A stretch of DNA of 64,000 bases, from the NCBI GenBank assembly GCA_900317745.1, contig ONHW01000006.1, positions 37,043 to 101,042 on the forward strand, given 5' to 3'. The notes below the pieces were generated by a model. That model worked only from the letters and a program-made list of their open reading frames with translations. It searched no databases and had not been told where the DNA came from. This document shows positions 1 through 64,000 of this stretch, in pieces (position 1 is the stretch's first letter; each line of letters opens with the position of its first letter). The DNA comes from an uncultured Bacteroidales bacterium. GTDB lineage: Bacteria > Bacteroidota > Bacteroidia > Bacteroidales > Paludibacteraceae. The translations under genes and the position numbers were made by a program.

Positions 1-2
1 GC

Positions 3-569
3 CGCGGTGAGACGTTCGTCACCCGCAAGATCACGCTGGCAGCCGCGCGCATTGCGCAAGGCAAGCAGCAGCAACTGTTGCTCGGCAACCTCGACAGCCT
101 CCGCGACTGGGGATATGCCAAGGATTATGTGGAGTGCATGTGGCTCATACTGCAGCACAAGACGCCGGAGGATTTCGTGATCGCTACCGGCGTGCAACAT
201 ACTGTACGTGAGTTCGCTACGCTGGCATTCCAGCATGCCGGAATCACTCTGCGTTGGGAAGGCGAAGGCATCAACGAAGTCGGAATATGTGAAGCCGCAA
301 CCGATGCTGTCAAGCTCCATGCCGGTGAGGATATTGTTGGCAAAACACTTGTGGCAGTCAGCGAAGATTTTTACCGCCCGACAGATGTGGTCAACCTCTG
401 GGGTGATCCTACCAAGGCACGTGCCGAACTCGGCTGGAATCCGCAGTCCACGACCTTCGAGCAACTCGTTGAACTCATGGTCAAGAGCGACATGCAGAAG
501 GTGGCTGCTGATGCCATCCGCGAGCATGTCAATCTCGCCGAGTACCTCGAGAAAGGTGTCGTCAAATAA
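3..569 (+). CDS. gmd: GDP-mannose 4,6-dehydratase, C-terminal part (cut by window edge)
   Basis: The frame is open from base 3, so the gene begins before the window; 188 residues are visible, roughly the C-terminal half of a family usually near 350-370 residues. The segment GNLDSLRDWGYAKDYVECMW is the conserved GMD stretch following the nucleotide-sugar site, and LWGDPTKARAELGWNP is the typical C-terminal motif. GMD converts GDP-D-mannose to GDP-4-keto-6-deoxymannose in the cytoplasm, the substrate of the fcl product encoded at 1182. The TTG at base 78 is internal and is not the start. Family assignment is firm; only the length is unknown. Confidence 0.95.
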   Translation, partial: RGETFVTRKITLAAARIAQGKQQQLLLGNLDSLRDWGYAKDYVECMWLILQHKTPEDFVIATGVQHTVREFATLAFQHAGITLRWEGEGINEVGICEAATDAVKLHAGEDIVGKTLVAVSEDFYRPTDVVNLWGDPTKARAELGWNPQSTTFEQLVELMVKSDMQKVAADAIREHVNLAEYLEKGVVK

Positions 570-581
570 TAGGGTTGATTA

Positions 582-604
582 GGTCAACAATTACCAACAA
601 TTAT
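582..604 (+). repeat. AT-rich dispersed repeat, forward copy, left of the GxxExxY gene
   Basis: The sequence GGTCAACAATTACCAACAAT lies directly after gmd. Its reverse complement recurs in degenerate form at 1086-1162, and further copies in both orientations occur at 63442-63677. Together with the right-hand copies it brackets the GxxExxY gene as an inverted repeat. Confidence 0.75.
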
Positions 605-625
605 TTGCAATCTTGTGTGAAAGGA

Positions 626-1057
626 ATGGATGACAAGCGATTAATAGAATATGCGGATTTGATCTATGGCATTGTCGGTGCTGCGCATGAAGTGCATAAT
701 GAACTGCGCTCCGGATTGTCGGAGGCTATATATGAAGAAGCACTTTGTGTTGAGTTAAGCGAGATGGGGATAGAGGCAGCTCAGCAGGTAGAATTGCCTG
801 TTTTTTACAAAGGTTATCAATTGGAGAAACATTATAGACTGGATGTTGTTGTAGAAAATGACATCATCATTGAATTAAAGGCTGTAGATAAAATCTTGTC
901 AGAGCATAGAGCTCAATTGTTTAACTACCTGCGTATTACTCAAAAGCCAATAGGACTATTGCTGAATTTCGGTAAAAGTGTATATGTGGAGAAATACATA
1001 TACGATGCCGATACCAATGATGTTTCGTTCTTTAGTACGAAATCTAATAGAGGGTAA
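626..1057 (+). CDS. GxxExxY family protein
   Basis: A 143-residue protein with the family signature G30-L-S-E33-A-I-Y36 and a downstream core (YRLDVVVENDIIIELKAV, then FNYLRITQKPIGLLLNFG) that resembles PD-(D/E)XK-type nuclease cores; that similarity is inferred from the D-x(n)-E-L-K pattern. An in-frame upstream TTG/ATG region from 575 would add residues encoded by the repeat at 582-604, so I place the start at ATG 626, where conserved sequence begins. The family is common in Bacteroidota and its function is not established. It sits between gmd and fcl and interrupts an otherwise functional pair. Repeats on both sides suggest insertion as a cassette. Confidence 0.85.
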   Translation: MDDKRLIEYADLIYGIVGAAHEVHNELRSGLSEAIYEEALCVELSEMGIEAAQQVELPVFYKGYQLEKHYRLDVVVENDIIIELKAVDKILSEHRAQLFNYLRITQKPIGLLLNFGKSVYVEKYIYDADTNDVSFFSTKSNRG

Positions 1058-1085
1058 TGTTTGTCTATTTGATACTTCGAAAAAT

Positions 1086-1162
1086 GGTTGTTAATTGAGG
1101 ACAATTGTTGACAGATTTGACTCATCGAAAAAATAATTGGTAATTGTGGATAATTGTTGACC
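1086..1162 (-). repeat. AT-rich dispersed repeat, two inverted copies, right of the GxxExxY gene
   Basis: Two degenerate copies (1086-1112 and 1134-1162) end in ATTGTTGAC and read on the opposite strand to the copy at 582-604. They separate the GxxExxY gene from fcl. The same words (AATTGTTGACC, TAATTGAGGA) are arrayed at 63599-63677. Confidence 0.7.
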
Positions 1163-1181
1163 ACATTTAATCGTCATAACT

Positions 1182-2390
1182 ATGTTGGATAAGAACACAA
1201 AAATATACGTAGCCGGGCATCGCGGACTCGTTGGCTCAGCGATTTGGAACAACCTCTGGCAGCGTGGCTATCACAACCTCATCGGCCGCAGTCACGCCGA
1301 ACTCGACCTCACGAACCAAGCCGCCGTGCGTAAGTTCTTCGACGAGGAACGTCCCGAGGCAGTCGTTCTTGCTGCGGCTTTCGTAGGTGGCATCATGGCA
1401 AATAGCCTCTATCGTGCAGACTTCATTATGAAGAACATGCAGATCCAGTGCAACGTGATTGAGGAGGCGTACAAACATGGCGTGCAACGCCTGCTCTTCC
1501 TCGGTTCGACATGTATCTACCCGAAGAACGCACCGCAACCGATGAAGGAAGATTGCCTGCTCACATCGCCGCTCGAATATACCAACGAGGAGTACGCCAT
1601 CGCCAAGATTGCCGGACTCAAAATGTGTGAAAGTTACAATCTCCAGTACGGCACGAACTATATAGCCGTCATGCCTACTAACCTCTATGGTCCGAACGAT
1701 AATTTCCACCTCGAGAACTCCCACGTCATGCCGGCTATGATGCGCAAGGTCTATCTCTCCAAACTCTTGGCAAACGGGCAATGGGAGATGATTCGCAAGG
1801 ATCTGACGATTCGTCCCGTTGGTGCCAATATCCGTGAAAACGGCGAGATTGTCCGTTACGTGATTGACGGCAATAGTGATGAAGCAACTATCATCAAAGT
1901 GCTCGCTTTCTACGGTATCGAGGCGAACAAAGTCACACTTTGGGGCACAGGCAAACCGCTCCGCGAGTTCCTGTGGAGTGAGGATATGGCGGATGCCAGC
2001 GTACATATCTTGCTGAATGTCAACTTCTCCGACATTATCGGCATTGAGAAGTATTCGCAGGTACACTACGGCGTAGCAGCTGACGGCACGGTTGACCGCA
2101 ACCACTCTACAGGTCGTGGCGGAGCCATCCCGTCGTTGGGCGAGATTCGCAACTGCCATATCAACGTCGGCACAGGCAAGGAACTCACAATCCGCGAACT
2201 TGCCGAACTGGTAGTCAAAACAGTCGGCTTTGAAGGCGAACTCTGCTTCGATGCCACCAAACCCGACGGCACGATGCGCAAACTCATCGATGTCAGCAAG
2301 TTACACAGCCTTGGCTGGACACACAAAGTCGAGATTGAAGATGGTGTTGTACGCTTGTTTGAATGGTACAAGCAATCTCTTTTTTGCTAA
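1182..2390 (+). CDS. fcl: GDP-L-fucose synthase
   Basis: Bifunctional 3,5-epimerase/4-reductase that makes GDP-L-fucose from the GMD product. The N-terminal NAD(P) motif GHRGLVGSAIW, the catalytic region STCIYPKNAPQP and the SDR pair in YAIAK are all present. At 402 residues it is about 80 longer than the E. coli enzyme. The extra sequence lies near residues 200-250 (before VTLWGTGKPLREFLWSED) and around 290-315; enlarged forms of this kind are familiar in Bacteroidales. With gmd it gives a complete GDP-fucose route, the two genes being separated only by the GxxExxY cassette. Start ATG 1182 is the first in frame after the repeats. Confidence 0.95.
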   Translation: MLDKNTKIYVAGHRGLVGSAIWNNLWQRGYHNLIGRSHAELDLTNQAAVRKFFDEERPEAVVLAAAFVGGIMANSLYRADFIMKNMQIQCNVIEEAYKHGVQRLLFLGSTCIYPKNAPQPMKEDCLLTSPLEYTNEEYAIAKIAGLKMCESYNLQYGTNYIAVMPTNLYGPNDNFHLENSHVMPAMMRKVYLSKLLANGQWEMIRKDLTIRPVGANIRENGEIVRYVIDGNSDEATIIKVLAFYGIEANKVTLWGTGKPLREFLWSEDMADASVHILLNVNFSDIIGIEKYSQVHYGVAADGTVDRNHSTGRGGAIPSLGEIRNCHINVGTGKELTIRELAELVVKTVGFEGELCFDATKPDGTMRKLIDVSKLHSLGWTHKVEIEDGVVRLFEWYKQSLFC

Positions 2391-2492
2391 TGTCCAATTT
2401 ACGTCCAATATACGTTCAAAATAATTCTAATATGCGTCTAATATGCTTCCAATCCCGACGGTCAGCCGACGGTCAACCGACGGTCAAGCCTA
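2391..2492. repeat. Degenerate 11-base tandem array
   Basis: The fcl-glf spacer is built from units of about 11 bases. Three near-identical units, CCGACGGTCAG, CCGACGGTCAA and CCGACGGTCAA, fill 2456-2488. The preceding 65 bases follow the same rhythm in a more diverged form (TGTCCAATTTA, CGTCCAATATA, then CGTCTAATATG, CTTCCAATCCC). A related array lies at 4755-4798. No function is evident. Confidence 0.7.
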
Positions 2493-2522
2493 ACGACACT
2501 TTTCTCTCAATACTCTGAAAGA

Positions 2523-3698
2523 ATGAAAAATTTTACCAAGTACGACTATCTCATTGTAGGTTCCGGACTCTTCGGAGCTACATTTGCTTATTGCGCCACG
2601 CAAGCAGGTAAGCGTTGTCTGGTGATTGACCGTCGTCCGCAGTTGGGGGGTAATGTCTATTGCGAGGATGTGGAGGGCATTCATGTGCACAAGTACGGCG
2701 CGCATATCTTCCACACCAACGATAAGCAGGTCTGGGATTTCGTCAACTCGCTTGTGCCCTTCAACCGCTATACCAACTCGCCCGTGGCGAACTACAAAGG
2801 CAAACTGTACAACCTGCCTTTCAACATGAACACGTTCTACCAGATGTGGGGCGTGATTACTCCCGAACAAGCGCAGGCAAAGATTGATGAGCAAAAGGCT
2901 GAAGCAGTAGCCAAACTTGGAGGAATGGAACCGCAGAACCTTGAGGAGCAGGCACTTACATTGGTCGGTAAGGATATTTACGAGAAACTGATAAAAGGTT
3001 ATACCGAGAAGCAATGGGGACGTTCGTGCACCGAACTTCCGGCATTCATTATCCGCCGCCTGCCTGTTCGGCTGGTGTATGACAACAATTACTTCAACGA
3101 CGCTTACCAGGGCATACCCGTTGGCGGATACAACGTGCTGATTGAGAAACTGTTGGAAGGTTCGGATTGCGTGACAGGAGTAGATTATTTCATCGCCAAA
3201 GTTGGCGATGTGCTGCCGAATGTAGTAAACGAAAAGCTTCTGAAGCAAGCCTGGCATGATATAGCCGACAAAATGGTCTTCACAGGCAAAATCGACCAGT
3301 TCTACGACTACCGCTTTGGTCAGTTGCAGTACCGCACCGTTCGCTTTGAGCAAGAGACACTGGATATGCCTAATTATCAAGGTAATGCGGTGATCAACTA
3401 CACCGAGCGTGAAGTGCCTTTTACCCGAATCATCGAGCACAAGCATTTTGAGTCTTTCGGCCAGGCAGTTTATGACAATCCGAAGACTGTCATCAGCCGC
3501 GAGTATAGCACCGAGTGGACGCCCGGCATGGAGCCGTTCTATCCGGTGAATGACGATAAGAATGCCGCATTGTACAAGCAATATAAATCTCTTGCCGACC
3601 AGCAAACCGACGTCCTCTTCGGCGGCCGTCTCGCCGAATATGCCTACTACGACATGGCTCCCGTAATTGCGAAAGTAATGCAGCTGACAATAGATTAG
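2523..3698 (+). CDS. glf: UDP-galactopyranose mutase
   Basis: A 391-residue flavoenzyme, normal length for the family. It has the FAD Rossmann motif GSGLFGATFAYCA near residue 12, followed by the UGM signature HKYGAHIFHTND and, further on, the C-terminal GRLAEYAYYDMAPVI. It interconverts UDP-galactopyranose and UDP-galactofuranose in the cytoplasm, so galactofuranose is a likely component of the glycan. Its placement after fcl groups two nucleotide-sugar routes. A diverged UGM-like paralogue lies at 33420. Confidence 0.96.
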   Translation: MKNFTKYDYLIVGSGLFGATFAYCATQAGKRCLVIDRRPQLGGNVYCEDVEGIHVHKYGAHIFHTNDKQVWDFVNSLVPFNRYTNSPVANYKGKLYNLPFNMNTFYQMWGVITPEQAQAKIDEQKAEAVAKLGGMEPQNLEEQALTLVGKDIYEKLIKGYTEKQWGRSCTELPAFIIRRLPVRLVYDNNYFNDAYQGIPVGGYNVLIEKLLEGSDCVTGVDYFIAKVGDVLPNVVNEKLLKQAWHDIADKMVFTGKIDQFYDYRFGQLQYRTVRFEQETLDMPNYQGNAVINYTEREVPFTRIIEHKHFESFGQAVYDNPKTVISREYSTEWTPGMEPFYPVNDDKNAALYKQYKSLADQQTDVLFGGRLAEYAYYDMAPVIAKVMQLTID

Positions 3699-3713
3699 CA
3701 AAAGAAAAAGGTA

Positions 3714-3730
3714 GGGTACAAATTGTACCC
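3714..3730. repeat. 17-base palindrome upstream of the Bro-N gene
   Basis: GGGTACAAATTGTACCC has 8-base arms around a central A. It lies 44 bases before the ATG at 3774. Its exact reverse complement occurs inside the same gene at 3956-3972. It could be an operator or a copy of a dispersed palindromic repeat; it lacks a U-run and so does not look like a terminator. Confidence 0.8.
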
Positions 3731-3773
3731 CTCCTCCGAGAATTGAATAATAACAAATTAGCCAATATAGAAC

Positions 3774-4652
3774 ATGGCAGACGAATCAATCATTAAATTA
3801 TTCGAAGGAAAGAAAGTACGTGTTGTCTGGGATGAGGAACAGGAAAAATACTACTTCGCAGTACAAGATATAGTACAAGTCCTAACTGATAGCTCCGATG
3901 TAAAGCAGTATATCAAGCGTTTACGTTCGCGTGATATAGAACTGGATTCCATGTGGGGTACAATTTGTACCCCCCACCAATTTGTATCAACAGATGGGAA
4001 AAAACATGCTGTGAATTGTTCGGGTTTACAGGGGATTTTCCGTATTATCCAATCAATCCCGTCAAAGAAAGCCGAGCCGGTAAAACAATGGCTGGCAGAG
4101 TTGGGACAGCAGCGTATCGATCAGATGATTGATCCGGAACTCACGTTCCAGATGGCTGTGGAGGACTATCGACGCAAGGGGTATTCGGATAAATGGATCA
4201 ACGAACGGATGCGTTCCATCGAGATGCGGAAGGAGTTGACGGATGAGTGGCAACGCAGCGGGATCACGGAACATAAGGATTTTGCGATACTGACGAACGT
4301 GCTGACGCAAGCATGGAGCGGCATGACAACAGGACAATATAAGAAGTTCAAGGGGTTGACCAAAGAGAACCTGCGCGATAACATGACGAACATCGAATTG
4401 GCGCTGAACACGCTTGCGGAAGTGGCGACGACAGAGTATTCGCGGCAATCGAATCCGCAGACGATGGAGGAGAGCAAACGTGTGGCACAGGAAGGTGGCA
4501 GTGTGGCTCGTGAGGCACGTGAGACGATGGAGAAACGGCTGGGGCGTTCGGTGGTGTCGAAAGAACGTGCATCGGATTATATCCTGCCGGAGAAGCCAAA
4601 GAAAGATGTGGAGGAGTTGCCTTATGATGATGTGACGGAAAGAGAAAAATGA
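3774..4652 (+). CDS. Bro-N domain protein, antirepressor-like
   Basis: A 292-residue protein whose first 110 residues match the Bro-N (BRO family N-terminal) fold: KVRVVWDEEQEKYYFAVQDI, then W61-G-T-I-C-T-P67, then GIFRIIQSIPSKKAEPVKQW. The remainder is helical and charged, with MERSIEMRKELTDEW-like sequence resembling the C-terminal region of chromosomal relatives sometimes called DinD-like. Bro-N domains bind DNA in phage antirepressors. The gene is not a biosynthetic enzyme and stands alone between glf and wzt. A 17-base palindrome upstream recurs inside codons 61-67, which raises the possibility of autoregulation. The actual role is unknown. Confidence 0.8.
   Translation: MADESIIKLFEGKKVRVVWDEEQEKYYFAVQDIVQVLTDSSDVKQYIKRLRSRDIELDSMWGTICTPHQFVSTDGKKHAVNCSGLQGIFRIIQSIPSKKAEPVKQWLAELGQQRIDQMIDPELTFQMAVEDYRRKGYSDKWINERMRSIEMRKELTDEWQRSGITEHKDFAILTNVLTQAWSGMTTGQYKKFKGLTKENLRDNMTNIELALNTLAEVATTEYSRQSNPQTMEESKRVAQEGGSVAREARETMEKRLGRSVVSKERASDYILPEKPKKDVEELPYDDVTEREK
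3956..3972. repeat. 17-base palindrome within the Bro-N coding sequence
   Basis: GGGTACAATTTGTACCC is the exact reverse complement of the copy at 3714-3730 and encodes part of the conserved W-G-T-I-C-T-P motif. With one more pair it extends to 3955-3973. Confidence 0.85.
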
Positions 4653-4754
4653 ATTAGCCTCATTAACCTAACGCAAATATACATGCAAAAGAAGGGAAAG
4701 AGAATAGATAGCGTAGAGAGGCGTTATGGAAGGACTAAAGTCTAGGATACCCAC

Positions 4755-4798
4755 GTGAATGGGCCGAAAACGGACCGTAAATGGACCGAGTTTGGGAG
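4755..4798. repeat. Second degenerate 11-base array
   Basis: Four consecutive 11-mers: GTGAATGGGCC, GAAAACGGACC, GTAAATGGACC and GAGTTTGGGAG. The unit GTAAATGGACC resembles the reverse complement of TGTCCAATTTACG in the array at 2391, which suggests a common origin. Confidence 0.55.
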
Positions 4799-4868
4799 AT
4801 CAATAACAACCGACAGCAGCGGATAATTATTTAAACAAAAACGATACAAAGGTCATGCGAAATTTTGA

Positions 4869-4965
4869 GTGGCAGTTTTGTCAGTTTGGCAGTTTTATCA
4901 GCCAAGTGGCAGTTTCTTACCCGCTTAAAACCAGCAACATACTCGGCAAACTGCCAAACTGCCAC
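4869..4965. repeat. Direct and inverted GTGGCAGTTT repeats
   Basis: GTGGCAGTTT occurs at 4869 and again at 4906, with CAGTTTGGCAGTTTT between them. The inverted form AAACTGCCAAACTGCCAC is at 4948-4965. The region can form alternative stem-loops and lies 56 bases before the wzt start codon, so it may act in the leader or as a protein-binding site. Confidence 0.7.
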
Positions 4966-5021
4966 AGATAATTTTCTTATACGTACATATAGTAGTTCGC
5001 TAAAAAGAAAACATCATTGAA

Positions 5022-6314
5022 ATGAGTAACAATATAGCAATTGAATTTAACCACGTTAGCAAGCAATACAGATTAGGCTTGGTGAGTACGCAGACGCTGG
5101 CTCACGATATACGCCGATTCTGGATAACGAACGTGTTGGGCAAGGAAGACCCATACCTAAAAATCGGCGAGACCAATGATCGTGCCTCCAAAGGTAACTC
5201 GGAGTACGTGTGGGCACTGAAGGATATCGACTTCAAGATTGAGCAAGGCGATGTAGTAGGCATCATCGGCAAGAACGGTGCCGGCAAATCAACCTTGCTA
5301 AAACTCTTGAGTCGCGTAACTGGTCCAACGACAGGCACCATTCGCGCGCATGGACGAATAGGCTCCCTGCTGGAGGTCGGTACTGGATTCCACCCCGAGA
5401 TGACTGGTAGGGAGAATATATTCATGAACGGAGCCATCCTTGGAATGTCTCGTGCTGATATTCAACGCAAATTGGACGATATCATAGATTTCAGCGGTTG
5501 TGCACGATACATTGATACACCAGTCAAGCGATATAGTTCCGGTATGACTGTTCGCTTGGGTTTTGCTGTAGCTGCATTCCTCGAACCCGAGATTCTCGTA
5601 GTGGACGAGGTGCTCGCCGTCGGCGATGCAGAATTTCAGAAGAAAGCCATCGGCAAGATGCAGGATGTTAGCAAAGGCGAAGGGCGCACAGTGCTTTTTG
5701 TGAGTCATAATATGGCTTCTGTTCGGCAGCTATGTCATACCGGTATATTGTTAGAAAACGGTTCTATTGCCATGATGGGGAAGATGAGCGATGTGATTGA
5801 TACATATGTTTCTCAATCCTCAACTGACAAAGAACTAATCGGTGCAGTGTGGAATAAGAATAAGTTAGAGGATAAACCAATACAATTGATTCATGCAGAG
5901 GTGCAAAATGCAAATGGTGACCCCAAAACTTCGTTCTCTTGTGATGAAGACTTTTATGTAGAATTGACTTATAAAGTAGATGAAAAAGTCCCTGGAATGA
6001 CTTGTCTCTTTTCGTTGTTAAAATCGTATGATGACTCGTTTGTATTACAAACCGAGAGCAATGATACCGGTTTTAATTATGTGGAATCGATGTCGCAAGG
6101 AATAAATAGGTTCCGATTGCATTTCCCAAAACGTTTGATAGGACATGGTACGTACTTCGCACGTGCAACATTGCTCAGCAATTATAATTTTTCTGGACGT
6201 GTTATCGAAAAAATGGATCGCATTATCAAGTTTGATATATCTGATTATCGTACGCAACGTGGTAATTATCGTAATGGATATTTCAGTACGATAATTGATT
6301 GGGATTTGGCGTGA
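5022..6314 (+). CDS. wzt: Wzt-type ABC transporter ATPase with C-terminal glycan-binding domain
   Basis: A 430-residue ATPase of the O-antigen/teichoic-acid export class. Walker A GKNGAGKS is at 83-90, the signature YSSGM at 171-175, Walker B ILVVDE at 191-196 and the switch His at 229. Residues from about 275 to the end form a beta-rich extension like the Wzt C-terminal domain, which recognises the non-reducing end of the exported glycan. Such proteins pair with a Wzm permease, usually the adjacent gene; none is present in this window. Base composition changes inside the gene: the 60 bases from 5581 are 57% G+C and the 60 from 5941 are 32%, so the C-terminal domain appears to belong to the incoming AT-rich island. 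Confidence 0.93.
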   Translation: MSNNIAIEFNHVSKQYRLGLVSTQTLAHDIRRFWITNVLGKEDPYLKIGETNDRASKGNSEYVWALKDIDFKIEQGDVVGIIGKNGAGKSTLLKLLSRVTGPTTGTIRAHGRIGSLLEVGTGFHPEMTGRENIFMNGAILGMSRADIQRKLDDIIDFSGCARYIDTPVKRYSSGMTVRLGFAVAAFLEPEILVVDEVLAVGDAEFQKKAIGKMQDVSKGEGRTVLFVSHNMASVRQLCHTGILLENGSIAMMGKMSDVIDTYVSQSSTDKELIGAVWNKNKLEDKPIQLIHAEVQNANGDPKTSFSCDEDFYVELTYKVDEKVPGMTCLFSLLKSYDDSFVLQTESNDTGFNYVESMSQGINRFRLHFPKRLIGHGTYFARATLLSNYNFSGRVIEKMDRIIKFDISDYRTQRGNYRNGYFSTIIDWDLA

Positions 6315-6326
6315 TTCATTTTGATT

Positions 6327-8057
6327 ATGAATATGACAATTTCACATTATATAGGTGCTTCTAAGAAACTTTCTAAGAAAGTGATATGGAAAATAGACAG
6401 GGTGTTGTTCTCTGGCTATTTTCAAAATGCTCGTAATAAAGCGTTGGAGCAAAAGAGATTAGAAGAAGAGCGTTTTCGCATTGAGCATCCCGAGGAGTAT
6501 TATGATAAATATTCGGTTGCAGCAAGACATTGTTTCCCTGTTGTTGGCAACCAACTATATTCCGTGCGTGATCTTATTCTCTCGCAATTTGTAAGTGGAG
6601 TTTATAAGGGGTATGATATCACAGTGCGACTTTTAGCCATCGAACAATATTATGGGAAAAACTCAATAGGATACAGTTTATATCGTAAAATGCAATTTCC
6701 AACAGGTTTTGATTGGATTCCGCGATATTCAAAATTAATTGCTTCGTATGAGCAAAATGGCTTTGAAGATGATAATCCGATAGAAGTAGATGATCATCTG
6801 ACGCTGATGGATGGAGCACATCGTTTGGCTTTAGCGTTATATCATAACGATGAAATAGTACCTGCAAGAATTTACAAAAATGACAGAGAGCGGCCGTATG
6901 ATTATAATTGGTTTTGGCAAATGAATTTTTCAGCGGATGAAATTAGTTTGATTCATAACCGCACGGTAGAACTGTTTAATCAATGTAAATACGATTATGT
7001 AGGCGTGATTTGGTCGCCGGCTTATCATTTACGCGATGAAATAATAAATGCTATTAATTCATATCTACATTCTTCATATAATCCTCCGATTCAACAATGT
7101 GATTGTAAAGTTGTAAAATATGAAGATGTGACTCTTGACAAATTAGACTTTTTCGGATTCCTACGGGCTATGTATTACACAGATGTGATGACAGAAGAGG
7201 GGGTGCAGTGGAAACTGAAAAGTATGGTGGATAGCATGCCAGATGGTTGTGAACAGTATCCGGTACGTATATTTTATATTGAAACACTAAATCCGGAGAT
7301 TGATAGAAATGTAAAAAATAACACGGCCAAGTCAATGCTTATAGCTAAAATAAAGAATGTAATCCGTAGCCGCTATAAGAATCGTATCAATAAGTACGAG
7401 TATGACAATATAATGCATATAAGTGATAATTATATCCAAAGCAAGTTCTGTGATTTGGCAGTTAATATAGATAAAGATGTAAGCGACTTATTTGTGCAAT
7501 TGAATAAGCAATATGATTATGTAATAGCAAAAGCGTTTGGTCGTCAAAGCATTGATTTTCCGTATTATTATTATTATTATTATTCAGATGTTGATATAGT
7601 AGTTAGACCTTCTGATGTCCAGAAAGTTAGTGAGACAGCCGAGAAATGGTTAAATGAAAAATATGGAGGAAAATATGAAGAATGGCTTAGGGTTGAACGC
7701 AGACTTGACGACGAAGAACAAGTTGAAATACAAGTATCTTTAAGAGGCTGGAGGTTCTTCTTAGTGCATGTTCAGACGTTGGCTCATTTCTCAATGAATA
7801 ATGGCATTACTGATGAGTTTCTATCACATAGAGAACTCGCAGAAAATAAGCCTATTTATATCTTGCCGCCTATTTATGATATGCTTATTCGTGCAGCAGA
7901 TTTAGTTTTTAAGCCTCATAAGGATTGGCATCGTAGATATATTGCAAAGCATATAGATGAATTTGATGAACAATTGGCAGAAAAATCATTCAGCAACAAT
8001 CCTGATTTTCTGCAAAATGTAAAACAAATAATATCAGAAATACAGAGTTCAAAATGA
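6327..8057 (+). CDS. Putative ParB-like/nucleotidyltransferase-fold two-part protein
   Basis: A 576-residue protein of unknown function in the polysaccharide operon. The N-terminal part contains MDGAHRLALALYHND near residue 160, which resembles the ParB/sulfiredoxin-type DGxHR motif. The C-terminal part, after about residue 385, contains SDVDIVV, the G/S-D-x-D pattern of nucleotidyltransferase-fold proteins. A run of seven Tyr (413-419), encoded by TAT repeats, precedes that motif. The listed frame can begin at TTG 6321, but ATG 6327 is the better start. It follows wzt by 12 bases and overlaps the KdsB-like gene by ATGA. The joint domain arrangement is inference; enzymatic activity is not claimed. 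Confidence 0.55.
   Translation: MNMTISHYIGASKKLSKKVIWKIDRVLFSGYFQNARNKALEQKRLEEERFRIEHPEEYYDKYSVAARHCFPVVGNQLYSVRDLILSQFVSGVYKGYDITVRLLAIEQYYGKNSIGYSLYRKMQFPTGFDWIPRYSKLIASYEQNGFEDDNPIEVDDHLTLMDGAHRLALALYHNDEIVPARIYKNDRERPYDYNWFWQMNFSADEISLIHNRTVELFNQCKYDYVGVIWSPAYHLRDEIINAINSYLHSSYNPPIQQCDCKVVKYEDVTLDKLDFFGFLRAMYYTDVMTEEGVQWKLKSMVDSMPDGCEQYPVRIFYIETLNPEIDRNVKNNTAKSMLIAKIKNVIRSRYKNRINKYEYDNIMHISDNYIQSKFCDLAVNIDKDVSDLFVQLNKQYDYVIAKAFGRQSIDFPYYYYYYYSDVDIVVRPSDVQKVSETAEKWLNEKYGGKYEEWLRVERRLDDEEQVEIQVSLRGWRFFLVHVQTLAHFSMNNGITDEFLSHRELAENKPIYILPPIYDMLIRAADLVFKPHKDWHRRYIAKHIDEFDEQLAEKSFSNNPDFLQNVKQIISEIQSSK
7563..7583 (+). repeat. (TAT)7 microsatellite in coding sequence
   Basis: Seven perfect TAT codons encode Tyr413-Tyr419 of the gene at 6327. 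Changes in copy number would alter the protein length without shifting the frame, directly before the putative SDVDIVV active-site motif. Confidence 0.9.
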
Positions 8058-8791
8058 AAGTAGTAGGAATCATACCAGCGCGTTATGCCTCGACGCGTCT
8101 ACCAGGGAAACCGCTGAAAGATATATTGGGACATCCAATGATATGGTGGGTGTATCAACGTGTGTTGAATGCAAAACGACTTGATGAAGTATATGTGGCT
8201 ACGGATGACGAGCGGATTGCACAAGTCTGTGAAGAAAACCGGATTCCTGTTGTAATGACAGCTAACACTCATCGCACTGCAGCTCATAGGTTGCAAGAAG
8301 TTTCAGAAACGATCCATGCAGATTTCTATGTACAATTAAATGGTGATGAACCTTTGATAAATACTGATGCTATTGATGCCGTAGTTCCTAAGGAAATTCC
8401 GCAAGATATTGCTTTTGGAACGAATATCATCACTGAAATGACAGAACCGGCGCAAGTAATGGATCCGTCAAATATCAAGATGGCCTTTGATGAGAATATG
8501 AATGCACTCTATATGTCACGTACCCCCATACCATTCCCTTTTAAGGCAATTGATTTCAAGTACTACAAGCATGTTGGAATTATTGGATACAACAAAAAAA
8601 TGCTTGATTTGTACAGAGACACTCAACCCGGACGGTTTGAACTGATTGAAGGAATAGATACATTACGTTTTCTTGATTATGGGAAACAACTGAAGTTGAC
8701 ACTTGTCCCGAATTGTCATAGTCTTTCAGTAGATACGGAGCAAGATTTACAAATGGTTATTCAAATGATTAAGAATAATGGCAAAGCTTGA
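8054..8791 (+). CDS. KdsB-like CMP-ulosonate cytidylyltransferase (diverged)
   Basis: A 245-residue CMP-Kdo synthetase homologue. IIPARYASTRLPGKPL binds nucleotide, and NGDEPLI carries the metal-binding Asp/Glu. The first 80 residues align without gaps to the KdsB at 36849, but the substrate-side loop RTGTDR (74-79) is RTAAHR here, and NIQGDEP is QLNGDEP. That suggests a sugar acid other than plain Kdo. It overlaps its upstream neighbour (ATGA) and the downstream aldolase by 14 bases, so the genes are translated together. A GT52-like transferase, a family whose known members use CMP-sugars, is encoded at 11552. Confidence 0.85.
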   Translation: MKVVGIIPARYASTRLPGKPLKDILGHPMIWWVYQRVLNAKRLDEVYVATDDERIAQVCEENRIPVVMTANTHRTAAHRLQEVSETIHADFYVQLNGDEPLINTDAIDAVVPKEIPQDIAFGTNIITEMTEPAQVMDPSNIKMAFDENMNALYMSRTPIPFPFKAIDFKYYKHVGIIGYNKKMLDLYRDTQPGRFELIEGIDTLRFLDYGKQLKLTLVPNCHSLSVDTEQDLQMVIQMIKNNGKA

Positions 8792-10331
8792 TTTGAAATT
8801 ATTAGATTGCACGCTCCGTGACGGCGGATATGTTAATGATTGGAAGTGGGGATTTAACTCTGCCAGGAGTATCATATCATATCTAACGAAAGCACGTGTG
8901 GATATGGTGGAAGTTGGCTTCCTGCGTAATGTAGAAAGCTATAATCCCGATATAACGGTATGCAATCATATTGAGGAGTTAAACAAGTTACTGCCTGAAA
9001 AAACAGGCGAAACCATGTATTCCGCTATGGCAATGCGTAGTAATTATGATATTTCCAAACTCTCACCTTATTGTGGTAAGGGTATTGAGATGATACGTAT
9101 TACAGCGCATGATTATGATATAGCAGAAGGTATGGATTTCGCTCGCCAAGTGAAAGCATTGGGCTATAAACTCAGTATCAACCCTATCAATATTATGGGT
9201 TATTCAGACGAGCGCATACTTTGGATTATTGACCAGGTGAATCAGATTCAGCCTTATCAATTTGCTATAGTTGATACTTTCGGAAGTATGAAACGCCGTG
9301 ATTTGGATCGTATTGTAAGTTTGGTGGATAATAATCTGGATAAGAGCATCCGTGTCGCTCTGCATTTGCATGAGAACATGGCGTTAAGTTGTTGCTTGGC
9401 GCAGAACTTTGTGGACAAGCATCTTAATCGTCCTGTCGCTGTAGATGGCAGTCTGATGGGGATGGGACGCATACCGGGCAATTTACCTATTGAGCTAATC
9501 GCTGATTATCTGAATGATTACACGGATAAAGCATACGATATTGACTATCTAATGGATGCCATTCAAGACCACATCGCTCCAATTAAAGGTCAAGCAGAAT
9601 GGGGATATACTCCGGCTTATTTCTTATCCGCACGTTTTAATCTCCATCGCAACTATGCAGAGCATTATCTGAAGAAAGGCGATTTAACATGCCGAGACAT
9701 AAATCATTTGCTTTCACGTTTTGATAAGAACAAGAAAACAGCCTTTGATGCGGCGTATGCTGATAGTTTGTATGAAGAATATAAGAATAATCGGATAGAT
9801 GATAGTGTAGCAAGAAAGTCGTTGAAGAGAATTCTAAATGGTAAAGATGTATTGATATTAGCGCCTGGGAGAACGGTTTCCACTCATAAAGAGTCAATAT
9901 ATGCTTATGTCGCGAAGAATAAACCGATTGTAATTGCCGTCAATTTTATACCTACTGACATAAATGTTGATTATGTGTTTATCAGTAATGCACGCCGTTA
10001 TCAACAAACTGAAGAGGTGAAATGCAAGCGTATTATCACATCAAATGTGAAAGGCAATGCAGATTTTGTGCTGGACTACAATGGACTTTCAGGTGCATTT
10101 GAACAGGGCTGTAATAGTTATATCATGTTATTAAAACTCCTGTCACAGATGGGCGTTTCCAATATAGTTTCTGCAGGAGCGGATGGCTATAAACCCAACG
10201 AGGAGAATTACGCTAACAACTCCATGCGTAGTGAAACTGATCACGGAGTCCAATTTAATAATTCCGTGAAAGAGGCTATTCGAAACCTGAACGTGAATGT
10301 TACCTTTATAACTCCTTCCGCTTATGAGTAA
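8778..10331 (+). CDS. DRE-TIM (HMGL-like) aldolase with C-terminal DUF115-like domain
   Basis: A 517-residue protein. Residues 1-290 form a DRE-TIM metallolyase: LDCTLRDGGYVNDW supplies the Arg-Asp and metal ligand, LHLHENM the His-x-His pair, and DGSLMGMGRIPGN the conserved glycine loop, as in 4-hydroxy-2-oxovalerate aldolases. These enzymes make or break a C-C bond with pyruvate or an acyl donor. Residues from about 345 (DVLILAPGRTVSTHK) look like a separate Rossmann-type domain found in polysaccharide loci. Its place between a KdsB-like and a KdsC-like gene suggests it builds the ulosonic acid skeleton from pyruvate; that role is inference. Confidence 0.8.
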   Translation: MAKLDLKLLDCTLRDGGYVNDWKWGFNSARSIISYLTKARVDMVEVGFLRNVESYNPDITVCNHIEELNKLLPEKTGETMYSAMAMRSNYDISKLSPYCGKGIEMIRITAHDYDIAEGMDFARQVKALGYKLSINPINIMGYSDERILWIIDQVNQIQPYQFAIVDTFGSMKRRDLDRIVSLVDNNLDKSIRVALHLHENMALSCCLAQNFVDKHLNRPVAVDGSLMGMGRIPGNLPIELIADYLNDYTDKAYDIDYLMDAIQDHIAPIKGQAEWGYTPAYFLSARFNLHRNYAEHYLKKGDLTCRDINHLLSRFDKNKKTAFDAAYADSLYEEYKNNRIDDSVARKSLKRILNGKDVLILAPGRTVSTHKESIYAYVAKNKPIVIAVNFIPTDINVDYVFISNARRYQQTEEVKCKRIITSNVKGNADFVLDYNGLSGAFEQGCNSYIMLLKLLSQMGVSNIVSAGADGYKPNEENYANNSMRSETDHGVQFNNSVKEAIRNLNVNVTFITPSAYE

Positions 10332-10842
10332 ACGCTCAATAGAATATATAGTAATAGACGTGGATGGTACTCTTACAGATGCCGGCATTTATTATGATGA
10401 GCATGGTAATGAGCAAAAGAAGTTCTGCACAAAAGACGCAGCCGGATTCTTTGCCGCGAAGGCAGCAGGAATAAAGACGATTATTCTTACAGGTCGTGAA
10501 TGTGCTGCAACTACTCGTCGCATGCAGGAGCTAAAAGCAGATTATATCTACCAGAATGTAAAAGATAAAGTGTCTTTCCTACGCAAATTTATGACGGAAC
10601 ACCATATTGTGAAAGAGCAATTAGCATATATAGGAGACGATTTGAATGATTTGGCTCCTATGCAGTTGGCTGGATATGTGGCTTGCCCTGCGGATAGTTG
10701 TTCTGAGATTATACAGATTGCTGATTATGTTAGTCCTGTCAATGGTGGACACGGAGTCGTTAGGGATGTGATAGAACAGATGCTACGCGATAGCGATGAG
10801 TGGGATAGCACAGTAAGTAAAGTTTATGGAATAGGAATATAA
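10324..10842 (+). CDS. KdsC-like HAD phosphatase
   Basis: A 172-residue HAD type C0 phosphatase. Motif I is DVDGTLTD (nucleophile and acid Asp), motif II/III region ILTGRE, and motif IV GDDLNDL. The family removes the terminal phosphate from Kdo-8-P or nonulosonate-9-P before CMP activation. It overlaps the aldolase by 8 bases and is followed after 2 bases by the AraD-like gene. The C-terminus extends about 10 residues past the usual GGxGVxR motif. Substrate is unknown, probably the phosphorylated product of the pathway in this operon. Confidence 0.88.
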
Positions 10843-10844
10843 AT

Positions 10845-11540
10845 ATGTTGGAGAACCTGAAAGAAATAGTATGTGCAGCCAATAAAGAATTAGCCAATAG
10901 AGGTGTCGTTCTTTATACATGGGGCAATGTGAGTGGAATTGATCGCGAAAAAGGCTTGATTGTTATCAAACCCTCCGGAGTTCCTTATGAAGCCATGAAA
11001 CCGGATGATATGGTGGTTGTTACTCTGCAATCAGGTGATGTGGTAGAAGGAAAATATCGTCCGTCGTCAGATACCCCGACTCATTTGGAGATATATCGTG
11101 CCTTTCCTGAGATCGGGGGAATTGTACATACCCATTCGATTCACGCCGTAGCTTTTGCTCAAGCAGGAATGGATATTCCGGCGATAGGAACAACGCACGC
11201 AGATTATTTCTACGGCGATATTCCTTGTACTCGTCCGTTAAACGAAGAAGAAACGTTGGGAGCATACGAAGCTAATACTGGCAAGGTGATAGTGCAGACG
11301 ATGCAAGAACGTAAGATTAATCCGTTAGTTAATCCGGGTGTCTTGGTTTGTAATCATGGTCCATTCACTTTTGGTAAAGATGCTGCAGAAGCAGTACATA
11401 ACGCAGTTGTATTAGAAACAATCGCCGAAATGGATTTAAAAACGATGATGTTAAATCCCAACGCATCCATGCCACAATATATATTGGAGAAACATTATTC
11501 CCGCAAGCACGGAAAGAATGCCTATTACGGACAAAAGTAA
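10845..11540 (+). CDS. araD: L-ribulose-5-phosphate 4-epimerase-like class II aldolase
   Basis: A 231-residue protein matching AraD/UlaF/SgbE over its whole length: [23 protein letters not shown], then the Zn motif [20 protein letters not shown] and the ending [18 protein letters not shown]. The family interconverts L-ribulose-5-phosphate and D-xylulose-5-phosphate. No arabinose catabolic genes are nearby; instead it sits within the KdsB-like/aldolase/KdsC-like run, so it likely supplies a pentulose-phosphate precursor for an unusual sugar. Close relatives with fuculose-phosphate aldolase activity exist, but the C-terminal ending favours the epimerase. Confidence 0.87.
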
Positions 11541-11551
11541 TGTAATATAAT

Positions 11552-12541
11552 ATGAAGTTTTTAAGAAACATATGTTTAGTTGATACGCCTTATGCTTTAG
11601 CATTATATTTATTGATGATGCCGATGGAAGAGATTGAAAGAACAAAATTTATTACAAGTAGTATTTTAGACCGTCAAATTACAGAAAAACTACCGAATAA
11701 GTGCCTTAATTATTATGGATTTAATATAGGAAATGATTGGAAAAAATTGTTAAAGGTGAGGCTTCTGCGTTTTTACGAATACCCTTCTATCTTTTGGTCG
11801 AAGGTATATGCACAGGATCATTTGCGAATATCCGCACAGGTAATAGGTAAAAAGAACTATACATTAATTGCAGACGGACCTTATTTCTTGTATAACTATT
11901 CTAATTGTCCAAGACCAGCATTTGATATGGTCTCTCCTCGTTCTATTATAGGTAAAATTAAGTATAGTTTAGCATTTGGACGAACAATCTTTAACAAAGA
12001 GTATGGTCAGAATCAGCAATGTGCAAATCGCTGGCTGACAACAGCTATAGATGCTGAGACATATTTTGTGGCCAATAGAAAATATACACTTGTAGATTTA
12101 TCAGCATTGTGGGAAAAAGCATCAAAACTTAAAAAGACATACATACTTACTATTTTTTCATTATCAGAAGAACTTATTGATTATGCAAAGCAGGCGGATG
12201 TAATGATATTAACTCAACCTTTTCGTGAGGATTGCGGTTTGACAGATGAGGAGTATATTGAAATATATAAGCCGTATATTCAAAATTCGAAAAAAGTAGT
12301 GATAAAACCTCACCCCAGAGACAAATTCGATTTTGATAAATATTTTCCTACTATTCCGGTATTAAGAACATATATTCCTATGCAACTTCTTAATTTCATG
12401 GGAGTGATGCCACATATCGCGGTTACTGTTAATTCAACAGCAATATCTTCATTACCTAACAATGTAGAAAAAATAATGATAGGAACGAAAGTTAATAAGA
12501 AGATATTTGATAGATATGGAGATATGTTTAATGACAAATAG
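11552..12541 (+). CDS. Putative GT52-type (sialyltransferase-like) glycosyltransferase
   Basis: A 329-residue protein beginning ICLVDTPYALALY and carrying the C-terminal motif VVIKPHPRDKFDFD followed by VTVNSTAISS, the pattern of CMP-sialic-acid-using transferases of family GT52 and polysialyltransferase-like proteins. Such enzymes transfer an ulosonic acid from its CMP donor. The fit with the cytidylyltransferase at 8054 in the same operon supports this. Composition is strongly AT-rich. Sequence identity to known members appears low by eye, so the family call is moderate. Confidence 0.65.
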   Translation: MKFLRNICLVDTPYALALYLLMMPMEEIERTKFITSSILDRQITEKLPNKCLNYYGFNIGNDWKKLLKVRLLRFYEYPSIFWSKVYAQDHLRISAQVIGKKNYTLIADGPYFLYNYSNCPRPAFDMVSPRSIIGKIKYSLAFGRTIFNKEYGQNQQCANRWLTTAIDAETYFVANRKYTLVDLSALWEKASKLKKTYILTIFSLSEELIDYAKQADVMILTQPFREDCGLTDEEYIEIYKPYIQNSKKVVIKPHPRDKFDFDKYFPTIPVLRTYIPMQLLNFMGVMPHIAVTVNSTAISSLPNNVEKIMIGTKVNKKIFDRYGDMFNDK

Positions 12542-12549
12542 TTAAATAT

Positions 12550-13485
12550 ATGAAGCAAAGAATACTATTGTTAGGCGGATTTGGTTTCTTGGGAACAAAT
12601 ATTCTCAAGTATATTGACAAGCATTTGACGCAACAATATCAAGTTATTGTATTTGATAAGTTTGCTCGGCATTCACATGGAGTTTCTTTTAATTGCGTTT
12701 CAAAAGTATATGCCGGAGATTTTATGAATAGCGAAATGTTGGCTCACATTTTTGAAGAGAATGAAATAGATTTGATTATCCATTCCTTGAGTACTACAGT
12801 TCCCGTAGACTCTTCGAATGCTCGCTATGACATTGAATCGAATCTCCTGCCAACGATAGATATTCTCAATCTCATGGTAAAGCATGGTGTAAAAGATATT
12901 GTATATCTCTCATCCGGTGGAGCTATCTATGGAACACAGGGGCAAGAGAAACACAAAGAAACAGATGATGTCTTCCCCATTAGTAGCTATGGTGTGATTA
13001 AACATACTATTGAGAAATATCTAATGCAATATGCTCAACTGCATGGGGTACGGCCATTGATCTTGCGCCTTAGCAATCCTTATGGTGAATACCATTATAG
13101 TATGAAACAAGGTGTCATCAATGTGGCAATGGCAAAAGCGATTCTTGGTGAAGAGATGCAAATATGGGGAGACGGAAATGGTAGGAAAGATTATATTTAT
13201 GTGGGCGATTTTATCACAATTTTATTCAAGTTACTTTCTTTCGGTATTCACACGCAAGTTATAAACATTGCTTCAAATAACTTACTTTCTGTGAATGAAA
13301 TAGTTCAAGCCGTAAAAGCATTAGAACCAAATTTCAAAGTAGAGTACATTGATGCAGATAAGTATGATGCGAATTGTTTTTCCTTAGATACCCGCAAGCT
13401 GCATTCCTTGATAGGGGAGTATGACTTTACACCGTTGTCTAAAGGGCTTGACTTAACATATATTTGGACGAAAGAAAATTTATAA
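12550..13485 (+). CDS. NAD-dependent epimerase/dehydratase (extended SDR)
   Basis: A 311-residue extended SDR. The NAD motif is GGFGFLGTNI, the catalytic Ser region LSSGGAIYGT, and the Tyr/Lys pair YGVIK. SNPYGEYHYS and DYIYVGDF are typical of UDP-glucose 4-epimerase and dTDP-glucose dehydratase relatives. It acts on a nucleotide sugar in the cytoplasm; substrate cannot be fixed. It lies 8 bases after the GT52-like gene and 2 bases before the GT8 start. Confidence 0.85.
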   Translation: MKQRILLLGGFGFLGTNILKYIDKHLTQQYQVIVFDKFARHSHGVSFNCVSKVYAGDFMNSEMLAHIFEENEIDLIIHSLSTTVPVDSSNARYDIESNLLPTIDILNLMVKHGVKDIVYLSSGGAIYGTQGQEKHKETDDVFPISSYGVIKHTIEKYLMQYAQLHGVRPLILRLSNPYGEYHYSMKQGVINVAMAKAILGEEMQIWGDGNGRKDYIYVGDFITILFKLLSFGIHTQVINIASNNLLSVNEIVQAVKALEPNFKVEYIDADKYDANCFSLDTRKLHSLIGEYDFTPLSKGLDLTYIWTKENL

Positions 13486-13487
13486 AT

Positions 13488-14438
13488 ATGGAGGAAAGAA
13501 TAAACATACTAATCGGTTCTGATATAAATTATGCTCCATACTATGGCGTAATGCTTACATCTCTTTTTATGAATAACAAAGAGAGTCGGTTTGATGTATA
13601 CTTACTTACGGACGATACATGGATTGAAGAAGAAACGAAGAGGTTTAGTCAATTATGTAGCATGTACGATTCAAATTTCTATGTTTTCGTTGTTAATGTA
13701 GATTTAGTTAAAGAATTTCCGCGAGCAGGACATATTACTCTTCCAACGTATTACCGCTTGCAAGCTTGCAATATACTTCCAAGCACTATTCATAAAATAC
13801 TATATCTGGATGGAGATATGATTGTCACGGGAGATATTCGACCTTTATGGAATATTGATATAAGTAACTATGCTTTTGCAGGAGCAGAAGATATGGATAG
13901 TATCAATAAGGAGTGTTTTTTTCGGTTAGGGTATGATGCTCCTTATGGATATTATAATGCGGGGGTTTCATTATATAACTTCGATTATTGGCGCGCAAAT
14001 AATATCTCCGAAAAATTAACGAAACTTATTGTGGAACATCCTGAAAGAATCAAGTGGATGGATCAAGACGCTGTTAATCTGCTACTTCATGATAAGAGAT
14101 ATAAATTGCCTATAAGATATAACTTTCAAGTATATTATTTGAATCCCCAATGGTGGAATGCATATTCAGATGCAGAGCATAAGATGATTAAAGATGAATG
14201 TGATAATGCCGTTATAGTTCATTTCAATGGCGCAATTAAACCATGGAATTTCCTTTACTTAGGATTCCCCTTTGCGGAATTGTGGAAAACATATAATAAT
14301 AAATCTCTCTGGCATATTGATATTAATGTGCCGCGAAACGAATACCTTAAACAGTATATAAAACGTATCCTATGTCCGCAGGTAGCTTATAAAAATAGGG
14401 ATATAAATGTTATTAAAGATTTTCGAAATTATAAATGA
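13488..14438 (+). CDS. Family GT8 glycosyltransferase
   Basis: A 316-residue GT8 enzyme like the LPS glucosyl/galactosyltransferases. The donor-binding region starts INILIGSDINYAPYYGV, the metal DxD is in LYLDGDMIVTGD, and the C-terminal His in VIVHFNGAIKPW is the conserved metal ligand. A start at 13464 would overlap epimerase sequence, and ATG 13488 matches where family similarity begins. It ends overlapping the next gene by ATGA. Likely adds a hexose using a UDP-sugar. Confidence 0.9.
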   Translation: MEERINILIGSDINYAPYYGVMLTSLFMNNKESRFDVYLLTDDTWIEEETKRFSQLCSMYDSNFYVFVVNVDLVKEFPRAGHITLPTYYRLQACNILPSTIHKILYLDGDMIVTGDIRPLWNIDISNYAFAGAEDMDSINKECFFRLGYDAPYGYYNAGVSLYNFDYWRANNISEKLTKLIVEHPERIKWMDQDAVNLLLHDKRYKLPIRYNFQVYYLNPQWWNAYSDAEHKMIKDECDNAVIVHFNGAIKPWNFLYLGFPFAELWKTYNNKSLWHIDINVPRNEYLKQYIKRILCPQVAYKNRDINVIKDFRNYK

Positions 14439-15415
14439 GTCATCATCCCAAAATATCCATCATTATTCCTGTCTATAACGTAGCGGAATATATTGGTAAA
14501 TGTTTGCAATCTGTGATGCGACAGACGTATGCCGGTGAGATGGAATGCATCCTTGTGGATGATTGCGGAACGGATAAGAGTTTAGCCATTGCCGAGGGGC
14601 TGATAGCAGAATACAATGGAGCTGTATCTTTTCGCATTCTTCACCATGAGCACAATCGTGGACTGTCTGCGGCTCGTAATACAGGTACGGATGCCGCCCA
14701 AGGCGATTATATCTACTATTTGGATAGCGATGATTATATTTCTGATGATTGTATAGAGGTGTTGGCAGAACCTTTAAAAAAACGAGAGTATGATATGGTT
14801 ATCGGGGATTATGAAATGTTTGGCAACATGCATAATCCCACATTATTGTTAGAGACTAAAAACGAATTAATCGGAAATAATATAATCTTTGAATCTTATG
14901 CTGATCGGCGATTGTATGTAATGGCATGGAATAAATTATGCAAACTATCGTATTTAAGAGACAATGATATCACTTTCTTAGAGGGGCAACTGCATGAAGA
15001 TGAATTATGGACATATAAAACAATGCTATGTGCGCAGTCTATCGGAATTTGCCATCAAATCGTGTATCTTTATCGCGTGCGGAATAATTCTATTGTAACA
15101 GATTTGACCAACGTAGAAAAAAAACTTACATCCTATTTTAGCACGATTCAATATATTCAAACACATAAGTATGAGATAGAAAACGATTATTATAAATGTC
15201 TTTTGTATTATTGGAATTTATATTTGTCAATAGCATTTGGTAATAATCTTTCTTTCCTTAAAAGTTATTTGCTATTGCGAAAATCATGCCCTTATAATCC
15301 GCTTAAACAATTATTGTTAGGCAAAATAAGCATTAAACAATTCAGCAATATACATTTGGCAATGCCTCCAGTAGCAGCATATTGTTATTTGAGATTTCGA
15401 TATGGTAAAAAATGA
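14435..15415 (+). CDS. Family GT2 glycosyltransferase
   Basis: A 326-residue inverting transferase of GT-A fold. ISIIIPVYNVAEYIGKCL opens the domain, VDDCGTD and YYLDSDDYI carry the nucleotide and metal-binding aspartates. The second half is diverged and holds LHEDELWTYKTMLCA, which fits the catalytic ED motif. It overlaps the GT8 gene by four bases. Acceptor and donor are unknown. Confidence 0.9.
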   Translation: MSHHPKISIIIPVYNVAEYIGKCLQSVMRQTYAGEMECILVDDCGTDKSLAIAEGLIAEYNGAVSFRILHHEHNRGLSAARNTGTDAAQGDYIYYLDSDDYISDDCIEVLAEPLKKREYDMVIGDYEMFGNMHNPTLLLETKNELIGNNIIFESYADRRLYVMAWNKLCKLSYLRDNDITFLEGQLHEDELWTYKTMLCAQSIGICHQIVYLYRVRNNSIVTDLTNVEKKLTSYFSTIQYIQTHKYEIENDYYKCLLYYWNLYLSIAFGNNLSFLKSYLLLRKSCPYNPLKQLLLGKISIKQFSNIHLAMPPVAAYCYLRFRYGKK

Positions 15416-15421
15416 GATGAC

Positions 15422-16591
15422 ATGAGATTTTTATTTGTAAATAACATTTTCCCATTATTCGCGAAGGCGGATAGCGGTGCTTCTGTGCGCTCAATGCGAA
15501 TAATAGACGCATTAACCCAAATTGGTCATGTTGATGTTATCTCATTTCTGAATGACGAGAAGTCAAATATTGATAATTGTGATGTTATTTACTCTCAATT
15601 TGCTTCAGGGGCACGTGCATTGCCAAGTATCAAGGAAAAGATACAATTAGCACTCCACCGATATAGCATTAGTGATGTGTGGCCGGTGAACGAGTCAAAA
15701 CAATCCGTCATTAGAACTGCAATCGGTAAGAAGAAATATGATGTTATAGTAGTCCGATACATTGACAAAGCATGCGAATGCGGTTTATTGGAATATGCAG
15801 ATCGATTAATTGTTGATGTCGATGATGATCCCAAATCTGTTGTCCGTTTGCACCAACCGGTGAGTTCTTTCTTAAGTAAAATTTTTTGGCATCATTTTTA
15901 TGCCAATGCAGTCGAGAGTGTAACATTGGAGGTGCTAAGTAGAGTAAAAGGGGCATTTAATTCACAGCCGGAAAAACATTATCCTAATACAACCTATCTG
16001 CCCAATATCTCAAAATTTTCCGCATCTTTGCCAAATGTGGATTTTTCGGTAACGCAAGAAAACATCTTATTTATAGGAAAGATGGATCACAAGCCTAATA
16101 TACAAGCTTTAGACCATTTCCTAAAGTATATATTCCCAATATTGAAAAAATCACATCCCAATGCAATCGTAAGAGTAGTAGGAAAAATTGTTGATTCAAG
16201 GTTGTTGCAGTTGTGCCATTCAATTCCGAATGTGGTTTTATGTGGTTTTGTTGATGATATAATAACTGAGTATGATGTATGTCGATGTGTCGTAGTTCCA
16301 CTATTATCAGGAACAGGAACAAGCGTTAAACTGGTAGAAGCAATGTCATTAAATCGTGCGGTTGTGACTACTACTATTGGTAAACGTGGATTACATGAGG
16401 CTTTTGCAGAAGGTAATGATTTTCTATTAGCAGATAAAGATGAAGATTTTGCATATGCAATATCTCACTTATTGGATGATGAACATCTAAACCATAAAGT
16501 CGCCAATAGCGCCTATCAGAAAGTTAAGAGATTTTATTCAGAAGAAATGTTCAACCATATTGTGAAAAATGTAATATTTAATGCCCAATGA
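15422..16591 (+). CDS. Family GT4-like glycosyltransferase
   Basis: A 389-residue GT-B protein. It begins MRFLFVNNIFPLFAKADSGA, and the C-terminal donor domain has FIGKMDHKPNIQALDHF and PLLSGTGTSVKLVEAM, where the late Glu is the usual E-x7-E type residue. It overlaps the next gene by ATGA. The GxGxxxKxxEAM pattern is like that of Bacteroidales capsule GT4 enzymes. Substrate unknown. Confidence 0.87.
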   Translation: MRFLFVNNIFPLFAKADSGASVRSMRIIDALTQIGHVDVISFLNDEKSNIDNCDVIYSQFASGARALPSIKEKIQLALHRYSISDVWPVNESKQSVIRTAIGKKKYDVIVVRYIDKACECGLLEYADRLIVDVDDDPKSVVRLHQPVSSFLSKIFWHHFYANAVESVTLEVLSRVKGAFNSQPEKHYPNTTYLPNISKFSASLPNVDFSVTQENILFIGKMDHKPNIQALDHFLKYIFPILKKSHPNAIVRVVGKIVDSRLLQLCHSIPNVVLCGFVDDIITEYDVCRCVVVPLLSGTGTSVKLVEAMSLNRAVVTTTIGKRGLHEAFAEGNDFLLADKDEDFAYAISHLLDDEHLNHKVANSAYQKVKRFYSEEMFNHIVKNVIFNAQ

Positions 16592-17634
16592 ATAAGTTAT
16601 TGACATTGGCAGTGCCAACATATAATATGGAGAAATATTTGGCACGTTGTTTGGATTCTGTCCTTTGTGAGAATCAAGATTTCTTGGAGGTGCTTGTGGT
16701 GAATGACGGAAGCAAAGACCGCTCTTCTGAAATCGGGCATGAATATGCGTCAAAGTACCCCAATGTGATTCGTGTTATAGATAAGGAAAATGGCAATTAT
16801 GGCTCGTGTGTAAATCGTGCATTAAAGGAGGCTTCTGGAAAGTATTTTCGCATGCTGGATTCAGACGACTGGTGTAATACAGATGCATTGAACCGATTGC
16901 TAGTAAATATGATGACGTGTGATGCTGATATGGTGTTAACGATATCAGAGGACAGAAAGGATGGGATGATAATACGTCGCATGGAAGCACCATGTTCAGT
17001 ACAAACCGGGCATATATACAAAATGGATGAATTTGACGGGATAGCTCTTGGATATCAGTATCTATTCTGCTCACATATAATAACATACAAAACTGAATTA
17101 TTACGAGCCATAGGTCTTAAGTTGCAGCAAGGCATAAGTTATACGGACAATGAGTATGTATATTTCCCGATGAGTAAATGCATTTCTGTCGTGTATTATG
17201 ATTTGCCGGTATATCAATACTTCATCGGGCGTGAAGGACAAACAACGGATTTTAGAGTTGTTGTTAATTCGGTTAACCAAATAATGTCAGTACTTAATCG
17301 GCTTTTGGATGATTTTGAAGATCATAAAGCGGAACGCTCGTCAGCAGTATGTAACAATCAACGTATATTGTTAGATATGTTAATATCATGGGTTTATAAA
17401 TGTGCTTTCTCTAGGTTCGGTTTTAAACTTCAGCCCGTTATTGAAGATTTAGAAATAAGGTTAAAGAATGATGAAGCATTGTATATGATGTTACAATCGC
17501 ATAAAATCAATATATATGGTTTTGATGCGTACGGATATTTCAAGAAAACAGGTAGATATGTGAATCATCCCATCTCTATACTTCATTATTTCCCTCGTTT
17601 GTTGTGGCAACGATTGTTCAAAAAGAATCATTAA
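16588..17634 (+). CDS. Family GT2 glycosyltransferase
   Basis: A 348-residue GT2 enzyme. LTLAVPTYNMEKYLARCLDS, VVNDGSKDRS and RMLDSDDW are the GT-A motifs, and ISYTDNEYVYFP carries the catalytic acid region. It shares clear similarity with the following gene at 17654 (for example KENGNYGSCVNRAL against KTNGNYGSCINMGL), so the two look like a tandem duplication that has diverged. The C-terminal 40 residues are basic and may touch the membrane. Confidence 0.92.
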   Translation: MNKLLTLAVPTYNMEKYLARCLDSVLCENQDFLEVLVVNDGSKDRSSEIGHEYASKYPNVIRVIDKENGNYGSCVNRALKEASGKYFRMLDSDDWCNTDALNRLLVNMMTCDADMVLTISEDRKDGMIIRRMEAPCSVQTGHIYKMDEFDGIALGYQYLFCSHIITYKTELLRAIGLKLQQGISYTDNEYVYFPMSKCISVVYYDLPVYQYFIGREGQTTDFRVVVNSVNQIMSVLNRLLDDFEDHKAERSSAVCNNQRILLDMLISWVYKCAFSRFGFKLQPVIEDLEIRLKNDEALYMMLQSHKINIYGFDAYGYFKKTGRYVNHPISILHYFPRLLWQRLFKKNH

Positions 17635-17653
17635 GTTAGATTTCCTTTTGTGT

Positions 17654-18706
17654 ATGTCAAAGATTCTATCGGTGATAGTGCCTACATATAATATGGAACG
17701 GTATTTGGATAAATGCCTGGGCTCTCTTATAATTAATAATGAGATGCTGTTCCAACGATTGGAGGTCCTCGTAATAATAGATGGGGCTACAGACCAATCC
17801 TCGGCGATTGCCCATTCGTATCAAGCACGATATCCGGAAGTGTTTATCGTTGTTGACAAGACAAATGGCAACTACGGATCATGCATCAACATGGGATTGG
17901 ATCTCGCGACAGGAAAGTATATTAAAGTTCTGGATGCTGATGATAGCTTTGATACAAAGTCTCTTGAGGGATATTTGAAGTTTCTTCAATCTGTTGATGA
18001 AGATATGATAATCTCCCCCTTTGTTACAGTGGACGAACATGGCAGAGAACTACAGCGCGTGTCGTATGATTTGCCCGCTGAACAGTCATTGACATGGAAG
18101 CAACTAACACCTGTGTTTAAGAAGAGGTCTCTACAGATGCATGCGGTAACATATAAAACTCAAAATATCCGTGCAATTAATTACAGACAAACAGAAGGGA
18201 TTTCATATACAGACCAAGAGTGGATTTTTACGCCATTAACCACAGTGAACTCAGCAATAACTTATCCGCATGTCTTGTATAAGTATTTAGTGGGGCGAGG
18301 CGGTCAAACAATGAATCCTGAGGTGTTCAAACGCAACATTTCTCACAACGAACAGTGCTGTCGGAGAATCATTAAGGATTATAAGGCGTTTGCAAAATTT
18401 GAACGAGAGAAACAAGAATATATTGATTATAGGTTCTTGGGCACGATAAAAGCTTTGTACAATTGGTATTTGGTGAGATATACAGATTTGGATATTGCTC
18501 AATTGGTAAAATATGATGATTTCGTCAGGTCTGTAGATGAAAAATACATTGATTTACTGGATCAACAAACTCTTAAATATACACATTATCATTTTATAAA
18601 GCGTTGGCATGCTGATAGAACGAAACGCCCGAAGATGTGTGCGCTATATTATGTGTATGCAAAGATAATGGATAAGCTTAACAATGTTATATGCAGGATA
18701 AATTAA
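17654..18706 (+). CDS. Family GT2 glycosyltransferase, paralogue of the upstream gene
   Basis: A 350-residue GT2 enzyme with ILSVIVPTYNMERYLDKCLG, IDGATDQSS, KVLDADDSF and ISYTDQEWIFTPL. It parallels the gene at 16588 along the first 220 residues. An in-frame TTG at 17648 precedes ATG 17654; I chose the ATG. The 3' end overlaps the acyltransferase gene by 16 bases. Confidence 0.92.
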   Translation: MSKILSVIVPTYNMERYLDKCLGSLIINNEMLFQRLEVLVIIDGATDQSSAIAHSYQARYPEVFIVVDKTNGNYGSCINMGLDLATGKYIKVLDADDSFDTKSLEGYLKFLQSVDEDMIISPFVTVDEHGRELQRVSYDLPAEQSLTWKQLTPVFKKRSLQMHAVTYKTQNIRAINYRQTEGISYTDQEWIFTPLTTVNSAITYPHVLYKYLVGRGGQTMNPEVFKRNISHNEQCCRRIIKDYKAFAKFEREKQEYIDYRFLGTIKALYNWYLVRYTDLDIAQLVKYDDFVRSVDEKYIDLLDQQTLKYTHYHFIKRWHADRTKRPKMCALYYVYAKIMDKLNNVICRIN

Positions 18707-19785
18707 AGCAAATACAGGGGATTCGCGCGTTAGCGATGCTCGGTATATTCCTTGCGCATACAACAGTCTGGCTACCGGAAAGATTTGATGCTTTTGTGCC
18801 GATATTCTTGAAACTTGGTGGATCAGGGGTCGCTACATTTTTTATCATTTCGGGTTTCTTGTTGTCGTTCAAGCATCGAATGGTGCCAATGTTACCAGTT
18901 ACGAAAGCGATACAGTCAGCATGGAAAAAAGTGAACAAAATGTATGGCTTGTATCTTATTACGGTAGCAGTTTGCTTTGTCTGCAGATTACCCGTTTCAG
19001 CATCCGATTGGCTGCAGAAGTCTATCTTTCTGGTATTCCATGTTACCCTAACACAAGATTTTGTCCCGTTTGCTGCATTAATAAATGCTTTTAATGCGCC
19101 GTCGTGGTTTCTGTCTGCTTTATTCGGGATCTGGATAATAATCTATTTATTTCCGCATGTTGTCAATGACATGATGAATCTTGATGCGAAGAAGTGCGCA
19201 GTTGCAATTGTTGGCATATTTTTTGTGCAGATATTGTGGATGCTATTCGTAAATCATTGTGTTGCTACATGGTTGCCAACACGGTATTTGACCTGGTGTC
19301 GAAACTGGTTGGTATATAATAATCCCGTACTGTGTTTTTCTGAATATTGCGTTGGCGTATTATTAGGAAGACTATGCGCTCAACGCCAATTTTCTGCGGT
19401 TCTCCAAAATTGCCTTATGTTGCTGACAATGATTAGTGTGATGGTCTATGCAGTGATGGTATTGAATTCAATAATGCCGCCATCTGCCTATATAATGGTT
19501 ATTGCCGAGTGTTTAGCTAGTGTAGGAATAATTGCTGTTATATCTCCCCAATCATGGGGAAACAAAATATTATCCATGCGCCCATTGGTCCGGTTTGGAA
19601 ATATAAGCGGATATTTCTTTCTTATTCACACAGCATCAATATTTATGATGCGTGCGATAGCAGATTATGTCCCGCAAAGTTGGCTCATTTTTATTTCTTT
19701 TATGCTGAGTATCCTATTAGCTATATGTTCTGATTACATATATGGAAGAATTGGAGTGAGAAAGATAAAAACAATTGTAAGATGA
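18691..19785 (+). CDS. Acyltransferase family 3 membrane protein (OafA/WecH-like)
   Basis: A 364-residue integral membrane protein with about ten hydrophobic segments. The opening LKQIQGIRALAMLGIFLAHT holds the conserved Arg-Ala and His of the family, and VATFFIISGFLLSFKHR is the second family motif. These proteins O-acetylate surface sugars with cytoplasmic acetyl-CoA. It overlaps the upstream GT2 by 16 bases and the next gene by ATGA. Confidence 0.92.
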   Translation: MQDKLKQIQGIRALAMLGIFLAHTTVWLPERFDAFVPIFLKLGGSGVATFFIISGFLLSFKHRMVPMLPVTKAIQSAWKKVNKMYGLYLITVAVCFVCRLPVSASDWLQKSIFLVFHVTLTQDFVPFAALINAFNAPSWFLSALFGIWIIIYLFPHVVNDMMNLDAKKCAVAIVGIFFVQILWMLFVNHCVATWLPTRYLTWCRNWLVYNNPVLCFSEYCVGVLLGRLCAQRQFSAVLQNCLMLLTMISVMVYAVMVLNSIMPPSAYIMVIAECLASVGIIAVISPQSWGNKILSMRPLVRFGNISGYFFLIHTASIFMMRAIADYVPQSWLIFISFMLSILLAICSDYIYGRIGVRKIKTIVR

Positions 19786-20789
19786 GAAGTTTTAAAGATT
19801 TGTTAATTAGGGCGCTTCGACTTGTATATCGTGGAGTAACAAGGAAAAAATTCCCCCGTCCGGATTGTGAATGTGATAGGCAAGTAGCGAACGATATGAT
19901 ATATGATATGTTGGCCACTAACAAGCCATGTATGATTGCACGTATCGGAGCTATGGAATCCAATTGTGCAATCAATTATATGATGGTAAATAGCAACACC
20001 CCCCAGTGGAGAAAATGGTGGGAATATATTTCAGGAAACACAACAACGCCTTGGTGGAATGCAAATGTTATCAATGCGCTGCATAATAATGCCGGTGTAT
20101 TCCCGTCAACCATAGATTCTGCAGAGCGGTTTGCCATATTATATCTGGATGATGTATGTGAGATTGATATACTTGCTTGTATCCATAATACGGAAAAACT
20201 TATGCCTGTACCGGATTCTGCTATAAAAATACAATTTGAAACCAATTTGCCATTTTTAGTGGAACGTCCGTGGACAAGGATCTTGAAAGGGAAACGGGTC
20301 TTGGTGATTTATCCGTTCGAACAAACCATTCGGCAGCAATATGCCAAGCGTGAGCTATTATATGACAATCCTGATATACTACCTGAATTTGAATTGATTA
20401 CGTTGAAGTCAGTGCAAACAATTGCAGGCAATCAATCTGAATTCGCAGATTGGTTTGAGGCTCTTGAATATATGGAGCGACAAATTGATAAAATAGATTT
20501 TGATATTGCTTTAATAGGGTGTGGGGCGTATGGCTTACCGCTTGCTGCATATATCAAACGCAAGGGAAAGAAAGCTGTGCATCTTGGAGGTGGCGTGCAA
20601 CTGTTGTTTGGCATATTAGGTAAGCGCTGGGTAGAAGACTATCCGAAAATCTCTCCATGGCATTATTTGCCTGGGAAAGATATAGATATTGATTATACCC
20701 CACTGTTCAATGAGCATTGGTGCTATCCATTGCCTGAGGATACACCGAATAATACCAAAGCTGTGGAAGGAGCTTGTTATTGGAAGTAA
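19782..20789 (+). CDS. GT-D-fold-like putative glycosyltransferase
   Basis: A 335-residue soluble protein. MIARIGAMESNCAINYM near residue 45 resembles the RIGDGE region of GT-D (formerly DUF1792) transferases, and ALIGCGAYGLPLAAYIKRKG followed by VHLGGGVQLLFGILGKRW is a conserved block in capsule-locus proteins. The acidic residue after RIG is present but the exact DGE is AME, so the metal or donor site differs from the founding members. It overlaps the acyltransferase by ATGA. Function as a transferase is likely but not proven. Confidence 0.65.
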   Translation: MRSFKDLLIRALRLVYRGVTRKKFPRPDCECDRQVANDMIYDMLATNKPCMIARIGAMESNCAINYMMVNSNTPQWRKWWEYISGNTTTPWWNANVINALHNNAGVFPSTIDSAERFAILYLDDVCEIDILACIHNTEKLMPVPDSAIKIQFETNLPFLVERPWTRILKGKRVLVIYPFEQTIRQQYAKRELLYDNPDILPEFELITLKSVQTIAGNQSEFADWFEALEYMERQIDKIDFDIALIGCGAYGLPLAAYIKRKGKKAVHLGGGVQLLFGILGKRWVEDYPKISPWHYLPGKDIDIDYTPLFNEHWCYPLPEDTPNNTKAVEGACYWK

Positions 20790-20802
20790 TTACTAGTATC
20801 CT

Positions 20803-22002
20803 ATGCAAAGTTCTTTGTGGGGTAATATATTAAAATATGGCATGTTGGCTCTTTGTGTGTCAGCAGTTGTTACTTTTTTGCGCTTTCCTATAGGTACAAC
20901 TACTACTTGGTGGTTAATCAAATCAATAATTTTCCTGTCAATGTTTATGCTGTGGGATAAGACGTATCGTCCAGTACAAATAATTCTTTGGATGGTATTG
21001 GTGTTAGCTTCGTGTGTGGCAGGAACATTCTTTTGTCGAGATTATTGGGATTGGAAGCATCTGGTGAGCAATGTAATCAATTACAGTATATGTGTAGCTG
21101 CAATGCTCGCGTGTGTACCCGAAGCCCTTCAGAAAGTGTTGAGTTTCTTATACAAGCATATATGGGCGTTGTTCTTCCTGTTTGTGTTTTTCTTGCCATC
21201 AAAAGGAATCGCCAAATTCCTGCTTCCATTTACATTTTTAGCCCTATTTTATCCCCTCCTTAACTCTAAATACAGCAAACTCGTTTGGTTGGCGTTTTTG
21301 ATTACTATTATTTTGGGCATCCAAAGTCGTAGTGATGTTATACGTTTCCTATTTTGTCTTGCAATTGGCATATGGTCAATACGGCATGATGTCGTACGTA
21401 TAGCCAAAAGATGGTATTGGGTGTTTTTTGTGCTCCCCTTTGTATTGTTTACATTAGCAGCCAAAGGGAAATTCAATGTTTTTAAGATCGGTGATGATAG
21501 TAGTCTTATTGCTGATGAAAACAATAGAATAAGTACAGCTGATACCCGAACAATGCTATATGAAGAAGTAATATCTACGGTGTTGGATAGGAGTGCAATG
21601 TGGTTCGGCTGTACTCCTGCTCGAGGATACTATTCTGAGTGGATGATACGTAATAATGACCAATCAAACATAATGGGCGATATGCATTACGGTGAGCGGG
21701 GAAATTCAGAAAGCAGTGTACTGAATGTATTTTTGCATTTCGGAATAATTGGGATTGTCGTCTATTTGTTATTGTTTTGGCGGGCCAGCTTTTTGGGTAT
21801 CTTTCGGGCAAACAATCGCTATGTGCCTGTTATAGGCTTATATGTCGCATTCCGATTTATGATGGGATGGGTTGAGGATTTTACAAGTTTTGATATGAAT
21901 ATGTTTCTCTTGTGGACTATGATAGGCATATGCTATTCTCCATATTTCAGAGAGATGACTGATGACGAGTTTGAAGAGTGGATTGAAAACATGTTGGTAT
22001 GA
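20803..22002 (+). CDS. Wzy/O-antigen ligase-like polymerase
   Basis: A 399-residue membrane protein with about ten hydrophobic segments and a large periplasmic-type loop near residues 225-310 that contains DTRTMLYEEVISTVLDRS and GNSESSVLNVFLHFGIIGI; the latter resembles the loop motif of the Wzy/WaaL O-antigen ligase family. It should act on undecaprenyl-linked glycan at the outer face of the inner membrane. A Wzy sits oddly in an operon that begins with an ABC-type wzt; either export mode may be used, or the cluster is mosaic. Confidence 0.78.
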   Translation: MQSSLWGNILKYGMLALCVSAVVTFLRFPIGTTTTWWLIKSIIFLSMFMLWDKTYRPVQIILWMVLVLASCVAGTFFCRDYWDWKHLVSNVINYSICVAAMLACVPEALQKVLSFLYKHIWALFFLFVFFLPSKGIAKFLLPFTFLALFYPLLNSKYSKLVWLAFLITIILGIQSRSDVIRFLFCLAIGIWSIRHDVVRIAKRWYWVFFVLPFVLFTLAAKGKFNVFKIGDDSSLIADENNRISTADTRTMLYEEVISTVLDRSAMWFGCTPARGYYSEWMIRNNDQSNIMGDMHYGERGNSESSVLNVFLHFGIIGIVVYLLLFWRASFLGIFRANNRYVPVIGLYVAFRFMMGWVEDFTSFDMNMFLLWTMIGICYSPYFREMTDDEFEEWIENMLV

Positions 22003-22685
22003 AAAACATAGTACTATTTATATACACCATGTTGCTTAGGTTGCGATATTGCTTCCGTGGTTCATTGAATATAAAACAGTCCCGCTTATGGTGCGTTCGA
22101 GTAAGCGGCTCGCGCGATGCGTTATTGTGTTTGAACGGTAGTCAGATAAGACGCACGATGTTCAATATGAACGGTAGTGATAATCAATTGACTGCGCGTG
22201 ATGTTGTGATGGATAAGTGTGAAATACGGGTAAATGGTATGGGGAATACTATTGAGATAGAGCCTCAATGTAATTTGCACAACACCGTAATTGTGATTAA
22301 CGGAAATAATTGCCGCATCGCAATCGGCAGGTCAACCGCTGTAGGTTCAATGTACATGGTGTGTATGGGACAAGCAAATTTCATTAAGATTGGCGAAGAT
22401 TGCATGATTGCTGACCATGTAGACATTTGGAATACAGATGCTCATCCGATATACAATGAAAAGGGGGAAGTAACTAATTTATCTAAGCCAATTAAAATAG
22501 GTAATCATGTGTGGATCGGAAAGCATGCTAAAGTGCTGAAAGGTATAACGATTCATGATAATGCCGTTGTCGGTATGAGTACTATTGTTACAAAGGATGT
22601 ACCGACTAATACATTAGTGGCAGGGAGCGATTGCCGAATTATCAGGTCAGATATCAATTGGGATAGAAAATTCATTACGGTATGA
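21999..22685 (+). CDS. Left-handed beta-helix acetyltransferase (hexapeptide repeat)
   Basis: A 228-residue protein. Hexapeptide repeats run from about residue 95 to the end: VVINGNNCRIAIGRSTAVGS, then IKIGNHVWIGKHAKVLKGI and TIHDNAVVGMSTIVTKDVP, closing with NTLVAGSDCRII. The Asn/His residues around DHVDIWNTDAHPIY fit the xenobiotic/WcaF-type acetyltransferase active site. It probably acetylates a sugar from acetyl-CoA. Overlaps both neighbours by ATGA. Confidence 0.88.
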   Translation: MKNIVLFIYTMLLRLRYCFRGSLNIKQSRLWCVRVSGSRDALLCLNGSQIRRTMFNMNGSDNQLTARDVVMDKCEIRVNGMGNTIEIEPQCNLHNTVIVINGNNCRIAIGRSTAVGSMYMVCMGQANFIKIGEDCMIADHVDIWNTDAHPIYNEKGEVTNLSKPIKIGNHVWIGKHAKVLKGITIHDNAVVGMSTIVTKDVPTNTLVAGSDCRIIRSDINWDRKFITV

Positions 22686-23488
22686 TTAAGCTAATTAATT
22701 ACGCCAATGAAACGTATCGCCCGGCACAGCGAGTGAACTCCTGGTCGGGAAAGCATGTGGCCCATTTTGATGAAGTGTTGTCGTTTGGACCTCAAGATAT
22801 AGATGATGATTTTAGAGAGTCACACAGGGATATCTTGAGCGCAAAAAGATTGAACGGATATGCATTATGGAAACCATATTTCCTGCAAAAGGTGATAGAG
22901 GAAAGCCGGGATGGCGACTATATCTTTTACTTGGATTCCGGTGCATTCTTTGTTCGCGATGTGCGTTTGTTGATACCATATCTATCAGAGGAAAATCCGT
23001 TGTTTGTAACTGATATCCCCCTCATGGAATGTAATTGGACAAAGCCCGCATGTATAGAGTATTTTCAAGCAGAGAAATTACGTTATACCAATCAGATACA
23101 GAGCGGATACATTTTCTTTGTAGTCAATAATTATACAAAAGTATTCTTTCGTGAGTATTTTGATATATGCAGCAGCACACAATTACTTATACCTGAAGGG
23201 TTAGGTAAGTTTGAGCGAATCTCTAAAAATTATGGAGACCGGTTCGTGTCGCATCGTGAAGATCAATCCATATTGAGTATCATGTGCAAATTGCGTGGCA
23301 TAAAAGCGCATCGAGATATATCCCAGCGTGGATTTGATCCGGCGAGTTTCTATAATCCTAATTACCTATATCAAGTGCCGGAGCATCCTGATGACTATTA
23401 TCCAACTATGGTTTTCCTGCATAAAGCACCTAATCCGCTCAATCCCATCGTGTGGGCGAGGTATGTGAAGAACAGATTTTTCCGATGA
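22682..23488 (+). CDS. Putative GT-A-fold glycosyltransferase
   Basis: A 268-residue protein with YALWKPYFLQKVIEES and YIFYLDSGAFFVRD, the latter a D-x-G variant of the DxD motif, then a late HREDQSILSI. The arrangement is like capsule-locus proteins of GT-A fold that are not placed in a well-studied CAZy family. Overlaps both neighbours by ATGA, so it is translated with the operon. Donor unknown. Confidence 0.6.
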   Translation: MIKLINYANETYRPAQRVNSWSGKHVAHFDEVLSFGPQDIDDDFRESHRDILSAKRLNGYALWKPYFLQKVIEESRDGDYIFYLDSGAFFVRDVRLLIPYLSEENPLFVTDIPLMECNWTKPACIEYFQAEKLRYTNQIQSGYIFFVVNNYTKVFFREYFDICSSTQLLIPEGLGKFERISKNYGDRFVSHREDQSILSIMCKLRGIKAHRDISQRGFDPASFYNPNYLYQVPEHPDDYYPTMVFLHKAPNPLNPIVWARYVKNRFFR

Positions 23489-24318
23489 AACGCATTGCAA
23501 CATTGATAACCGTTCATAACCGATGCCCCCAAACATTAGCGTGTCTGGCAAAATTGTATGCTCAAAGTATGCCCGATAGCGTGCAATTAGATGTATATAT
23601 GGTTGATGACGGCAGTACAGACGGAACCTCAGAATCCGTTGCAGCGCAATTCCCTCAAGTGCGGATAATTCAGGCGGATGGCAGCCTATACTGGAATAGG
23701 GGAATGTATAGCGCGTGGGAGATCGCTGCAAAACATTTCTGTTACGATTATTATCTGTGGCTCAATGATGATACAGAGTTATTACCTAATGCTATAAATG
23801 CGCTCCTGACGCTAAGTGCTGATTGTTATGACGAAGCTATAATCGTAGGCGCCACACAAAGCACTGAAGGAGACAAACTTACCTATGGCGGTCGCATCAA
23901 CAAGAGAATAGCTCCTTGTAACGGCGCTGCGCACGAGGTGGAGCGATTCAATGGCAATGTTGTGTTAGTGCCAAAAGCTGTGTATAATATTCTAGGTAAC
24001 TTGGATTATTATTATCGACACAGCAAGGGGGATATAGATTATGGTATACGTGCCCGACAGGCAGGTGTTAAGATCTATCAATGTGGCGAAGTGGCTGGAG
24101 TATGCGATGCGCATACAACAATTGATGGTTGGTGTAACCCCGAATATCCTTTAAAAAAACGTTGGATATTGATGCATATGCCTAATGGTATGCCTCCGAA
24201 TGAAATATTTCATCTAGAAAAGCAGACAAACATGTTACAAGCATGTGTACACTATATTTCAACATATTTGCATTGCATGTTCCCGCAATTATGGATGCGA
24301 CGTGCAATAAAACAATAA
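23485..24318 (+). CDS. Family GT2 glycosyltransferase (rhamnosyltransferase-like)
   Basis: A 277-residue protein starting MKRIATLITVHNRC with VDDGSTDGTS, WNRGMYSAWEIA and LWLNDDTELL, a pattern seen in WbbL-type GT2 enzymes. DIDYGIRARQAG holds the catalytic acid. An upstream in-frame start at 23452 is rejected because ATG 23485 overlaps the previous stop as ATGA and matches the family beginning. Confidence 0.9.
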   Translation: MKRIATLITVHNRCPQTLACLAKLYAQSMPDSVQLDVYMVDDGSTDGTSESVAAQFPQVRIIQADGSLYWNRGMYSAWEIAAKHFCYDYYLWLNDDTELLPNAINALLTLSADCYDEAIIVGATQSTEGDKLTYGGRINKRIAPCNGAAHEVERFNGNVVLVPKAVYNILGNLDYYYRHSKGDIDYGIRARQAGVKIYQCGEVAGVCDAHTTIDGWCNPEYPLKKRWILMHMPNGMPPNEIFHLEKQTNMLQACVHYISTYLHCMFPQLWMRRAIKQ

Positions 24319-24326
24319 CATTGTAG

Positions 24327-25238
24327 ATGTTGATGGCAACTAAACTTCCCATACTTGTCGTAGCATATAATCGTCCTGATGATGTAACCCAGGTGATGCG
24401 TGTGCTGCAGGTTTATCAACCCTTGCGTTTGTACTTGGCATGCGATGGCCCCCGTATGCAAAATCCGGGTGATGATGAAAAAGTGACTCATACGCGTGAA
24501 GCAATGTTGGCTGCCGTAAATTGGGAGTGCGAACTATATACGTTGTTCCGCGAGAAAAATCTTGGCTGTGGCTCCGGCGTGTGTGGCGCAATCACATGGT
24601 TTTTCGAGCATGAGGAATATGGCATAATTCTTGAGGATGATGTAATCGTAAGCCAAGACTTTATACGGCTATGCGAAGACCTGCTTCCGCGTTATAAGAA
24701 TGAAGACCGCATAATGCAGATTTCGTCACGCAACACAAGTGGACGTAAAGATATTCCAAATTCGTATGTCTATTCACAGGTGTTTCATTGTTGGGGATGG
24801 GCTACTTGGCGGCGAGCATGGCAACACATGGATATGTCAATGGAAGGTATAAATAAGGTTTCGGTTTGGTATATGATTAGGCGCATAGGCATACTACCTG
24901 GAATATTTAAGTACTATAGGACTTTGCATAAGTATAAACACATTGCCCAATACTCCGCGTGGGCGGCAAGATGGGATTTGAGTATCCTGGTTAGAGATGG
25001 AATAGGAATATGCCCCGGAGTAAACTTGTCGGAAAACATTGGTATGGCGGAGGGTGAACACTATTCTGATGCCGATTCCAAACGTCCGGAAGCACTGGTG
25101 AAGATATCTCCATTTGTATGGCCTATTGTGTATAATGACTCTATGCGTATAGATGAAAGGCAGAAGAGGCTGGATATCCGTACCTTCTGGAAAGAACGTT
25201 GGTTCGGATTGAAAAAAATGTTGAAATGTTCTAGCTGA
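24327..25238 (+). CDS. GT-A-fold glycosyltransferase (HlpA-like)
   Basis: A 303-residue protein with LPILVVAYNRPDDVTQVMRV, LYLACDGPR, and GIILEDDVIVSQDF carrying the acidic cluster. HCWGWATWRRAWQHMD is a conserved block of a capsule-associated family often labelled hemolytic protein HlpA-like or nucleotide-diphospho-sugar transferase. A second ATG at 24333 is also possible. It begins 8 bases after the previous gene. No enzymatic specificity can be read from the sequence. Confidence 0.75.
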   Translation: MLMATKLPILVVAYNRPDDVTQVMRVLQVYQPLRLYLACDGPRMQNPGDDEKVTHTREAMLAAVNWECELYTLFREKNLGCGSGVCGAITWFFEHEEYGIILEDDVIVSQDFIRLCEDLLPRYKNEDRIMQISSRNTSGRKDIPNSYVYSQVFHCWGWATWRRAWQHMDMSMEGINKVSVWYMIRRIGILPGIFKYYRTLHKYKHIAQYSAWAARWDLSILVRDGIGICPGVNLSENIGMAEGEHYSDADSKRPEALVKISPFVWPIVYNDSMRIDERQKRLDIRTFWKERWFGLKKMLKCSS

Positions 25239-25271
25239 TACGTGTAGCCTATTGTTGAACCGGATTATTTG

Positions 25272-26618
25272 ATGAAATTAGGCATGACAGGTTCTCCGAA
25301 AAAAGAATTCATCAGTCGCTTGTTCTCTGAACTGGAGAGAAAGCGGGTTGACTATTTTGTGATGGGTGAATACGAATCTCTCCCTACAGATACAGGTGGG
25401 AGTGATATAGATATTGTCCTAACAGAAGTGACACCACAGCAGTTGAAAGAATGCTTGAGGTATGCCATGGCAGATGGCGATGTGAATCTGGCGTCCTATT
25501 ATACGAATCCGGGTGCAGAACTCTATAGGTTTATTGCTAAAGATTGGGGTGTGCAAATTGATTTCCTGCTCAATGGATTACACTACCGTGGTGTTCGATA
25601 TTATCCTACCTCAAAGCTTGAGAGCCATACTATATATCACAATGGGATAAGAGTCCTTGAGCAGCAATACGGCTTTTATGTGGATTTCTTCAAAGAAATA
25701 ATCCACAACGGTTGCGCAAAAGCCAAATACTGTGAAGCATTACTCCAACGAATAAAGGATAACGAAAATGAAGTTCGCGAAGACGTGACTGCATGCTATT
25801 CGGAGGAAACTTGGACTATAATCGGTCAAAACCTTTCGGTTGAAAAGCTGAATGCTGCAGGAGCAAAGTTGCGAAACGCTATACTTCGCAGTTTTGATCG
25901 AAAAGCATTTTTATTGTATAAAATCAAATATTCAGCATTGCGAATGGGACGATTGCTGCAATTGCGTCCCGGATATGTAATCGTCGTTGAAGGGACGGAT
26001 GGCAGTGGAAAGAGTGCAATAATCAATGCAATAACTCCCTGGCTCAATGAATGTTTCCACAATGGCGTGGTTTATAACCATCTTCGTCCGAAATTGTTGC
26101 CGGATATTGCTATACTCTTGGGTAAAAGAAGTGCGAAAGAAAAGGGTGAGGTTGTGGATAATCCCCATTCCGGCAAGCCATCAGGTTTATTAGGTTCACT
26201 TGTGCGCTGGAACTACTACATGTTGGATTATACTATAGGATATGTAATTAAAGTCTGGTCGCGAATTAAGACCCGGTCATACGTATATCTGTTTGATCGG
26301 TACTATTATGACTATTATATTGACCCTATTCGTTCGCGGACGAACCTCCCGCATTGGATACTCCGAATAGGAGAATTATTTGTTCCCAAGCCGGATATCG
26401 TGTTGTGTTTGGGTGGCGAACCGGAAAAAATTTATGCTCGCAAGCCGGAAACGTCGCTTGCGGAGGTCACACGTCAGACGGATGAACTGAGGCGCTTTGC
26501 TGCTAAGCGGAAGAATGCCGTATGGATCGATACAACCAAGCCAATCGAAGACAGCATGGCTAATGCTAAATCTGCCATCCTCTTGATGATGTCCACGCGG
26601 TTTAAAGATGTATTATAG
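25272..26618 (+). CDS. Nucleotidyltransferase-fold / thymidylate-kinase-like fusion protein
   Basis: A 448-residue two-domain protein. Residues 1-140 contain GGSDIDIVL, the G-S-D-x-D motif of nucleotidyltransferase-fold proteins. Residues 235-445 resemble thymidylate kinase: VVEGTDGSGKSAIINAI is the P-loop and LFDRYYYDYYIDP replaces the DRY/F motif. The remaining kinase core is shorter than in housekeeping TMK and likely phosphorylates another small molecule. A TTG at 25269 directly precedes ATG 25272. Such fusions occur in polysaccharide loci; substrate is unknown. Confidence 0.7.
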   Translation: MKLGMTGSPKKEFISRLFSELERKRVDYFVMGEYESLPTDTGGSDIDIVLTEVTPQQLKECLRYAMADGDVNLASYYTNPGAELYRFIAKDWGVQIDFLLNGLHYRGVRYYPTSKLESHTIYHNGIRVLEQQYGFYVDFFKEIIHNGCAKAKYCEALLQRIKDNENEVREDVTACYSEETWTIIGQNLSVEKLNAAGAKLRNAILRSFDRKAFLLYKIKYSALRMGRLLQLRPGYVIVVEGTDGSGKSAIINAITPWLNECFHNGVVYNHLRPKLLPDIAILLGKRSAKEKGEVVDNPHSGKPSGLLGSLVRWNYYMLDYTIGYVIKVWSRIKTRSYVYLFDRYYYDYYIDPIRSRTNLPHWILRIGELFVPKPDIVLCLGGEPEKIYARKPETSLAEVTRQTDELRRFAAKRKNAVWIDTTKPIEDSMANAKSAILLMMSTRFKDVL

Positions 26619-26623
26619 GTGAT

Positions 26624-27871
26624 ATGAAAGTTCTTGTCAGTTGTTATGCATGTTCACCTTACAAAGGCAGCGAACCGGGAGTGGGGTGGAATATGGCAGT
26701 TGCCTTAGCGCAATATAATGAGGTGTGGGTCGTTACACGCGAGAAAAATCGCAGCTCGATAGAAAAATATATAGCCCAACATCCAATCAGTAACTTACAC
26801 TTTTGTTACCATGATTCCAACATAGGCGTAAAAACGATAAAAAGAGTAAGCGATTTCTTGTATTATCAACTATGGAACATATCACTTCGTGCGAAAGCCA
26901 AAGTAATAGTTGAGCAGAATAAGATTGACATAATTCATCATGTGACATTCAATCAGTACAGATCTATCGCATTTGGCTATTTTATCAACAGACCTTTTAT
27001 CGTCGGACCGATAGGAGGTGCAGAACTAATCGATGAGGCGTTTGATAAGGAGCTCACATTCGTGACGAGATGCAGAGAGACGTGGCGACGAAAATTGTGG
27101 GATGCCGTATTGTTGAGATGGCTATTGAAACGCACTAAAATGCCAAAAATGGTGTTGTTCTCTGCAAAAGAAAATTTGATTCGGCTTCAGCAATATATTA
27201 GTCCGTTTGCAGAGGCGCGCGTTTTACCGGCAATCGGAGTAAGTACATGGGATTTCCCGGATAATATGCCCACTGATTCTGCGACATCAGTTTTTACCAT
27301 GTTGTATGCAGGGCGGATCGTGGATTGGAAAGGTTTGCACTTGTTCATGCATTCCGTATCTATCGTTAAAGACCAACTCCCCTCGTTGAAGGTTATCTTG
27401 GTCGGAATAAATAGCGCAAAGGAAGTGGGACAAGTTACAGAATGGTGCAAAAAATATAACATTGAAAATCAGGTGGAATTGATTCCATGGATGCCTCGTG
27501 AGCAATTATTGAGAAAACTTACTGAGATAAATTTGTTTGTATATCCGGCATTTCGTGATTCTGGAAGTATGGCGGTTCTTGAAGCTTGTGCTATGGGGTG
27601 TCCGGCTTTATGCTTTGATGCCGGTGGGCAGGATGCTTTCCCTGATGCTTGCGTAATCAAGGTGCCGATTGTGCATAAGGACTATGAGCGAACATTGGCT
27701 AATTTTAGCGAAAAAATACTATGGGCATCACAAAGTAAATCCGGATTGCAGCAATATGGAAATAGGGCACGGCAGTATGTTATGGATAATATGACATGGC
27801 AGCGCAAAGGGGTGATAATAAATGAGATATACCGCAATCTCACCTCAAAAATAAGAAATACTGAAATGTGA
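26624..27871 (+). CDS. Family GT4 glycosyltransferase
   Basis: A 415-residue GT-B enzyme. It opens MKVLVSCYACSPYKGSEPGV with a Gly-rich acceptor loop, and has the C-terminal MLYAGRIVDWKGLHLFM and FRDSGSMAVLEACAMGCP, where the E-x7-E-like donor motif lies. The first ten residues are typical of Bacteroidales GT4 proteins. It starts 5 bases after the kinase-like gene. Confidence 0.9.
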   Translation: MKVLVSCYACSPYKGSEPGVGWNMAVALAQYNEVWVVTREKNRSSIEKYIAQHPISNLHFCYHDSNIGVKTIKRVSDFLYYQLWNISLRAKAKVIVEQNKIDIIHHVTFNQYRSIAFGYFINRPFIVGPIGGAELIDEAFDKELTFVTRCRETWRRKLWDAVLLRWLLKRTKMPKMVLFSAKENLIRLQQYISPFAEARVLPAIGVSTWDFPDNMPTDSATSVFTMLYAGRIVDWKGLHLFMHSVSIVKDQLPSLKVILVGINSAKEVGQVTEWCKKYNIENQVELIPWMPREQLLRKLTEINLFVYPAFRDSGSMAVLEACAMGCPALCFDAGGQDAFPDACVIKVPIVHKDYERTLANFSEKILWASQSKSGLQQYGNRARQYVMDNMTWQRKGVIINEIYRNLTSKIRNTEM

Positions 27872-27887
27872 TGAAAAAGTTGCGAAT

Positions 27888-28799
27888 ATGATGTATTACC
27901 GATTTTCCACATTCACGACATCCTATTTTTTTCCGGAAGTAACAGATGCAACGCAATTTTTGTATGGCTTGTATAGTCCATACGGAGGAAAATTGTCTCG
28001 ATGGTACTGGTATCATTTTAAACGGTCACATTTTGTGCGCATACTGACGGCGGTTAGGGAGGAGCGATTGCCATTCCCATACGCCCAGATTCGTGAGTTG
28101 GCGGGGGAAGAGGTGATGCTATCATTTAACATGGGATCACCGGGAATGGAGCAAAAGATAAGTATGTTAGGCTATGTTCCCCAAACGAAGCAAAAGTTTT
28201 TTGCCAAGTATGCACAAAAACCCGATGCGATGCGTCTGAGCAGGCATGAAATAGAAGTGTTACGCTTGTTGAAAGATACAAAACTAGTGCCACAGTTATA
28301 TGACAGTAAGATAGCGAATGATTACGTGTATCTTCAGACCGAATGCGTGCAAGGCCGTCGACCATACGATACATTACTTAATAATAATGTAGTTGATTTG
28401 ATGATTGCATTGTCCTCATTCCATTATCCTGATTCAGTGAATCAAACGACAGATTTGCGTACATGTCTTTCGCATGGCGACTTCTGCCCGTGGAATATGC
28501 TTGTGCAATCCGATAACTCGCTTCGTATGATTGATTGGGAGATGGCAGACGAACGCATCTTAGGGTATGATCTATTCACGTGGCTTCTGAATGTAGCAGG
28601 GCTTGTAACCGGCAAAATCCCGTTGTATCATATCATTGAGAAAAACCGCAAGTATATCATGCGTTACTTCAATGCTTTGCAAATAGGTGATTACACTCCG
28701 TATCTGAAGGCGTATGTGGAACTACAGATGAAAATACTGCAAAATCAAGACAAGCAGCATATACTGGCGATGTATAAAGATCTGTACAAGCAGTTTTAG
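27888..28799 (+). CDS. APH/choline-kinase-like phosphotransferase
   Basis: A 303-residue protein of the protein-kinase-like fold. LSHGDFCPWNMLVQ is the catalytic HGDxxxxN loop and LRMIDWEMAD supplies the metal-binding Asp. The N-terminal lobe is diverged and I cannot see a clear glycine loop. In glycan loci such enzymes may phosphorylate a sugar or an alcohol substituent. Two adjacent ATGs (27888 and 27891) are possible starts. The next gene follows by one base. Confidence 0.75.
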   Translation: MMYYRFSTFTTSYFFPEVTDATQFLYGLYSPYGGKLSRWYWYHFKRSHFVRILTAVREERLPFPYAQIRELAGEEVMLSFNMGSPGMEQKISMLGYVPQTKQKFFAKYAQKPDAMRLSRHEIEVLRLLKDTKLVPQLYDSKIANDYVYLQTECVQGRRPYDTLLNNNVVDLMIALSSFHYPDSVNQTTDLRTCLSHGDFCPWNMLVQSDNSLRMIDWEMADERILGYDLFTWLLNVAGLVTGKIPLYHIIEKNRKYIMRYFNALQIGDYTPYLKAYVELQMKILQNQDKQHILAMYKDLYKQF

Positions 28800-28800
28800 T

Positions 28801-29910
28801 ATGTTGGACAATCGACCGAAAATACTATTTTGCATGCACATGCCCCCACCGGTGCATGGCGCAGCTATTGTTGGCAAGCAGATTCATGACTCGCAGTTAA
28901 TACGAGATACATTTGATTGCTCGTTCGTTAATTACTCAACATCCGGTTCGTTGGCGGAAATCGGGCGCTTCTCTCTCAAGAAAATAGCAACGGTATTCGA
29001 TTTCATTCGGCAGGTACGGAAAGGAATCCGAGATGAGCGACCTCAGATCGTATATATCACCCCCTCGTTGTCCGGATGGGCGTTCTATCGTGACTATCTC
29101 ATGGTATGGATGCTTAAACGTCAAAAATGCAACGTTGTCGCTCATTTCCACAACAAACCACCGGTTCGGTTTACGCAGAAGTGGTATAACAAGTGCCTAT
29201 ACAGGCGTTTCTTTCACGGAATACATACCATCTTTCTCGCTAATTGTTTGGTGGAACCATTCAAGGGATACATACTGCCGGAAAATGTGCATATTTGCCC
29301 GAATGGAATGCCGGACGCAGTAACAAATTCAGATGCCATTCAGCAGGAGAACAGACCTTATACGTTTCTATTTCTGTCAAATATGATGGAGGAGAAAGGC
29401 GTGATTATATTGCTGCAAGCATGCGCATTGTTGAAACAACGAGGATGCCGTTTCGAGTGCAACTTTATAGGTCAATGGAGCGATGTGACCGAACCGAGAT
29501 TCAATGCCTTGTGTACTGAATTAGGTCTATCGAACAATGTGCATGCGTATGGTGGAGTATACGGGGCCGAGAAAAATGTATATTTTCAGCAATCGGACGC
29601 ATTCGTCTTCCCGACGTTTTATCCGGCAGAATGTTTAAGTCTGGTTGTCTTGGAGGCTATGCAGCATGCAATGCCAATAATCACAACTGAGGAAGGCGCT
29701 TTGCCAGAGGTCGTGGATGGCGGTTGTGGGTTTGTTGTGCCTCGTCAGGATGTAAAAACATTGGCTGATAAAATGCAATATCTGATAGAGCATCCTGAAG
29801 TAGGACGTGCTATGGGCAAGCTGGGGCGCTTGAAATATGAACAGGAATACACCATATCCAAATTTGAACGACGAATAAAAAATCTCTTGCGGGAGATAAG
29901 CTGCATATAA
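28801..29910 (+). CDS. Family GT4 glycosyltransferase
   Basis: A 369-residue GT-B enzyme. PKILFCMHMPPPVHGAAIVG is the acceptor-side glycine loop; the donor domain has FLFLSNMMEEKGVIILLQA and FPTFYPAECLSLVVLEAM with the E-x7-E pair. Normal length for GT4. It follows the kinase-like gene by one base and precedes a CysE-like acetyltransferase. Confidence 0.93.
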   Translation: MLDNRPKILFCMHMPPPVHGAAIVGKQIHDSQLIRDTFDCSFVNYSTSGSLAEIGRFSLKKIATVFDFIRQVRKGIRDERPQIVYITPSLSGWAFYRDYLMVWMLKRQKCNVVAHFHNKPPVRFTQKWYNKCLYRRFFHGIHTIFLANCLVEPFKGYILPENVHICPNGMPDAVTNSDAIQQENRPYTFLFLSNMMEEKGVIILLQACALLKQRGCRFECNFIGQWSDVTEPRFNALCTELGLSNNVHAYGGVYGAEKNVYFQQSDAFVFPTFYPAECLSLVVLEAMQHAMPIITTEEGALPEVVDGGCGFVVPRQDVKTLADKMQYLIEHPEVGRAMGKLGRLKYEQEYTISKFERRIKNLLREISCI

Positions 29911-29917
29911 TATTTTT

Positions 29918-30472
29918 ATGAGACAATTTTATATTGATTTGGTACCGTGGTGTAATAAGCAAAATATCTTTAACTTATTGAGAATATTTGTTTTACACCC
30001 CACGTTTAGGGCAATTGTAATAAACCGAATAGCGTGGTCGGGAAGAGAGAGAAGTGTGCGTTATTTTCTATGCAAAATATATAACATACACCTAAGAAAT
30101 AAATATCACATTGATATCCCATTATCGGTAATTATGGGTAATGCCCCAATGTTTCCGCATGAAGGTCCTATCATTATAAACGGAGGTTGCCGTATAGGGG
30201 ATAATGTAACAATATTTCCGAACGTACTAATTGGCTCAGTTAGAGGACGGGAAGGAAAAGGTTGCGGGCAAACAATCGGAAATAATGTCGTAATTTGCAG
30301 CGGTGCAAAAATATTAGGAGAAATCACTATCCCTAATAATGTATTTATAGCACCGAATGCAGTGGTAATTAAAGACCAAGAAGCAAATACAACAATTGCT
30401 GGTGTCCCATCTAAGGTAATCAGTTTGAATGGCGAAAAGAATTGTAAGTTTTATTCTTATAATCGTTTTTAG
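29918..30472 (+). CDS. CysE/WcaB-like serine-O-acetyltransferase-fold acetyltransferase
   Basis: A 184-residue left-handed beta-helix protein. Repeats are visible from residue 65: MGNAPMFPHEGPIIINGG, then IGDNVTIFPNVLIGS and IGNNVVICSGAKILGEI, ending TTIAGVPSKVISL. Length and pattern match glycan acetyltransferases of the WcaB/colanic acid type. It is the last gene of the AT-rich island; the 60 bases from 30421 are 30% G+C, and the 60 from 30541, inside the next gene, are 58%. Confidence 0.87.
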   Translation: MRQFYIDLVPWCNKQNIFNLLRIFVLHPTFRAIVINRIAWSGRERSVRYFLCKIYNIHLRNKYHIDIPLSVIMGNAPMFPHEGPIIINGGCRIGDNVTIFPNVLIGSVRGREGKGCGQTIGNNVVICSGAKILGEITIPNNVFIAPNAVVIKDQEANTTIAGVPSKVISLNGEKNCKFYSYNRF

Positions 30473-30492
30473 CTGCGTAAATATCCGACTCT

Positions 30493-31641
30493 ATGAATTG
30501 GCAGTCATATTGGGACAAGAAACGGGAAACAGGAGGGGCACGACCTATGCAGACCGCCTCACATCGGGCGCGTAAGTCTTGGAACGACTATAGCGGCTGT
30601 GGCATTTATCATATTACCATTGTCACCCATAATCGCCAGCGCGTGTTTGGCGAACTGAACCGTGATCCTGTTCACCCTCAGGTTATATTGACCAAGTTTG
30701 GTCAATTCGTGGCGGAGCAGTGGCTGAAGATCCCTGACATCCAGTCCGAAAAAGGGCGAAAGGTCAGTGTGCTTGGTCATCAGGTCATGCCCGATCATTT
30801 CCACGGCGTTTTGCGAGTGGAAGAGCCGATGGATGTTAATTTAGGCGTATTGATCCGTGGCTTCAAAGGCGCATGCACAAAACAATACCGCCATATGTAT
30901 CAGCCAAATTTGGCTGATGTACTGGAACATTCTGACACCCAAGCCCGTCTTGAACGCATGTCCCATCGCCAACGCGAAGAGTATTACGCCTCAATCGGTG
31001 CGGAACCGCTGTTTGATGACAATTACGATGACACCATCTGTTACCGCAATGGACAACTGGCGAACATCATCCGATACGTACAGGATAACCCGCGACGTGC
31101 TATCTTGCGGGCAATGCAGCCGGATTTCTTCAAGCGTATTCAGCACATAACAATCGATGGCGTTGATTTTGCTGCGTATGGCAACTTGTTCCTTCTTCGC
31201 CGCCCATGGAAGGAACAAGTGTTCTGCCACCGCTGGCGTATGGATGGTGAAAAGCGTGATTATAGCACCCCGTATGAGACGACCGATGAATATCAATATC
31301 AACGCTCTGCATGGTTGCAAGCGGCTGAGGATGGCGCTGTGTTGATTACACCGGGTATATCTAAAGGTGAACAACAATTGGTGAAAGACTGCATGGAGCA
31401 GGAGCTACCGCTGATTCATTTGCAATCCGAACCCATAGGCACAAATTGGCATCCTGAATACAAACGGTACGAATTGTGTGCTTCCGGTAAACTTCTAATC
31501 CTCTCACCTTGGCAGTTGGATGAGCAAGGCGATGTGAATGGAGTGCCTGCAGATACGGCTTATAGCCGTTTTCATAATCTGAATGACCTCGCCCGACAGA
31601 TTTGTGATGACGAATCCCCTGATATGCTCATCAAACGCTAA
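30493..31641 (+). CDS. RAYT-type (REP-associated tyrosine) transposase with C-terminal extension
   Basis: A 382-residue protein. Residues 35-210 are a Y1/HUH transposase domain: GIYHITIVTHNRQRVFG, the H-F-H at 102-104 in MPDHFHGVL, and the putative nucleophile Tyr195 in NIIRYVQDNPRR. The remaining 170 residues (LITPGISKGEQQLVKDCMEQ, ASGKLLILSPW) resemble a Rossmann-type SLOG/DprA-like domain; that assignment is inference. RAYTs cut single-stranded REP palindromes. A 20-base palindrome lies inside the gene (30899) and again just 4 bases after its stop. It sits exactly at the AT-rich island boundary, with no IS terminal repeats or target duplication seen. Confidence 0.85.
   Translation: MNWQSYWDKKRETGGARPMQTASHRARKSWNDYSGCGIYHITIVTHNRQRVFGELNRDPVHPQVILTKFGQFVAEQWLKIPDIQSEKGRKVSVLGHQVMPDHFHGVLRVEEPMDVNLGVLIRGFKGACTKQYRHMYQPNLADVLEHSDTQARLERMSHRQREEYYASIGAEPLFDDNYDDTICYRNGQLANIIRYVQDNPRRAILRAMQPDFFKRIQHITIDGVDFAAYGNLFLLRRPWKEQVFCHRWRMDGEKRDYSTPYETTDEYQYQRSAWLQAAEDGAVLITPGISKGEQQLVKDCMEQELPLIHLQSEPIGTNWHPEYKRYELCASGKLLILSPWQLDEQGDVNGVPADTAYSRFHNLNDLARQICDDESPDMLIKR
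30899..30918. repeat. 20-base perfect palindrome inside the RAYT gene
   Basis: ATCAGCCAAATTTGGCTGAT is a perfect palindrome. It lies within codons 136-142 (Tyr-Gln-Pro-Asn-Leu-Ala-Asp). An identical copy is at 31646. Confidence 0.95.
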
Positions 31642-31645
31642 AATA

Positions 31646-31665
31646 ATCAGCCAAATTTGGCTGAT
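31646..31665. repeat. 20-base perfect palindrome after the RAYT gene
   Basis: ATCAGCCAAATTTGGCTGAT, identical to the internal copy at 30899, lies between the transposase stop and the WecG start. It may be a REP-like element mobilised by the transposase, or act as a terminator-like stem, although no U-run follows. Confidence 0.95.
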
Positions 31666-31673
31666 AAATATAT

Positions 31674-32420
31674 ATGCTATCCTTATATACTCTCACCATA
31701 CTCCCTGATAAGCAAGCCCTATCCGACCTCCCCCAAGGCAAACTGCTCATCAATACCATCAACGCCCATTCGTACAATGTGGCGCAGGAGGACGGGCTAT
31801 TTGCCGAGGCGCTTGCCAAAGGCGATGTGTTGACCGCCGACGGCGCGAGTATCGTGCATGCGTGCCGTTACCTCCACACTCCTTCTCAACCCACGGAACG
31901 CGTGGCAGGGTGGGATGTTTTCATCCATGAGATGACCGCCCTTGAGAAGCAGGCTGAGGCAAGCAACACTCATCCCGTTGCGTTCTTCATGGGCTCGTCA
32001 CCGGGAGTGTTGCTGCGTATAAAGGAGCGTGCTGCGTTGGATTTCCCATATCTGAAGATTGTTACCTACTCGCCGCCATTCAAGCCTGACTTCTCGCCGG
32101 AAGACGATATCGCCATTCTCAGTGCTGTCAACGCTGCCAAGCCTGACTTGCTCTGGATAGGCATGACTGCTCCCAAACAGGAGAAGTGGACATATTCTCA
32201 TTGGCAAGATCTGAATATACATTGCCACGTAGGCACCATTGGTGCGGTGTTCGACTTCTACGCCGGCACAGCCAAACGTGCACCGCTATGGTGGCAACGC
32301 CACTCCTTGGAGTGGCTCTATCGCCTGCTGACCGAACCGCGTCGCATGTGGCGCCGTTATATCATTGGCAATGCACTGTTCATCCATAACATCCTCAAAG
32401 AGAAGCGTGCAAAGCGATAG
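31674..32420 (+). CDS. WecG/TagA/CpsF family (GT26) glycosyltransferase
   Basis: A 248-residue GT26 enzyme. INTINAHSYNVAQED, LTADGASIVHACR, PKQEKW and the terminal GTAKRAPLWWQRHSLEWLY-R are the family hallmarks; the last is the membrane-docking C-terminal tail. These enzymes transfer ManNAc-type sugars, for instance ManNAcA or ManNAc, to the polyprenyl-linked amino sugar. The gene is G+C-rich compared with the genes before 30.48 kb and begins a new set of six genes. Confidence 0.93.
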   Translation: MLSLYTLTILPDKQALSDLPQGKLLINTINAHSYNVAQEDGLFAEALAKGDVLTADGASIVHACRYLHTPSQPTERVAGWDVFIHEMTALEKQAEASNTHPVAFFMGSSPGVLLRIKERAALDFPYLKIVTYSPPFKPDFSPEDDIAILSAVNAAKPDLLWIGMTAPKQEKWTYSHWQDLNIHCHVGTIGAVFDFYAGTAKRAPLWWQRHSLEWLYRLLTEPRRMWRRYIIGNALFIHNILKEKRAKR

Positions 32421-33414
32421 GTCATATACTTGCCTGCTAAATCTGCTGCGGCTGGCATTGGGCAGGCATGTAGGCGCTATATTGCCAAACTTGTCACCTG
32501 ACGAGTGGCGCGAGGTGTATCGCTTGGCAGCCAAGCATGCCGTAGTAGCCCTTGCCTGGGATGGGGTGGAGCAGTTGCAGCAGCAAAATCCGGAGGTGCT
32601 TCAGTCCATGCCCGCCGATTTGATGGGTAAGTGGTTCGCTGATGTACATGCTATCGAGGCAGCCAACATCCGTATGACCAAGCTCGCTGCAAAAGTGCAG
32701 AACATACTCAATGATGGCGGCTTTGACTCTTGTCTGCTCAAGGGAGCATCGCTGGCGCAGTACTATCCCAAACCCGAACATCGCCAATCGGCAGATATAG
32801 ATTTGTGGGTCCTGCCCGGCAGCAACCAGTCGCTCCGCTTATCAGTTTTCCGTCAGCAACTGCTGGCTTTCCTTCACCGTCAGCCGCAGATAACCGTTGG
32901 CGAGGTGGTCTATCACCACATCGAAACGATGATTGACGGTACAGAGGTTGAGTTCCATATCACTCCTACCTGGCTTTGCAACCCGTGGCACAACCACCGT
33001 TTGCAACAGTTGTTTTGCGACTCGCGCAATCTTACGCCTGAGCTGCTGGAACTGTACACCCTTTTGCATGCTTTTCGCCATATCTGGCACGATGGTATAG
33101 CATTGCGGCATCTGCTGGACTACTGCTTAGTATGCCACAAAAACAGGCAACAGGGTATCCCCGCTCCCGCTGTTTTATACCGGCAATTGGGGCTCAATAC
33201 CTTTGCTCAGGCCATGGACGAACTTGTTGCCTGCTGTTTGCATCCGCAAGATGATATAGAGCAGATCAGCCTGCGCGCCATGCATATTCTGCAAGCATTG
33301 CCCGAACGGCAGGTATCCGGCGTGGTGTGCCGCGATTATCCGCAGGAACATCTATTCAATCTGCCATGGCGTGCCATACATTACCTCTGGCGCAAACGGA
33401 ATAATTATCTATAG
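32407..33414 (+). CDS. NTP_transf_5 (PF14907-type) nucleotidyltransferase-family protein
   Basis: A 335-residue protein of the uncharacterised nucleotidyltransferase family. CLLKGASLAQYYPKPEHRQ followed by SADIDLWV is the family motif, with the D-x-D after the Arg. LLHAFRHIWHDGIALRHLLD is the usual helical segment near the C-terminus. I place the start at GTG 32407, which gives a 14-base overlap; an ATG at 32365 would overlap the GT26 gene by 56 bases. The family often occurs near PqqD-like proteins and ABC exporters in peptide-modification clusters. Here an ABC exporter is two genes away. Activity unknown. Confidence 0.82.
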   Translation: MQSDRSYTCLLNLLRLALGRHVGAILPNLSPDEWREVYRLAAKHAVVALAWDGVEQLQQQNPEVLQSMPADLMGKWFADVHAIEAANIRMTKLAAKVQNILNDGGFDSCLLKGASLAQYYPKPEHRQSADIDLWVLPGSNQSLRLSVFRQQLLAFLHRQPQITVGEVVYHHIETMIDGTEVEFHITPTWLCNPWHNHRLQQLFCDSRNLTPELLELYTLLHAFRHIWHDGIALRHLLDYCLVCHKNRQQGIPAPAVLYRQLGLNTFAQAMDELVACCLHPQDDIEQISLRAMHILQALPERQVSGVVCRDYPQEHLFNLPWRAIHYLWRKRNNYL

Positions 33415-33419
33415 CAATC

Positions 33420-34664
33420 ATGCTTAACGTAGCAATCATAGGTGCAGGCGTATCCGGCTTGACTGCCGCACGTATCCTTAAAGACAGGTACAACGTTACG
33501 GTGTATGAACGTGCCGACAAACCCGGCGGGCTCATCCGTTGTGAGAGAATAGACGGTAGCCTGTTTCACACCTGTGGCGGGCATGTGTTCAACACCAAGC
33601 GTCAGGATGTCGCTGACTGGTTCTGGGGGCACTTCAATCAAAGCACGGATTTCGTCAAGACCGACCGAAACTCGGTGGTCTGCATGGAGCAGGCATTAGT
33701 CCCTTATCCGATTGAGAACCACGTATATATGCTCGCCCCGGATACGCAGCAACGTTTCATAGCCGACTGTCTGGATATCGTTCAGAATCCTCGCCCCGAG
33801 CCGGACAATTTCGAGGCTTTTCTGCGCGGGCGATTCGGCGATACGCTCTATAACCTGTACTTCAAGCCCTACAACGAGAAAGTTTGGCGATGCGACCTGA
33901 AACAAGTACCTCTTGCCTGGCTGGAGGGCAAACTGCCTATGCCTACTGTGCCGGAGATGCTATACAACAACATCAACCGCGTCGAGGAAAAGCAGTTCGT
34001 TCACTCCTCGTTCTATTACGAGAAACAAGGCGGCTCGCAGTTCATCGCCGATACGCTGGCTCACGGACAGGATATACGCTATAATGCCGACATATCTTCG
34101 CTCACCTATGTCGGTGGTAAGTGGCGCGTTGCCGGTGAAGAGTACGACAAACTTATCTATTGTGGCAACCTCAAGGAGATGCTCCCATGCATCAGCGGAG
34201 TGAATATAGATGCTTATCGTTCTGACGTAGAGGCGTTGGCCAGCCACGGCACAACGGCTGTGTTCTGCGAGATTGACGCTAACCCGTATTCATGGATCTA
34301 TCTGCCGTCCGACAAGTATGCCTGCCATCGGATCATCTGCACCGGCAATTTCGCTCCGTCCAACAATGCACCGACACTCCGACCGGGCAGAATAACGGCT
34401 ACCGTTGAGTTCACCGATGCAATTTCGCACGCTGACATACTCGCCAATCTGGTACAAATGCCTTACCATCCTGTGTATCTCTCGCACAGGTTCAACCCTT
34501 ATACGTATCCCATTCAGACCCATTCAACCCGCCGGATGATTCGGCAGTTGAAACACGAACTGTCCAAGAGCAACTTCTTCTTCACCGGACGATTCGCCGA
34601 CTGGGAATATTATAATATGGACGCCGCTATGGCTGCGGCTATGCAATTGTGTGCAGACTTATAA
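33420..34664 (+). CDS. UGM-like FAD-dependent oxidoreductase (NAD(P)-binding amine oxidase fold)
   Basis: A 414-residue flavoprotein. VAIIGAGVSGLTAARIL binds FAD, the next block ERADKPGGLIRCE is typical of amine-oxidase-type proteins, and HTCGGHVFNTKR corresponds to HKYGAHIFHTND of the glf product at 2523. The C-terminal FFTGRFADWEYYNMDAAM parallels GRLAEYAYYDMAPV. It may be a mutase or isomerase with a nucleotide-sugar substrate different from UDP-Gal, or another flavin-dependent sugar enzyme. It lies 5 bases after the NTP_transf_5 gene. Confidence 0.78.
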   Translation: MLNVAIIGAGVSGLTAARILKDRYNVTVYERADKPGGLIRCERIDGSLFHTCGGHVFNTKRQDVADWFWGHFNQSTDFVKTDRNSVVCMEQALVPYPIENHVYMLAPDTQQRFIADCLDIVQNPRPEPDNFEAFLRGRFGDTLYNLYFKPYNEKVWRCDLKQVPLAWLEGKLPMPTVPEMLYNNINRVEEKQFVHSSFYYEKQGGSQFIADTLAHGQDIRYNADISSLTYVGGKWRVAGEEYDKLIYCGNLKEMLPCISGVNIDAYRSDVEALASHGTTAVFCEIDANPYSWIYLPSDKYACHRIICTGNFAPSNNAPTLRPGRITATVEFTDAISHADILANLVQMPYHPVYLSHRFNPYTYPIQTHSTRRMIRQLKHELSKSNFFFTGRFADWEYYNMDAAMAAAMQLCADL

Positions 34665-34692
34665 TCCTTATGCCAAAAACAGGTCTTCAACA

Positions 34693-36309
34693 ATGCCCGA
34701 CAACAAAAACAGTTTACATTACCTTCACCACGCGGCCCGCGCCTATCGTCTGCAGATGGGCGTGAACATCGTTTTGGGCGTAACCGATGTACTTATCGGG
34801 CTGTTGGAGGTGTGGCTCACCAAGCAACTTATCGACTCTGCAACCTCCGGCCGTTCATGGGCGTTTACCGATGGCGGATGGCTGTCGTTGCCGGCACTGG
34901 CGGCAATGCTTCTCGCTTGTATGCTGCTTTCCGTCGCCCTTGCATATACCGTTCGCTGGCTGCGCGCCAAACTCAGCATCCGCTCGCTCAACCGCCTGCA
35001 GGCTGGCGAGTATGCCCGGCTCCTGCAGGCGCCGTGGCTCTACCTGCGCAAGCAGCACTCCGGCACGCTGACGAACACGTTGATTGACGATATTGATACC
35101 GTCTCAGCCTTTCTCTCCGAACAGTTTCCGGCTCTCATAACGTCCGTGCTGCAGTTCATAGGCGCATTTGCGTTCCTCTGTGTGTTGGATTGGCGACTGG
35201 CATTGGTTATCGTGGTTGTCACACCGGCGATTATCGTTGCTGCCCAACTGTATATCCGCCGAATGCGCCGCCACCGCCATCAGGTGCGTGCCGACGAGGC
35301 GTCTATCCAGGCGTTCATCCAGGAGTCGCTGCAGCACTCGCTTATGCTCAAGGCGCTCAACCGCACCACCTATGCTTCGGCGCTGCTGGACGAGCAACAC
35401 GCTCGTTATCAGCAGAGTTTCATGCGCATGACGCGCTACTCCGCTCTGGCAATGGTGCTGGTGCGCTCAGCGTTTGTGGCAGGATATGTAATTGCTTTCT
35501 TCTGGGGCGCATACAGCCTGTCGGTGCAAGCTATCACCTTCGGCGCAATGATAGCTTTCGTCCAGTTAGTCGGACGTATCCAGCAACCTATGCGTACGCT
35601 TGTCGGTTATGTCGGTACGTTCGTTAATGTATCCACCGCTGCCGAACGCCTGAATAACCTCCATCAGCATGCAGAGACGAACAATCTTCAAATCCTCAAA
35701 TCTTCCAATCTTCAAATCACAGTTAGCGACCTCTCCTTCACATATCCCGACTCCAACGAACCTGTTCTGTCGCATATCAATGCCACTATCCCTGCCGGCT
35801 CGCTGACTGTGGTTGTTGGCAAGACCGGAATTGGCAAAACGACATTCGTCCAACTCCTGCTCGGACTGTTGCCGGCGCCGGAAGGCTCGATTTCTGTCCC
35901 CTTCCAAGGGTTTACGTATGTCCCGCAGGGCAACACGCTTCTGTCGGGAACAATCCGTTATAACCTGCTCTTCGGCAACCCTGCCGCTACCGACGAGGCG
36001 ATGCGCGAGGCATTGCATCTGGCTGATGCGGACTTCGTGCTGAATGACGAACGCGCACTCGATTATCCTTGTGGCGAACGCGGATCCGGACTCAGCGAGG
36101 GGCAGGCGCAGCGCATTGCCATCGCCCGTGCTCTGCTGATTGATGCGCAGGTGCTGTTGCTCGACGAGGCGTTCTCCGCCCTGGATACACCCACAGCGCA
36201 AACCATTCTCAAAAATATCCGCACCGCACGACCCACGCAAACCATTATATGTATCACGCATCGCGAGAGTCTTATCCCGCATGCTGACCAAGTGATACAA
36301 CTTTCCTAA
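34693..36309 (+). CDS. MsbA-like ABC exporter (fused membrane and ATPase domains)
   Basis: A 538-residue half-transporter. Residues 1-310 have the type I exporter membrane domain with about six segments. The ATPase has GKTGIGKTTFVQLL (Walker A), LSEGQAQRIAIARALL (signature, SEG in place of SGG) and VLLLDEAFSALD (Walker B). A GTG start at 34651 would overlap the upstream gene, so ATG 34693 is preferred. It may flip a lipid-linked glycan or export a peptide. No peptidase domain for double-Gly leaders is seen. Confidence 0.9.
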   Translation: MPDNKNSLHYLHHAARAYRLQMGVNIVLGVTDVLIGLLEVWLTKQLIDSATSGRSWAFTDGGWLSLPALAAMLLACMLLSVALAYTVRWLRAKLSIRSLNRLQAGEYARLLQAPWLYLRKQHSGTLTNTLIDDIDTVSAFLSEQFPALITSVLQFIGAFAFLCVLDWRLALVIVVVTPAIIVAAQLYIRRMRRHRHQVRADEASIQAFIQESLQHSLMLKALNRTTYASALLDEQHARYQQSFMRMTRYSALAMVLVRSAFVAGYVIAFFWGAYSLSVQAITFGAMIAFVQLVGRIQQPMRTLVGYVGTFVNVSTAAERLNNLHQHAETNNLQILKSSNLQITVSDLSFTYPDSNEPVLSHINATIPAGSLTVVVGKTGIGKTTFVQLLLGLLPAPEGSISVPFQGFTYVPQGNTLLSGTIRYNLLFGNPAATDEAMREALHLADADFVLNDERALDYPCGERGSGLSEGQAQRIAIARALLIDAQVLLLDEAFSALDTPTAQTILKNIRTARPTQTIICITHRESLIPHADQVIQLS

Positions 36310-36332
36310 TTGCTGTAAATTCTACCCGCAAT

Positions 36333-36821
36333 ATGCAAACAACTGACATAAAACTTTTCCTCTGCGACGTGGACGGCACGCTCACCGATGGAGGTATGTA
36401 CTACTCCGAGAACGGCGACGAACTCAAGAAGTTCAACACCCGCGATGGAATGGCGCTGAAGATCCTGCACGAGAACGGAATACCCACAGGTATCATTACC
36501 TCCGAGGATACGCAGATCGTTGCCCGTCGCGCTGCCAAACTCTCAGTGGACTATCTTCGCCAGGGCAAACGCGATGGTGGCAAACGTGCTGTTGCACAGC
36601 AGATTTGTGATGAGATGGGTATCACCATGCAGCAGGTCGCTTATATAGGTGATGACCTCAACTGCTACGACATCCTTTCTGCCGTGGGCTTTCCCGCCTG
36701 CCCGAGTGATGCTTGTGCCAAAGTGCGGAATATACCCGGCATACGGCTCTTGTCACGCAAGGGCGGTGATGCCGTTGTGCGCGAGTTTGCAGAGCAACTT
36801 TTCCCGGAACTATTTGAATAA
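36333..36821 (+). CDS. KdsC-type HAD phosphatase, Kdo/nonulosonate class
   Basis: A 162-residue HAD type C0 phosphatase. [26 protein letters not shown] and IGDDLNCYDI are the motifs. The second motif reads IITSEDTQIVARRAAKL in place of the ITGR form, which is closer to nonulosonate-9-phosphate (KDN-type) phosphatases than to canonical KdsC; so substrate may be Kdo-8-P or a nine-carbon acid. It directly precedes kdsB at 36849, matching the activation order. No KdsA or KdsD is in the window. Confidence 0.87.
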   Translation: MQTTDIKLFLCDVDGTLTDGGMYYSENGDELKKFNTRDGMALKILHENGIPTGIITSEDTQIVARRAAKLSVDYLRQGKRDGGKRAVAQQICDEMGITMQQVAYIGDDLNCYDILSAVGFPACPSDACAKVRNIPGIRLLSRKGGDAVVREFAEQLFPELFE

Positions 36822-36848
36822 TAACTGTTTGAATAATCTGTTTTTGCA

Positions 36849-37583
36849 ATGAAAACCATTGGCGTTATTCCTGCCCGCTATCAGTCCAGCCGTTTTCCCG
36901 GCAAACCGCTTGCCGATATCCTTGGCAAACCTATGATTTGGTGGGTGTATCAGCAGTGTATCAAGGTGCCGGAACTGAATGAGGTGTACGTCGCTACCGA
37001 CGACCGGCGCATCTATGATGTATGTGAGCAATACGGCATACAAGTCATTATGACCTCCGACCAATGCCGAACAGGTACGGATCGCGTGGGCGAAGTTGCC
37101 GCCAAGGTTGACGGCGACCTGTTTGTTAACATCCAGGGCGACGAACCGCTCATCGAACCGCAGATGATTCGTGACATAATCGGTATATTCAACGACGAAT
37201 CAGTATATTATGGTTCACTCCGCAAGCAGATTACCGACGAAGCCGAGATTCAGGCACCGAGTACAGTCAAGGTGGTTGTCGATAAGAACGAAGACGCTTT
37301 GTACTTCTCCCGCAGTGTTATTCCCTCGAACGTCAAGGATGGCAAATTGGCTCGTGTGTACCGCCATGTAGGGATTTATGCCTACAAACGCGATTTCCTG
37401 CAGACTTTCATTCATTTGCCTCCTGCCGAACTGGAGGCTGGTGAAGGGCTGGAGCAACTCCGGGCTCTGGAGAACGGCTACAAAATCCGTGTTCACGAGA
37501 CGCAGTTCGATACCATCGGAGTGGATCTGCCAGAGCATATAGCGATGGTCGAAGATCTTATCCGCGCACGCCGAGGTTCATAA
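36849..37583 (+). CDS. kdsB: CMP-Kdo synthetase (3-deoxy-manno-octulosonate cytidylyltransferase)
   Basis: A 244-residue enzyme with canonical features: GVIPARYQSSRFPGKPL, RTGTDRVGEV (74-83), NIQGDEPLIEP and the late EGLEQLRALENGY. It couples CTP to Kdo for lipopolysaccharide core or capsule. Because the partner phosphatase looks KDN-like, a related acid cannot be excluded. A weak intrinsic terminator follows. Compare the diverged homologue at 8054. Confidence 0.9.
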   Translation: MKTIGVIPARYQSSRFPGKPLADILGKPMIWWVYQQCIKVPELNEVYVATDDRRIYDVCEQYGIQVIMTSDQCRTGTDRVGEVAAKVDGDLFVNIQGDEPLIEPQMIRDIIGIFNDESVYYGSLRKQITDEAEIQAPSTVKVVVDKNEDALYFSRSVIPSNVKDGKLARVYRHVGIYAYKRDFLQTFIHLPPAELEAGEGLEQLRALENGYKIRVHETQFDTIGVDLPEHIAMVEDLIRARRGS

Positions 37584-37599
37584 TTGTCGGTGTTTTTTT
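37569..37599 (+). terminator. Probable intrinsic terminator after kdsB
   Basis: CGCCGA (37569-37574) pairs with TCGGTG (37587-37592, one G-T wobble), followed by seven T. The stem begins inside the last codons of kdsB. The stem is short, so strength is uncertain. Confidence 0.5.
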
Positions 37600-37958
37600 G
37601 CCCTCGATTCACAATATCCTATTTGACATAACTCTCGTAAAAACGTTCCGTTCGATCGGGGGTTTATCGAGGGAATATCGATGGAAAGTCGAACGAACAT
37701 TTGTAGTTCGCAGCATAACTGTGATTCTTCCTTCTTTGCGGGGCTTTTGTAGCCTTCATGTCGCAAAAACGACTTTATGTCATGTTTTATAACATAAAAA
37801 TCTGCACTCTGTTGCAATTTTCACAGAATTTTATTAACTTTGTGCCTTGATATGCGTGTATATGTGCATTATGCGCACGCAAACACGAAACAACCGAAAA
37901 TATTTAACACAAGACATGTGACCAATTATATGTCGCATGTCCACAAAAAAATAAAACA
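37600..37958. other. Intergenic region before the secreted-protein gene
   Basis: No coding potential is seen. Small hairpins GTCG-CAAAAA-CGAC (37760-37773) and ATGTT-TTAT-AACAT (37782-37795) precede the promoter candidate at 37812-37842. The leader from the likely start site to the ATG is about 110 bases. This is a break between transcription units. Confidence 0.55.
37812..37842 (+). promoter_or_regulatory. Bacteroides-type promoter
   Basis: TTG at 37812-37814 and TAACTTTG at 37835-37842 are separated by 20 bases, matching the -33/-7 pattern known for the Bacteroidota primary sigma factor. It would drive the secreted protein, small peptide and PqqD-like genes. Confidence 0.75.
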
Positions 37959-40124
37959 ATGAAAGCAAAAAATTTGTTTTTGACAATTGCTCTGTTTCTG
38001 TTGCCTCTAATGACAGCAAATGCAGCAGTATCTACGGATGTGCTCTCCACTGCAGGGGTTACTGGAACTTCGCGCGACATCACATTCAGCGGCGCCTCTT
38101 ATACAAGTGGAGCACAATATTCCGGAGCTGTTTATTATGACAATGAGTGTCCACTTTTTTACATGGATGATACTTATGTTTTGGCAACTACAGCCGCTTC
38201 TCCGGGCACAGCCAAATCTATAACCATCACCTGGGATATAAGTTGTGGCTGGAATGATGCGTCTTCCGAGATATTCGTGTATGGTAAGAACACACCTTAC
38301 TTCGGAACAGAAACGTTTTCAACCATAACCGGCACTCTTATCGCGTCCCAGACATATGACGGTTCAACCTCACATACTTTGAATCTGGGAGATGCGTATG
38401 AGTATATTGCTATTGTTACTCCCTCATTAATTGCGTTCAAGCAATTAAGTATTTCGTGGACTGTGCCTGATGTCGCTTCGTACTCTATTTCTACATCCGT
38501 GACCTATGATGGCGGTTCATTCACTCCTGCACCGGGCATTTCTGTGACTCCCGCTTCGCCCGTCGCAGTAGGAACAACCGTAACGGTTTCTTTCAGTGGT
38601 AAAGCTAATGGTGAATTACATTCATATAGTATTGAGGGCGCATCGGTAATCGAGAGTGCTGACCTTGATGAAGATGAATATACAAAAAGTTTAAATACCA
38701 CATTTGTTATGCCTGATCATGATGTGGATATTACGGGTGTGTTTGGTGGCAAACCTGGGCGTAAACCCAACAACATTTCTGTTAATGGAGAGACTGTCGA
38801 TTATGTGGCAGAACTAACATCAGGTGAGACATCTGATTTCACCATCTCTATGGACTATAGTGCCCCATCTTATACTCGGGGACTGAAAAGCGTCACCTCA
38901 GCAAATGGAAAAGTTGAAATCGTTAGCAACACATTCAACTCCTCGACAGGTACGGGCACTTTGACCTTGCGAGGATTGTCAACCGGCTCAGATGTGGTTA
39001 CTATTACTTCCTATCAAACCGACAACTACTCACGTAGTACAAGGCGAATCAATGTAACGGTTGTTGCTCGTGACGTGGCACTTGTAACCGAGTTGAACGG
39101 CAAGTATTATGCCGTTACAAATTCGCCAAGTGGAACAACTGTGGCTGCTGTTGAGCTATTTGAGGACGGAGGTACTTACTACTATAAATCCGCAGGCGAC
39201 CTCAGCAACATTTCTTGGAAAGCCGAGAACACGGCTGACGGATACTACATTCGTAATAGCGCTGATCAGTATCTGAAAGTTGCGGGTGCAACAATGTCCC
39301 TCTCCGGTTCAACGTATGAGTGGTACAAGAATGCCGGTGATGCTTTCGTGACAGGATATACAACGGGTATGTGTTATGATGAAAGTTACAGCGCTTTCGT
39401 TATCACCGGCCAAAATGACCACAGCTCCGTGTCAACAATCTCTGCATGCGTTCACGAGATTCCTGTGGCAAGTCTGGCTTTGGCTACCGAATATACCCGT
39501 TCGCTCACCAATGGTAATTATGCTACCATGTGCTTGCCGTTTGCCGTTAGCGCAAGCGAGACGTTCTTCAGCGGTGCCGAGGTATATATCATTGTAGGCA
39601 AACATGTATCTGCAGGCAATGTTACCGGTATCGAACTGGAGCAAGTAACCGGTAATCTTGTAGCGGGTAAGCCTTACGTAATTCTCGCTACCGCCTCAAC
39701 GCTTAGCGCATGGCACGGTAATGACCTCGTAGGCTCGCCGGTTAACGGTGACGGACTTGTTGGTAACCTCAATAGTACTCCGCTTATTATGCCGGATGGT
39801 ACCTATGGTATATCAGGCAATAAACTCCGCAAGATTAACGGTGGTACAGGTAAGGTTAATCAGTACCGTGCTTATATCAACCTTGATGGAATTCCTGAGG
39901 TTGCAGCCACGCCGACTCCGGCACCCGGACGTAGAGTGATTGTAACTGAGAACAGTACAGAATCCGAGGAGCAACAAGATGTTGAAACCTCGCTTGAGGA
40001 TCTTCTCAACCACGCTACTTCCATCAATTGGAACGAACCCGTTTACAATGCTCTCGGTCAACGTGTCGGCAGAGGCACTACAGGCGTGCTGATCCAGAAC
40101 GGAAAGAAGTTCTTCGTACAATAA
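37959..40124 (+). CDS. Large secreted surface protein with type IX-like C-terminal tail
   Basis: A 721-residue protein. Residues 1-23 (KNLFLTIALFLLPLMTANA) are a signal peptide. The mature part is Ser/Thr/Gly-rich beta sandwich material, with Ig-like segments around 180-370 and a repeat-poor block from about 505 (LTNGNYATMCLPFAVS, then GKPYVILATAS) that recurs in Prevotella-like surface proteins. The end, YNALGQRVGRGTTGVLIQNG plus KKFFVQ, resembles the sorting tail used by type IX secretion. It would be exported and anchored or released at the surface. It has its own promoter and is followed 82 bases later by a small peptide gene. Function unknown. Confidence 0.8.
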   Translation: MKAKNLFLTIALFLLPLMTANAAVSTDVLSTAGVTGTSRDITFSGASYTSGAQYSGAVYYDNECPLFYMDDTYVLATTAASPGTAKSITITWDISCGWNDASSEIFVYGKNTPYFGTETFSTITGTLIASQTYDGSTSHTLNLGDAYEYIAIVTPSLIAFKQLSISWTVPDVASYSISTSVTYDGGSFTPAPGISVTPASPVAVGTTVTVSFSGKANGELHSYSIEGASVIESADLDEDEYTKSLNTTFVMPDHDVDITGVFGGKPGRKPNNISVNGETVDYVAELTSGETSDFTISMDYSAPSYTRGLKSVTSANGKVEIVSNTFNSSTGTGTLTLRGLSTGSDVVTITSYQTDNYSRSTRRINVTVVARDVALVTELNGKYYAVTNSPSGTTVAAVELFEDGGTYYYKSAGDLSNISWKAENTADGYYIRNSADQYLKVAGATMSLSGSTYEWYKNAGDAFVTGYTTGMCYDESYSAFVITGQNDHSSVSTISACVHEIPVASLALATEYTRSLTNGNYATMCLPFAVSASETFFSGAEVYIIVGKHVSAGNVTGIELEQVTGNLVAGKPYVILATASTLSAWHGNDLVGSPVNGDGLVGNLNSTPLIMPDGTYGISGNKLRKINGGTGKVNQYRAYINLDGIPEVAATPTPAPGRRVIVTENSTESEEQQDVETSLEDLLNHATSINWNEPVYNALGQRVGRGTTGVLIQNGKKFFVQ

Positions 40125-40206
40125 TCAAAAGTATATACTTTCATAGTCGTCTAATAGTACAGCCACCTATCGAAATTAACAACGAAAATAGAAAGGACCA
40201 AATAAT

Positions 40207-40386
40207 ATGAAAAAGTTTATTGCACCGGAAGTCAAAGTAGTGCGCTACGACACAAGCATCTTGTGCGCGAGTGTAGGCGTCGGTGATGATGTAAAGCCTG
40301 GAGAAGAAATTGAATTCGATGCTCCGGGACGTCGCCGTGGAATATTCGACGATAGCGAACCGACGAACACTTCCAGTCGTCGCTAA
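40207..40386 (+). CDS. Small peptide (59 aa), possible RiPP precursor or Bacteroidales short-protein family
   Basis: A 59-residue frame beginning MKKFIAPEVKVVRYDTSILC and ending in an acidic then Arg-rich region (GRRRGIFDDSE, then TSSRR). Peptides starting MKK-x-x-x-PE-x-x-V are widespread in Bacteroidales and lack assigned function. The next gene, 20 bases downstream, is PqqD-like, the fold that binds leader peptides of ribosomally made, modified peptides. That pairing suggests the first 22 residues could be a leader and the rest a core; only the adjacency is seen. One Cys (20) is present. No modifying radical-SAM or similar enzyme is adjacent. Confidence 0.6.
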   Translation: MKKFIAPEVKVVRYDTSILCASVGVGDDVKPGEEIEFDAPGRRRGIFDDSEPTNTSSRR

Positions 40387-40406
40387 TCTTTGCCCATAGG
40401 CAATCT

Positions 40407-40706
40407 ATGCGACTGCTTTATTCGTTCCGCTTTCAGAAGATTGGCGACACATGGCTCGCTTCTGCTGTCGGACAAAATGCCCACCTCTTCAATGGAGTAC
40501 TCCAACTGAATGAGGTGGGGCATTTTATAGTCTCACAACTTGATCAGATAACACAATCTGCCTCGGCTGAACAATGTTCAGAGCTACAGATTATTGATCG
40601 CTTGACTACAGCCCTGACGCACGAATACGAGGTGGATGAAACTACTGCGCGGCAAGCGGTGCAACAAGTGTTGAATTACTTACAAGCAGAAGGCGTGTTA
40701 CAATGA
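40407..40706 (+). CDS. PqqD-like (RRE fold) protein
   Basis: A 99-residue protein. IGDTWLASAVGQNAHLFNGVLQLNEVG, then FIVSQLD and AVQQVLNYLQAEGVL, follow the PqqD pattern of a short beta-hairpin, an aromatic-rich strand, and a C-terminal three-helix bundle. PqqD-like domains (RiPP recognition elements) grip the leader of a precursor peptide. It directly follows the 59-residue peptide gene and its stop lies within a terminator stem. In Bacteroidales such genes also appear in polysaccharide loci without a known peptide product, so the role is open. Confidence 0.75.
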   Translation: MRLLYSFRFQKIGDTWLASAVGQNAHLFNGVLQLNEVGHFIVSQLDQITQSASAEQCSELQIIDRLTTALTHEYEVDETTARQAVQQVLNYLQAEGVLQ

Positions 40707-40724
40707 CACGCCTTCTGTTTTCTT
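40687..40724 (+). terminator. Strong intrinsic terminator
   Basis: CAGAAGGCGTGT (40687-40698) and ACACGCCTTCTG (40706-40717) form a perfect 12-base stem with a 7-base loop, followed by TTTTCTT. It overlaps the end of the PqqD-like gene and separates it from the convergent clpB gene. Confidence 0.9.
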
Positions 40725-40755
40725 ATTATCATACCAGCCATTGCTGATTTGCGCT

Positions 40756-42891
40756 TTAGTTTCTGAACTTCAGTTCGCCATCGCGCAACTCGACAATCAC
40801 AGGTCTGTTACGGTCAACCTTGCCGGCAATGATAGCCTTGCTCAATTCGTTCAGTACCAGCCGTTGCAAGGCTCTCTTGACAGGTCGGGCGCCAAACTGC
40901 GGGTCGTACCCCTCCTTGGCAATATAATCGATCGCGTCGTCCGTCACGCGCAGGTCTATACCGCTCTCCATCAGCATCTTGTGTACGCTGCCGATCTGCA
41001 GGCCTACTATATCGCGGATCTGCTTCTCGTTGAGCGGGCGGAACATGATGGTTTCATCAATTCGGTTCAGGAACTCCGGGCGTATAGTCTGTCGCAGCAG
41101 TTCCATCACTTGCTGGCGTGTAGTCTCATTGTCCACACCTTTCTCGGCATTCTCACGTATCAGTTGCGAACCTAAGTTAGATGTCAGGATAATCAGGGTG
41201 TTCTTGAAGTTCACTACGCGCCCTTTGTTATCCGTCAGTCGACCGTCGTCCAGCACTTGCAGCAATACGTTGAATACATCGGGGTGGGCTTTCTCAATCT
41301 CATCAAACAGCACTACGCTATACGGCTTGCGGCGGATAGCCTCTGTCAGTTGACCGCCTTCGTCATATCCGACGTATCCCGGAGGTGCACCAATCAGTCG
41401 GGTCGCACTGAACTTCTCCTGATACTCCGACATATCGATACGAGTCATCATATTCTCGTCGTCGAACAGATAGTCAGCCAAAGCCTTGGCAAGTTCTGTC
41501 TTACCCACACCTGTTGTGCCGAGGAAGATGAACGAACCTATTGGTCGTTTCGGATCTTGCAGACCTGCACGGCTACGACGTATGGCATCGCTCACCGCCT
41601 CGATGGCTTCGTCCTGACCAACCACGCGCTTGTGCAACTCTTCCTCCAGATGTAGCAACTTGTCGCGCTCTGATTGCATCATCTTTGTTACTGGGATACC
41701 CGTCCAACGGGCTACAACTTCTGCTATATCGTCTTCATCCACTTCTTCCTTGATCAGGCTGTCACCTTTATCCATCGCGTGCAGTGCGTCTTGCGCGGCT
41801 TTGATATTTGCCTCGGCTTGTTTGATCTTGCCGTAACGTATCTCAGCCACTTTGCCGTAGTTGCCTTCGCGCTCGGCTACGTCCGCCTCGTGCTTCATTT
41901 GCTCGATAGCGGCTTTTTCGTTCTGGATAGTAGCAATGTAGCCTTTCTCCTTCGCCCAGCGTTCGTTCAATTCGGCTGATTTGGCTTTCAGGGTCTTGAG
42001 CTGCTCCTCTATGCCAGCAAGTTTTTCCTTGTCATTCTCACGTTTGATAGCCTCGCGCTCAATCTCCAGTTGTTTGATCTGGCGATCCAGAGCATCCAGT
42101 TCTTCCGGTTTGCTGTCCACCTCCAATCGCAGTTTGGCTGCGGCTTCATCTACCAGGTCGATTGCTTTGTCCGGCAAGAACCGGTCGGTGATATACCGTG
42201 CACTCAGCGTAACGGCAGCAATCAATGCGTCATCCTTGATACGTACTTTGTGGTGCGTTTCGTAGCGCTCCTTCAGTCCACGCAGAATACTGATTGTGGC
42301 ACTCTCGTCCGGCTCGTCAATCATCACAATCTGGAATCGGCGCTCCAGAGCCTTATCCGTCTCGAAGTATTTCTGGTACTCGTCCAGCGTGGTTGCGCCG
42401 ATAGCACGTAGGTCGCCACGCGCCAATGCAGGCTTCAGGATGTTGGCTGCGTCCATCGCACCGCTGGTTTTGCCTGCACCGACGAGCGTGTGTATCTCAT
42501 CGATAAACAGGATGATCTCGCCGGAGGCTGCTGTCACTTCGTTGATTACGCCCTTCAGTCGCTCTTCAAACTCGCCCTGATACTTTGCACCGGCAATCAG
42601 CGCACCCATATCCAGCGAGTAAATCTTCTTATGCTTCAGGTTTTCCGGCACGTCGCCTCTTACTATACGATGCGCCAGACCCTCGGCGATAGCCGTCTTA
42701 CCTACACCGGGTTCACCGATCAGGATAGGGTTGTTCTTTGTCCGTCGGCTCAATATCTGCAGTACCCGTCTAATCTCGTCATCACGACCGATTACGGGAT
42801 CGAGTTTGCCTTGCGAAGCACGCTCGCACAAGTCGATGGCATACTTCTTCAGGTTCTCGTTGTTGGAATTGTTGTTTTGATAGTTGTTCAT
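40756..42891 (-). CDS. clpB: ClpB-type disaggregase without the N-domain
   Basis: A 711-residue Hsp100 ATPase. NBD1 Walker A GEPGVGKT is at 59-66 with [10 protein letters not shown], the coiled middle domain is at about 255-375, and NBD2 Walker A GTTGVGKT is at 458-465. The middle domain identifies ClpB and not ClpA/C; no ClpP loop is seen. Full ClpB is about 860 residues; here the N-domain is replaced by [15 protein letters not shown], an Asn-rich lead-in. The 207 bases upstream cannot hold the missing domain. Rescue of aggregated proteins with DnaK is expected. Unusual as the last gene of a polysaccharide operon. Confidence 0.93.
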
Positions 42892-42969
42892 AGTATGGTA
42901 GTTTTTATTAGTTTATCAAATTGCTTTCACATACTATAATCCAAAACGCGTACCAAACCGATATAGACT

Positions 42970-43004
42970 GACAAAATGGCAGTCGTGCGGTAAACACGAC
43001 TGCC
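42970..43004 (-). terminator. Probable intrinsic terminator downstream of the Wzz-like gene
   Basis: GGCAGTCGTG (42978-42987) and CACGACTGCC (42995-43004) form a perfect 10-base stem with a 7-base loop. On the minus strand it is followed by ATTTTGT. It lies 95 bases after the stop at 43099, so clpB probably has its own promoter between 42892 and 42977, though none was recognised with confidence. Confidence 0.6.
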
Positions 43005-43098
43005 CTCAAAACAGCATCTAACTCCCTTGAAACTCCGATTTGAGTCCGATGAAGTCGGAAAAAATGGGTGCCTGCTCACTCAATGCAGTCACCTGACA

Positions 43099-44064
43099 TT
43101 ATAGCAGGCTGAATACTTCGCGTCGGTAGATAACCAATAGAGTCAGCACCAGCACAATCATCGTAACAGCGATGGCTGTTGCCAAATGTTTGGGACCGGC
43201 AGGACCGGTGGGAACTGTCACATTCTTGAGCGTTGTGAACTTTGTGTTGCTTAACTTTTGCGCTTGCAGCACGATGGCTTGACGTTCAAACGAAGCACAA
43301 GCATCGTGAAGCATCGCTGCGCGCGTGTTATCGCCCGTGCGTAATGCTTCATCATATCCCGCGCGTGTCAGTGCAATTTGCGCCTGAAGTTGTTGGTAGA
43401 TTTGTTCGGTTTTGTCAGCATAATAATCTGTTGCAAATTGATCCAACGCTTTCGATGTAGCTTGTGCAATCAATGCTGCAACCAACGGGTCCTGTGCCTT
43501 AACGGACAGAGTGACAAGTTTGGTCTGATGGTTGATGGAGCAACTTATACTCTTCTTGGCACGCGCAATGGCTGTAGCAACGACACCTTTCGGGTGAAAA
43601 GCATCCAGCTCCGGCAATTGTGCATCAGCCTGATACGCCTCACCGCGAGTCAGCCATTGTTTGCATGCTTCACTCCAGGATTTGCGATAATGCCGGATCA
43701 CGTATTCGTAGTATGTGCCTTCAAAACTATTGTCCTCTGTTTTGACAGGTGTGGCAAGTACCTTGCAGATAAATTCAGTTGACTCTACCACCTCATCGTA
43801 ATCGTCAGGCGTGATGGAGTATCGCAATGGACCGAGCCCCAGATCGTAGTTTTCCGGATGGTTAAGCGTGAACGAGCGTCCATCGGCTATAGCACTCATC
43901 TCTTCGGTTGATAGCGATGTGGAGCATACATAGTATGTCGGCACGCTATAGGTCAGCGACAGCGCGCATACAAAAGTAAGCGGAATGAACCAGTATAGGA
44001 AAAATCGATTGGCCTTGAGTCGGGCGCCTATAGCTGCCCAACTGAGTTCTTGTTTTGCTTGCAT
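43099..44064 (-). CDS. wzz: Wzz-like chain-length determinant (no kinase domain)
   Basis: A 321-residue inner-membrane protein. N-terminal FFLYWFIPLTFVCALSLTYS and C-terminal HLATAIAVTMIVLVLTLLV are the two membrane segments enclosing a periplasmic coiled region, as in Wzz. A cytoplasmic BY-kinase domain is absent. It sets glycan chain length with Wzy. An in-frame start at 44148 would overlap the next gene, so ATG 44064 is used. It shows weak identity to known Wzz outside the two membrane segments, so the call is by topology and context. Confidence 0.75.
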   Translation of the reverse strand: MQAKQELSWAAIGARLKANRFFLYWFIPLTFVCALSLTYSVPTYYVCSTSLSTEEMSAIADGRSFTLNHPENYDLGLGPLRYSITPDDYDEVVESTEFICKVLATPVKTEDNSFEGTYYEYVIRHYRKSWSEACKQWLTRGEAYQADAQLPELDAFHPKGVVATAIARAKKSISCSINHQTKLVTLSVKAQDPLVAALIAQATSKALDQFATDYYADKTEQIYQQLQAQIALTRAGYDEALRTGDNTRAAMLHDACASFERQAIVLQAQKLSNTKFTTLKNVTVPTGPAGPKHLATAIAVTMIVLVLTLLVIYRREVFSLL

Positions 44065-44095
44065 AGTATTTTGTGTTCTATTAGTTATTATCCGA

Positions 44096-46048
44096 TTATT
44101 TATCCAATTGTTCGTAAATCGAGTTACGGCTCTTGAATTCAGGTACAATCTGCTTCATCAGTTTCACTGACGGGAAGGTCAGCCCCTTTTGCGCCGAATG
44201 AATCAACTCGTCAATCAGCTTCGACATACTATCGTAGTCATTCTCCCGCACATTGGCTACCATGATCTTTTCGTTGGCAGTAGGCATAGTCAGCTCTTTC
44301 TGATTCAGCAGTTCTTCGTATAATTTTTCTCCGGGGCGCAAACCTGTATAAACGATCTCAATATCTTTCCCCGGTTGGAATCCAGCCAGACGGATCATGT
44401 TCTTTGCCAGATCGGCAATCTTGACAGGTGCTCCCATATCAAAGCAGAAAATCTCTCCGCCCTTGCCCAGCGTGGAAGCCTCCAGCACGAGGCAGGACGC
44501 TTCGGGTATTGTCATGAAGTAGCGTATGATATCGGGGTGTGTAACCGTTACCGGTCCACCGGCAGCAATCTGCTTTTTGAAGAACGGCACTACGCTTCCG
44601 TTGCTGCCGAGCACGTTGCCAAAACGCGTGGTGATGAATTTGGTTACATTCGGATCTTGGGCTGACAGTTTGCGGAACAGCGACTGAACATAAATCTCTG
44701 CAATACGCTTCGACGCCCCCATGACGTTGGTCGGGTTCACGGCTTTGTCGGTCGATATCATCACAAACCGCTCAGCCTTGTATTCAACCGCCAAGTCAGC
44801 CACATTCTTTGTGCCCAATACGTTCGCCAGAATAGCCTGAGTGGGGTATTCCTCCATCAGCGGTACGTGCTTGTATGCAGCAGCGTGGAAGATGACTTGC
44901 GGATGGTATTCCTCAAACACCTCGCGCAGCATGTCGCGGTTGCGCACATCTGTAATAACACGCGCGAAGTGAATCTTGGGGAATAACTTGTTGAGATCCA
45001 GACTCAGATCGTGCAGCGGCGATTCGGCAATCTCGGCAAGTACGACCAGTCGCGGTTCAAACTTGGATACCTGGCGTACGATCTCGCTACCGATAGAACC
45101 GGCTGCACCGGTAACCATCACCACCTTGTCGGAGATAACCTGACTCACGTTGTCAGTATTTATATGTATCTCCGGGCGCTCCAGCAAATCCTCGACCTTG
45201 ATGGCTTCGATACTACCGATCTTTTTTGTCATCTCTTCGCCTTCATCTTCGTGGAAATCGCTGAAATACGGTGTGGTGAGGATGCGTATATTGTTGTCAA
45301 GGAAGATTGCCAGATCCTTGGCGGGATTGATATGTTTCATCTTCAGTGGTGAAACGATAATATCCTGCACCTCTTTTGCTTTGAGCAGACGAATCAGGTA
45401 TTCGTTTTTGGCATATACTTTCAGTCCCAACAGTTCGTGCTTGACATTATCATCAGCATCCGTAATGAATCCAACCGGGCGGTATGGGCTGTCCATGTTG
45501 GAGTTAAGCATCTTGGCAATCGCCAGACCTGCGGATTTGGTGCCGTAGATCATAACGGGACGAATACCCGGGCTGTGGTGAGACATGTACTCAAAACTAA
45601 GTTTGATGGTTACGCGCCAGCACACAAGCAGTACGATAGCAACGAAGATGTACGTGTACAATATGGAATTCAGCATCAGGTTTTGCCCTGTCGTGTAACG
45701 GATAATGCTGTTGATGAGTGCCGGAGTAATACCTGCGGCTAATACGGAAAGTACCACCTTGGTGGCATCCACGAATGTGGAGAAGCGCAGAATTCCCGAA
45801 TAGGTGTGAAATACCCAGAACATGATAGCTTGCAGAACCATAACAATGCCGGCCTGCTGCCATATAGGCAAAATCCCGGGTCTGACTTGCAAGCCTGCCA
45901 GGTTATAACTGATCATATAGCTTATGACGTATGCTATAAGTGCCAGTAGCAAATCAATCAGCAATACGCCCCATTTGGGTAAATATGTCAAGTTGGTGAC
46001 GTGTGTAAATACGTCCGAACGCTTGAGTTCACTAAATCTTTTCTTCAT
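44096..46048 (-). CDS. WbpM/CapD-like UDP-GlcNAc 4,6-dehydratase (membrane-anchored)
   Basis: A 650-residue protein. The first 140 residues have four membrane segments; a CoA-binding-like domain with GTKSAGLAIAKML follows; the C-terminal SDR has VTGAAGSIGSEIVRQ near 310, YKHVPLMEEYP and STDKAVNPTNVMGASK, where Met replaces the usual Tyr of the active site as in the PglF/WbpM group. It makes UDP-4-keto-6-deoxy-GlcNAc. With the DegT aminotransferases and NeuD-like protein this supplies a UDP-4-amino-4,6-dideoxy sugar. Normal length for the family. Confidence 0.94.
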   Translation of the reverse strand: MKKRFSELKRSDVFTHVTNLTYLPKWGVLLIDLLLALIAYVISYMISYNLAGLQVRPGILPIWQQAGIVMVLQAIMFWVFHTYSGILRFSTFVDATKVVLSVLAAGITPALINSIIRYTTGQNLMLNSILYTYIFVAIVLLVCWRVTIKLSFEYMSHHSPGIRPVMIYGTKSAGLAIAKMLNSNMDSPYRPVGFITDADDNVKHELLGLKVYAKNEYLIRLLKAKEVQDIIVSPLKMKHINPAKDLAIFLDNNIRILTTPYFSDFHEDEGEEMTKKIGSIEAIKVEDLLERPEIHINTDNVSQVISDKVVMVTGAAGSIGSEIVRQVSKFEPRLVVLAEIAESPLHDLSLDLNKLFPKIHFARVITDVRNRDMLREVFEEYHPQVIFHAAAYKHVPLMEEYPTQAILANVLGTKNVADLAVEYKAERFVMISTDKAVNPTNVMGASKRIAEIYVQSLFRKLSAQDPNVTKFITTRFGNVLGSNGSVVPFFKKQIAAGGPVTVTHPDIIRYFMTIPEASCLVLEASTLGKGGEIFCFDMGAPVKIADLAKNMIRLAGFQPGKDIEIVYTGLRPGEKLYEELLNQKELTMPTANEKIMVANVRENDYDSMSKLIDELIHSAQKGLTFPSVKLMKQIVPEFKSRNSIYEQLDK

Positions 46049-46091
46049 AATGATGATTGTTTATTCATCAATTTGCTGTGTAGCAATTGTA

Positions 46092-46679
46092 TTATCGTAT
46101 AATTTTGGCAAGTGTCAGAAATATTATTTTCATATACTCGCCCAAAGTTTGATGCTTGATGTAACGCATGTTCAGCGCAATCTTGGCAGGGAGAATTTCT
46201 TCGATATATGTCCTGTCGGGATCTTCTGCCTGTGCCAATATGCGGTTCTCGTCAATGTACTCAATGGACGCATAATCCGTTATTCCCGGCCGAACAGTTA
46301 GTACCTGCCGTTGCTCATCAGTATACATGTCCACATATCGGCGTACTTCTGGTCGCGGACCTACAAGTGACATGTCGCCGGTCAGTACGTTCCACAACTG
46401 TGGCAGTTCGTCCAACTTGTATTTCCTGATGTAATATCCGGCACGGGTGATTCTTGAGTCATGCTCGCCGATGGTAATCAGGCTTGACTTGTCAGCACCT
46501 ACGCGCATTGACCTGAACTTAAGCAGACCGAAGTCTTTGCCGTCTTTGCCGACACGCATTTGGCGATAGAATATCGGTCCGGGGTTATCAATCACAATCC
46601 AAACGGCTACTACAGCAAATAGCGGGGATAACAACAATAAGCCCAAACAACTCAGCACTATATCGCAAAATCTGATCAT
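46092..46679 (-). CDS. Phosphoglycosyl transferase (PglC-like initiating sugar transferase) 1
   Basis: A 195-residue monotopic enzyme. DIVLSCLGLLLLSPLFAVV is the reentrant membrane helix, and the active site comprises FGLLKFRSMRV and the DELPQLWNVLTGDMSLVGP-R block. It transfers a sugar-1-phosphate from a UDP-sugar to undecaprenyl phosphate, starting glycan assembly. It overlaps the upstream aminotransferase by 4 bases. A second enzyme of the type is at 56399. Confidence 0.95.
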   Translation of the reverse strand: MIRFCDIVLSCLGLLLLSPLFAVVAVWIVIDNPGPIFYRQMRVGKDGKDFGLLKFRSMRVGADKSSLITIGEHDSRITRAGYYIRKYKLDELPQLWNVLTGDMSLVGPRPEVRRYVDMYTDEQRQVLTVRPGITDYASIEYIDENRILAQAEDPDRTYIEEILPAKIALNMRYIKHQTLGEYMKIIFLTLAKIIR

Positions 46680-47884
46680 CGGTGTGAGATAATATCGGTA
46701 TATTGCTCGATAATATATTCTACTTCTTCATCAGTCAGCCTTGTATGCAGCGGCAAGGTAATCTCATTGGCGAAATGAGCATAAGCATTGGGGAAATCAG
46801 CTATGTCGAATCCGAGATTCTTGTATGCAGTCATCATAGGCAGTGGCTTGTAGTGCACGTTTGTTGCGATTCCGCGTTCAGCCATAGCTACGATGATTGC
46901 CTGCCGTTGCTCAAGAGAGGCGCCTGGGATGCGTGTGATATACAGGTGACCGGAAGATTGGTATGTATCGCTGTAGTGATCAAGCACTTCTACTCCAAGA
47001 GGCTTGAATGCAGCATCGTAACGCTCAATAATCTCCTTCCTGCGTTTCAGCAGTTCGGGATAACGCTTCAACTGGACAAGACCTATGGCAGCCATGATAT
47101 CCGTCATGTTGCATTTGTACCAGGGACCTACGATGTCGTACTCCCATGCTCCGAGTTGCGTTTTGGCTAATGCGTCTTTTGATTGACCGTGCAACGACAG
47201 CAGTTGCACTTGATGGTACAATGCCTCGTTATCTATTCCGGGAATAGTGCGCCATGTCAATGCTCCGCCCTCGGCTGTTGTCAGGTTCTTCACCGCGTGA
47301 AAACTGAATGCGCTGAAGTCCGCAATCGATCCGACCATTTGCCCTTGCCATGATGCACCGAACGCGTGAGCCGTGTCAGCACAAACAGCTATACGCCCCA
47401 AGGCACGCTGAAGGTCATTAGCCGGTTGGAACAGCGAACGCTTATGCTCAACTATCTCATAAATACGCCGGTAGTCGCAAGGAATACCTGCCAGATCAAC
47501 GGGAATGATAGCCTTTGTACGCTCTGTGATTGCGGCTTCCATTGCGTCATAATCCATCTGCAGGCTGTCCTTTTGTATATCCACGAACACAATTTTTGCT
47601 CCAACGTGATAAACAACGGATGCCGATGCCGTATAGGTATATGCCGGCACGATAACCTCATCGCCTTCGCCTATTCCCAGCAGGCGCAGAGCCATCTCTG
47701 CGCAAGCAGTCTGCGAATTAAGGCATACTGCGCGTTCCGTACCCACGTAGGCAGCTATGCGACGTTCCAGTTCCTTGGTGCGCGGACCGGTGGTAATCCA
47801 TCCGGATAGGATAGCCTCCCTCACCTCTGCAACCTCTGCCTCCGTCATATCCGGGGGCGAGAAAGGTATGTTAAATCGTTTCAT
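46676..47884 (-). CDS. DegT/DnrJ/EryC1 aminotransferase 1
   Basis: A 402-residue PLP enzyme. CADTAHAFGASWQ supplies the cofactor Asp, SAFSFHAVKNLTTAEGG holds the Schiff-base Lys. It aminates a 4-keto or 3-keto nucleotide sugar; PglE/PseC-like function on the product of the dehydratase at 44096 is plausible. The first part (VAEVREAILSGWITTGP) is family-typical. Overlap with the PGT gene suggests coupling. Confidence 0.93.
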   Translation of the reverse strand: MKRFNIPFSPPDMTEAEVAEVREAILSGWITTGPRTKELERRIAAYVGTERAVCLNSQTACAEMALRLLGIGEGDEVIVPAYTYTASASVVYHVGAKIVFVDIQKDSLQMDYDAMEAAITERTKAIIPVDLAGIPCDYRRIYEIVEHKRSLFQPANDLQRALGRIAVCADTAHAFGASWQGQMVGSIADFSAFSFHAVKNLTTAEGGALTWRTIPGIDNEALYHQVQLLSLHGQSKDALAKTQLGAWEYDIVGPWYKCNMTDIMAAIGLVQLKRYPELLKRRKEIIERYDAAFKPLGVEVLDHYSDTYQSSGHLYITRIPGASLEQRQAIIVAMAERGIATNVHYKPLPMMTAYKNLGFDIADFPNAYAHFANEITLPLHTRLTDEEVEYIIEQYTDIISHR

Positions 47885-47896
47885 ATCTTCGTTTGA

Positions 47897-48889
47897 TTAT
47901 TTTCTTACTAATCCGATTAGCGTCCCTATACCGTAACTCACGTGTACGGAAAAGAACAATGGGGGCAGGATTAACACGTATTCCCAACCATGCTTACAGC
48001 ATGCATCAATGTCTGCTACAATGGCGGCTAATGTGTATGCACCGGCTATGACTCCGAATGCGTACCAACCATAGCTGGTAAAGCATGCCGCTATGAGTGA
48101 TAGTGTCAGTGCCAGCACAAATGCTAATGGTACAAGGTGGCGCAAGCCGATGGCATTCCTGTCGATATACACCAGATTGCCGATAGATACGCCATTGCTG
48201 TACATCTGTTTGCAACTGCTGCTCCATGTTGCACGTGCATAGTATGTGGAGCGGATGGCGGGGTCAAGCCAGATGGTATATCCTGCTTTTCGGATGCGGG
48301 CGTTATATTCGTTGTCTTCACCGCGTGCCAGATCTTCACGCATACCGCCTACTTGCTCCACTACCTGCCTGCGGAATGCGCCAAATGGTACAGTATCCAC
48401 GGCCTGAGCGGTAGCACCCATCCTGAAGGCTGCACCGCCAATGCCGAATTTCAACTGATTAAGCAACGCGTTGGCGCGGGCTATGAGCGAACTGTTCTGT
48501 GGCCGTATATCCCATACGCCTCCTACGTTCCCGTATTCAGGATGATTCGCCAGCAAGTCAACGCAGTGCTCAACATACTGCTGATCGTACGTCGCATGCG
48601 CGTCCATGCGAATAATATATTGTGAATCGGATGCAGCTACACCAATATTGAATGCGATGGACTGGTATCGTTTCGGATTGCTCAACAGGCGAATGTTCGG
48701 GTGATTCTTGCCCAACGCACGGACGATAGCACAGGTGTTGTCCGTGCTATTGCCGTCCACAACCATGATATCCGTCTTTTCGGTGGGGTATGTCTGCCCA
48801 AGAACCGATTCAAGGCAACGCGTAATGAAATGTTCTTCATTCAGCGTCGGGATAATGATTGCTACATAGTATGTCGGTTGGTGTTGCAT
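47897..48889 (-). CDS. Family GT2 glycosyltransferase with C-terminal membrane segments
   Basis: A 330-residue GT2 enzyme. YVAIIIPTLNEEHFITRCLE, VVDGNSTDNT and RMDAHATYD are the donor and metal motifs, and GEDNEYNARIRKAG holds the catalytic acid. Two or three hydrophobic segments lie after residue 245 (LVPLAFVLALTLSLIA, then a second), as in the ExoA type. It acts on the cytoplasmic membrane. Confidence 0.92.
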   Translation of the reverse strand: MQHQPTYYVAIIIPTLNEEHFITRCLESVLGQTYPTEKTDIMVVDGNSTDNTCAIVRALGKNHPNIRLLSNPKRYQSIAFNIGVAASDSQYIIRMDAHATYDQQYVEHCVDLLANHPEYGNVGGVWDIRPQNSSLIARANALLNQLKFGIGGAAFRMGATAQAVDTVPFGAFRRQVVEQVGGMREDLARGEDNEYNARIRKAGYTIWLDPAIRSTYYARATWSSSCKQMYSNGVSIGNLVYIDRNAIGLRHLVPLAFVLALTLSLIAACFTSYGWYAFGVIAGAYTLAAIVADIDACCKHGWEYVLILPPLFFSVHVSYGIGTLIGLVRK

Positions 48890-48898
48890 GTGTTTGCG

Positions 48899-49801
48899 TT
48901 AGGGTAGTTGTAATTCGATTATAAAGTGCCGTTCCCGTTTGTCGGCAGGGGGTAACTGCATATAATCTTTGTACAGGTTGCGCAGATATGGGTCGTAGTC
49001 ATTCGGGATATATACTTGTATGCCTTCAAACTCAGCCTTACGTGCCGGTACAAACACTTCGCGAGGGAATATTTCGCCGTTGTAGTATTTCCGCCCTGTC
49101 GGGATGCCCCACGGTCTGTCTGTCCTGTCGGATGCCACAAATCGGTCGAACCACCATACCCATTTGCGGTGAGGGATAATGCCAAAGATCTTACCTAAAA
49201 AGCATTTCATTCTGTAGCGGCGTTTCATATCCGGATCGAGTGACATAAATTCTTTCAGGTGCTCACTGGGGTATTGTGCATACAGTACCACAATGGATAT
49301 GAACTGCAGTCCGTTGGCTATCAACCCCTTGATGCTCTGTCCCAGTCGGGTGCGGGGTACGGCATCCAGAGCAAATACATCAATTGATATGCCTTGCGGA
49401 AATGGTGAGTTGTCACTATATATATCCACATTACGTGTATGCTTGCGATAGATCTTCAGGAATGCGTTCTTCGCATCCGTCGTGGGATTGGGTGTGTTGT
49501 ATTCGTACTTCTCACCCAAAGCTCCTTGTGCCAGTAGTGTGATCAGTCGTTCGTAATCACGCCTGGGCATCAGCAAGTCCAAATCATCATCCCAGGGTAT
49601 AAACCCTTTGTGTCGGATAGAACCCAAGCAACTCCCACCACATAACATTACTGTCAGACCGTGTGCTTCGCATAGCGAGGCTATGTCCACGTACATAGCC
49701 AGCAAGGCTTGCTTCAATGCTTTGCTCTCATCGTTGGTCAATTCGTGCAGATAATCTGTGCGTTTGGCCAATTCGTTCATCAACTCAAAATCCGATTTCA
49801 T
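48899..49801 (-). CDS. LicD-family phosphotransferase
   Basis: A 300-residue protein. MLCGGSCLGSIRHKGFIPWD and DDDLDLLMPRRDY form the LicD nucleotidyltransferase-fold motif. LicD proteins move phosphocholine or phospho-alditol groups to glycans from CDP-linked donors; relatives include the mammalian ribitol-phosphate transferases. The next gene makes CDP-ribitol by homology, so ribitol-phosphate transfer is the likely reaction. The gene lies 6 bases from the Bcs1-like gene. Confidence 0.92.
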   Translation of the reverse strand: MKSDFELMNELAKRTDYLHELTNDESKALKQALLAMYVDIASLCEAHGLTVMLCGGSCLGSIRHKGFIPWDDDLDLLMPRRDYERLITLLAQGALGEKYEYNTPNPTTDAKNAFLKIYRKHTRNVDIYSDNSPFPQGISIDVFALDAVPRTRLGQSIKGLIANGLQFISIVVLYAQYPSEHLKEFMSLDPDMKRRYRMKCFLGKIFGIIPHRKWVWWFDRFVASDRTDRPWGIPTGRKYYNGEIFPREVFVPARKAEFEGIQVYIPNDYDPYLRNLYKDYMQLPPADKRERHFIIELQLP

Positions 49802-49807
49802 CTCTCT

Positions 49808-51178
49808 TTATTTCTTCCTCCTTACGTCAATCACTTCTCCCGTTGCATCCGAGAATACCGTATTAAACGATGCTACCGCTACATCCTCGGCAGGCAGTAG
49901 TGTGCCCTCTGGTTCGTTGCCGAAGTTCTGCACACGCATGGGCGTTTTGGTGCGTTCCGGATTGATGCAATTAACGCGAATGCCGAAATCGTGCCATTCT
50001 TCCGCTATAGCCTGTACGAAGTTTACAATGGCAGCTTTCGTCGCCGAATACAGACTGTACATCATTCGTCCGCGGGTGTAACTGCTGCTTGTATAGAACA
50101 AAAGTGAACCGCGCGAGTTATGCAGATATGGGAAGGCTTCGCGAGCCACATTGATCACGCCCATCAGGTTGATGTTGATGGATGCCGATATGTCCTCTTG
50201 GGTCATAGAGGTCAATGCCTGCTTGTGCAGCACTCCCGCGGTGTTCACCACGATGTCAATATGCCCTTCTTTTGCGGCAACTTCGCTCAATGCGGCACGA
50301 ACATTGTCAGCCTTCGATACGTCGCAACCGTTTTGTGTCCTTGAAAAGGAATATACACGTGCCTTGTATTGTTGAGCCAACTTGATCATCTCTCCGCCTA
50401 TGCCGTAACTGCCGCCGAAGATTACAATCACTTTCTTCTGCAATCCCTGTATAGCCTCCTCTGACAGATGTTTCTGCTCGCCGCTTTGGGTGCGTAACTG
50501 GAACAGTTTGTCCAGCAAGAACAGATCCTCCAGATAGGTCAGTTTCATGTTGGAGTTATCGCCTTTTACCACATAGATAGGCTCATTAGGCAAGTATTTC
50601 CTTACTGTTCCACAATCGTCTGTCGTTACAAAATTCGGGTCGGCTAACGCAATCTCGTACGCCCGGCGTATTGTCCCGCGCTTGAAGCATTGCGGCGTTT
50701 GGCCGTTGCGCAGGTAGGCGCGGTTGGGAATGAAATCTATGCACTCGTTGGCATCCACCGAGATAATCGTATCTGTGGTCTTGGATGCTACATCCACGGC
50801 ATTGTAGTGCTTGAGCGCCTCAATGCAGTCCTGTATGATCCGCTCGTTCACAAGCGGGCGCACTGCGTCGTGAAACAGCATATTGGCATTATCATCCTCA
50901 TACGCATTGATAGCTGCCAGACTGCTGTCGTAGCGCTCCTTGCCGCCGTTCAGAATCTTGCGAACTTTCTTGTACCGGTTCTTGACAACCAGACTCTCAA
51001 CCTCCGATACATAATCGGGCTTGCTGACTATACATATCTCGTCTATCAAAGCACATTTGTCAAACACATCTATTGTGTGTTCGATCACCTGTTTCCCGGC
51101 AACTTTCAGAAATTGCTTGGGGGTATCGTTGCCTAATCGGGTACCACTGCCTCCGGCAAGTATGATTGCTATATTCAT
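49808..51178 (-). CDS. Bcs1-like CDP-ribitol pyrophosphorylase / ribulose-5-phosphate reductase
   Basis: A 456-residue fusion. Residues 1-225 are an IspD/TarI-type cytidylyltransferase (LAGGSGTRLGNDTPKQFL at 7-24, HDAVRP, TPQCFKR). Residues 248-456 are an SDR with VIFGGSYGIGGE and the Tyr/Lys pair in YSLYSATKAA. The arrangement is that of Haemophilus Bcs1/Acs1, which reduces ribulose-5-phosphate to ribitol-5-phosphate and couples it to CTP. Sequence upstream of ATG 51178 in the same frame to 51838 belongs to the polymerase gene in another frame and is ignored. Followed by licD. Confidence 0.9.
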   Translation of the reverse strand: MNIAIILAGGSGTRLGNDTPKQFLKVAGKQVIEHTIDVFDKCALIDEICIVSKPDYVSEVESLVVKNRYKKVRKILNGGKERYDSSLAAINAYEDDNANMLFHDAVRPLVNERIIQDCIEALKHYNAVDVASKTTDTIISVDANECIDFIPNRAYLRNGQTPQCFKRGTIRRAYEIALADPNFVTTDDCGTVRKYLPNEPIYVVKGDNSNMKLTYLEDLFLLDKLFQLRTQSGEQKHLSEEAIQGLQKKVIVIFGGSYGIGGEMIKLAQQYKARVYSFSRTQNGCDVSKADNVRAALSEVAAKEGHIDIVVNTAGVLHKQALTSMTQEDISASININLMGVINVAREAFPYLHNSRGSLLFYTSSSYTRGRMMYSLYSATKAAIVNFVQAIAEEWHDFGIRVNCINPERTKTPMRVQNFGNEPEGTLLPAEDVAVASFNTVFSDATGEVIDVRRKK

Positions 51179-52566
51179 GGGGTTGTTGTTTTTGCTTTTT
51201 GTTGTAATGTTACCTCGCGGAAGTCTTTCAATAGGAACATCAGTATGAAATATACTGCTAAAATCCAAACTATCAGCGGGATTATTGTATATAGTCCTGC
51301 GCGTGGCAGGAAGGTGAAGTTCATCAATACGCCGGCAACAATCACCGATGCAAGGGCGGATGTGCGGCTCTTGTCTTCTATCAGCGAACAACCTAACCCG
51401 AATAGTACCGAAAGAATAATAAAACCCGTGTAGGTCCGACCGGAGTATAGGTACAGGTCTGACAGCAACGTCCAACCCAATCCGTGACCGCTCGCAAATA
51501 GTTCGGGGGACAATGTGTATGCCAAATAATTGGCGAACGAGGCTTCTTCCCCAGGCAAAGGCATTACCAACGATGTCAGGGAAGCTATGCCCGGAATAAA
51601 ACTGACGAAATACGGCAGAATAGGGTAACATTCTATTTCTTGCGATGAAGTGAATGTGGTTAGCGATACGCCTTGTTGGTAGAAGAATCCGCACAAATTG
51701 TATAGTGACGAGACGGAGTCGTTTGCCCCGATCTGGCGGATGGATAACGATGCTATCCCCACAAGAACCAACAGAGCAATGCCGGCAAATATACCTATCT
51801 TGACAATGTTCACTTTCTTGTTCCGCAGGAAGTACCATAGTAGGAATAGCAGCATTGAGCCGAACTTAGCGCGTTGCCCAATCAAAATGAAAACCAATGC
51901 TTTGATAGACAGAAGAATCAAGTACAGAATCTTCGTGCTCTTCTTGCCATATACCAATGCTATGCCTACAAATACGTACAGCATCGACGCTATCAATCCG
52001 CTTCCGGCTGATACGTTTTCAGTTTGTTCTTGATATATGGACAGGTAGCCGTCTCCACTTGCTGCCGTGGTGAGCTTGTTGAATACGTCATGCAAGGTGA
52101 ATGGTGCTAAGAGGCAGAACATCACCAACAGAACGATGTCGATTGACATCTTGTCTGTGCGCTTTAGTGAAAAGTAGGGCTGCCCCTTTTGTTTGCGCGG
52201 GTAGAGCAGATAGCCGCCGGTGGATAGGTGCAGGAAGAGCAGAACATAGGTCAGCGATTGCTTCCACAACGCATCCTTGATATAATGCTCGTTGAAGAAG
52301 TTGCCTCGCCTCAGCATAAACTCATCCGGCATAACCAGCTCTGCCCAGAATCGGCCACCGATAAACAGGAACGTAAATGTCGCCATGAACAGGAAGAACG
52401 GTGACAGCCTCTCTGCCTTCCATATAACATACAATATCCAGCTGAAGTTCAGACACATCAGCACCGAATATCCGAATTCGGACATTGGTATCAGCCATAG
52501 CATAAAGAGGCTTGTTGCAAGCCATGCTATGCTAATCAGTGCATGTATGTGTTGTCTGTTAATCAT
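51175..52566 (-). CDS. Wzy-like membrane polymerase
   Basis: A 463-residue integral membrane protein with about eleven hydrophobic segments. MINRQHIHALISIAWLATSL begins the first. There is little recognisable sequence beyond topology and the long loop near residues 290-360 with SLTTFTSSQEIECYP. It lies between a Stealth transferase and a Bcs1-like gene in a Wzx operon without another polymerase, so polymerase is the best call. It overlaps the next gene by ATGA. Confidence 0.68.
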   Translation of the reverse strand: MINRQHIHALISIAWLATSLFMLWLIPMSEFGYSVLMCLNFSWILYVIWKAERLSPFFLFMATFTFLFIGGRFWAELVMPDEFMLRRGNFFNEHYIKDALWKQSLTYVLLFLHLSTGGYLLYPRKQKGQPYFSLKRTDKMSIDIVLLVMFCLLAPFTLHDVFNKLTTAASGDGYLSIYQEQTENVSAGSGLIASMLYVFVGIALVYGKKSTKILYLILLSIKALVFILIGQRAKFGSMLLFLLWYFLRNKKVNIVKIGIFAGIALLVLVGIASLSIRQIGANDSVSSLYNLCGFFYQQGVSLTTFTSSQEIECYPILPYFVSFIPGIASLTSLVMPLPGEEASFANYLAYTLSPELFASGHGLGWTLLSDLYLYSGRTYTGFIILSVLFGLGCSLIEDKSRTSALASVIVAGVLMNFTFLPRAGLYTIIPLIVWILAVYFILMFLLKDFREVTLQQKAKTTTP

Positions 52567-53567
52567 TTCTCAAAACTGCTCTTTTCCGGTAGTATGGATT
52601 CAAACGCCTCAGTAAGTTGTGTTCTAATATTTTCAACTTGATCTTGCGGCAACTGATTGTCGTTAATGCAAATCATTTTTTTCTGCTGCAACTTGACATC
52701 CCGTAAGATATTAGAAAGGTTATCATTGCCAAGCATGTAACTATGCGTATCAGCGGCTACGTTGATTGGCTCAAACTCACCTTTTACCAACTGCCAGTCC
52801 CGCATGAGCCATTGGCTGCAATTGGATATGCTTCTCAGGCGCGTCATGCTCATGGCTTTTAGTCTCTCGCCGTACAACTGCCATACTTCTTCAAAGGTCG
52901 ATTTCAGGAAGGCATTGGGCTGATGGTGCTCATATAGGTTGGAGAACGCAGGCCATGGCCATTGAAGCAGCGTGCGGATAGGTGCCGTGCCATATTTGAG
53001 GTTCAACCATTTCCTCCAATTCTTCCGAATAGCTTCATGCTTGTCAAAATGCTCATTGATGATGGCCATGTTGTTTGCCATGATATGGGTGAGCATGCCT
53101 TGGCTTGAGGGCTGAAGCAGGTTACATACCGCCGTGTCGCAGGGTAAGCCGTTCTTGAAGAAGCGCTCAACCGGCAACGGACGGATGATGAACGTATCAT
53201 CGTTGAAATATACAAACTTTTCACTCAACCCCTCGATACGATGCATATTCAGTTCTATCGGATGGCTGCTGAATACCGGCAAATATTCCTTCGGGATATA
53301 GTCTTCATGCTTTACATGATGCAGCTTCGGTGCATTCAGATTCAGCCATTCCGGCAGTTGTCCGCAAGTAACGAAGTGTATCTTGCGCACCCATGGCGTG
53401 AATTTCTCCACTCCGCGAAACCAGTACTTCAGCAATCCCCAGTCGCGGTATCGCTCGGCATCTGCGTGACTGATGCGTTTCTCGGCAGGAGCATACCGGT
53501 TGTAGCTGCTCAACCATTCCGGATCGCTGCCGTCCACCCAAGGTATAATAAAATCTATATCACTCAT
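52563..53567 (-). CDS. Stealth-family capsular phosphotransferase
   Basis: A 334-residue protein. Stealth CR1 is IDFIIPWVDGSDPEW, CR2 is RDWGLLKYWFRGVEKFTPWV with KIHFVTCGQLPEWL, CR3 follows at NAFLKSTFEEVWQLYG-R, and CR4 at the C-terminus is weak. The family transfers hexose-1-phosphate to a hydroxyl, making phosphodiester-linked capsules. Its presence alongside LicD and CDP-ribitol synthesis suggests a phosphodiester backbone or branch. It overlaps wzx by 8 bases. Confidence 0.93.
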   Translation of the reverse strand: MSDIDFIIPWVDGSDPEWLSSYNRYAPAEKRISHADAERYRDWGLLKYWFRGVEKFTPWVRKIHFVTCGQLPEWLNLNAPKLHHVKHEDYIPKEYLPVFSSHPIELNMHRIEGLSEKFVYFNDDTFIIRPLPVERFFKNGLPCDTAVCNLLQPSSQGMLTHIMANNMAIINEHFDKHEAIRKNWRKWLNLKYGTAPIRTLLQWPWPAFSNLYEHHQPNAFLKSTFEEVWQLYGERLKAMSMTRLRSISNCSQWLMRDWQLVKGEFEPINVAADTHSYMLGNDNLSNILRDVKLQQKKMICINDNQLPQDQVENIRTQLTEAFESILPEKSSFEK

Positions 53568-55104
53568 CCGAATGCTTTTTCATTAGTTTTTGTACAATAG
53601 GCATAGCCTTCACCATTTGTTTCTCCTCGCTGTTCAATCCTGCAAAGTAGGCGCACACGCATATCAGTATAACGGATAGAACGGTCGTCGTACAGAAACT
53701 TACCCAGCCTTGCCCCAATCGCCATACAATAAGTGCCGGTACAGGTGCTGCCAACAGAGTGACCAACACAATCTTCCCAATCACATCTTTGGTGTAGTTC
53801 ATAATATCCAGGTGCAGAAATCCCTTGGCATAAATGATTCGCACCGTAGCGCACACTGCATTGCCCAAACCCCATATCAACAATGCGCCGATGCCGTTAT
53901 CTCCCAAGTGCAGCGCAAGCCATGATAGCGGCAATACGGCAAACTTGATTGCAGCCATTATAATCTGGTGCGTCTTGATGTTCCCGGTCGCAAAGATTGC
54001 GTTCCACAGCGGTGCCTGAAACGCGTCAAACACCTCGAATAGCAACATTCCTGCTATATACCAGGTGGTCAACTCCGGCCAGTCGCCCAACCATAAGTCG
54101 AGCACAAACGGCAGATTAATCATCAGCGGCAGCAACGGCAACAGCAACAGATAGTACGAAATCTTGGATGTCGAGAATATAAGTTGCATAAAATATTTGT
54201 TGTCATCTGCTGCATACGACTTGTATATCTGCGGATTGAACGCTGCGGCAAAGTTCCTGGCAAACATTGCCAACGCGTTGAACACCTGATTCGCTATTCC
54301 CAATGCTGCGTTGGCTATCACGCCCAGAAACATGTTAAACAGTATTGCCCTGCCTTGCATCACTACTACATCGGCTGTGTTCACCAGCAGACTCCAACCC
54401 GAATAGGCTCCGAACTGATAGATATGTTCCTTGTTCCAGTAGCGTATGTAGCGGCAGTCTTTCAGGCGTACGGTGCAATATACAATGTATCCCACAAACA
54501 ATACCAAGGCTATCCCCATCATCATTCCGCCATAGGCTATCAGCCGGTCTATAGGACTAACGGTTAACAGGAACGCCATGCCTAACTTGCCAATCGCCTC
54601 AAATACGCTGATTATGGCAAAGAAGTCCATCCGTTCATGAGCAATGATGGAAGATTCCAGCGGAATTTGCAATGTGCTCAGCATAAACGTCACAAGCGAG
54701 AACTGGAACACCCAATTGGCTGCAGTCAGGCGGTTGGTGGCTATTGTCAGGTGGTGATTGATGAACCACACGCCGCCAATCTCGAGCAAGACAAAGATCG
54801 CTGCAGCAAGTAGGATATGCAGGTTGATTGCCATTGAATATGTGCGTTGCAGTCCTTGCCGGTCGTTCTTTCCCATCTCAACGGATAGGAAACGGGTCGT
54901 GGCGTTCTTCAGTGCATGGTTGAAGAATGAGAAGAACACAATAACACTTGCAATCACGTTGTATATACCGAAATCCTCAAAACCCAAGGCTTGCAGTACA
55001 ACGCGGGAGGTGTATAGGTTGACCAGGGTTACCAGTATCATTCTCAGATACAGATAGCCCGTGTTCTTTGCTATACGTGCGGTGTTTTGTTGTGTGCTGC
55101 TCAT
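53560..55104 (-). CDS. wzx: Wzx flippase
   Basis: A 514-residue MATE/MVF-type exporter with about fourteen hydrophobic segments. It opens TGYLYLRMILVTLVNLYTSR and has FGIYNVIASVIVFFSFFNHA, a common pattern for Bacteroidales oligosaccharide flippases. It moves the undecaprenyl-linked repeat unit to the periplasm. It lies 6 bases after the aminotransferase gene and overlaps the Stealth gene. Confidence 0.93.
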   Translation of the reverse strand: MSSTQQNTARIAKNTGYLYLRMILVTLVNLYTSRVVLQALGFEDFGIYNVIASVIVFFSFFNHALKNATTRFLSVEMGKNDRQGLQRTYSMAINLHILLAAAIFVLLEIGGVWFINHHLTIATNRLTAANWVFQFSLVTFMLSTLQIPLESSIIAHERMDFFAIISVFEAIGKLGMAFLLTVSPIDRLIAYGGMMMGIALVLFVGYIVYCTVRLKDCRYIRYWNKEHIYQFGAYSGWSLLVNTADVVVMQGRAILFNMFLGVIANAALGIANQVFNALAMFARNFAAAFNPQIYKSYAADDNKYFMQLIFSTSKISYYLLLLPLLPLMINLPFVLDLWLGDWPELTTWYIAGMLLFEVFDAFQAPLWNAIFATGNIKTHQIIMAAIKFAVLPLSWLALHLGDNGIGALLIWGLGNAVCATVRIIYAKGFLHLDIMNYTKDVIGKIVLVTLLAAPVPALIVWRLGQGWVSFCTTTVLSVILICVCAYFAGLNSEEKQMVKAMPIVQKLMKKHSDE

Positions 55105-55110
55105 CTGTGC

Positions 55111-56373
55111 TTACTTGATAGCCTGCTTGATGGTCTGAATGATATAATTCACATCCTCCTCGGTTACCATTGGTCCGCTTGGCAGACAAATACCTCGCTT
55201 GAATACCGATTCGCTAACGCCGTTGGTGTAGGCCGGGCAGTTACGGAATACCGGCTGCTTGTGCATGGGTTTCCATAGCGGGCGACTCTCTATGCCGGCT
55301 TTGTCCAGATAGATGCGCAGTGCCTCAACGTTGCGGTTCGGCTCGCAGTCTGTATGTACGTTGCCTCCGCAACGCACAACACCTGCCGCACCGCCTACTG
55401 CGCCTTGTACTGCCTCTTGGTAGGCATACTCTTCGCCTTGTATATGTACGTTTTCATCCAGTACAGCCGTGCTCAGCCAGTAGTTCGAGTCAAAATCGGA
55501 TGAAGGAGCTTCATGGAAAGTTATACCGTCTATCTCTGCAAACGCTTCGCGATACCGTTGGGCAATATGTTTGTGGTGAGCCAGATGTTCCTCCAGAATG
55601 GTCATCTGGCCTCTGCCTATGCCCGCGCAGATATTCGACAGACGGTAATTGAATCCTATTGCTTCATGCTGGTAATACGGATATGCCTCGCGTGCCTGCG
55701 TCGCCAGCCACATTATCTGACGCTTGGCTTCTGCATCCTTGCATATCATTGCACCGCCGCCGGAGGTGGTAATCATCTTGTTCCCGTTGAACGATAATAT
55801 GCCGTAGTTGCTGAATGTCCCTAACACTTGTCCTTTCCAACGGCTGCCCATTCCTTCCGCTGCATCTTCTATCACAGGAATACCGTATTTGTTTGCTATC
55901 GCCATAATCTCTTCAATGCGGTAGGGCATTCCGTACAGAGCCACAGGAATAATGGCTTTCGGATACTTGCCGGTCTTTGCCTTGCGGTCAATGATAGCAC
56001 GCTCCAGCAGTTCGGGATCTATGTTCCATGAACCTGCTTCCGAGTCCACAAACACCGGCGTGGCACCAACGTAGGTCACCGGATTAGCCGAGGCGCAGAA
56101 CGTAAATGTCTGGCAAATAACTTCATCTCCCGCCTGTACTCCACAAGCAATCAACGCCAGATGAATAGCCGCCGTGCCGGATGACAGGGCTACTATCTCT
56201 TTGTCCAGCGGGCTTGCTCCGGCACGGGTGTTGACGAACTGTTTCAAATCTTCCTCAAACCCGTTCACATTCGGGCCTAATGGTACAACCCAGTTTGTAT
56301 CAAACGCTTCTTGAATGAATCGCTGCTCCTTGCCGCTCATGTGGGCGAGGCATAGATAAATGCGTTTCTGCAT
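55111..56373 (-). CDS. DegT/DnrJ aminotransferase 2 (PglE-like)
   Basis: A 420-residue PLP enzyme starting MQKRIYLCLAHMSGKEQRFI. AVIEDAAEGMGSRW is the cofactor Asp region (read here as VIEDAAEGMG), and LSFNGNKMITTSGGGA holds the Schiff-base Lys. This sub-pattern, with NGNK then TTSGGG, is that of the PglE/bacillosamine group. The frame continues upstream to 56469, but ATG 56373 matches family start. It is likely to aminate UDP-4-keto-6-deoxy-GlcNAc from the WbpM-like enzyme. Near the C-terminal half is a variable insertion around 330-350 (EYAYQEAVQGAVGGAAGVV). Confidence 0.93.
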   Translation of the reverse strand: MQKRIYLCLAHMSGKEQRFIQEAFDTNWVVPLGPNVNGFEEDLKQFVNTRAGASPLDKEIVALSSGTAAIHLALIACGVQAGDEVICQTFTFCASANPVTYVGATPVFVDSEAGSWNIDPELLERAIIDRKAKTGKYPKAIIPVALYGMPYRIEEIMAIANKYGIPVIEDAAEGMGSRWKGQVLGTFSNYGILSFNGNKMITTSGGGAMICKDAEAKRQIMWLATQAREAYPYYQHEAIGFNYRLSNICAGIGRGQMTILEEHLAHHKHIAQRYREAFAEIDGITFHEAPSSDFDSNYWLSTAVLDENVHIQGEEYAYQEAVQGAVGGAAGVVRCGGNVHTDCEPNRNVEALRIYLDKAGIESRPLWKPMHKQPVFRNCPAYTNGVSESVFKRGICLPSGPMVTEEDVNYIIQTIKQAIK

Positions 56374-56398
56374 AAAGTATGAGTTTGTATTGATATTT

Positions 56399-57007
56399 CT
56401 AATTATGTCCGTTAAAGAGCTCTGCCGTAGCCTGCCCTTCGTGCGATATATCCTTGTGGTGTAGCACATTGTGGATAGTCATTAGCAGAATCTTTATATC
56501 CAACTTAAAACTAATATGGTCCACATACCACACGTCATATTCAATCTTCTTGGTGTGAGTCAGGGTGTTGCGCCCGTTCACCTGTGCCCAACCGGTTATA
56601 CCCGGACGGACCTCGTGCCTGCGGTGCTGTTCCGGCGAATACAAGGGCAGATACTTCACCAGCAACGGACGCGGGCCGATCAGTGCCATGTCGCCTTTCA
56701 GCACGTTGAACAGTTGCGGCAACTCGTCCAGCGATAGCGAACGGAGTATCTTGCCTGTTTTCGTCAATCGGTATTTGTCCGGCAGCAACTCGCCGTTCGC
56801 ATCTTTCCTCTCGTTCATTGTCTTGAACTTGATCAGCCGGAACAGTTTTTCGTCTTTTCCCGGTCTCTCCTGTGTAAAGAACACGCCCGCTCCCTCGTTG
56901 GCGAAATGTAGCACAACAATCAGTACCAACAATATCGGGCTGATACAAATCAGGCCTACCAATGCTATGCTGAAGTCAAATATCCGTTTCAGATAATTTT
57001 TGTACAT
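56399..57007 (-). CDS. Phosphoglycosyl transferase (PglC-like initiating sugar transferase) 2
   Basis: A 202-residue monotopic enzyme. FDFSIALVGLICISPILLV is the reentrant helix; FTQERPGKDEKLF, LIKFKTMNER and LDELPQLFNVLKGDMALIGP are the catalytic blocks. It matches PglC/WeeH-type enzymes that transfer bacillosamine-like phosphates. Adjacent to the PglE-like gene, which supports a di-amino dideoxy sugar as the first residue. See also the copy at 46092. Confidence 0.95.
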   Translation of the reverse strand: MYKNYLKRIFDFSIALVGLICISPILLVLIVVLHFANEGAGVFFTQERPGKDEKLFRLIKFKTMNERKDANGELLPDKYRLTKTGKILRSLSLDELPQLFNVLKGDMALIGPRPLLVKYLPLYSPEQHRRHEVRPGITGWAQVNGRNTLTHTKKIEYDVWYVDHISFKLDIKILLMTIHNVLHHKDISHEGQATAELFNGHN

Positions 57008-57021
57008 CTCTCCCCTTGCAG

Positions 57022-58083
57022 TTAAATCTCAACCAATTCAGGTATAACCAGTTTCTCCACATTCAGCAGCATTGTTCCCCAACTCAGTCCTAATCCGAAC
57101 GACGAGCACAACAATCGCTTATAGCCTTCTTGCTGCAGTTGCTCGCGTAGGCGCGTTACCATCAGTCCCGGCACGCTGGCACCGCCGGTGTTGCCGAACT
57201 CCTCCAGGTTGTACGGCACTTTCTCTGCCGGCAACTTCAACTTCTTCACCAGCCGGTCAACGATCAGTTTGTTCGCTTGGTGAATCAGGTAATAATCAAT
57301 ATCGTTGTCTTTGTCGATATGCAGTTCTTCCATCAGGTTCGCCACTGTCTTCGCCGGCTTGCTAATCGCAAACGTAAACACAGCCAAGCCGTCAATCAGC
57401 GTGTCTTTCGGAGCACGGATTATACCGTTCCCGAAATCCTCTTGCACAAACGATTCGTCGGTGATCGGGTGTCTGTAGCCTCCGTGAGGTGTCATTAGTG
57501 CCTTGTACCCGCTTCCCTGCGTATGGAAATCAATCATGATCGGCTGTGCCGACGGATCATACTCCAGTGCAATGGCTGTGCCCATGTCTCCGAACAGTGG
57601 CACGCGGCTCTTGTCTTGCATTGAACCCATTCGTAACGCCGTGTCGCCTATCAGCAGCAGCGCACGTCGGATATCTCCGTTGCTCAGCATGTTCCCCGCA
57701 ACGTTCATCGCGTACATACAACCGCAGCACCCCATCGGTATATCCACGCAGAAACAGTCTTCGCTCAGTCCCAACCTGTCTTGCAGCAGACACGACGTCG
57801 GAGGTGTCTTGTAGTCGCCTGTAACCGACTCAAACACCAGCATATCCACGCTCTCTTTCTCCCAGCCTAATTCTGCCAGCAACTTCTCTGCTGCGGCTTG
57901 GCACATATCGGATGCGCACAGGCTGTCCGGACCCAATCGCCGTTCGCGGATACCTACGGTATTGTTGAACACCTCGGCGCCCTCTTTGTCAAAGAACGGA
58001 AAGTCTTCGCTGTGTACCACCTCCTTGGGCACGCACGCGCTCACGCCTGTCATTCGTACATTATGTATATTCCAGCGAGCCAT
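57022..58083 (-). CDS. FabH-like 3-oxoacyl-ACP synthase III
   Basis: A 353-residue ketosynthase of the KAS III fold. The catalytic Cys is C119 in DIPMGCCGCMYAM, the His is in YLIHQANKLIVDRL, and the Asn in FGNTGGASVP. It begins chain extension from an acyl-CoA starter on an ACP. Its neighbours are two ACPs, an acyl ligase and two FabG-like reductases, so it probably builds a short acyl group for sugar modification, not membrane lipid. Confidence 0.93.
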   Translation of the reverse strand: MARWNIHNVRMTGVSACVPKEVVHSEDFPFFDKEGAEVFNNTVGIRERRLGPDSLCASDMCQAAAEKLLAELGWEKESVDMLVFESVTGDYKTPPTSCLLQDRLGLSEDCFCVDIPMGCCGCMYAMNVAGNMLSNGDIRRALLLIGDTALRMGSMQDKSRVPLFGDMGTAIALEYDPSAQPIMIDFHTQGSGYKALMTPHGGYRHPITDESFVQEDFGNGIIRAPKDTLIDGLAVFTFAISKPAKTVANLMEELHIDKDNDIDYYLIHQANKLIVDRLVKKLKLPAEKVPYNLEEFGNTGGASVPGLMVTRLREQLQQEGYKRLLCSSFGLGLSWGTMLLNVEKLVIPELVEI

Positions 58084-58106
58084 ACTGACTGTCCTTTTCT
58101 CCTTTT

Positions 58107-58346
58107 TTACAGTTCAATGCCGTTCTTCGCAAGAATATCTTTCCCGGCTTTGTAACTTGTGCAAGCCATAATATCCTCCGGATCAAGCATCAGGTCGAAT
58201 GCGTCCTCCATCAGTGTGATGATATTCAACTGGTGAACCGAATCCCACTCGGCTACGGTCTCTTTGCCGTAACTGTCACCCAACTGACTTGCATCCGCAC
58301 CGAACACTTCTGCAAAAATCTCGTTATATTTCTCTATGTTTGTCAT
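58107..58346 (-). CDS. Acyl carrier protein 1
   Basis: A 79-residue ACP. The phosphopantetheine site is Ser36 in EWDSVHQLNII. The first ATG in frame is 18 bases upstream, but ATG 58346 suits the family. The fold should be a four-helix bundle. A second ACP lies at 61339. It would carry the acyl chain made by the FabH-like enzyme. Confidence 0.93.
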   Translation of the reverse strand: MTNIEKYNEIFAEVFGADASQLGDSYGKETVAEWDSVHQLNIITLMEDAFDLMLDPEDIMACTSYKAGKDILAKNGIEL

Positions 58347-58360
58347 AATAATTGTAAATG

Positions 58361-59716
58361 TCAACGCTCAACACTCAACATTGAGTAAAGTTTCTTTCCC
58401 GCTTCGTTCTTCGGAATCTCAGCAATCACTCTTACCTCAAACGAAGTTGCCACAATATGTGTTTTCTCCACCAGCGCCTCTTTCACGGCTTGCGTCTTGT
58501 CTGCATCGGTGATATACACAATCATCTTTTCGTCTGTTCCGACACACGCACTTTCCGTCCCGCAATCTGCGGCTATGATCTGCTCGCACTCATCCAGTCC
58601 CACTCGCATTCCGAACAGTTTCAGAAATCGTCCTTTTCTGCCGGTTATGTAGTAGCAGCCGTCTTCGTCGAAGTACGCCAGATCGCCTGTCTGTATCTCT
58701 CCGTGCCGCTCATCGCCTAACGCCAGATCGGCAAGACAGCGCGCGTAACCTAATGTGACATTCTTCCCGCGATAGCACATCTCTCCTTCGCTATGCGGAG
58801 TGCTGATGCGCTTTCCGTGTTCGTCAACCAGCCACAACTCGCCGTTCGGAACGGCTATGCCTATGCTGCCGGCTTTCTCTACTGCCCACTTCGCCGGCAA
58901 CCACGCCATGCGTGCCGTACATTCCGACTGACCGTAGGTCGCTATCCAACGCTTGCCGTTATCCCGGCACCACTCTGCAAACTTCACATTCAGCGCCTTG
59001 TCCATCTTTCCGCCGCCTTGGGTCAGCAACTCCATATCCGGCAGGTCCATTCGGAAGAATCGCATCATATTCAGTATCTGGTAGGAGTAGGGTACACCGG
59101 TGAACGAACTCGCTTTCTCCTCTTTGATGAACTTCCAGAACACCGGGTCCGTCATGTTTCTGCCTGTTATCAGCAGTGTGGCGCCAACTTTCAAATGACT
59201 GAAAACCATCGACAGTCCCATTGTGTAGTACAGCGGCAATACCATCAGCGGACGGTCGGTTTCTTTCAGTTCAAAGAACGTGCTGATGTTCAGTCCCGCA
59301 GCCTCGATATTTTCGTAGCAATGCCTCACCAGTTTCGGACTACCGGTACTGCCGGATGTTGGCAATAAGTGCGATAATTCCGGGTACATTTCACATGTCG
59401 GATTGCCCGAGCGCTTCAACTCGCCGTCTGCCCAGATATATGCCGGTTTGTATTCGTCCAGCAGGTTGTTGTATAGTGTCTTGTCGGTCTTTGCGCTGAT
59501 GATTAGCGGCACTAACTTCTTGCTCGCAATCGCTCCCGTAACCCATTCCACGCAGCGCACGTTGTTCTCCACCGACATAAAACACAATGCCCGCTCTGCC
59601 ACATTCTCCTCAATCTCTCTCGCGCGGTGCACAATCTCCCCGTAGGTCAATCGTCCGCCTTCGCTGTCTATCGCCGCCAACCGGTCCTTATCAATATCTC
59701 CTATTCCTAATAGCAT
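58361..59716 (-). CDS. AMP-dependent acyl ligase (ANL superfamily)
   Basis: A 451-residue adenylating enzyme. LPTSGSTGSPKLV is the P-loop-like A3 motif, ATYGQSECTAR is A5, LAYFDEDGCYYITGRKGRF is A7/A8, and the terminal PKNEAGKKLYS holds the A10 Lys. It activates an acid for loading on an ACP or CoA. The family normally runs 500-550; this shorter form is close to those of specialised clusters. Confidence 0.93.
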   Translation of the reverse strand: MLLGIGDIDKDRLAAIDSEGGRLTYGEIVHRAREIEENVAERALCFMSVENNVRCVEWVTGAIASKKLVPLIISAKTDKTLYNNLLDEYKPAYIWADGELKRSGNPTCEMYPELSHLLPTSGSTGSPKLVRHCYENIEAAGLNISTFFELKETDRPLMVLPLYYTMGLSMVFSHLKVGATLLITGRNMTDPVFWKFIKEEKASSFTGVPYSYQILNMMRFFRMDLPDMELLTQGGGKMDKALNVKFAEWCRDNGKRWIATYGQSECTARMAWLPAKWAVEKAGSIGIAVPNGELWLVDEHGKRISTPHSEGEMCYRGKNVTLGYARCLADLALGDERHGEIQTGDLAYFDEDGCYYITGRKGRFLKLFGMRVGLDECEQIIAADCGTESACVGTDEKMIVYITDADKTQAVKEALVEKTHIVATSFEVRVIAEIPKNEAGKKLYSMLSVER

Positions 59717-59729
59717 GCAAAACTGTCAA

Positions 59730-60476
59730 CTAAATAGCTGCGCAACCGTCCACTCCTACTATCTGCCCGGATATGTAACTTGCCCTGTCGCTTGCCAGGA
59801 ACGAGCACGCGTTTGCTATATCCTCAGGTGTGCCCAGTCTGCCCATGGCGATACGGCTGATGCGCTCGTCTATCTTCTCGCCGTTCGCCTCATATAACTC
59901 GGCAAACCGCTCGGTCTTTACTATTCCCGGTGCTACGGCATTCACACGTATCCCTTGTGCCGCCAACTCTTTCGCTGCGGATTTGGTCAGCGATATGATA
60001 GCACCTTTCGTTGCCGAGTACGCCACTTGTCCCGGCGAACCCAATACTGCCGTCACCGACGCGATATTCACTATACTGCCACCGCCGTTTCTTGCCATCA
60101 GTCGGCTGACCAACTGAATCAGTTCAATCACGGCTATCACATTGATGCGGAACATCAGCTCCGTCTCCTCGCGAACGATCATTCCAATCTTCCGGTTGAA
60201 CACTACGCCTGCATTGTTCACCAGCACGTCTATCCGTCCTTCTGCCTTGAAGATCTGCATCATGGCTTGTTTAACTGCTGCTGTATCAGTCAGGTCAAAC
60301 GACAGATAATGAATCTGCTGTTCTTCCAATTCTTTAATCTTCGCCTCACTCAATTCCTGCCTGTCGCACGCATACACAACCGCACCGTCTGCGGCAAAAC
60401 GCTTCGCAATCTCCCTGCCTATGCCTTGTGCCGCACCCGTTACAATGCAAATCTTATTTTCCAATAACCGTTCCAT
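59730..60476 (-). CDS. FabG-like 3-oxoacyl-ACP reductase 1
   Basis: A 248-residue SDR. IVTGAAQGIGREIAKRF is the NADP motif, NNAGVV the N-A-G, IASVTAVLGSPGQVAYSATK the Ser-Tyr-Lys active site. It should reduce the ketoacyl group made by the FabH-like enzyme. A TTG in frame at 60485 is rejected in favour of ATG 60476. Confidence 0.93.
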   Translation of the reverse strand: MERLLENKICIVTGAAQGIGREIAKRFAADGAVVYACDRQELSEAKIKELEEQQIHYLSFDLTDTAAVKQAMMQIFKAEGRIDVLVNNAGVVFNRKIGMIVREETELMFRINVIAVIELIQLVSRLMARNGGGSIVNIASVTAVLGSPGQVAYSATKGAIISLTKSAAKELAAQGIRVNAVAPGIVKTERFAELYEANGEKIDERISRIAMGRLGTPEDIANACSFLASDRASYISGQIVGVDGCAAI

Positions 60477-60485
60477 ACTTGCCAA

Positions 60486-60523
60486 GAACTCTAAACTCTA
60501 AACACTCAACACTCAACTTTCAA
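60486..60523. repeat. ACTCAA-rich low-complexity junction
   Basis: The gap between the two FabG-like genes is made of short repeats such as AACACTCAACACTCAACT. A longer tract of the same kind is at 61283-61338, and a shorter one at the ACP1/ligase junction near 58361-58383. Such spacers are familiar in Bacteroidota; function not known. Confidence 0.7.
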
Positions 60524-61270
60524 CTACACCAACGTTCTTCCTCCGTCGATCTTCAGTTCTGTTCCTGTCACCCATTGCGTTGCATCCGACAGCAGATAAA
60601 CGGCAGCCTGTGCCACTTCTTCCGCACGACCGTAACGGCGCAGCGGATAACGCTCCATATCCCGCTGTATATCTTCCGCATTCATCGTTCCGTTCTGCAG
60701 GAACGCGGTCTCTATTCGTCCCGGAGAGATGGTGTTGCAACGAATCTGTTTTCCCGACAATTCCACGGCTGCATACTTGACGAACGCGCTTAATGCTGCT
60801 TTCGAACTGCCGTATGTGGACAATCCTGTCGCCGTGTTTCCGTTGCCTGAGATCGATGCGATATATACCAGCGAGCCTTGTTTCGTTATCCGTTTCTGTT
60901 TCGCCAGCACTTTGGTCAGCATAACCGCTGCCGTATAATTCGTCGCAAATACCGATTCTATATCTTTCTCCGTCACCGCCTGTATAGGTTTCAGCGCACT
61001 TACTCCCGCTGCAAACACTACGCCGTCCACTTCGCCTGCTGCTTCTGCCAACTGTTTCAGCGCGTCAGCGTTTGTCAGATCGGCTGCTATATAGCGGTGA
61101 CCGTCACCTTCCAACTGCTGTAAGGTCTCTTGCAGACGTTCCTCGTTCCGTGCTGTCAGGATAACTGCCGCGCCCATCTTTGAGCACTCGATAGCCACAG
61201 CCCGACCGATGCCTGAAGAAGCACCTGTCACCAATATCCTCTTGCCTGATAACGAAAACGGATTATACAT
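60524..61270 (-). CDS. FabG-like short-chain reductase 2
   Basis: A 248-residue SDR starting MYNPFSLSGKRILVTGASSG, with Ser in IASISGNGNTATGLSTYGSSK and YxxxK. Cofactor and catalytic residues are intact. It is less like FabG1 than expected of a recent duplicate, so it may act on a different intermediate or on the sugar. Another ATG at 61282 is possible. Confidence 0.9.
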   Translation of the reverse strand: MYNPFSLSGKRILVTGASSGIGRAVAIECSKMGAAVILTARNEERLQETLQQLEGDGHRYIAADLTNADALKQLAEAAGEVDGVVFAAGVSALKPIQAVTEKDIESVFATNYTAAVMLTKVLAKQKRITKQGSLVYIASISGNGNTATGLSTYGSSKAALSAFVKYAAVELSGKQIRCNTISPGRIETAFLQNGTMNAEDIQRDMERYPLRRYGRAEEVAQAAVYLLSDATQWVTGTELKIDGGRTLV

Positions 61271-61282
61271 ATCTTTCAACAT

Positions 61283-61338
61283 TTATCGCTCAACCCTCCA
61301 CACTCAACCCTCAACTCTCAACACTAAACCCTCAACAC
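61283..61338. repeat. CTCAACACTCAA-type low-complexity spacer
   Basis: A run of CTCAACCCTCCACACTCAAC-type units fills the gap between ACP2 and the FabG-like gene. On the minus strand it reads GTTGAG repeats. Confidence 0.75.
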
Positions 61339-61560
61339 TCACCCCTTGCTTTGCACCAGATCGTACAATTCTTGTATGGTTTGTGTCTGACGCATTTCTT
61401 CCGGTGGCAGAACAATCCCGTATTCTTCATCTACCATTGTTATTACCAGCAGTGCCACGAGCGAACTCCATTCTTCCAGTTCGCGGAACCGTGTCTCCGG
61501 AGTCAGTGTCGTATGCAATTCATCGAACTGCTCTGCAAAAAACTCTATAAACTTTTCCAT
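61339..61560 (-). CDS. Acyl carrier protein 2
   Basis: A 73-residue ACP. The carrier Ser is Ser33 in EEWSSLVALLVI; the usual D of the DSL motif is replaced by Ser, which does not remove the modifiable residue but is unusual. Its two-ACP arrangement with ACP1 suggests separate loading and extension carriers. Confidence 0.9.
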   Translation of the reverse strand: MEKFIEFFAEQFDELHTTLTPETRFRELEEWSSLVALLVITMVDEEYGIVLPPEEMRQTQTIQELYDLVQSKG

Positions 61561-61605
61561 ATCTGTATTCTTTCAATTTTCACTTTTCAATTCCCTTTTC
61601 CCTTT

Positions 61606-61640
61606 CCCCCCTCCTTTCAGGGAGGGGCTGGGGGTAGGCT
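61606..61640. repeat. CCCTCC...GGAGGGG palindromic repeat, intergenic copy
   Basis: The sequence CCCTCC-TTTCAG-GGAGGG with a trailing CTGGGGGTAGGCT lies between ACP2 and the NeuD-like gene. A close relative occurs in the opposite orientation inside the lipoprotein gene at 62841-62876. It overlaps the NeuD stop codon by one base. Confidence 0.8.
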
Positions 61641-62269
61641 TACATTAGCACTTTCGCCGGATTGCCGACCACCGTTGTTCCGCTTTTCACTTTGCGGATT
61701 ACGAAGCTGCAAGCCGCCACGCGCGCATTGTTTTCTATCGTCACGTTGTGGTTGATCATAGCGCTGCTGTAAATTACCGTTTCGTTTTCCACTATCGTTC
61801 CGCCTACGAGAGTCACGTGCGTGTCTATCCTGTTCCAGTCGCCTATGCGGCTGTCATGACCGATCACCGTGTACGACTGAATCAGATTGTACTTACCCAC
61901 TTTCACATCCGCACCAAGCGTAGTGAATGCACCGACTATAGTGCCTTCGCCTACCTGCACGTTTGTGCCGATACGTGCGGTCTTGTGAATCATTGTCAGG
62001 AACTTCCCGCCTTTGCCCATGATCTGTTCCATACATTTCTTCCGGGCAACGCCGCCTATCGAGCACACAAACACCTCGTCCGGTGCGGGCACATAATCCT
62101 GTATTGTGCCTAACATCGGAGGATAGTTCTTGTAGCCGTCCAACGCGGATAGATTGTCGTCAATAAATCCTTTTATTTCGTACTCGGTTCCGTATCCTGT
62201 ACTTTCGCGTGCCATGTCGTTTAGTGTGCGACCCATTCCTCCGGCACCGATAATGATGAGTTGTTTCAT
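61640..62269 (-). CDS. NeuD/PglD-like sugar acyltransferase
   Basis: A 209-residue protein. The N-terminal Rossmann half has LIIIGAGGMGRTLND, and a left-handed beta helix with hexapeptide repeats follows (IGTNVQVGEGTIVGAFTTLG and GKYNLIQSYTVIGHDSRIGD), ending NPAKVLM. PglD N-acetylates a UDP-4-amino sugar; here an acyl-ACP made by the adjacent set may be the donor. The first gene of the operon, directly after its promoter candidate. ATG 62269 is chosen over 62299. Confidence 0.92.
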   Translation of the reverse strand: MKQLIIIGAGGMGRTLNDMARESTGYGTEYEIKGFIDDNLSALDGYKNYPPMLGTIQDYVPAPDEVFVCSIGGVARKKCMEQIMGKGGKFLTMIHKTARIGTNVQVGEGTIVGAFTTLGADVKVGKYNLIQSYTVIGHDSRIGDWNRIDTHVTLVGGTIVENETVIYSSAMINHNVTIENNARVAACSFVIRKVKSGTTVVGNPAKVLM

Positions 62270-62315
62270 TTCTTTAATCCAAATGATAGAAATCAGCAAA
62301 TTTTGAAAAAGCCCA

Positions 62316-62347
62316 CAAAGTTACGAAAAAAAATGCACATTTGCAAA
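62316..62347 (-). promoter_or_regulatory. Bacteroides-type promoter, minus strand
   Basis: On the minus strand TTTG (62347-62344) and TAACTTTG (62323-62316) are separated by 20 bases, an excellent match to the Bacteroidota consensus. It would drive the long operon beginning at 62269. Confidence 0.82.
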
Positions 62348-62349
62348 CT

Positions 62350-62471
62350 TTTCCGCAGAAAAATTGCACAGTAGTGCATTTTTAGTGCAGTAGTGCCTGC
62401 TTATGCTCGCATAAGGGCAGGTGCTACGGCACTAAAAAGTAATAGCGCGAGCTATAATTTTTCTGCGGAAA
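62350..62471. repeat. Long imperfect inverted repeat (MITE-like or regulatory hairpin)
   Basis: TTTCCGCAGAAAAATT (62350-62365) pairs with AATTTTTCTGCGGAAA (62456-62471). Inside, TTTTTAGTGC (62379-62388) pairs with GCACTAAAAA (62429-62438), and GCCTGC-TTATG-CTCG-CATAA closes the tip. Overall about 122 bases in a nested hairpin directly upstream of the -33 box. It resembles a miniature element or a repeat with attenuator-like behaviour; no direct target repeat was identified. Confidence 0.85.
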
Positions 62472-62562
62472 GGTCGCTTATGCCCGGCATTGCCTTGCAG
62501 TACCTTCGGAGGGAACCCGCCCGCAGGGAAGGGGCGTGCCGAAGTACAAAAGACGCGAACAC
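62472..62562. other. Non-coding stretch with a second small inverted repeat
   Basis: Contains GTACCTTCGG (62500-62509) paired with CCGAAGTAC (62539-62547) around a GC-rich loop. No coding potential is evident. Lies between the long hairpin and the terminator of the lipoprotein gene. Confidence 0.55.
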
Positions 62563-62598
62563 AAAAAAAGCAGCCGCGTTTCACAACGAAGCTGCTTT
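62563..62598 (-). terminator. Intrinsic terminator for the lipoprotein gene
   Basis: AAAGCAGC (62567-62574) and GCTGCTTT (62591-62598) form an 8-base stem. On the minus strand it is followed by a run of seven T. It ends the small phage-like gene set. Confidence 0.82.
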
Positions 62599-62639
62599 GA
62601 GCAAAATTTTTGTTTTATGCACTATTCCCAATTTATGCG

Positions 62640-63065
62640 CTACCGGTAACCACAAAACCGGCGGACGCATATACGTATAACTATGTAGAGCACCAAGGCT
62701 ATACAGACGTACAGAGCTACGCGGTAGAGCCATGGGACGTAACGTTCGGGTGGAAGTTGCACAAGCACCTCTTTGTCCTTATAGACAGTGTCGGTGGTTG
62801 CAACTGTTCTATCGCGCCAAATGGTACGAAAGTGTTCTACAGACCCACCTCCAGCCCCTCCCTCATAAGGAGGGGAGTAATTACTATCAGAGGGGTCAGG
62901 GCATGGGAGACGGAGGATTATGCTGTCGCGGACAATAATGCTGTCACGGACAAATCGGTCACGGATAACAATGCTGTCGTTGCGCGGCACGCTGATGAGC
63001 GGAGCAGCGGTCTTGCAGCCTGCAAGCAGCAGGAGACTAACAGATAGTAATAGTATGCGTTTCAT
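62640..63065 (-). CDS. Small lipoprotein with C-terminal membrane segment
   Basis: A 141-residue protein. MKRILLLSVSLLLLAGC is a lipoprotein signal with lipobox LAGC. The middle region is charged (RDRFVRDSIIVRDSI). An SPPYEGGAGGG segment is encoded by a palindromic repeat inserted in the frame. The end VALYVCIALVLYIVIRIC is hydrophobic. Overlaps the DUF5675-like gene by 29 bases. A spanin-like role with the holin-like gene is possible but is inference. Confidence 0.65.
   Translation of the reverse strand: MKRILLLSVSLLLLAGCKTAAPLISVPRNDSIVIRDRFVRDSIIVRDSIILRLPCPDPSDSNYSPPYEGGAGGGSVEHFRTIWRDRTVATTDTVYKDKEVLVQLPPERYVPWLYRVALYVCIALVLYIVIRICVRRFCGYR
62841..62876. repeat. CCCTCC...GGAGGGG palindromic repeat inside the lipoprotein gene
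   Basis: CCAGCCCCTCCCTCATAAGG followed by AGGGGAG is the reverse-orientation relative of the element at 61606-61640: CCCCTCCTT-xxx-AGGGAGGGGCTGG is shared. It encodes SPPYEGGAGGG. Confidence 0.8.
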
Positions 63066-63432
63066 TGCGTCGGAGTTGGTTGATTAGTTCAGTGAGTGTG
63101 AGTTGGCTGCACAGGAGTTCGTTGCCATATTTCCAGCCCACGAGAATGCAGCCTTTGGTGTCGCGTGGTGTGTTGCCGGCATGGATGCGTATGCCCGAAC
63201 GTCCGGGCACAGCCATGAGCAGCGGCAGCCAACGCTTGAAGGCAGGTGACCAAGTAACCTTGAGTTCATACGTGCCGGCAGGTATGCAACAAAGGTTGGG
63301 TACATTGGCTACACCGTTGATGGTAGCAGGCAGTTCGAGTGTGTCGCAATGCCATTGGTTGTCACCAACGAAATGCAGCGTGCCGAGCGTGCGGTCGGGG
63401 AGGTATTGCAGGCGGACGAGTTCGAGAGTCAT
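63037..63432 (-). CDS. DUF5675-like protein
   Basis: A 131-residue protein. LELVRLQYLPDRTLGTLH, TLELPATING and the IHAGNTPRDTKGCILVG block are hallmarks of a family seen in Bacteroidota prophages and mobile elements, often beside holins and lysis genes. ATG 63432 is used over an upstream TTG. No enzymatic activity is known to me. Upstream lies an array of AT-rich repeats. Confidence 0.75.
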   Translation of the reverse strand: MTLELVRLQYLPDRTLGTLHFVGDNQWHCDTLELPATINGVANVPNLCCIPAGTYELKVTWSPAFKRWLPLLMAVPGRSGIRIHAGNTPRDTKGCILVGWKYGNELLCSQLTLTELINQLRRNETHTITIC

Positions 63433-63441
63433 ATTTTTCCG

Positions 63442-63541
63442 GGTCAACAATTTTTTCTTTTTGGGTCAACAATTATCAACAATTACCAACAATTGCAAGA
63501 GGGCTTTTGGGGTCAACCATTATCAACCATTACCAACAATT
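63442..63541 (+). repeat. AT-rich dispersed repeats, forward copies
   Basis: Three forward copies, starting GGTCAACAATT at 63442, GGTCAACAATTATCAACAAT at 63464 and GGTCAACCATTATCAACCAT at 63511. They match the family that lies to the left of the GxxExxY gene. Confidence 0.8.
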
Positions 63542-63598
63542 TTTTTCGCTCCTGTAGTCGCGATTACTGCGATAGTCATTGCGAACACCGTGAGCAAC

Positions 63599-63677
63599 GT
63601 AATTGAGGATAATTGATGTTAATTGTTGACCTGTCTTGACCATCGTAATTGATGTTAATTGAGGATAATTGTTGACC
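63599..63677 (-). repeat. AT-rich dispersed repeats, inverted copies
   Basis: Two inverted copies (63599-63631 and 63645-63677) ending AATTGTTGACC, each followed by TGTCTTGA. With the copies at 63442-63541 they form an inverted pair around only 57 bases, without a gene. Confidence 0.8.
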
Positions 63678-63693
63678 TGTCTTGATCAACGAG

Positions 63694-63900
63694 TTATTTC
63701 TTCTTATACCAGCGGTAGCGGTAGTCGATACCGAGCACGGCACCGCTGAATGTGAGCACCTCACCGAAGGCGGTCAGCACCGTAGGGTCGATATGTCCGG
63801 TAGGCGGAGCATAGAACGCCAGTACGATCAACACGCAGCCAAACACCGCCATCAGGACGGCGAGCAGGAGTTGTATATATGTGAGGATTTTCTGAAACAT
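63694..63900 (-). CDS. Small holin-like membrane protein
   Basis: A 68-residue protein with two hydrophobic segments (LLLAVLMAVFGCVLIVLAFY and a second around residues 45-60) and a basic end WYKKK. Size, topology and neighbours suggest a phage-type holin; sequence alone does not prove it. It opens the three-gene set that ends at the terminator near 62563. Confidence 0.6.
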   Translation of the reverse strand: MFQKILTYIQLLLAVLMAVFGCVLIVLAFYAPPTGHIDPTVLTAFGEVLTFSGAVLGIDYRYRWYKKK

Positions 63901-64000
63901 ACAGGTGGATAATCAGGAGATAATAAACAGTGTTTCGGCAACGATTCAAGCCATAGCAGGAACGCAGATGTCTCGCATTGTGTGAGGTACGGGTAGCCCG
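63901..64000. other. Window end without recognised features
   Basis: About 100 bases after the holin-like start hold no recognisable gene; a promoter for the small set may lie here but none was recognised. Confidence 0.4.

Follow-up and report, generated by a model that had tools for sequence, protein, structure and literature searches.

An operon from an uncultured Bacteroidales bacterium predicted to make and use a CMP-activated 2-keto-3-deoxy sugar acid other than Kdo

In the 64,000-nucleotide stretch of an uncultured Bacteroidales genome analyzed here (the window), we focused on five ORFs of the + strand (positions 8054-12541), which we consider fairly likely to make and use a CMP-activated 2-keto-3-deoxy sugar acid distinct from Kdo. 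Comparison with other genomes supports an aldolase, a CMP-sugar synthetase, and a phosphatase as a recurrent unit, in which the aldolase probably builds the acid. The ORFs were recovered where a preliminary description of this DNA had placed them, with adjacent ORFs overlapping or separated by gaps of 2 and 11 nt. Coordinates, spacing, and profile scores all agree with its view of five tightly coupled genes and with the families that it had assigned to them. The genes of the operon, its context, and the genes used for comparison are the following:

5022..6314, + strand: Wzt/TagH-like ABC exporter ATPase (upstream context; below NCBIfam cut-offs)
6321..8057, + strand: 578-aa protein (context; its stop overlaps the start codon of the KdsB-like gene)
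8054..8791, + strand: KdsB-like CMP-ulosonate synthetase, 245 aa (profile match, residue alignment)
8778..10331, + strand: DRE-TIM (HMGL-like) pyruvate-aldolase-like enzyme, 517 aa (Pfam, structure model)
9798..10328, + strand: Rossmann-like C-terminal domain of the aldolase (remote SteA/thiamin-pyrophosphokinase/MptE-like resemblance)
10324..10842, + strand: KdsC-family HAD phosphatase (best match to a KDN-9-phosphate phosphatase model, below cut-off)
10845..11540, + strand: AraD, L-ribulose-5-phosphate 4-epimerase family (NCBIfam match)
11552..12541, + strand: GT52/polysialyltransferase-type glycosyltransferase, candidate CMP-sugar user (Pfam PF07922)
36333..36821, + strand: KdsC-like HAD adjoining the ordinary KdsB (comparison; PF00702)
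36849..37583, + strand: ordinary KdsB of the same genome (comparison; QGDEP, TGTDR)

The Wzt/TagH-like ATPase is 68% identical to its counterpart beside a related operon (locus L054), and a Pfam scan of the 578-aa protein gave no match.

The recurrence of the gene set was assessed in the neighborhoods of the 80 best-scoring named aldolase relatives out of at least 545. A KdsB- or NeuA-type gene was present somewhere in 67 of these 80 loci, and in 56 it lay within 300 bp of the aldolase on the same strand, compared to 6.2 expected and a maximum of 15 in 10,000 draws of another gene of the same loci. Similarly, a KdsC- or PGP-type HAD was found within 300 bp in 47 of the 80 loci (4.3 expected, maximum in draws 13). 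No excess within this distance was seen for glycosyltransferases (1 of 80 loci versus 1.6 expected), AraD (0 versus 0.3), or ThDP enzymes (2 versus 2.2). The synthetase is NeuA-type in 27 of these best 80 loci, as assigned with home-made profiles; of two such proteins tested, the one from L048 scored 76.7 bits with the PseF model, whose cut-off is 205.7, and the one from L050 had no NCBIfam match at 1e-20. The clade of the window's aldolase comprises 34 members (SH-aLRT 100), with a synthetase in all 34 loci and a KdsC-type gene in 30, and on an aldolase tree of 100 the partner type switches at least 23 times (a raw count, taken without a shuffled-label baseline). Aldolase genes beside CMP-sugar synthetase genes occur in Bacteroidota, Bacillota, Verrucomicrobiota, Fusobacteriota, Campylobacterota, Melainabacteria, and Pseudomonadota. 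A plasmid search turned up Leisingera loci. Conservation of all five genes as one set, a question raised by the preliminary description, was rejected, given that AraD is present in only 3 of the best 80 loci; a GT52/polyST-type gene is found in 25 of them, so that the transferase varies, and what recurs is the unit of aldolase, synthetase, and phosphatase. Among 40 unlabeled neighbor clusters (each from at least 4 loci, some representatives also profile-scanned), inspection by eye recognized no isomerase or kinase of sugars from which the acceptor could be read.

The KdsB-like protein (P0002) exceeds the cut-offs of the kdsB equivalog model TIGR00466 (162.6 bits, cut-off 155.2) and of PRK05450.1-5 (236.3, cut-off 193) and falls below those of PRK13368.1 (241.7/255), PRK05450.1-3 (210.1/234), and PRK05450.1-1 (143.9/281). 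As described in two publications, two Asp residues of KdsB bind Mg (PMC3149649, PMC2901514), and the Gln of the QGDEP motif of Kdo synthetases bonds the sugar (PMC2901514). Asp98 and Asp227 are kept in the operon enzyme and invariant in 24 aligned sequences. At the position of Gln96 of Kdo synthetases, it has Asn96 (NGDEP), and its loop reads TAAHR versus TGTDR in the other KdsB of the window, as had been correctly noted before. Gln96 is lost in 33 of 47 aldolase-linked KdsB-like enzymes, being replaced by Asn, Met, Gly, Cys, or Leu, and the canonical G[STA]DR loop is missing from exactly these 33, while the other 14 keep both, a co-occurrence given here as a raw count that ignores kinship. 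Because Asn replaces the sugar-gripping Gln and 33 of the 47 linked enzymes lack both features, the sugar acid activated here is probably not Kdo; the preliminary description had come to this view from the loop, and the Gln position adds support to it.

The same description had considered KdsA and NeuB absent. This applies to the five operon genes, none of which encodes a PEP-dependent synthase of either type, and to NeuB in the genome (95.6% complete), where it had no match; KdsA, however, is encoded elsewhere, on contig C20 (377.4 bits), adjoining KdsD (308.7 bits). Among 46 carrier genomes of unstated completeness, many of them MAGs, KdsA was over the cut-off in 4, NeuB exceeded 120 bits in 24 and had no such match in 22, and 20, including cultured strains such as Mediterraneibacter glycyrrhizinilyticus, had neither. 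These 20 genomes, together with the gene linkage, suggest that the aldolase is probably the enzyme that builds the acid. KdsD was over the cut-off in only 4 of 34 genomes, so that the remaining ones have no obvious source of D-arabinose 5-phosphate, and KdsD was rejected as a general supplier of the acceptor.

The aldolase matches PF00682 (HMGL-like; 54.9 bits, cut-off 29), and its first 300 or so residues are similar to 4-hydroxy-2-oxovalerate aldolase, with a score on TIGR03217 (60.1 bits) below the cut-off of 286. Its Arg14-Asp15 and His196-x-His198 align with DmpG (1nvm), and R14, D15, H196, and H198 are invariant in 38 aldolase sequences; we take the Arg-Asp pair and the metal-binding His-x-His to be the site residues of DRE-TIM enzymes. 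Tyr18 stands at the position of the catalytic His of DmpG, presumably the one after the DG motif. The structure model of the aldolase is confident, with a DmpG-like N-terminal fold, and the closest solved N-terminal domain is that of BVU_2661 (PDB 3dxi; 24% identity). Some relatives lack the C-terminal domain, including one of 345 aa in L090. Its motifs had led us to suspect a GT42/MptE-like origin of this domain. Among 38 members, Pfam assigned an MptE-like domain to 6 and CST-I to 1. A PDB profile search with the domain gave nothing below an E value of 0.16, and its best Foldseek match was SteA (TM 0.56). We therefore limit our claim to a Rossmann-like fold, and a role for the domain gained no support.

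The phosphatase belongs to the KdsC family according to TIGR01670 (123.7 bits, cut-off 106.95), with its best match, NF058599 (KDN-9-phosphatase; 137.8, cut-off 180), and NF007019 (KdsC; 126.4, cut-off 208) both below the cut-off; the HAD beside the ordinary KdsB matches the same relatives. The transferase scores 64.9 bits on PF07922 (gathering score 26.1). AraD exceeds the cut-offs of NF006047 (365.5 bits, cut-off 257) and NF009003 (356.8, cut-off 331), stays below that of TIGR00760 (351.9, cut-off 389.1), and matches E. coli AraD (PDB 1jdi, 1k0w) over its full length. It is the single copy found in the genome, in which a search for AraA found none. By family, AraD is a pentulose-phosphate 4-epimerase, whose known reaction yields another ketose; the earlier proposal that it turns a pentulose phosphate into an aldehyde was therefore rejected.

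Several other readings of these genes have to be weighed. The KdsB-like enzyme could be a second, capsule CMP-Kdo synthetase (KpsU-like) fed by KdsD and KdsA, with the aldolase unrelated, given that the genome has both KdsA and KdsD and that P0002 passes TIGR00466. We consider this rather improbable, since the Gln96-to-Asn change and the altered loop are common to related enzymes from other phyla, KdsB-like genes adjoin the aldolase also in genomes without KdsA over the cut-off, and the window has an ordinary kdsB adjoining a KdsC-like gene at 36333-37583. A KdsA-independent route to Kdo or a close stereoisomer would fit the 14 linked enzymes with Gln96 and the canonical loop, some of them in genomes without KdsA over the cut-off, but it appears very doubtful in view of the loss of Gln96 in the window's operon and of the 4 of 34 genomes only with KdsD over the cut-off.

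It also seems unlikely that the aldolase product is a 2-keto acid serving as an acyl or side-group donor without CMP activation, with the synthetase and phosphatase belonging to a neighboring pathway. An acetolactate-synthase-like ThDP enzyme is present in 14 of the best 80 loci, one of which (L111) has a neighboring gene identified as RfbH by NCBIfam; 6 others of the 14 contain genes that fall into its BLAST cluster. The synthetase gene is missing in 13 of the 80 loci, of which 11 carry the ThDP enzyme, suggesting that some members of the family can feed the aldolase product into a different route; in the other two (L124 and L136), the contig ends just upstream. In the window's clade, however, none of the 34 loci has a ThDP gene, and all have the synthetase. 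That AraD lies outside the ulosonate pathway and serves a pentitol or pentose branch (e.g., CDP-pentitol via IspD and SDR) is a real possibility, though not the one we expect. We inspected AraD flanks from 6 genomes, with ORFs listed in 3. The AraD of G703 shares a polysaccharide locus with IspD, LicD, and an NAD-dependent epimerase, while the aldolase of that genome is on a different contig; the window itself has an IspD-SDR fusion at 49808-51838, and 77 of the 80 named loci lack AraD. In the genome with the closest aldolase (G694), the sole AraD found adjoins an apparent ascorbate operon, whose genes we take to be ula, and in G710 AraD is located among transporter genes about 19 kb from the aldolase, apparently on the same contig. 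The presence of AraD anywhere in 19 of 21 genomes was dropped as support, since the G694 copy looks catabolic and the G710 copy lies among transporter genes. Against a separate branch, the window's AraD is flanked by the phosphatase and transferase genes, and it is linked also in L077, where it follows the same KdsB-aldolase-KdsC order, and in Akkermansia (L075; order aldolase-KdsC-AraD-KdsB), the linked AraD being the sole copy found in all three genomes.

For the non-Kdo pathway that we favor, the observations are the gene linkage, its recurrence, the loss of the Kdo-gripping Gln, and the carrier genomes in which neither KdsA nor a strong NeuB match was found; each catalytic step, the acceptor, and the product are predictions. 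The DRE-TIM enzyme, standing in for the PEP-dependent synthases KdsA and NeuB, would condense a pyruvate enolate, bound to a divalent metal, with a phosphorylated aldehyde to form a 2-keto-3-deoxy-ulosonate phosphate. The KdsC/KDN-phosphatase-like HAD would then strip the phosphate, drawing the reversible aldol reaction forward, the KdsB-like enzyme would convert the acid with CTP to the CMP-acid, and the GT52-like enzyme would move the sugar acid from CMP into an exported surface polysaccharide. AraD would be an accessory of few loci, where it may supply L-ribulose 5-phosphate or, more speculatively, invert C4 of the ulosonate phosphate, in which the 4-OH occupies a position beta to the keto group, an arrangement that the native substrate of AraD also has. 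This scheme keeps the core of the order proposed earlier (aldolase, phosphatase, CMP activation) without its AraD aldehyde step and its fixed five-gene set.

No paper brought up by a literature search was recognized as a description of such a pathway, and to our knowledge, only PEP-condensing synthases of the KdsA and NeuB types are generally taken to build CMP-activated acids. Tentatively, and with somewhat less than even confidence, we suggest a third class of ulosonic-acid builders: widespread DRE-TIM aldolases making several 2-keto-3-deoxy acids distinct from both Kdo and the sialic acids, with remodeled KdsB-like pockets, one per acid, and with AraD as a C4-epimerase giving the epimeric acid in some loci. 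If so, CMP-sugars beyond CMP-Kdo and CMP-nonulosonates would occur in common bacteria, and a Bacillota KdsB-like protein would carry a Kdo cytidylyltransferase annotation despite no KdsA being found, so that caution with automatic KdsB annotation is warranted. The gene set is directly testable and would point to new acidic surface sugars.

Among known systems, the aldolase shares its N-terminal fold and the Arg-Asp and His-x-His positions with DmpG/BphI (PDB 1nvm) but differs in Tyr18 in place of His, the extra C-terminal domain, the TIGR03217 score (60 versus 286 bits), and the lack of an aldehyde dehydrogenase among the five operon genes; BVU_2661 is named a putative aldolase only, with the N-terminal domain alone solved. 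Unlike E. coli AraD, the AraD studied here belongs to a polysaccharide operon, and no AraA was detected in its genome. With the Kdo pathway (KdsD, KdsA, KdsC, KdsB), the operon would have in common a phosphorylated ulosonate, a KdsC-family phosphatase, and CMP activation by a KdsB-family enzyme, whereas its predicted skeleton builder is of the pyruvate aldolase type rather than a PEP-dependent KdsA, neither Gln96 nor the GTDR loop is present in its KdsB-like enzyme, and KdsD is under the cut-off in 30 of the 34 genomes tested. Compared to the sialic acid/KDN pathways (NeuB, NeuA), NeuB is missing from the operon and had no match in the genome, and 22 of the 46 carrier genomes have no NeuB match above 120 bits, whereas the likely CMP activation, the KDN-9-phosphatase-like HAD, and the GT52/polyST-type transferase are features in common.

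The five genes for which the preliminary description had proposed a new CMP-ulosonic acid pathway were recovered as open reading frames with the same boundaries, every one on the + strand:

8054-8791, +, KdsB-like CMP-sugar synthetase
8778-10331, +, aldolase
10324-10842, +, HAD phosphatase
10845-11540, +, AraD
11552-12541, +, GT52-like transferase

The KdsB-like and aldolase genes overlap, as do the aldolase and HAD genes; the other gaps in the set are 2 and 11 nt, and the stop of the preceding gene overlaps the KdsB-like start. The 578-aa product of that preceding gene (6321-8057, +) has no Pfam match; a protein at 32365-33414 that matches the uncharacterised nucleotidyltransferase family PF14907 resembles it by eye only. 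Given a Wzt/TagH-like exporter ATPase upstream and an NAD-dependent epimerase and glycosyltransferases downstream, the operon looks like part of a surface-polysaccharide locus. Elsewhere (49808-51838, -), an IspD-type cytidylyltransferase is fused to a short-chain dehydrogenase, which we take to be the layout of bifunctional CDP-ribitol synthases.

The KdsB-like protein passed the general NCBI kdsB model (162.6, cut-off 155.2) and fell below the strictest one (143.9 versus 281). The HAD protein passed the KdsC-family model, its best match being a KDN-9-phosphate phosphatase model, where it stayed below cut-off; AraD passed NF006047 and not TIGR00760, and the transferase matched PF07922. The aldolase matched the HMGL-like family PF00682 but lay far below the cut-off of the 4-hydroxy-2-oxovalerate aldolase model (60 versus 286). 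Its structure model (mean pLDDT 90.8) resembles 3dxi (TM 0.81 by target) and DmpG (1nvm, TM 0.74) in the N-terminal part. Alignment to DmpG shows Arg14-Asp15 and His196-x-His198 to be kept, but Tyr18 stands where DmpG has His; Arg14, Asp15, His196, and His198 are invariant among 38 aligned aldolases. The C-terminal domain, modeled alone (pLDDT 94.2), is predicted to be Rossmann-like, with SteA as best structural match (TM 0.56 by query, E 7e-4) and thiamin pyrophosphokinase further down. Since some relatives lack this domain (e.g., the 345-aa protein of locus L090), the core idea does not depend on it. Short aldolases without the domain are also encoded in loci L058 to L062, where their neighbors are NeuA-type synthetases along with a ThDP enzyme that reads as two successive ORFs; a tandem of two synthetase genes is present in L058.

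The distribution of the aldolase is sporadic: counting the window's own genome, searches of the phylum and of the family found it in 8 of 395 and 52 of 300 genomes, respectively; in the family, full-length matches occurred in the own genome and 11 others. We used the best 80 of at least 545 confirmed relatives in named genomes as loci, with flanks of up to 9 kb that were often ended by contig ends, and identified neighbors by profiles made from proteins of the window and their relatives. A synthetase was present in 67 of the 80 loci (KdsB-type in 41, NeuA-type in 27), in 56 of them within 300 bp of the aldolase and on the same strand. KdsC-type genes occurred in 40 loci and KdsC- or PGP-type HAD genes in 58, the latter within 300 bp of the aldolase in 47. 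When other genes of at least 200 aa from the same loci were drawn 10,000 times, only 6.2 of 80 were expected near a synthetase (maximum 15) and 4.3 near a phosphatase (maximum 13). By the same control there was no excess closeness to the aldolase for glycosyltransferases (1 versus 1.6 expected), ThDP genes (2 versus 2.2), or AraD (0 versus 0.3), and GT52/polyST-type genes were found in 25 loci. Two plasmids of Leisingera (L015 and L017) each have the genes for aldolase, KdsB, and HAD next to one another. The NeuA-type label was given by resemblance: of two such partners tested, that of L048 scored 76.7 bits with the PseF model, whose cut-off is 205.7, and that of L050 had no NCBIfam match at 1e-20. 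One further neighbor cluster recurs in L076, L083, L096, L099, L100, L106, L108, L115, L118, L119, L121, and L135; its 325-aa representative from L100 matches the MptE-like PF01973 and might serve as another transferase for the CMP-sugar.

A quick tree of 100 aldolases placed the window's enzyme in a clade of 34 rows (SH-aLRT 100), where its nearest neighbors are from Bacillota MAGs and isolates (L067, 74% identical). Of the window's own family, one locus (L047) falls in this clade, but the rows of its genus do not, which suggests horizontal transfer. All 34 loci of the clade contain a synthetase (KdsB-type in 24), 30 a KdsC-type gene, 4 AraD, and none a ThDP gene. Over the 100 rows, partner type (KdsB, NeuA, ThDP, or none) switches at least 23 times by raw count. 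If the aldolase's product were the synthetase's substrate, such repeated exchange of synthetase type next to one and the same aldolase would be expected.

An acetolactate-synthase-like ThDP gene was found in 14 of the 80 loci, 11 of which have no synthetase. CMP synthetases of this kind and such ThDP enzymes alike use a 2-keto acid as substrate, so these loci fit an aldolase that would make 2-keto-3-deoxy acids, and they show that CMP activation is probably not the only use of its product. RfbH-like neighbors of one BLAST cluster, one of them confirmed by NCBIfam, accompany the ThDP gene in seven of the 14 loci (L111, L114, L130, L132, L138, L140, and L146), where branched sugars could possibly be made from the aldolase-derived 2-keto acid.

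We searched for KdsA and NeuB in 46 of the 80 named genomes, all of unstated completeness and many of them MAGs. KdsA was over cut-off in 4. The NeuB Pfam model reported 40, but its matches of 25 to 51 bits fall on the same ORFs as weak KdsA-model matches and are presumably DAHP synthases; counted only above 120 bits, NeuB was present in 24. Neither KdsA over cut-off nor NeuB above 120 bits was found in 20 of the 46 genomes, 18 of which have a synthetase in the locus; the 20 include cultured strains (Mediterraneibacter glycyrrhizinilyticus, two Paenibacillus, Robinsoniella peoriensis, Proteocatella sphenisci, and Flavonifractor sp. An82). KdsD exceeded its cut-off in 4 of the 34 genomes searched for it (32 of the 46 plus genomes G000 and G414). 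In the window genome, NeuB was not found, KdsA and KdsD lie side by side on contig C20, and an ordinary kdsB adjoins a KdsC-like gene (36333-37583); the normal Kdo route thus looks complete, and the operon set looks extra.

The pocket of the synthetase may bear on which acid is activated. PMC2901514 names Gln96, Asp98, and Asp225 of the capsule CMP-Kdo synthetase and Gln98 as the equivalent of Gln96. Aligned to 1gq9, the window's KdsB-like enzyme has Asn in place of the sugar-binding Gln (NGDEP), whereas the genome's other KdsB and three PDB KdsBs keep QGDEP. Among 47 KdsB-like proteins over 250 bits in 101 loci (80 of them named, 20 further ones, and the window's first 20 kb), Gln is present in 14, all with a G[STA]DR loop, and absent in 33, none with that loop, in related rows uncorrected for kinship. 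It is replaced by Asn (19), Met (8), Cys (2), Gly (2), or Leu (1), and L047 reads INSDEP. The unusual loop from which the preliminary description had argued against Kdo therefore does accompany a change at the sugar-binding residue. In L097, L099, L102, L106, and L108, the aldolase adjoins a KdsB keeping Gln96 and a TGSDR loop, and KdsA was not over cut-off in the two genomes tested (L097 and L099); Kdo or a close isomer could possibly be made there without KdsA.

One part of the proposal that did not hold concerns AraD. A pentulose phosphate was to be turned into an aldehyde, but no enzyme for this step is found here, as the known AraD reaction yields a ketose. Arabinose use is an unlikely job for the operon AraD, because it is the only AraD found in the window genome and AraA was not found there. 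The KdsB-aldolase-KdsC-AraD order is seen again in L077, a Clostridia MAG, and, with an inserted 244-aa gene and AraD ended by the contig end, in L085; an Akkermansia MAG (L075) has aldolase-KdsC-AraD-KdsB. Against an essential role count its presence in just 3 of the 80 loci and absence from 77, the lack of any AraD found in genome G414 (aldolase 53% identical), and its location in genome G703, where it lies with IspD and LicD in a different polysaccharide locus. In a small tree, the operon copies form no separate clade. In the genome of L076, an IspD-type cytidylyltransferase, an NAD-dependent epimerase, a LicD-domain protein, and AraD stand in a row (L166:494-5027), hinting at use of that AraD in a pentitol-type polysaccharide pathway. 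In its reaction, AraD cleaves and re-forms the C3-C4 bond, which is beta to the C2 keto group; speculatively, it might thus in principle epimerize a phosphorylated 2-keto-3-deoxy acid at C4.

In a literature search whose coverage excluded most subscription journals, we recognized no publication describing such a pathway. From gene content and context, we rate the operon as a putative CMP-ulosonate pathway: such pathways are known as a kind, and what would be new here is a skeleton builder of the aldolase type.
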